DNA of 18,552 nucleotides from Actinomycetes bacterium (lineage in GTDB: Bacteria; Actinomycetota; Actinomycetes; Propionibacteriales; Propionibacteriaceae), in NCBI GenBank assembly GCA_021794705.1, contig JAJYQH010000137.1:1-18552 (forward strand), in the 5' to 3' direction. This document shows positions 1-18,552 of the stretch, piece by piece (positions within the stretch are counted from its first letter, which is position 1; each line of letters begins with the position of its first letter). A model generated the notes under the pieces. That model ran no database searches. It was not told where the DNA came from and saw only the letters and a list, made by a program, of their open reading frames with translations. A program made the position numbers and the translations under genes.

Positions 1-166
1 CCGGCGCAACGGCGAGGTCGTCAGCGACACCACCGAGAGCCGCACGGACGCGACGGAGCCCAGCGCCGACGCCACCCCCGACGCGGGGGGAGCGCCGCGT
101 CGCCGCCGCCGCAACCGCGGGCGCTCCTCGGGCCACGACGGAGCGGGCACCCCGGCCACCGACTGA
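1..166 (+). CDS. C-terminal tail of a truncated gene, Arg-rich low-complexity (possible DEAD-box RNA helicase)
   Basis: An open frame runs from base 2 to the TGA at 164-166 and gives 54 residues; the start lies left of the window. The tail is hydrophilic and disordered-looking: an acidic Ser/Thr/Asp-rich stretch, then a basic block (RRRRRNRGRSSG), then a Gly/Ala/Thr end. Such tails are common on actinobacterial RhlE-type DEAD-box helicases and on some RNase E/G proteins, where they bind RNA. No catalytic domain is visible, so the helicase name is only a guess. It lies 29 bases upstream of the next gene on the same strand. No terminator is visible between them, so the two may be co-transcribed. 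Confidence 0.55.
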   Translation, partial: RRNGEVVSDTTESRTDATEPSADATPDAGGAPRRRRRNRGRSSGHDGAGTPATD

Positions 167-195
167 GCCTTCTCGGTGCGCGGCAGGATGGACGC

Positions 196-1173
196 ATGAC
201 TGACTCTCAGATGCGCGCCGTGGTGGTCGACCGGTTCACCGGTCCCCGCGACACCCGGGTGGCCGAGGTCCCCACCCCTCGACCGGGGCCCGACGACGTG
301 CTCATCGACGTCCATTTCGCCGGTGTGAGCTACCCCGACCTGCTGCACACCCGCGGTCTGCACCAGGACCGGCCGGAGCTTCCGTTCACCCCCGGCTGGG
401 AGGTGTCCGGCATCGTGGCAGCCGACGGCGCGGGATTCCGGGCGGGCGAGCGGGTCGCCGCCGTCACTCTGCTCGGCGGGTTCGCCGAGCAGGTCACCGC
501 CCCCGCCGCGACCGTCTTCCGGCTCCCCGACGCCCTCCCCCTCGACGTCGCCGCGGCCCTTCCCCTCAACTACCTCACCGCGGTGTTCGGCCTCATCCAC
601 CGCGGCGCGCTGAGGCGGGGCGAGACCGTCCTCGTCCACGGCGCCTCCGGGGGCGTGGGATCGGCGGCCTGCCAGGTCGCCGCGGGCCTCGACTGCCGGG
701 TCATCGCGGTGACGTCGACGCCGGAGAAGGGCGAAGCGGCCCTGCGTCTCGGCGCGTCCGACGCGGTCCGGGCCGACGGGTTCAAGGACGAGGTGCTGCG
801 GTTGACCGACGGCCACGGGGTCGACGTCGTGTTCGACCCCGTCGGAGGTGAGCGCTTCACCGATTCGCTGCGCTGCCTCGCCACCGACGGGCGCCTGCTG
901 GTGGTCGGCTTCACCGGCGGCGACATCCCCACGGTCAAGGTCAACCGGCTGCTGCTCACCAACACCGGCGTGATCGGGGTCAACATCTCCTCGGTGCTCC
1001 GCCGCACCCCGGACATCGCCCAGCGCCTGTGGGCCGACCTCGTTCCACTCATCGAGTCGGGGGCGGTCGCTCCCGTGCTCGCCGACGTCCGCCCCCTCGA
1101 CGCCGCCGCGGACGCCCTGGCCGCGCTCGAGGAGCGCCGCGTCGTCGGCAAGCAGCTGCTGCGGATCCGCTGA
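196..1173 (+). CDS. Zinc-free medium-chain dehydrogenase, NADPH:quinone oxidoreductase-like
   Basis: A 325-residue protein of the MDR superfamily, close to the NADPH:quinone oxidoreductase / enoyl reductase branch. It probably transfers hydride from NADPH to a quinone or an activated enone in the cytoplasm. The GroES-like N-terminal half carries the family motif PFTPGWEVSG (63-72). The Rossmann half has the nucleotide-binding loop GASGGVGSAA (149-158), then DPVGGERF near 215-222 and the usual closing VGKQLL. The Cys ligands for catalytic and structural zinc found in alcohol dehydrogenases are absent, which fits the quinone reductase branch. The ATG at 196 has AGGA seven bases upstream. The gene ends 3 bases before the stop of the convergent kinase-like gene. 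The substrate cannot be told from sequence. Confidence 0.9.
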   Translation: MTDSQMRAVVVDRFTGPRDTRVAEVPTPRPGPDDVLIDVHFAGVSYPDLLHTRGLHQDRPELPFTPGWEVSGIVAADGAGFRAGERVAAVTLLGGFAEQVTAPAATVFRLPDALPLDVAAALPLNYLTAVFGLIHRGALRRGETVLVHGASGGVGSAACQVAAGLDCRVIAVTSTPEKGEAALRLGASDAVRADGFKDEVLRLTDGHGVDVVFDPVGGERFTDSLRCLATDGRLLVVGFTGGDIPTVKVNRLLLTNTGVIGVNISSVLRRTPDIAQRLWADLVPLIESGAVAPVLADVRPLDAAADALAALEERRVVGKQLLRIR

Positions 1174-1176
1174 ACC

Positions 1177-2043
1177 TCAGGGTTGTGGCGCGCCGACGTC
1201 CACCGGCCGGAGGGTGGCCCGCCAGGCGGCGGCCATCTCCCCGATCGACGGCCAGCGGTCCGACCTGTCCGGCAGCGCGGCGCGCCGAGCGATGGCGAAC
1301 TGGTCCTCACTGCCCACCCACGCGTCCCGCGACCGGGTCTCGTCGTCCCCCAGCAGGGAGTGGGCGAGCACGCCGAGCGTGTGCACCGTGGTGACCTCGT
1401 CGATGATGGCGCCGAGCTCGAACTCCTCCGGCGACATGAACCGGCTGGACCCCCACATCCGGCCCATCCGTTTGACGTGCGGGGCCCGCTGGTAGACGTC
1501 GATGTCGCACAGAGTGGGCCGCCCGGACGCCTGGTCGACGAGGACGCTGCCGTCGTAGAGGTCGACCGCGACCCAGCCGCGGCACGCCGCCTCGGCGTGG
1601 AAGTCGAGCAGGTGCTGTACCGCGGCCGCCCGCCGGGCGGGCGCAAGGCGGTCGAGGACGCCGCGGAGCCCGTACTGGCGTCCGATACAGACGGCGTCGC
1701 TCCACGGGAACACGAGCGCATGGCCGTGCGACCCGATGTCCACCGACTCGAGCAGCGGCAGCAGCGTCGGGTGCGCGAGCGCCCGGTACCTCGCGGCCGC
1801 CTCGCGGAGGACGGTGACGGCGTCCTCGAGCCGCCCCTCGTAGCGCAGGGTGGGAGCGCCGGCGTACTTGACGAACACCCGGCCCGCCGGACCCTCGAGC
1901 CCGACGCACAGGTTGCCCGAGTCCTGCTGGTCGAGCACCCGGAACACCCGCCCCCACCGACGGAGGAACCCGAGGTCGTGCTCCTCCCGCAGGCGCACGG
2001 GGACGCCGTCGACCATCCGGATCACGGGTGGCCGGGGAGTCAT
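1177..2043 (-). CDS. Divergent serine/threonine protein kinase-like protein
   Basis: A 288-residue protein with an atypical protein-kinase fold. VFVK (56-59) matches the ATP-anchoring Lys of the VAIK motif. VAVDLYDGS (158-166) stands where HRDLKPEN is expected, with D161 as the likely catalytic Asp, S166 in place of the usual Asn and Y163 in place of the Lys. CDID (179-182) stands for DFG. GSSRFMSPEEF (198-208) resembles the end of an activation segment and its APE motif. TVHTLGVL (219-226) resembles the DVxSLG helix. The G-loop is poor. No membrane segment or sensor domain is seen. From memory, similar short kinases with a YDGS loop are annotated in other bacteria but uncharacterised; activity and substrate are unknown. 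It follows trpS by 19 bases with GAGGG at 2051-2055, so it is probably the second gene of that operon. Confidence 0.72.
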   Translation of the reverse strand: MTPRPPVIRMVDGVPVRLREEHDLGFLRRWGRVFRVLDQQDSGNLCVGLEGPAGRVFVKYAGAPTLRYEGRLEDAVTVLREAAARYRALAHPTLLPLLESVDIGSHGHALVFPWSDAVCIGRQYGLRGVLDRLAPARRAAAVQHLLDFHAEAACRGWVAVDLYDGSVLVDQASGRPTLCDIDVYQRAPHVKRMGRMWGSSRFMSPEEFELGAIIDEVTTVHTLGVLAHSLLGDDETRSRDAWVGSEDQFAIARRAALPDRSDRWPSIGEMAAAWRATLRPVDVGAPQP

Positions 2044-2062
2044 GCCCGGGCCCTCGATCCGC

Positions 2063-3199
2063 TCAGGCGTAGGTCATCCGCATGGCGGCGCGGACCTCGT
2101 CGAGGGTCGCCTCGGCGACCTCGTTCGCCCGGAGGTTGCCTTCCGCGAGCACATCGCGGAGGTACCCGGGGTCGGCGATGAGCTCGAGGCGCCGCGCGCG
2201 GTGGGGGGCGAAGTAGTCGTTCACCGCGGTGGTGACGAGCTTCTTGAGACCACCACCGCCATCGTCCCCGACCTGCTCGGCGATCTCCTCGGGGGTCCGG
2301 CCGGTGGTGAGCGCGGCCAGGTTGACGAGGTTCGACACCTGCGGCCGGTTGACCGGGTCGAAGGTGATGTGCCGGTCCGAGTCGGTGACGGCCCGCTTGA
2401 GCAGTTTGGCCGTCTCCTCCGCGGTCATCCCGAGGTCGATGGTGTTGCCCCGCGACTTGCTCATCTTCTGGCCGTCGAGACCGAGGATGTTCGCGGCGCC
2501 CCTGCTGAGCAGGGCGTCGGCCTGGGGGAACACCGGGGTCTCGGGCACCGCGCGCCCGTAGCGCTCGTCGAACCGTCGGGCGATCACCCGGGTCTGCTCG
2601 AGGTGGGGAAGCTGGTCCTTGCCGACGGGGACGAGATTCGCCTTGCAGAACAGGATGTCGGCGGCCTGGTGCACGGGGTAGGTGAGCATGAGTCCCGACA
2701 TCGGCCGGTCGCCGGCGGCGTCCAGCTCGCTCTTGACGGTGGGATTGCGCCGCAGCTCGGCGTCGGTGACGACCGACAGGAACGGCAGCATGAGCTGGTT
2801 GAGCGCGGGCACCGAGGAGTGGGTGAAGATCGTCGTGCGCGCGGGATCGATACCGGCGGCCAGGTAGTCGGCGACGAGTGAGAACACCCGGTCGCGGATC
2901 GGTCCGACGCCGTCGCGGTCGGTGATCACCTGGTAGTCGGCGATGACGACGAAGGTCTGGACGCCGGCGTCCTGCAGCCGCACCCGGTTGCGCAGCGAGC
3001 CGAAGTAGTGGCCGATGTGCAGGTTTCCGGTGGGGCGATCGCCGGTGAGGATGCGGTAGCGCTCCGGGTGCACCGCGAGATCGGCCTCGATCTCCTCGCT
3101 GCGGGCCTCGCTGCGGCGCAGCGAGGCGTCGGTGACGGAGTTGGCGAGGTCGTCGCCGGCGTCGCCGGCGACCGTGTCCTCGGGGGCTTCGGTGGTCAT
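2063..3199 (-). CDS. trpS: Tryptophanyl-tRNA synthetase, divergent TrpRS II-like class
   Basis: A class I aminoacyl-tRNA synthetase that charges tRNA-Trp (Trp + ATP + tRNA) in the cytosol. The 378-residue protein has the HIGH signature at 61-64 within LTGDRPTGNLHIGHYFGSL, KMSKS at 245-249, and the Trp-pocket region around 166-200. LTGDRPTG and the C-terminal pattern RRLEL..DP...VRAAMRM match the Deinococcus TrpRS II class, not the common bacterial form with SGIQPTG and LGNYLGA. An acidic N-terminal extension of about 46 residues precedes the core, as in auxiliary TrpRSs. The ATG at 3199 is chosen because AGGAG lies at 3208-3212; the frame stays open upstream to 3343, but that stretch is better explained as a regulatory leader. 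Downstream lies the kinase-like gene. Expression is probably controlled by tandem Trp codons in the leader. I cannot tell whether this is the only TrpRS of the genome. Confidence 0.93.
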   Translation of the reverse strand: MTTEAPEDTVAGDAGDDLANSVTDASLRRSEARSEEIEADLAVHPERYRILTGDRPTGNLHIGHYFGSLRNRVRLQDAGVQTFVVIADYQVITDRDGVGPIRDRVFSLVADYLAAGIDPARTTIFTHSSVPALNQLMLPFLSVVTDAELRRNPTVKSELDAAGDRPMSGLMLTYPVHQAADILFCKANLVPVGKDQLPHLEQTRVIARRFDERYGRAVPETPVFPQADALLSRGAANILGLDGQKMSKSRGNTIDLGMTAEETAKLLKRAVTDSDRHITFDPVNRPQVSNLVNLAALTTGRTPEEIAEQVGDDGGGGLKKLVTTAVNDYFAPHRARRLELIADPGYLRDVLAEGNLRANEVAEATLDEVRAAMRMTYA

Positions 3200-3242
3200 G
3201 CGGGGATCTCCTGCTCTGGGCTGCCGCGCGGCGGACGCACGT

Positions 3243-3314
3243 CGGGCCGCCCCGCGGGCGGCCCGTTGACGTGGAACAGCGTGGGTGTCAGTGCCGCCTG
3301 GTCGGCGGCCACCA
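3243..3314 (-). promoter_or_regulatory. Ribosome-mediated transcription attenuator of trpS
   Basis: Read on the minus strand, three alternative hairpins follow the TGG TGG codons. Segment 1 (GCCGCC, 3309-3304) directly abuts the Trp codons and pairs with segment 2 (GGCGGC, 3298-3293) around a 5-base loop. Segment 2 also pairs with GCCGCC inside segment 3 (3262-3257), extended by TGAC (3290-3287) with GTCA (3270-3267). Segment 3 (CGGGCCGCCC, 3265-3256) pairs perfectly over 10 bp with segment 4 (3252-3243). A ribosome stalled on the Trp codons would mask segment 1, allow 2:3 and let transcription enter trpS. A ribosome reaching the stop would mask segment 2 and allow the 3:4 terminator. No U-run follows the terminator stem, which is common in actinobacteria but weakens the call. 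The trpS ribosome site is not sequestered. Confidence 0.68.
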
Positions 3315-3356
3315 GCAGCGCGACGGCGCCGGCGCATCCTCAACGGGGTGACTCAC
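3288..3356 (-). CDS. trpS leader peptide with tandem Trp codons
   Basis: A 22-codon frame starts with GTG at 3356 and ends with TGA at 3290-3288, 88 bases before the trpS ATG. Codons 15 and 16 are adjacent TGG (3314-3309), followed by Pro-Pro-Thr-Arg-Arg-His and the stop. An in-frame TAG four codons upstream makes this GTG the first possible start. No Shine-Dalgarno is visible. A -10-like TAGCCT ends six bases before the GTG, so the mRNA may be leaderless. Trp is the rarest amino acid, and two in a row in a 22-residue peptide before a Trp-tRNA synthetase is the hallmark of an attenuation leader. The peptide itself probably has no function. A chance match cannot be excluded, but the matching stem-loops downstream argue against it. 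Confidence 0.72.
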   Translation of the reverse strand: MSHPVEDAPAPSRCWWPPTRRH

Positions 3357-3362
3357 GCCGCG

Positions 3363-3368
3363 AGGCTA
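3363..3368 (-). promoter_or_regulatory. Candidate -10 element for the trpS leader
   Basis: TAGCCT on the minus strand fits the actinobacterial TAnnnT pattern. It lies six bases before the leader GTG, so initiation at or beside that G would give a leaderless leader peptide. No clear -35 is visible at 16-18 bases upstream; that region is occupied by a 7-bp inverted repeat (GGCCGCC / GGCGGCC, 3378-3397). Confidence 0.35.
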
Positions 3369-3507
3369 CCACGCACCGGCCGCCGTCCCCGGCGGCCACG
3401 GAGCGGCGATCCGCCGCCCCGCCCGGCGGCCGGATGGTGGACGATTCGAAGAACCGGGAATGAGGCACCGTGCCGGGTGGTTGCCCGGATGACCTCCCGC
3501 TCCAGCG

Positions 3508-3512
3508 AAGGA
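3508..3512 (+). promoter_or_regulatory. Ribosome binding site that fixes the GTG start of the glycosyltransferase
   Basis: AAGGA lies six bases before the GTG at 3519. The alternative in-frame ATG at 3489 has no comparable site and would add ten residues before the conserved MHLLIVSLHTSP start of the family. Confidence 0.6.
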
Positions 3513-3518
3513 TGCCGA

Positions 3519-4712
3519 GTGCACCTGCTCATCGTGTCCCTGCACACCTCACCCACCGCCCCCCTCGGTACCGGGGACGCCGGAGGGATGAACGCCGTGC
3601 TCCAGGCCCAGGCGCCGGAACTTGCCCGCCTCGGTCACACCGTCGATCTGGTGACCCGGCGCGACTCGGCGAGCGCCGCGGACGCCGAACGGCTCAGCCC
3701 CGGCATCACCCTGCACCGGGTCCCCGCCGGGCCGCCCGCACCGCTGCCGAAGAGCGAGATCGACGAGCATCTCGACGAGTTCCGCGACAACCTCGCCGTG
3801 CTGGGCCTGCGCCCCGACCTCGTCCACTCCCATCACTGGATGAGCGGCGTCGCGGCCCTGCCGCTGGCCCGTGAGTGGGGCGTCCCGCACGTGCAGAGCT
3901 ACCACTCGGTGGCCGCCCTGCCCGGCGCGCCCCTCGCGCACGGTGAGCCCCCGGAGTCCGTCCGGCGGGTTCCCGGCGAACGGCTGATCGCCCGTGAGTC
4001 CGACCTCGTCGTCGCGGTGAGCGAACGCGAGCGCTACACGGTCATCGAGCGGTGCGGGGCGCACCCCGACCGGGTCGTCGTGAACCATCCGGGCGTCGAC
4101 CTCGAGTTGTTCCGCCCGCTGCGGCCCGGGGAGAGTCCGTGGCGTCCCGAGGGGGTGCCGGCCGGGCGCCCGCTCGCCGTGTTCGCGGCCCGGCTGCAGC
4201 CGCTCAAGGCGGCCGACCTCGCCGTCGCCGCCCTCGGCCATATCCCGCCCGAGCGGCGTCCGGTGCTCGCGATCGCGGGCGACGTGTCGGCGGACTTCGC
4301 CGGCTACTGGGCCGAACTCGAGGCGATGATCACCGACCTGGGGCTCGCCGACTCGATCGTCCACATCGGCGCCCAGCCTCGCCCGGACCTCGCGCGCCTG
4401 CTGCGCTCGAGCTCGGCGGTGCTCGTCCCCTCGCATTCGGAGACCTTCGGGCTGATCTCGCTGGAAGGGCAGGCCTCCGGCGTCCCCGTGCTGTCGGCCA
4501 CCTCCGGCGGCCTGCCCGAGGCCATGGGCACGGGCGGTCTCCTCATCGACAGCCGCGAGCCCGCGGTCTGGGGCGCGGAGCTCGACGACGTCCTGTCCAA
4601 CCCCGCGTTCGCCGCCGATCTCGGACGCCGCGGCCGCCGGCACGCCGAGGGGTTCGGCTGGCCGGAGCGGGTGCGCGAGTTGAGCGACATCTACGAGGGG
4701 ATGGTCCGATGA
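3519..4712 (+). CDS. GT4 glycosyltransferase, MshA-like
   Basis: A 397-residue retaining GT-B enzyme. The N-terminal domain opens with LHTSP...GTGDAGGMN (8-25), the signature of MshA, which joins UDP-GlcNAc to inositol 3-phosphate in mycothiol synthesis. The C-terminal domain has RLQPLK (225-230, nucleotide-phosphate Arg and Lys) and the GT4 EX7E motif (E308, E316). Of the inositol-phosphate contacts I recall for Corynebacterium MshA (K78, Y110, T134, R154), Lys is kept (K78), Arg is probably kept (149/150), Thr is replaced by S130 and Tyr by H106. So it may be MshA or a relative using a different acceptor. No signal peptide or membrane helix is seen; it should be cytoplasmic. Its stop overlaps the start of the deacetylase gene (ATGA), so the two are translationally coupled. 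Confidence 0.85.
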   Translation: MHLLIVSLHTSPTAPLGTGDAGGMNAVLQAQAPELARLGHTVDLVTRRDSASAADAERLSPGITLHRVPAGPPAPLPKSEIDEHLDEFRDNLAVLGLRPDLVHSHHWMSGVAALPLAREWGVPHVQSYHSVAALPGAPLAHGEPPESVRRVPGERLIARESDLVVAVSERERYTVIERCGAHPDRVVVNHPGVDLELFRPLRPGESPWRPEGVPAGRPLAVFAARLQPLKAADLAVAALGHIPPERRPVLAIAGDVSADFAGYWAELEAMITDLGLADSIVHIGAQPRPDLARLLRSSSAVLVPSHSETFGLISLEGQASGVPVLSATSGGLPEAMGTGGLLIDSREPAVWGAELDDVLSNPAFAADLGRRGRRHAEGFGWPERVRELSDIYEGMVR

Positions 4713-5464
4713 CGGTGGCGCAGGCCCTGCTGCCCGATCGTCCGCTGCACCGGGCGCTGTTCCTCCACGCGCACCCCGACGACGAGGCGCTGGCCACCGG
4801 GGGGCTGATCGCCACGCTGGCGGCGTCCGGGATCGAGTGCCAGGTGGTGACGTGCACCCGCGGGGAGCGGGGCGAGGTGATCCCCGGCGTCCTCCCCGAC
4901 GACGCCCGCCCCGACGACCTGGTGCGACTGCGGCAGGCGGAACTCGCGGGCTCGTGCGCGGAGCTCGGCGTGTCCCGGCACGCCTACCTCGGCACTCCCC
5001 CCGCCCTCGCCGCCGGCCGGACGCCGCGCACCTACCGTGACTCGGGCATGCGGTGGGTGACCCCGACCCTCGCCGGCCCGTCGCTGGACGCCGGCCCGGA
5101 CGCCCTCACCAGTGCCCCGGCCGCCGAGGCCGTGGCCGACTGCGTCGCCGTGATCGGCGCCTGGGTGCCGGACGTGCTCGTGAGCTACGACCTGGGCGGC
5201 GGGTACGGGCATCCCGACCATGTCCGCACCGCGGAGATCGCGCTGGCCGCCGCCCCGCGGGCCGGCGTCCCGCTCGTCCAGGTGGTCACCGGCACCCCCG
5301 ACGACGCGACGTGGGTCGACGTGTCGGCCCAGCTCTCCCGGGTGCGCCGGGCCCTCGGTCACTACGCCAGCCAGTTGAGCGTGCACGACGACCACGTCGT
5401 GCACGTGGGGGGCCAGCACCAGCCGATCGACGTGCGCACGGGGCTCCGGGCAGTCGTCGCCTGA
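4709..5464 (+). CDS. LmbE/PIG-L family GlcNAc-type deacetylase, MshB-like
   Basis: A 251-residue zinc hydrolase that probably removes the N-acetyl group from a GlcNAc-containing intermediate. HAHPDDE (20-26) gives zinc ligands H22 and D25 and the general base D24; GHPDH (167-171) gives the third ligand H171. TCTRGERGEV (48-57), DSGM (111-114) and YDLGGGYGHPDH (160-171) closely resemble MshB, which deacetylates GlcNAc-inositol in mycothiol synthesis. It is shorter than the roughly 290-300 residues I expect of MshB. The ATG at 4709 overlaps the stop of the upstream glycosyltransferase gene; the frame is open further upstream, but that lies inside the neighbour and lacks family motifs. With the GT it forms a transfer-then-deacetylate pair. 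Mycothiol-conjugate amidase (Mca) is an alternative relative, though Mca is usually longer. Confidence 0.86.
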   Translation: MTVAQALLPDRPLHRALFLHAHPDDEALATGGLIATLAASGIECQVVTCTRGERGEVIPGVLPDDARPDDLVRLRQAELAGSCAELGVSRHAYLGTPPALAAGRTPRTYRDSGMRWVTPTLAGPSLDAGPDALTSAPAAEAVADCVAVIGAWVPDVLVSYDLGGGYGHPDHVRTAEIALAAAPRAGVPLVQVVTGTPDDATWVDVSAQLSRVRRALGHYASQLSVHDDHVVHVGGQHQPIDVRTGLRAVVA

Positions 5465-5476
5465 GCCGGGGCGCCG

Positions 5477-6334
5477 TCAGCGGGGCAGCTCGCCCCCGCG
5501 CTCGCCGATCCGGCGCAGGATGTCGCGGTAGGCGCTCGGGCGGGTGAGGTTGCAGCCCAGGTCGTGATCGTGCTTCCCCCGACCGTGGTAGTCGGAGGAG
5601 CCGGTGCGGATCAGCCCGAGGCGGCCCCCCATCTCGAACAGCAGCGAGCGGGTCGCCGGGTCGTGGTTCTGGTGGTCGACCTCGATGCCCTCGAGGGCGT
5701 GGTCCCGCACGAGGCTCTCGAGGTAGGGCGCGGTGAGCACGTCGCGGTTGCCGCGCCCCCAGGGGTGCGCGATCACGGCGACCCCGTGGGCCTCGTGGAC
5801 GAGGTCGATCCCCTGTTCGAGCGGAACCGAGTAGCGCGGCACATAGCCGGGCCGCCCCTCGGCGAGGTACAGCCGGAACGCCTCGTCCCTGTCGGCGACA
5901 TACCCCTTCCCGACGAGCGCGTCCGCGACGTGCGGACGTCCGACCGAGGGCGAGGAGCCCGCCTGGGCCAGCACGTCGTCGACGCTCACGTCGAGCCCCA
6001 GCGCGACCAGCCGGTCGACCATCGCCTGCAGGCGTCCGGACCGCGCGGACCGCACCCGGGCGAGTTCGGTGAGCAGGCGCGGCGCGCCGCGGTCGCAGCC
6101 GTAGCCGACGAGGTGCACCGGTCGCCCGAGATGCTCGCACGACACCTCGATGCCGCCGAGCACGACGATCCCCGCGCGTCGGCCCGCCTCCTGCGCCTCG
6201 AGCACACCGTCGAAGGTGTCGTGATCGGTGAGGGCGATGACGTCGAGGCCGGCAGCGACCGCCTTCAGCACCAGCCCTGTCGGCGTGTCGGTTCCGTCGG
6301 ACACCGTCGAGTGGGTGTGCAGGTCGATGCGCAT
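5477..6334 (-). CDS. PHP-domain phosphoesterase, RnmM (YciV/TrpH)-like
   Basis: A 285-residue protein of the polymerase-and-histidinol-phosphatase fold. Metal-binding motifs are in order: DLHTHS (4-9), LTDHDT (35-40), GIEVS (61-65), GRPH (132-135), IAHP (188-191) and SSDYHG (246-251). This is the set seen in E. coli RnmM/YciV and Chromobacterium nucleoside 3',5'-bisphosphate phosphatase, which hydrolyse pAp or trim short RNA ends. An insert of about 100 residues between the GIEVS and GRPH/IAHP motifs fits that subfamily. The start lies 7 bases after the stop of the glutamate dehydrogenase gene, with only a weak ribosome site, so translation probably depends on coupling. It converges on the deacetylase gene with 12 bases between stops. 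The substrate is inferred from family only. Confidence 0.85.
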   Translation of the reverse strand: MRIDLHTHSTVSDGTDTPTGLVLKAVAAGLDVIALTDHDTFDGVLEAQEAGRRAGIVVLGGIEVSCEHLGRPVHLVGYGCDRGAPRLLTELARVRSARSGRLQAMVDRLVALGLDVSVDDVLAQAGSSPSVGRPHVADALVGKGYVADRDEAFRLYLAEGRPGYVPRYSVPLEQGIDLVHEAHGVAVIAHPWGRGNRDVLTAPYLESLVRDHALEGIEVDHQNHDPATRSLLFEMGGRLGLIRTGSSDYHGRGKHDHDLGCNLTRPSAYRDILRRIGERGGELPR

Positions 6335-6341
6335 GGGTTCA

Positions 6342-9300
6342 TCATGCCGTGACGGGCCCGGCGAGGCTCCGCAGGGTTCGGACGGCCACCGAGAGGGGGG
6401 CCAGGGTGCGGTCGTCGCCGATCGATCCGAGCAGCGCCGTGACCTGCCCGACCCGCCCCGAGCCGTCGAGCCACTCGTTCACCCGGGACGCCGCCTCGTC
6501 GCCGGTGGTGTCGCTGACGAGGGCCCGCACGAGATCCTCGGTGATCGCGTACAGCTCGTCCTGCAGCGACGCCCGGGCCATGATCTCCCACTTCGAGCGG
6601 CGGGGCAGCGCGGCGACGGCCGCCTTGAGGTCGCGCAGGCCGAGGCGGTCGGTGAGCCCGAACCAGCAGCCGGCGACGAGGGCCGGGCGCTCCCCGCCGG
6701 CCCTGGCGATGTCGACGACCGAGAGCGCCTCGTGCAGCACCGGGGCGACGGAGACCAGCGCGGCGACGTCCTCCGGGACTCCCTGGGCCGTGAGGTCGTC
6801 ATGGCTGCGTTGCGCCTCGCGGCGGGAGGCGGCGTCCAGGACACCCGGCATGAGCTCGCGGAGGTCGTCGATCGGCGGCCCGTAGCGGTCGATGGTGGCG
6901 CGGATGTCGATCGTGCCTCCCCCGCGCAGCAGCACCCGGCTCGCGTGATCGACGAGGTGACGGATCTCGGCGCGGATCGCCGTGCGCACGGACGCCGGAA
7001 GGTCGCCCCGGCTGGTCTGCACCTCGATACGGCCCGCCCCGAAGATGCTGCGGGACGCGAGCTGCGCCCGGATCACCTCCGCCGGCCCGGCCCCCGTCAC
7101 CTCGCTGCGCCGGTGATAGGCGGCGATGCCCTGCGAGTGCACGTAACGGTTGACGGCCACGGTCGCCACGATCTCGCGGTGCAGCCGGTGGTTCGGCATC
7201 TGGTCGCGGTAGCGCTCCTGCAGCGCCGTGGGGAAGTAGCCGATCAGGCGGTCGGCGACGAACGGGTCCTCGGGCAGGTCGGAGGCGAGCACCTGGTCCT
7301 TCATCCAGATCTTGGTCCACGAGAGCAGGGTCGCGAGTTCAGGGTCGGTGAGTCCCTGCCCCGCGGCGATGCGGCGGGCCATCTCCTCGCGACTCGGCAT
7401 CTCGTCGAGGCGCCGGTCGAGGTAGCCCGCCTCGGCGAGGCGCTCCATCCACATCTCGTGGACGCCGGCCGACCCGGGCGCGCTCGCCACGGCGTCGCTG
7501 AGGGCGTCGTTCTGGTCGACGTTGTGCGCGAGCACCAGCCGGCTCACCTCGTCGGTCATCGTCGGCAGCAGGGCGTCGCGTTCGGCCATCGTGAGGCGCC
7601 CGGCCGCCACCTCGGCCGCCAGCAGGATCTTGATGTTCACCTCGTGGTCGCTCGTGTCGACGCCCGCCGAGTTGTCGATGAAGTCGGTGTTGATCCGGCC
7701 CCCGCGCTGGGCGTACTCGATCCGCGCCCGCTGGGTCCACCCGAGGTTGCCCCCCTCGCCGGCGACCCGGGCCCGCACCTCGACCCCGGTGACCCGCACC
7801 GCATCGTTGGCCCGGTCGCCCACCTGCGCGTCGGTCTCGCCGGAGGCCCGCACGTAGGTGCCGATGCCCCCGTTCCACAGCAGGTCGACGGGGGCGCGGA
7901 GGATCGCGGCGATGAGCTCGGTGGGCGTCAGCGAGTGCACTCCCTCGTCGATTCCCAGCGCCCGGCGCACCGGGGCGGTGATCGGCACCGACTTCGCCGT
8001 GCGGGGGAAGACCCCTCCCCCGGTCGAGATGAGACGCGGGTCGTAGTCGGTCCACGCCGAGCGCGGCAGGGTGAACAGCCGTTCCCGCTCGGCGAAGGAC
8101 GCCTCGGCGTCGGGGTCGGGGTCGAGGAAGATGTGCAGGTGGTTGAAGGCCGCCACGAGCCGGGTGTGCCGCGACAGCAGCATGCCGTTGCCGAAGACGT
8201 CACCGGCCATGTCCCCGATGCCGACGCAGGTGAAGTCGGTGGTCTGGCAGTCGATGCCGAGGTCGCGGAAGTGTCGCTTGACCGACTCCCAGGCGCCCTT
8301 GGCCGTGATGCCCATGGCCTTGTGGTCGTAGCCGACCGAGCCGCCGGACGCGAAGGCGTCCCCGAGCCAGAACCCGTGGTCGGTGGCGATGCCGTTGGCG
8401 ATGTCGGAGAAGGTGGCGGTCCCCTTGTCGGCGGCGACGACGAGGTACGGGTCGTCCGGGTCGTGGCGGACCACCCGCGACGGGGGGACGACCGCGCCGG
8501 CGGCGTCGATGTTGTCGGTGACGCTGAGCAGGGTCGCGATGTAGCAGCGGTAGGCCTCGACCCCGGCCGCCTGCCACGCCGCCCGGTCGGCGGGGTCGGG
8601 TAGTCGCCTGGGAACGAACCCGCCCTTGGCCCCCGAGGGGACGATCACTGAGTTCTTCACCGTCTGCGCCTTCGCCAGGCCGAGCACCTCGGTGCGGAAG
8701 TCCTCGGGCCGGTCGGACCACCTCAGCCCGCCCCGCGCGACGTCGGCGAAGCGCAGGTGGACTCCCTCGACGAGGGGACCGTTGACGTAGATCTCGTGCA
8801 CCGGCCGGGGCAGTGGCGCCAGGTCGATGGCCACCGGGCGGAGCTTCAGCGCGAGCGCCGCGGACTCGTGGTCGAAGGGGGCCGGGGTGCAGTACCAGTT
8901 GGTGCGGTCGGTGGCCGCGATCACCGACAGGAACTGCCGCACGATCCGGTCGTGGTCGAGCGACTCGACGCGATCGAGCGCGCCGAGCAGCTGATCGTGC
9001 TTCTCCTGCCAGGCCTGCCCCCGGGCCTCAGGAGTGCGGAACAGGTCGGGGTCGAAGCGCACCTCGAACAGGTCGACGAGGGCGACGGCGAGGTCGGGGT
9101 GGGCGAGCAGCGCGCGCGCCTGGTAGCTCGCGGGATAGGGGCTGCCGAGTTGCTGGAGGTAACGGGCGACGGACCGCAGCAGCGCGACCTGCCGCCACGT
9201 GAGGTCGGTGGCGGTGACCAGGGCGGAGAAGTCGTCGGCCGGAACCCGGCCCTGGTAGGACGCGACGAAGGCCTCGGTGAACCGGGCGTGGTCGCGTCCG

Positions 9301-11240
9301 CTGAGCGCACGGGCGGGGTCTGGGACGCCGAGGCCGAAGTCGTAGACGGTGGCCTCGGTGCCGCGGAGCCGCAGGTCGTAGGGACGCTCGTCGATCACCC
9401 GGAATCCGAGGCCGGTGAGGTGGGGCATCACCTCCGAGAGCCGCATCGTCGCCCCGACCCGGAACATCTTCACCCGCAGGTCGCTGGGGTCGTCGGCGTC
9501 CTCGGGCATGCGGGTGCGGAACCCGATGTCGTCGGGGCCGGTGATCTCGTTGAGGGCCGCCAGGTCGGCGACACCCTCCGCCGGGGAGAAGTCCTCACGG
9601 TAGGCCTCGGGGAAATCGATCCCCCGCAGCGAGGTGGCGAGGTCGCCCACCGCCTCGACGAACCGGTCGTCCCACGACTTGGCGGCCTCGGTGAGGCGCT
9701 GTTCGAGCTCGCCGATCTCGAACGGGGTGACGTCGTTCCCGTCGGGCAGCCGGACGGTGAAGAACAACCGGGCCAGCACCGACTCCGAGACCCGCACCTC
9801 GTACTCGATCGACTGCCCGCCGACCGCCCCGGTGAGGATGGCCATCATCTGCTGCCGCACCTCGGTGTTGTAGCGGTCGCGGGGGAAGTACACGAGGAAG
9901 CTGACGAAACGGCCCCACCGGCCCACCCGGGCGAACAGCCGCAGCTGGCGCCGCTCACGCAGCGTGCCGACGCTGCGCATCACCGCGGACAGCTCGCCGA
10001 CCCCGGCGTGGAGCAGCTCGTCGCGGGGGTAGGTCTCGATGATGCCGCGCAGCTGGGCCGCGCTGTGGCTGCCCGGCAGGTGCCCGCTGCGGCGCATGAT
10101 GTCGCGTGCCTTGTCACGCACCAGCGGCACCCGCCACACCGATTCGGCGTAGACCGTTGAGCCGAACAGGCCGAGGAACCGCACCTCCCCGATGAGCCGG
10201 CCGGCCTCGTCGAAGCGGCGGACGCCGATGTAGTCGAGCCACGAGGGCCGGTGCACGGTGGACCGCTCGGAGTCGTGGGTGATGACGAGCAGTTCCGGCG
10301 AGTCGTCGGCCGGGAGGGCGTCGAACCGGCTCGTCCCCTTGCGGCGGACGCCCAGCTCGGTGCCGGGGACGGCCCGGTACCCGGAGCCGTCGACCGTGTA
10401 CTCGGCGGAGCTCAGCAGGGTGAAGTTGCCCTCCCCCAGCCAGGCGAGGAACTCCGCGGCGGCGTCCCGGCCGGCCGGGCAGGTGGATGACTCGGCCTCA
10501 CGCCGGGCCGCGTGCAGCCGGTCGAGCATGGCCGGGAAGTCGTCGGTGGCGATCCGCACGTCGGCGAGCGCCTCGTCGACGGCGGCGTGCAGGGCGTCGG
10601 ACTCGAGGTCGAGGCTCTGCCCGAGCGGCGGCGTCACCTCGACGAAGATCCACGATTCGGCGAGCCCGTCGTCGGGCGAGCTCTCCGTGAGCTCCTCGAC
10701 GCTCGCCAGCCGGCCCGCCGCGTCGCGGCGCACCCGGAACTGGGGATGCGACAGCTCGTGGATGTCCCAGCCGCGACCGGTGATCGTCATGGTGATCGTG
10801 TCGACGAGGAACGGCCGGTCGTCGGTGACCACGAGCACGACCGTGCGGCCGTGGTCGTCCCACCCGTCCCGCTCGGGATTGGGGGTGAACAGGTCGGTCA
10901 CCATCGAGCCGCGCTCCCGGACGCCGCCCAGCTCGAGATGGGCGCGCACCAGTTCGGCCATGATCCCCGGCGTCCCCTGGGAGATGTCGAAGGGGTCGAC
11001 GTCGGACAGCCACAGTTCCACCAGCCGCCGGCGCGCCTCGGGGGTCCAGTCGTCGAGGGCGCGACCCCGCTCACCGGGCCCGGGACGGCCCAGCAGGTCG
11101 GCGACGGTCTCGATGATCTGCGACACGGACGCCGGGTCGACCCACTCCTCCTGGGTCAGGCCGTGTGGCGGGTAGAGGCCGCCGGCGCGTGCCCCCTCCA
11201 GGTCGCCGTGCGTCATCTCACTGCCCACCGAGTGCTGCAT
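6342..11240 (-). CDS. gdh: Large (180-kDa class) NAD-specific glutamate dehydrogenase
   Basis: A 1632-residue enzyme that oxidises glutamate to 2-oxoglutarate and ammonium with NAD. The length fits the large GDH class known from Streptomyces clavuligerus and Mycobacterium (Rv2476c). ACT-like regulatory modules fill the N-terminal third, for example RTVVLVVTDDRPFLVDTI (132-149). The catalytic domain has GGLRWSDRPEDFRTEVLGLAKAQTVKNS... ahead of SGAKGGF, with the probable catalytic Lys at about 872. The NAD fold motif VGIGDMAGDVFGNG lies near 1004-1017, followed by GEGGNLGWTQRARIEYA and NTDFIDNSAGVDTSDHEVN. A helical C-terminal domain closes it. The start is uncertain: ATG at 11240 has a poor ribosome site, while ATG at 11216 (residue 9) has GGTGGG seven bases upstream. 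In mycobacteria GarA inhibits this enzyme; no GarA gene is in view. The PHP gene follows immediately. Confidence 0.95.
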   Translation of the reverse strand: MQHSVGSEMTHGDLEGARAGGLYPPHGLTQEEWVDPASVSQIIETVADLLGRPGPGERGRALDDWTPEARRRLVELWLSDVDPFDISQGTPGIMAELVRAHLELGGVRERGSMVTDLFTPNPERDGWDDHGRTVVLVVTDDRPFLVDTITMTITGRGWDIHELSHPQFRVRRDAAGRLASVEELTESSPDDGLAESWIFVEVTPPLGQSLDLESDALHAAVDEALADVRIATDDFPAMLDRLHAARREAESSTCPAGRDAAAEFLAWLGEGNFTLLSSAEYTVDGSGYRAVPGTELGVRRKGTSRFDALPADDSPELLVITHDSERSTVHRPSWLDYIGVRRFDEAGRLIGEVRFLGLFGSTVYAESVWRVPLVRDKARDIMRRSGHLPGSHSAAQLRGIIETYPRDELLHAGVGELSAVMRSVGTLRERRQLRLFARVGRWGRFVSFLVYFPRDRYNTEVRQQMMAILTGAVGGQSIEYEVRVSESVLARLFFTVRLPDGNDVTPFEIGELEQRLTEAAKSWDDRFVEAVGDLATSLRGIDFPEAYREDFSPAEGVADLAALNEITGPDDIGFRTRMPEDADDPSDLRVKMFRVGATMRLSEVMPHLTGLGFRVIDERPYDLRLRGTEATVYDFGLGVPDPARALSGRDHARFTEAFVASYQGRVPADDFSALVTATDLTWRQVALLRSVARYLQQLGSPYPASYQARALLAHPDLAVALVDLFEVRFDPDLFRTPEARGQAWQEKHDQLLGALDRVESLDHDRIVRQFLSVIAATDRTNWYCTPAPFDHESAALALKLRPVAIDLAPLPRPVHEIYVNGPLVEGVHLRFADVARGGLRWSDRPEDFRTEVLGLAKAQTVKNSVIVPSGAKGGFVPRRLPDPADRAAWQAAGVEAYRCYIATLLSVTDNIDAAGAVVPPSRVVRHDPDDPYLVVAADKGTATFSDIANGIATDHGFWLGDAFASGGSVGYDHKAMGITAKGAWESVKRHFRDLGIDCQTTDFTCVGIGDMAGDVFGNGMLLSRHTRLVAAFNHLHIFLDPDPDAEASFAERERLFTLPRSAWTDYDPRLISTGGGVFPRTAKSVPITAPVRRALGIDEGVHSLTPTELIAAILRAPVDLLWNGGIGTYVRASGETDAQVGDRANDAVRVTGVEVRARVAGEGGNLGWTQRARIEYAQRGGRINTDFIDNSAGVDTSDHEVNIKILLAAEVAAGRLTMAERDALLPTMTDEVSRLVLAHNVDQNDALSDAVASAPGSAGVHEMWMERLAEAGYLDRRLDEMPSREEMARRIAAGQGLTDPELATLLSWTKIWMKDQVLASDLPEDPFVADRLIGYFPTALQERYRDQMPNHRLHREIVATVAVNRYVHSQGIAAYHRRSEVTGAGPAEVIRAQLASRSIFGAGRIEVQTSRGDLPASVRTAIRAEIRHLVDHASRVLLRGGGTIDIRATIDRYGPPIDDLRELMPGVLDAASRREAQRSHDDLTAQGVPEDVAALVSVAPVLHEALSVVDIARAGGERPALVAGCWFGLTDRLGLRDLKAAVAALPRRSKWEIMARASLQDELYAITEDLVRALVSDTTGDEAASRVNEWLDGSGRVGQVTALLGSIGDDRTLAPLSVAVRTLRSLAGPVTA

Positions 11241-11290
11241 CCGAACCGTCCGTCATCGCGAGGGCCCTGCGAGGCGAACCCGGCCGGGCC

Positions 11291-11310
11291 GGCCGGCGTC
11301 CCTGCCGGCC
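11291..11310 (-). promoter_or_regulatory. Hairpin in the 5' leader of the glutamate dehydrogenase mRNA
   Basis: GGCCGGC and GCCGGCC form a perfect 7-bp stem with a 6-base loop, in a run of overlapping GGCC repeats (about 11281-11310). It lies between the candidate -10 and the start codon, so it would be in the untranslated leader. It may affect mRNA stability or translation, or may only reflect base composition. Confidence 0.25.
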
Positions 11311-11317
11311 ACCGCCC

Positions 11318-11323
11318 ACACTA
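11318..11323 (-). promoter_or_regulatory. Candidate -10 element for glutamate dehydrogenase
   Basis: TAGTGT on the minus strand fits TAnnnT and is the only such AT-containing spot in the 173-base divergent gap between this gene and the DUF2505 gene. It would give a leader of roughly 70 bases. No convincing -35 is seen. Confidence 0.3.
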
Positions 11324-11413
11324 GGCCCGCCGTCCGACATCCGCGCGCAGGGCCGGGTGCGACGAGGCGTTTCGCGGTGCGGCCGCGGTCCGGGCGCCGG
11401 GCAGAATGGGGCC

Positions 11414-11890
11414 ATGGAGATCGCCAGCCGCCAGGTCTACAACGCCGATCCGACCACCGTCGTCGACATGTTCTGCCACCCGGAGTTCCTCGAGGAGCTC
11501 GGCCGCCGCAGCGGGGCGAGCACGTCGAGGGTCGCCGTCGCCGGCACCACCACCACGGTGTCCCGCACCCTGCCGGCACCCGACGCCGCCGCCAAGTTCG
11601 TCGGACCCACCATCGGCATCGTCGAGACCATCGCGTGGGGCGACCCCGAACCCGACGGGGGACGCCACGGCACCCTGCAGGTCGACTTCGAGGGGCTTCC
11701 GATCCAGCTCACCGGCACGACCGTGGCCCGTCCCGAGGGCGCGACCACGGTGATCGAGTACCGGGGGGACCTCACCGTGCGCATCCCGATCATCGCGCGC
11801 ACGGTCGAGAACGTCGCCGCACCCGCCATCACCGACGCCCTCAAGGCGCAGGAGCGGGTCGGCAACGAGTGGCTGGCCGCGCGCGGATGA
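11414..11890 (+). CDS. DUF2505 family protein (SRPBCC-like fold)
   Basis: A 158-residue protein with the typical DUF2505 opening: a basic Y-x-ADPTTVVDMFCHPEF segment (9-25), then EELGRRSGA. Later come a strand-rich middle and a C-terminal helix that carries APAITDALKAQERVGNEWL (about 136-154). The family is restricted mainly to actinobacteria and resembles polyketide cyclase / START-like lipid-binding proteins; no biochemical role is established. The long C-terminal helix and a conserved Gly/Pro-rich middle would form a hydrophobic cavity, which suggests small-molecule binding. The ATG at 11414 is preceded by a weak GGGG site; the frame is open upstream, but that part lacks family similarity. 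It is divergent from glutamate dehydrogenase and converges on the 72-residue gene with 12 bases between stops. Confidence 0.78.
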   Translation: MEIASRQVYNADPTTVVDMFCHPEFLEELGRRSGASTSRVAVAGTTTTVSRTLPAPDAAAKFVGPTIGIVETIAWGDPEPDGGRHGTLQVDFEGLPIQLTGTTVARPEGATTVIEYRGDLTVRIPIIARTVENVAAPAITDALKAQERVGNEWLAARG

Positions 11891-11902
11891 CCGGATGCGG
11901 GC

Positions 11903-12121
11903 TCACTCCTCGGAGATGAACAGCTCCTCGGTGACGTCGCCCAGCGCCTCCATCGCCTCCTGTTTGGACGCCGGCGTGGCCACGACGTAGTCGATGTCCT
12001 CGTCGTCGTCCTCCCCGGCGAACCGCTCCCGGACGATCGCCACCTCGTACCCGGCGGCGTACAGCGTCTCGGCGGCTTCGTCGGCACCTTCAGCGTCGTC
12101 GAAGTGGATCCTGGTGACCAT
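11903..12121 (-). CDS. Small acidic conserved hypothetical protein, 72 residues
   Basis: A strongly acidic protein with a beta-alpha-beta look: VTRIHFDDAEGADEAAETL, then YEVAIVRERFAGEDDDEDIDYVVAT, and a helical end with EEL. Similar short proteins occur in actinobacteria, as I recall, but I know no function. The layout (a strand, a helix, a strand starting YEVAIVRE, an acidic loop, a strand, a helix) resembles a small ferredoxin-like fold such as RraB, but this is speculation. The start has an excellent purine-rich ribosome site (GGAAGGGGAA, 12127-12136). It lies 54 bases after Ku on the same strand with no terminator between them, so it is probably the third gene of that operon. Confidence 0.75.
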   Translation of the reverse strand: MVTRIHFDDAEGADEAAETLYAAGYEVAIVRERFAGEDDDEDIDYVVATPASKQEAMEALGDVTEELFISEE

Positions 12122-12175
12122 GGGTGTTCCCCTTCCGTGGCGGCCGGCTGAAGGTGCGAGACTACGCCCTCGACC

Positions 12176-13012
12176 TCAGCTGGCCTCCGCCCGGGGGGTG
12201 CCGGCGTCCGGCTCGCCCGGCTCGGCCTCAGCACGGCGCTTGCGCGCCGCCTCCACGGAGGCCCGCAGGGCGGCGACCAGGTCGATGACCTCGCCCTGGC
12301 CGGTGGGCGCCTCCGCGGTCTCGGGCACGGGGACGCCCTCGAGCTTCTGCTGCACCAGCGTTTCCAGCGCCTCGCGATAGGCGTCGGTGAACTTGCCCGG
12401 GTCGAAGTCGGCCTCGAGCTGGCTGATGAACATCTCCGCCATCGACACCTCGGCGTCGTTGACCTTGATGTCGGCGCTGGGCGCGGCGAACGACGAGTCG
12501 CGCACCTCGTCGGGCCACAGCATCGTGTGCATGACGAGCACCCCGTTGACCGGCCGGATCACGGCCAGGGACTCCCGGTTGCGCAGGGCCACCTTCACCA
12601 CGGCCCACTTCCCGGTGCGCACGAGCGCGTCCCGCAGCAGCACGTAGGGCTTTCCGCCGGCCCCCTCGGCCTCGAGGTAGTAGCTCTTCTCGAACAGGAT
12701 CGGATCGACCTGCTCCTGGCTCACGAACTCGACGACGTCGACGGTCTTGGTGGTCGGGAGCGGCAGGTTGTCGAAGTCGTCCTTGTCGAGGATCACCATC
12801 CGCCCGTCGGCGGCCTCGTAGCCCTTGCCGATCTCGGAGTACGGCACCTCCTGGCCGTCCTTGTCACAGACCCGCTTGTAGCGGATGCGGCCGCCATCCT
12901 CGATGTGCACCTGATGGAAGGAGATGTCCTTCTCCTCGGTGCCCGAGAACACCCGCACGGGGATGGAGACGAGCCCGAACGAGATCGCGCCCTTCCAGAT
13001 CGATCGCGGCAT
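12176..13012 (-). CDS. ku: Prokaryotic Ku, DNA end-binding protein of non-homologous end joining
   Basis: A 278-residue Ku homologue. It opens with the family signature MPRSIWKGAISFGLVSIPV (1-19). The core beta-barrel follows, with GYEAADGRMVILDKDDF near 70-87 and then VEFVSQEQVDPILFEKSYYLE. The bridge region carries WPDEVR. A conserved AEMFISQLEADFDPGKFTD segment leads into the C-terminal helices. The end, AARKRRAEAEP, is a short basic tail of the kind that binds DNA. Ku homodimers encircle double-strand ends and recruit LigD. No ligD gene is in this window. The start is fixed by GAGGAGG at 13019-13025, inside the upstream gene, whose TGA ends one base before the ATG, so translation is coupled. 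The 72-residue gene follows. Confidence 0.95.
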   Translation of the reverse strand: MPRSIWKGAISFGLVSIPVRVFSGTEEKDISFHQVHIEDGGRIRYKRVCDKDGQEVPYSEIGKGYEAADGRMVILDKDDFDNLPLPTTKTVDVVEFVSQEQVDPILFEKSYYLEAEGAGGKPYVLLRDALVRTGKWAVVKVALRNRESLAVIRPVNGVLVMHTMLWPDEVRDSSFAAPSADIKVNDAEVSMAEMFISQLEADFDPGKFTDAYREALETLVQQKLEGVPVPETAEAPTGQGEVIDLVAALRASVEAARKRRAEAEPGEPDAGTPRAEAS

Positions 13013-13013
13013 G

Positions 13014-13520
13014 TCAGGCCTCCTCACGGGTGGCGAGGACGTGCAGTTCCTCCGCCGAGTGCCACAGCAGGTCGTGGCCCGTGACCAGGGCCTGCACCGG
13101 GTCGAGTTCCCACGCCTCGTCGATGGACAGGCCCTTCGCCGCCTCGGCGGCCGCACGCACCGCGGTGTCGGCGTCCGGCTCGTCGGCGAACCAGGAGACG
13201 ACGGCGTCCGGGGGCACGGTCGACACCGCCACCGCGCCGTTGTCCGCCTCGGCGTCGTCGATCTCTGGGTCGCTCACGAGGTCGGGCGGCAGTTCGGCGA
13301 CGAGCACGACCCGCTCGCCGTAGTGGCTGAGTCCCCACACCGAGCCGAGCACCATCGCCGCGTACTCGCCCTCCTCCTCCTTGTCGGGCGCGAGGCCCTG
13401 GGAGATGAACAGGGCGTCGGTGGCCGCGAAGGCCTGCCGGGGGGCGGGAAGGCGCGCGCCGCCGGCCAGGGACGCCGCCTCGGCGCGGCTCACCGGAAGG
13501 AAGGTCAGTTGTCGCTCCAC
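13014..13520 (-). CDS. DUF6912-like conserved actinobacterial protein
   Basis: A 168-residue protein of unknown function. It begins RQLTFLPVSRAEAASL, has a middle segment EEGEYAAMVLGSVWGL, then GERVVLVAELPPDL, an acidic PEIDDAEAD stretch, and ends with ALVTGHDLLWHSAEELHVL. The last pattern (HDLLW..xEL) and the overall order match the DUF6912 proteins of actinobacteria from memory; many of those start MRVYVP, so the N terminus here differs. The GTG at 13520 is chosen for its clear GGAGG at 13527-13531. The longer open frame runs back to 14057, but that is antisense to the Rv3235-like gene. The stop is one base from the ku start, and the ku ribosome site is inside this gene, so the two are coupled. 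A role linked to Ku is possible but only inferred from position. Confidence 0.72.
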   Translation of the reverse strand: MERQLTFLPVSRAEAASLAGGARLPAPRQAFAATDALFISQGLAPDKEEEGEYAAMVLGSVWGLSHYGERVVLVAELPPDLVSDPEIDDAEADNGAVAVSTVPPDAVVSWFADEPDADTAVRAAAEAAKGLSIDEAWELDPVQALVTGHDLLWHSAEELHVLATREEA

Positions 13521-13570
13521 GATCCGCCTCCATCGTCGATCGCGGCACCGGGCGGCGCCGTCATCCTTCA

Positions 13571-13576
13571 ACGGTA
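13571..13576 (-). promoter_or_regulatory. Candidate -10 element for the DUF6912-ku operon
   Basis: TACCGT on the minus strand, within CCACTACCGTTG, lies about 50 bases before the GTG start. The same CACTACCnT context occurs ahead of secA (17172-17177), which supports a shared promoter type. No clear -35 is visible. Confidence 0.4.
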
Positions 13577-13651
13577 GTGGCAGGGGGCGGCCGAGGGCCA
13601 TCATCCGCCGCTGACCAGGGGCTTCGGGTGGAGGGACGGCGAGGCCGAGCG

Positions 13652-13660
13652 TTGTCCACA
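13652..13660 (+). promoter_or_regulatory. Single DnaA-box-like site
   Basis: TTGTCCACA equals the preferred actinobacterial (Streptomyces-type) DnaA box and differs by one base from the E. coli consensus TTATCCACA. It lies in the 183-base divergent gap between the DUF6912-like and Rv3235-like genes. No second box is seen nearby, so this is not an origin; it could be a regulatory DnaA site or chance. Confidence 0.35.
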
Positions 13661-13703
13661 GGAAGGCTGGCCCCGGCGGCGTCCGGGTGCCCAGACTGGG
13701 GCC

Positions 13704-14213
13704 GTGACCTCGACTCCCGACGACTCCACCATGCTGCCGCTGCCCCGCCCGATCGTGCTCGACGGACGCCGGCTGCTCCTCTGCCGCCCCGATCCGCCGC
13801 CCCCGGCCGTCCCGTCCGGGACGCAGCCCGCGCTGCCCCTCGACGGCTGGTCGGTCGACGAGGGAGATCTCGCCGACTCCGACCTCGAGCCGGCCCGGGC
13901 GTGGGTGGCAAGGCTGGGTCGGGTGATCCTCGAGGTGCTCACCGGACGGCGTCCGGCCGCCCAGTTGGCGGCCCACCTCGACGACCGGTCGGTCGCCTAC
14001 CTCGCGGCTTGGGCGAACAGGGCGACCCTGCGGCCCCGGGCGGTGGGCACCCCGCACCTCCGGCGTGTCACCCCGTCACGGATCGAAGGGTGGGTCCCGT
14101 TCCACACCCCCGATCACGAGTTCGTGGCCGTCCTGTGTCTCCGGCACGACGGGGAGCGCTGGTCGTGTCGCGACCTGCGGGTGCTCGCCCCGGCCGGCGG
14201 CGCGGCCGCCTGA
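13704..14213 (+). CDS. Rv3235 family protein (DUF6459-like)
   Basis: A 169-residue protein with a Pro-rich, low-complexity first 50 residues and a conserved C-terminal domain. That domain reads ARLGRVILEVLTGRRPAAQL (68-87), then a basic PHLRRVTPSRIEG segment, then FVAVLCLRHDGERWSCRDLRVL at the end. This order matches the Rv3235 family, whose members lie near secA in many actinobacteria, as here. The C-terminal part looks like a small alpha-beta domain related to the NTF2-like/SnoaL type, but I cannot prove that. No membrane segment is seen. The start is a GTG with a weak ribosome site; an ATG at 13731 is an alternative. It converges on secA with 13 bases between stops. Function is unknown. 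Confidence 0.72.
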   Translation: MTSTPDDSTMLPLPRPIVLDGRRLLLCRPDPPPPAVPSGTQPALPLDGWSVDEGDLADSDLEPARAWVARLGRVILEVLTGRRPAAQLAAHLDDRSVAYLAAWANRATLRPRAVGTPHLRRVTPSRIEGWVPFHTPDHEFVAVLCLRHDGERWSCRDLRVLAPAGGAAA

Positions 14214-14226
14214 CCGGGGCCGCCGC

Positions 14227-17049
<2,823 letters not shown>

Positions 17050-17115
17050 AGCGGAAGGTCCTCACGTTCGGGCTCGGGAGATCCGGGCATGCTGGCGGCC
17101 ACGACTCCCGGCGAT

Positions 17116-17131
17116 GCGGTGATCCCACCGC
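17116..17131 (-). promoter_or_regulatory. Hairpin in the secA leader
   Basis: GCGGTG and CACCGC form a 6-bp stem with a 4-base loop, between the candidate -10 and the secA ribosome site. No U-run follows. It may be a weak structure in the untranslated leader. I see no convincing leader peptide of the SecM kind. Confidence 0.2.
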
Positions 17132-17171
17132 GGGGCCGTGGCCCGGCGTCGCGGTGACGCCAGTCGCATCC

Positions 17172-17177
17172 ATGGTA
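17172..17177 (-). promoter_or_regulatory. Candidate -10 element for secA
   Basis: TACCAT on the minus strand, in GGCACTACCATGG, lies about 120 bases before the GTG in the 160-base gap after the YcaQ-like gene. It shares CACTACCnT with the ku operon promoter. No -35 is obvious. Confidence 0.4.
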
Positions 17178-17209
17178 GTGCCCGCCCCGCCAGGTGCCGG
17201 TCCGCGACG

Positions 17210-18421
17210 TCAGCCCCCGATCGCCGTCCTGAGTTGGGCGGCCAGGTCACCGCGGTCCTCGACGCGCACCTCGCCCAGTCCGCGCCACCGGGCCACCTCC
17301 CGGAGCTCCTCGGCGAGCTCCCCCGCGACCCGGTCCGCGGTCACCTCACGGCCGGGCTCGAGCCAGGCGGACCGCACGACGAGGGCGCCTCGGGAGCGGT
17401 CGGCCTTGAGGTCGACGCGGGCGACGAACGCGTCGCCGAGCCGGAACGGGTAGACGTAGTACCCGTACTGGCGCTGCGGCTCGGGGACGTAGATCTCGAT
17501 CCGGTAGAAGAGGTCGAACAGCCGGTGCGTCCGCTCCCGCTCGAAGACCAGCGAGTCGAACGGACTGACGATCGCGCGGGCCTCGATCCGGCGCGGCACG
17601 GTCGTCTCGTGCCACACCCACCGGCGTCCCGACCAGCCCTCGACCTCCACCGGACGCACCTCGCCGGACGCCTCGAGCCGGGCGATCGCCGCCCGGGTGG
17701 GGGCGATCCGCATCCGGAAGTAGTCGGCCAGGCACCGCTCGGAGAAGACGCCGAGGGCGCGGGCTGCGCGACGGGCGAGCTCGAGATGGGCATCCGGCTC
17801 GTCGGGGGTCTCGCGGCCGACGACGGCCGGCGGCAGCACCCTGTCCGGCAGGTCGTACACCCGCTCGAACTGCGGGTTCCGTCGCGCGGACGTGACGTTG
17901 CCCGTCCAGAAGTGCCATTCGAGGGCGGTCTTGACGGCCGACCAGTTCCACCCCCAGTGGTCGCGCCGGCGCACCTCCTCGTGCTCGATCTGGCGCGCGC
18001 TCAGCGGCCCCTCCTCGGTGATCGTGCGCAGGACGTCGTCGATGAGGCCGGGGTGTTGGTCGCGGACGCGGAGCACCCCCTTCCAGGCGTCCTCGTGCGC
18101 CCGCGCCATCTTCCAGCGGAGCGCCGGCTGCAGCTCGACGTCGATGAGGCTGGCGGCGTGGCCCCAGTACTCGAACAGGGTGCGCGGCGTGCGGCCGCTG
18201 AGGAGGTCGAAGGTGGTGACGTCGTAGGGACCCAGCCGGCTGAACAGCGGCAGGTAGTGGGCCCGCGCGAGCACGTTGATCGAGTCGATCTGCACCTGAG
18301 CCAGCCGCCCGAGCACCCGCCCGAGGTCACGGCGGGTGGGCGGCCGGGTGGGACGCGGCCGATCGAAGCCCTGGGCGGCGAGCGCCACTCGACGGGCCGC
18401 CGGCAAAGTCAACCGCTGCAT
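17210..18421 (-). CDS. YcaQ/AlkZ-like winged-helix DNA glycosylase (HTH_42)
   Basis: A 403-residue member of the HTH_42 family. E. coli YcaQ and Streptomyces AlkZ of this family excise alkylated or crosslinked bases from DNA. The catalytic motif QxD (Q44-I45-D46) is present in AQVQIDSINVLARAHYLPLFSRLG, as in YcaQ; AlkZ has QxQ instead. Tandem winged helices follow, with WGHAASLI (85-92) and the conserved AIVSPFDSLVFERERTHRLF segment (about 287-306). The C-terminal domain contains the family motif YGYYVYPF (318-325). Length is normal for YcaQ. The ATG at 18421 has no strong ribosome site, so it may be leaderless. It lies 160 bases upstream of secA on the same strand, but secA has its own candidate promoter. 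Repair of interstrand crosslinks or bulky adducts is inferred from the QxD subfamily. Confidence 0.87.
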   Translation of the reverse strand: MQRLTLPAARRVALAAQGFDRPRPTRPPTRRDLGRVLGRLAQVQIDSINVLARAHYLPLFSRLGPYDVTTFDLLSGRTPRTLFEYWGHAASLIDVELQPALRWKMARAHEDAWKGVLRVRDQHPGLIDDVLRTITEEGPLSARQIEHEEVRRRDHWGWNWSAVKTALEWHFWTGNVTSARRNPQFERVYDLPDRVLPPAVVGRETPDEPDAHLELARRAARALGVFSERCLADYFRMRIAPTRAAIARLEASGEVRPVEVEGWSGRRWVWHETTVPRRIEARAIVSPFDSLVFERERTHRLFDLFYRIEIYVPEPQRQYGYYVYPFRLGDAFVARVDLKADRSRGALVVRSAWLEPGREVTADRVAGELAEELREVARWRGLGEVRVEDRGDLAAQLRTAIGG

Positions 18422-18506
18422 GGGTCCGTCATACCAAACGGGGGCGACGTTCCCGACCTGCCCGGGACCGGGCTGGCACCCCGGCGGTGGATCCGGCCCG
18501 GGACGG

Positions 18507-18542
18507 CCGACTGCCGCCGGCCGGGTGGCCGGCGGCAGTCGG
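18507..18542. terminator. Strong 16-bp perfect hairpin, probable intrinsic terminator
   Basis: CCGACTGCCGCCGGCC (18507-18522) and its exact complement (18527-18542) flank the tetraloop GGGT. No T-run follows on either strand, as is usual for high-GC actinobacterial terminators. The YcaQ-like gene reads away from it, so it most likely ends a minus-strand gene lying beyond the right edge of the window. The 85 bases between it and base 18421 hold no gene and no clear promoter motif. Confidence 0.6.
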
Positions 18543-18552
18543 AGGGTCGCTA

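Follow-up and report, generated by a model that had tools for sequence, protein, structure and literature searches.

A candidate tryptophan-codon attenuator ahead of the tryptophanyl-tRNA synthetase gene in a genus of the Propionibacteriaceae

The tryptophan–tRNA ligase gene (trpS) of the window, by which we mean the whole 18,552-nucleotide stretch of DNA analyzed here (contig C156, from an assembly rated 60% complete), is preceded by a leader that would very probably act as a ribosome-mediated attenuator, raising TrpRS expression when charged tRNA-Trp is scarce. The initial annotation had read the region as a trp attenuator. Conservation of its tandem Trp codons (WW) in relatives, together with covariation of the 3:4 and 2:3 stems, supports that reading at the level of sequence.

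Organization of the trpS leader

All elements of the leader lie on the minus strand. trpS, the gene that would be controlled, occupies positions 3199-2063 with its ATG at 3199 (TIGR00233, E 4.4e-66, above cut-off), and its Shine-Dalgarno sequence, AGGAG at 3212-3208, was assigned by eye 30 nt past the 10-bp stem described below. The leader peptide frame, VSHPVEDAPAPSRCWWPPTRRH, was read directly and recomputed; it runs from GTG at 3356-3354 to TGA at 3290-3288, and 88 nt separate its stop from the trpS start. A -10-like hexamer, TAGCCT (3368-3363), stands 6 nt ahead of this GTG, with TGG just before it in the style of an extended -10. The frame is short (22 codons) and contains tandem codons for the relevant amino acid, TGG TGG at 3314-3309, which are the putative stalling codons and are kept in relatives.

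Four segments complete the leader. Segment 1 (GCCGCC, 3309-3304) overlaps the second TGG, its first base being the last base of that codon, and segment 2 (GGCGGC, 3298-3293) adjoins the leader TGA at a distance of 2 nt. Segments 3 (CGGGCCGCCC, 3265-3256) and 4 (GGGCGGCCCG, 3252-3243) form the left and right arms of a terminator-like stem. Segments 1 and 2, whose starts are 11 bases apart, can pair over 6 bp with a loop of 5 (-13.8 kcal/mol); alternatively, segment 2 can pair with GCCGCC at 3262-3257 inside segment 3 (-10.5 kcal/mol). The 3:4 hairpin is a perfect 10 bp with a 3-nt loop, worth -23.8 kcal/mol alone, and in the window its stem is extendable by CACGT/ACGTG across an asymmetric loop to -28.4 kcal/mol. 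The 22-codon frame with its TGG pair, the 1:2 and 2:3 pairings and the 10-bp stem had all been described before and were all recovered when the sequence was re-read.

Upstream of trpS, and divergent from it, is a plus-strand frame for an MshA-like glycosyltransferase, which ends at 4712 and whose start is not settled. Taken as 3519-4712, it lies side by side with a frame for an MshB-like deacetylase (4712-5464, plus strand); both fall below the NCBIfam cut-offs, and the two may be related to genes of the mycothiol pathway.

The GC content is 67-75% per kilobase over the window and 74% around the leader. The 170-nt leader folds no better than its dinucleotide shuffles (z -0.66; 45 of 200 did as well), nor does the 2:3 pairing of the window stand out from shuffles (p=0.20); judgement by the fold of the window alone was dropped on these two results. 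In DNA of 74% GC, chance is not excluded from the window sequence alone, and it is the relatives that decide. Across 53 leaders the 2:3 test reached p<=0.05 in only 18 (median 0.085) when run with automatic terminator picks, and we think that wrong picks account for part of these poor values. Choice by lowest free energy took other hairpins in several leaders, and was replaced by a rule selecting the 10-bp, short-loop stem near the leader stop.

Conservation of the Trp codons

Two genomes of the same genus, G001 and G002, retain the C-terminus CWWPPxRRH, along with WW, the frame, the position of the stop and segments 1-4. Their leaders end in ...APAPVGCWWPPVRRH (G001) and ...APAPVGCWWPPDRRH (G002), that of the window in ...APAPSRCWWPPTRRH*. 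The distance from start to WW is 6 nt longer in both than in the window, a multiple of three, which leaves them in frame.

WW leaders were sought in the interval -200 to -60 from the trpS match and compared with 40 rounds of dinucleotide shuffling. The scan covered 137 of the 156 family genomes with a match, one locus from each, and 136 loci remained once L088, at 85 bases too short to use, was set aside; the named set of 80 loci was reduced to 79 by removal of one short locus. A short WW frame precedes trpS in 36 of the 136 family loci (shuffled mean 0.75, maximum 3; reverse complement 2) and in 14 of the 79 named loci (0.35 shuffled, maximum 2), the latter number rising to 20 leaders at a limit of -330. 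Three named loci duplicate family loci, so that 56 leaders represent 53 distinct ones. The leader of L148 (family genome G143) has the same sequence as that of L006 (Propioniciclava flava). No WW leader was present within the scanned interval at 100 of the 136 family loci. Read by eye, some loci lacking WW have a leader with one Trp codon and a comparable stem: L087 (MQRSTDWRSR), L091 (MKHRGSWRRHDGCR) and L211 (MKQRGAWQP).

Covariation of the competing helices

Alignment A1 comprises 43 of the 53 leaders. Seven leaders of genus g14 and L165 were left out beforehand, their downstream hairpins being different or unclear, while L077 and L080 were dropped when the alignment was made, since no position could be assigned to segment 2 or to the stem. 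In A1 the 3:4 helix is paired in 94.8% of cells, against 24-62% in slid registers, and seven of its ten pairs are altered on both sides. Its covariation is 0.381 vs 0.177 for shuffled alignments, and all five measures lie above all 500 shuffles. This covariation supports segments 3 and 4 as arms of one stem.

For the 2:3 helix, which links segments 2 and 3, the figures are 88.3% paired vs 85.4% shuffled, with three of seven pairs altered on both sides, 18 cells altered on both sides vs 5.3, and a covariation of 0.224 vs 0.157. Counted by pair types it does not stand out from the shuffles (8 vs 8.3), and its three covarying pairs are reached in 107 of the 500. Segment 3 has a match in segment 2 as well as in segment 4, so the covariation of 2:3 may derive in part from that of 3:4. 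A 1:2 helix of at least 5 bp is found in 42 of the 43 leaders (mean 6.3 vs 4.9 bp shuffled), and is weak evidence because 61% of shuffles also reach 5 bp. The mutually exclusive helices, the putative antiterminator 2:3 and the terminator-like 3:4, both covary in the alignment, 3:4 strongly and 2:3 more weakly. Conservation of the TGG pair and compensatory changes in the stems, which had been put forward as the check to be made in close relatives, are both present (G001 and G002; the 43 leaders).

Promoter spacing and start of the leader

Each of the 53 distinct WW leaders has an ATG or GTG in frame with WW and, 6-7 nt ahead of it, a TANNNT hexamer, as compared with 1.7% when the bases upstream of WW were shuffled with start positions fixed. 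When TANNNT-N6/7-(A/G)TG sites at most 110 nt upstream of WW were searched for with the frame ignored, 53 were in frame and none out of it. TGN directly precedes the hexamer in 25 of the 53, and the same-genus hexamers, TAATCT and TAGTCT, are both 6 nt from the start. By established promoter geometry, a Shine-Dalgarno sequence would not fit ahead of a start codon that follows the -10 element by only 6-7 nt. Because of this spacing the leader mRNA is probably leaderless, and what had earlier been a guess to that effect now has strong support from all 53 leaders. The spacing agrees with the leaderless trpL1 (trpE) and trpL2 (trpS) leader transcripts of S. lividans given in the accessible text of PMC8079986, as well as with PMC3848588, whose accessible text describes leaderless mRNA as prevalent in P. 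acnes. In GC-rich genomes, where hairpins say little, the agreement of spacing and frame offers a rule by which such leaders can be found from sequence.

The region after the stem

In the three genus members the stem is followed by ACGTGCG (the window), ACGCATG and ATGCATG, none with a U-run; the initial annotation had remarked on this lack, and it is borne out. The arrangement of an intrinsic terminator, a stem and then a U-run, is not found in the window. Intrinsic termination is uncertain when none of the three genus members has a U-run behind the hairpin, and our claim for the window extends to attenuator-like action and not to the intrinsic-terminator type. Elsewhere in A1, and with the stem-closing U not counted, the 6 nt behind the stem contain at least three U in 21 of the 43 leaders and 0-2 in the other 22.

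CATG occurs within a few bases after the terminator stem in 16 of the 43 A1 rows (columns 97-113, counted by eye). These rows (e.g. L083, L084, L005, L048, L064 and L085) come from several named genera and also include rows without a U-run. The window has GTGCG there and no CATG. Some leaders have another CATG ahead of the stem, and the two can pair.

A different ending is seen in genus g14 of the family, where the last 100 nt before trpS were compared for nine regions (L094, L202, L217, L218, L219, L221, L228, L229 and L230). Here the last hairpin (CCUCGUCG...CGGCGAGG) enters the GAGGAAGGA ribosome-binding region of trpS. Four of the regions were folded, and the hairpin into the Shine-Dalgarno region (GGCGAGGAAGGA) belongs to the best structure of L202, L217 and L229, not to that of L230; the fold z-scores are -0.31, -2.99, -2.14 and -1.38, respectively. 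WW leaders are present in seven of the nine regions; in L228 TGCTGG replaces TGGTGG, and L221 is without WW. These sequences suggest that g14 may have a translation-level output under the same sensor.

Occurrence before other genes

A covariance model, R1, was built from A1 and run on 37 genomes. It gave 26 matches at E<=0.01, 24 of them before trpS or trp biosynthesis genes and the remaining two inside other frames (G005:2739691 and G016:157355). The 24 include all 16 matches in three other families, which were obtained in 12 of 16 genomes (G021-G036) contributing no sequence to A1; the eight matches in the family of the window are all leaders of trpS, and most of these had gone into the model itself. 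Gene identity was established by profile for L241, L242, L243, L247, L249, L252 and L254, and for the others by an adjoining TrpRS match or by eye.

WW leaders of the same build precede trpD (L242, L243, L283 and L284) and TrpE-clade3 genes (L249-L252 and L254), as well as a second, divergent TrpRS in genus g20, whose genomes measure 7.6-8.5 Mb (L245-L248). Run on 197 family genomes, R1 had a match in 54; part of the matches were classified, and these include, by profile, trpB of G110 (L278) and the common-type trpS of G153 (L258). Weak matches inside other genes (L285-L288) were judged by eye to be false positives. Among the three genomes of the genus of the window, two of them incomplete, R1 matches trpS only. 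One TrpRS match each was found in G000 (60% complete), G001 (77%) and G002 (98%), the last of which also has a trpA match, and the controlled trpS appears to be the sole TrpRS.

Proposed mechanism and alternatives

We infer translation of the leader, stalling, the direction of the response and termination of transcription as its output; the steps would be as follows. Judging from promoter spacing, transcription would start at the GTG or about a base from it, so the ribosome would load at a bare 5' end. At low Trp-tRNA it would stall on TGG TGG and mask segment 1; segments 2 and 3 would then pair before segment 4 is made, and RNA polymerase would proceed into trpS. With ample Trp-tRNA the ribosome would reach the TGA and mask segment 2, allowing the 10-bp 3:4 hairpin to form and stop expression. 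An untranslated leader would form 1:2 and 3:4, with expression likewise low. Because 3:4 (-23.8 kcal/mol) far outweighs 2:3 (-10.5 kcal/mol), the antitermination choice would have to be kinetic, made before segment 4 is transcribed. Equilibrium folding was tried for four states, with a ribosome footprint masked or not, and each of them, even when stalled, gave 3:4; this is a caution, though it also marks a limit of such folding.

T-box control was rejected as a candidate: no Rfam family, T-box included, matched the window at the gathering threshold, and the same held for the sequence upstream of trpS at 20 family loci that lack a WW leader.

If the leader is an attenuator, transcription termination is a reasonably likely output, and it is the weakest step of the scheme because the U-run is missing. 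The same Trp-codon sensing, compatible with the explanation preferred here, might instead act through Rho, through a hairpin-stabilised pause or through lowered translation of trpS, and we regard such an output as possible if somewhat less than probable. It would fit the missing U-run in the genus of the window and the 0-2 U found in 22 of 43 leaders, and the g14 hairpin, by reaching the Shine-Dalgarno region of trpS, indicates that the output can change within the family. Rho was suggested by Seliverstov et al. for terminator-less mycobacterial cys leaders, according to the accessible text of PMC1262725. Against it, 21 of the 43 leaders have at least three U in that 6-nt stretch, the stem aligns across all 43, and the trpS Shine-Dalgarno sequence of the window is 30 nt past the 10-bp stem.

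Two further explanations were weighed. A constitutive terminator accompanied by a chance WW frame, leaving trpS not Trp-regulated, draws on the abundance of GC-rich hairpins and short frames in such DNA and on the failure of the single-sequence tests against shuffles; it is nevertheless hardly credible in view of the conservation of WW, the 53:0 agreement in frame, the covariation, and leaders of the same build before trpD, trpE and trpB. The leader frame might also serve mainly to raise translation of trpS, with ribosomes reinitiating there; the accessible text of PMC4833913 proposes this for many leaders of actinobacteria, and the 88 nt from leader stop to trpS start would suit it. As reinitiation predicts neither tandem Trp codons nor covarying 2:3 and 3:4 stems, we consider it very unlikely.

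Relation to known attenuators

The 1:2 / 2:3 / 3:4 logic and tandem Trp codons of the window are those of the E. coli trp attenuator, which differs in controlling biosynthesis rather than a synthetase, in a leader led by a Shine-Dalgarno sequence and in possessing a U-run. The precedent named in the initial annotation was Streptomyces trpRS1, said to be the gene studied by Vecchione and Sello. In the accessible part of that study, an auxiliary, antibiotic-resistant TrpRS gene is under ribosome-mediated transcriptional attenuation (Vecchione and Sello 2010, J Bacteriol 192:3565). The likeness is an attenuator on a TrpRS gene; the window differs in that its enzyme is the only TrpRS found and that the U-run is missing. 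In five of seven Streptomyces loci, whose TrpRS is 60-64% identical to that of the window, the corresponding position holds a CWWRSS, SWWRSS or SWWRSP leader; no WW leader was seen at L062, which has little upstream sequence, or at L070.

The precedent stands but proves to be wider, extending to predictions of 2005 and to S. lividans trpL1/trpL2. As far as the accessible text of PMC1262725 goes, Seliverstov et al. predicted Trp attenuators for the trp operons of Corynebacterium and Streptomyces and for trpS2 of S. avermitilis. The window shares with them a leader with repeated UGG, GC-rich alternative hairpins and complementary gGCC-rGCy-GGCC triples; poly-U follows all the trp terminators in that text, and none follows the stem of the window. 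The same text reports no Propionibacteriaceae trpS attenuator, though P. acnes was in its genome set. In S. lividans, trpL2 likewise precedes trpS and its hairpins have no uridine-enriched sequence downstream, but it carries a single Trp codon (MMTRTCTQLWRAA) in place of two in tandem (accessible text of PMC8079986). A 2015 work by Korolev et al. on Trp attenuators in Actinobacteria is cited in the accessible text of PMC4833913. Our literature search returned no report on Propionibacteriaceae trpS leaders, a weak negative, as subscription papers lay mostly outside its coverage. On its sequence, the leader of the window may be classed as a Trp-codon attenuator of the known actinobacterial kind, set apart by the sole TrpRS and the missing U-run.

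Significance

Perhaps, and we put this forward tentatively, the attenuator governs the only, essential TrpRS, with leaderless initiation built in and an output module that is interchangeable under one conserved sensor. If so, the leaderless start would place the ribosome directly behind RNA polymerase, with the decision made within little more than 100 nt, and the interchangeable outputs would be a U-tailed terminator, the U-less hairpin of the genus of the window and the Shine-Dalgarno-reaching hairpin of g14. The comparison suggests that sensing stays constant as the output varies, and the role of the U-run may therefore be testable within one family. Trp-codon attenuation of a synthetase gene would thereby extend from an auxiliary Streptomyces enzyme to the apparently sole TrpRS of a genus of the Propionibacteriaceae.
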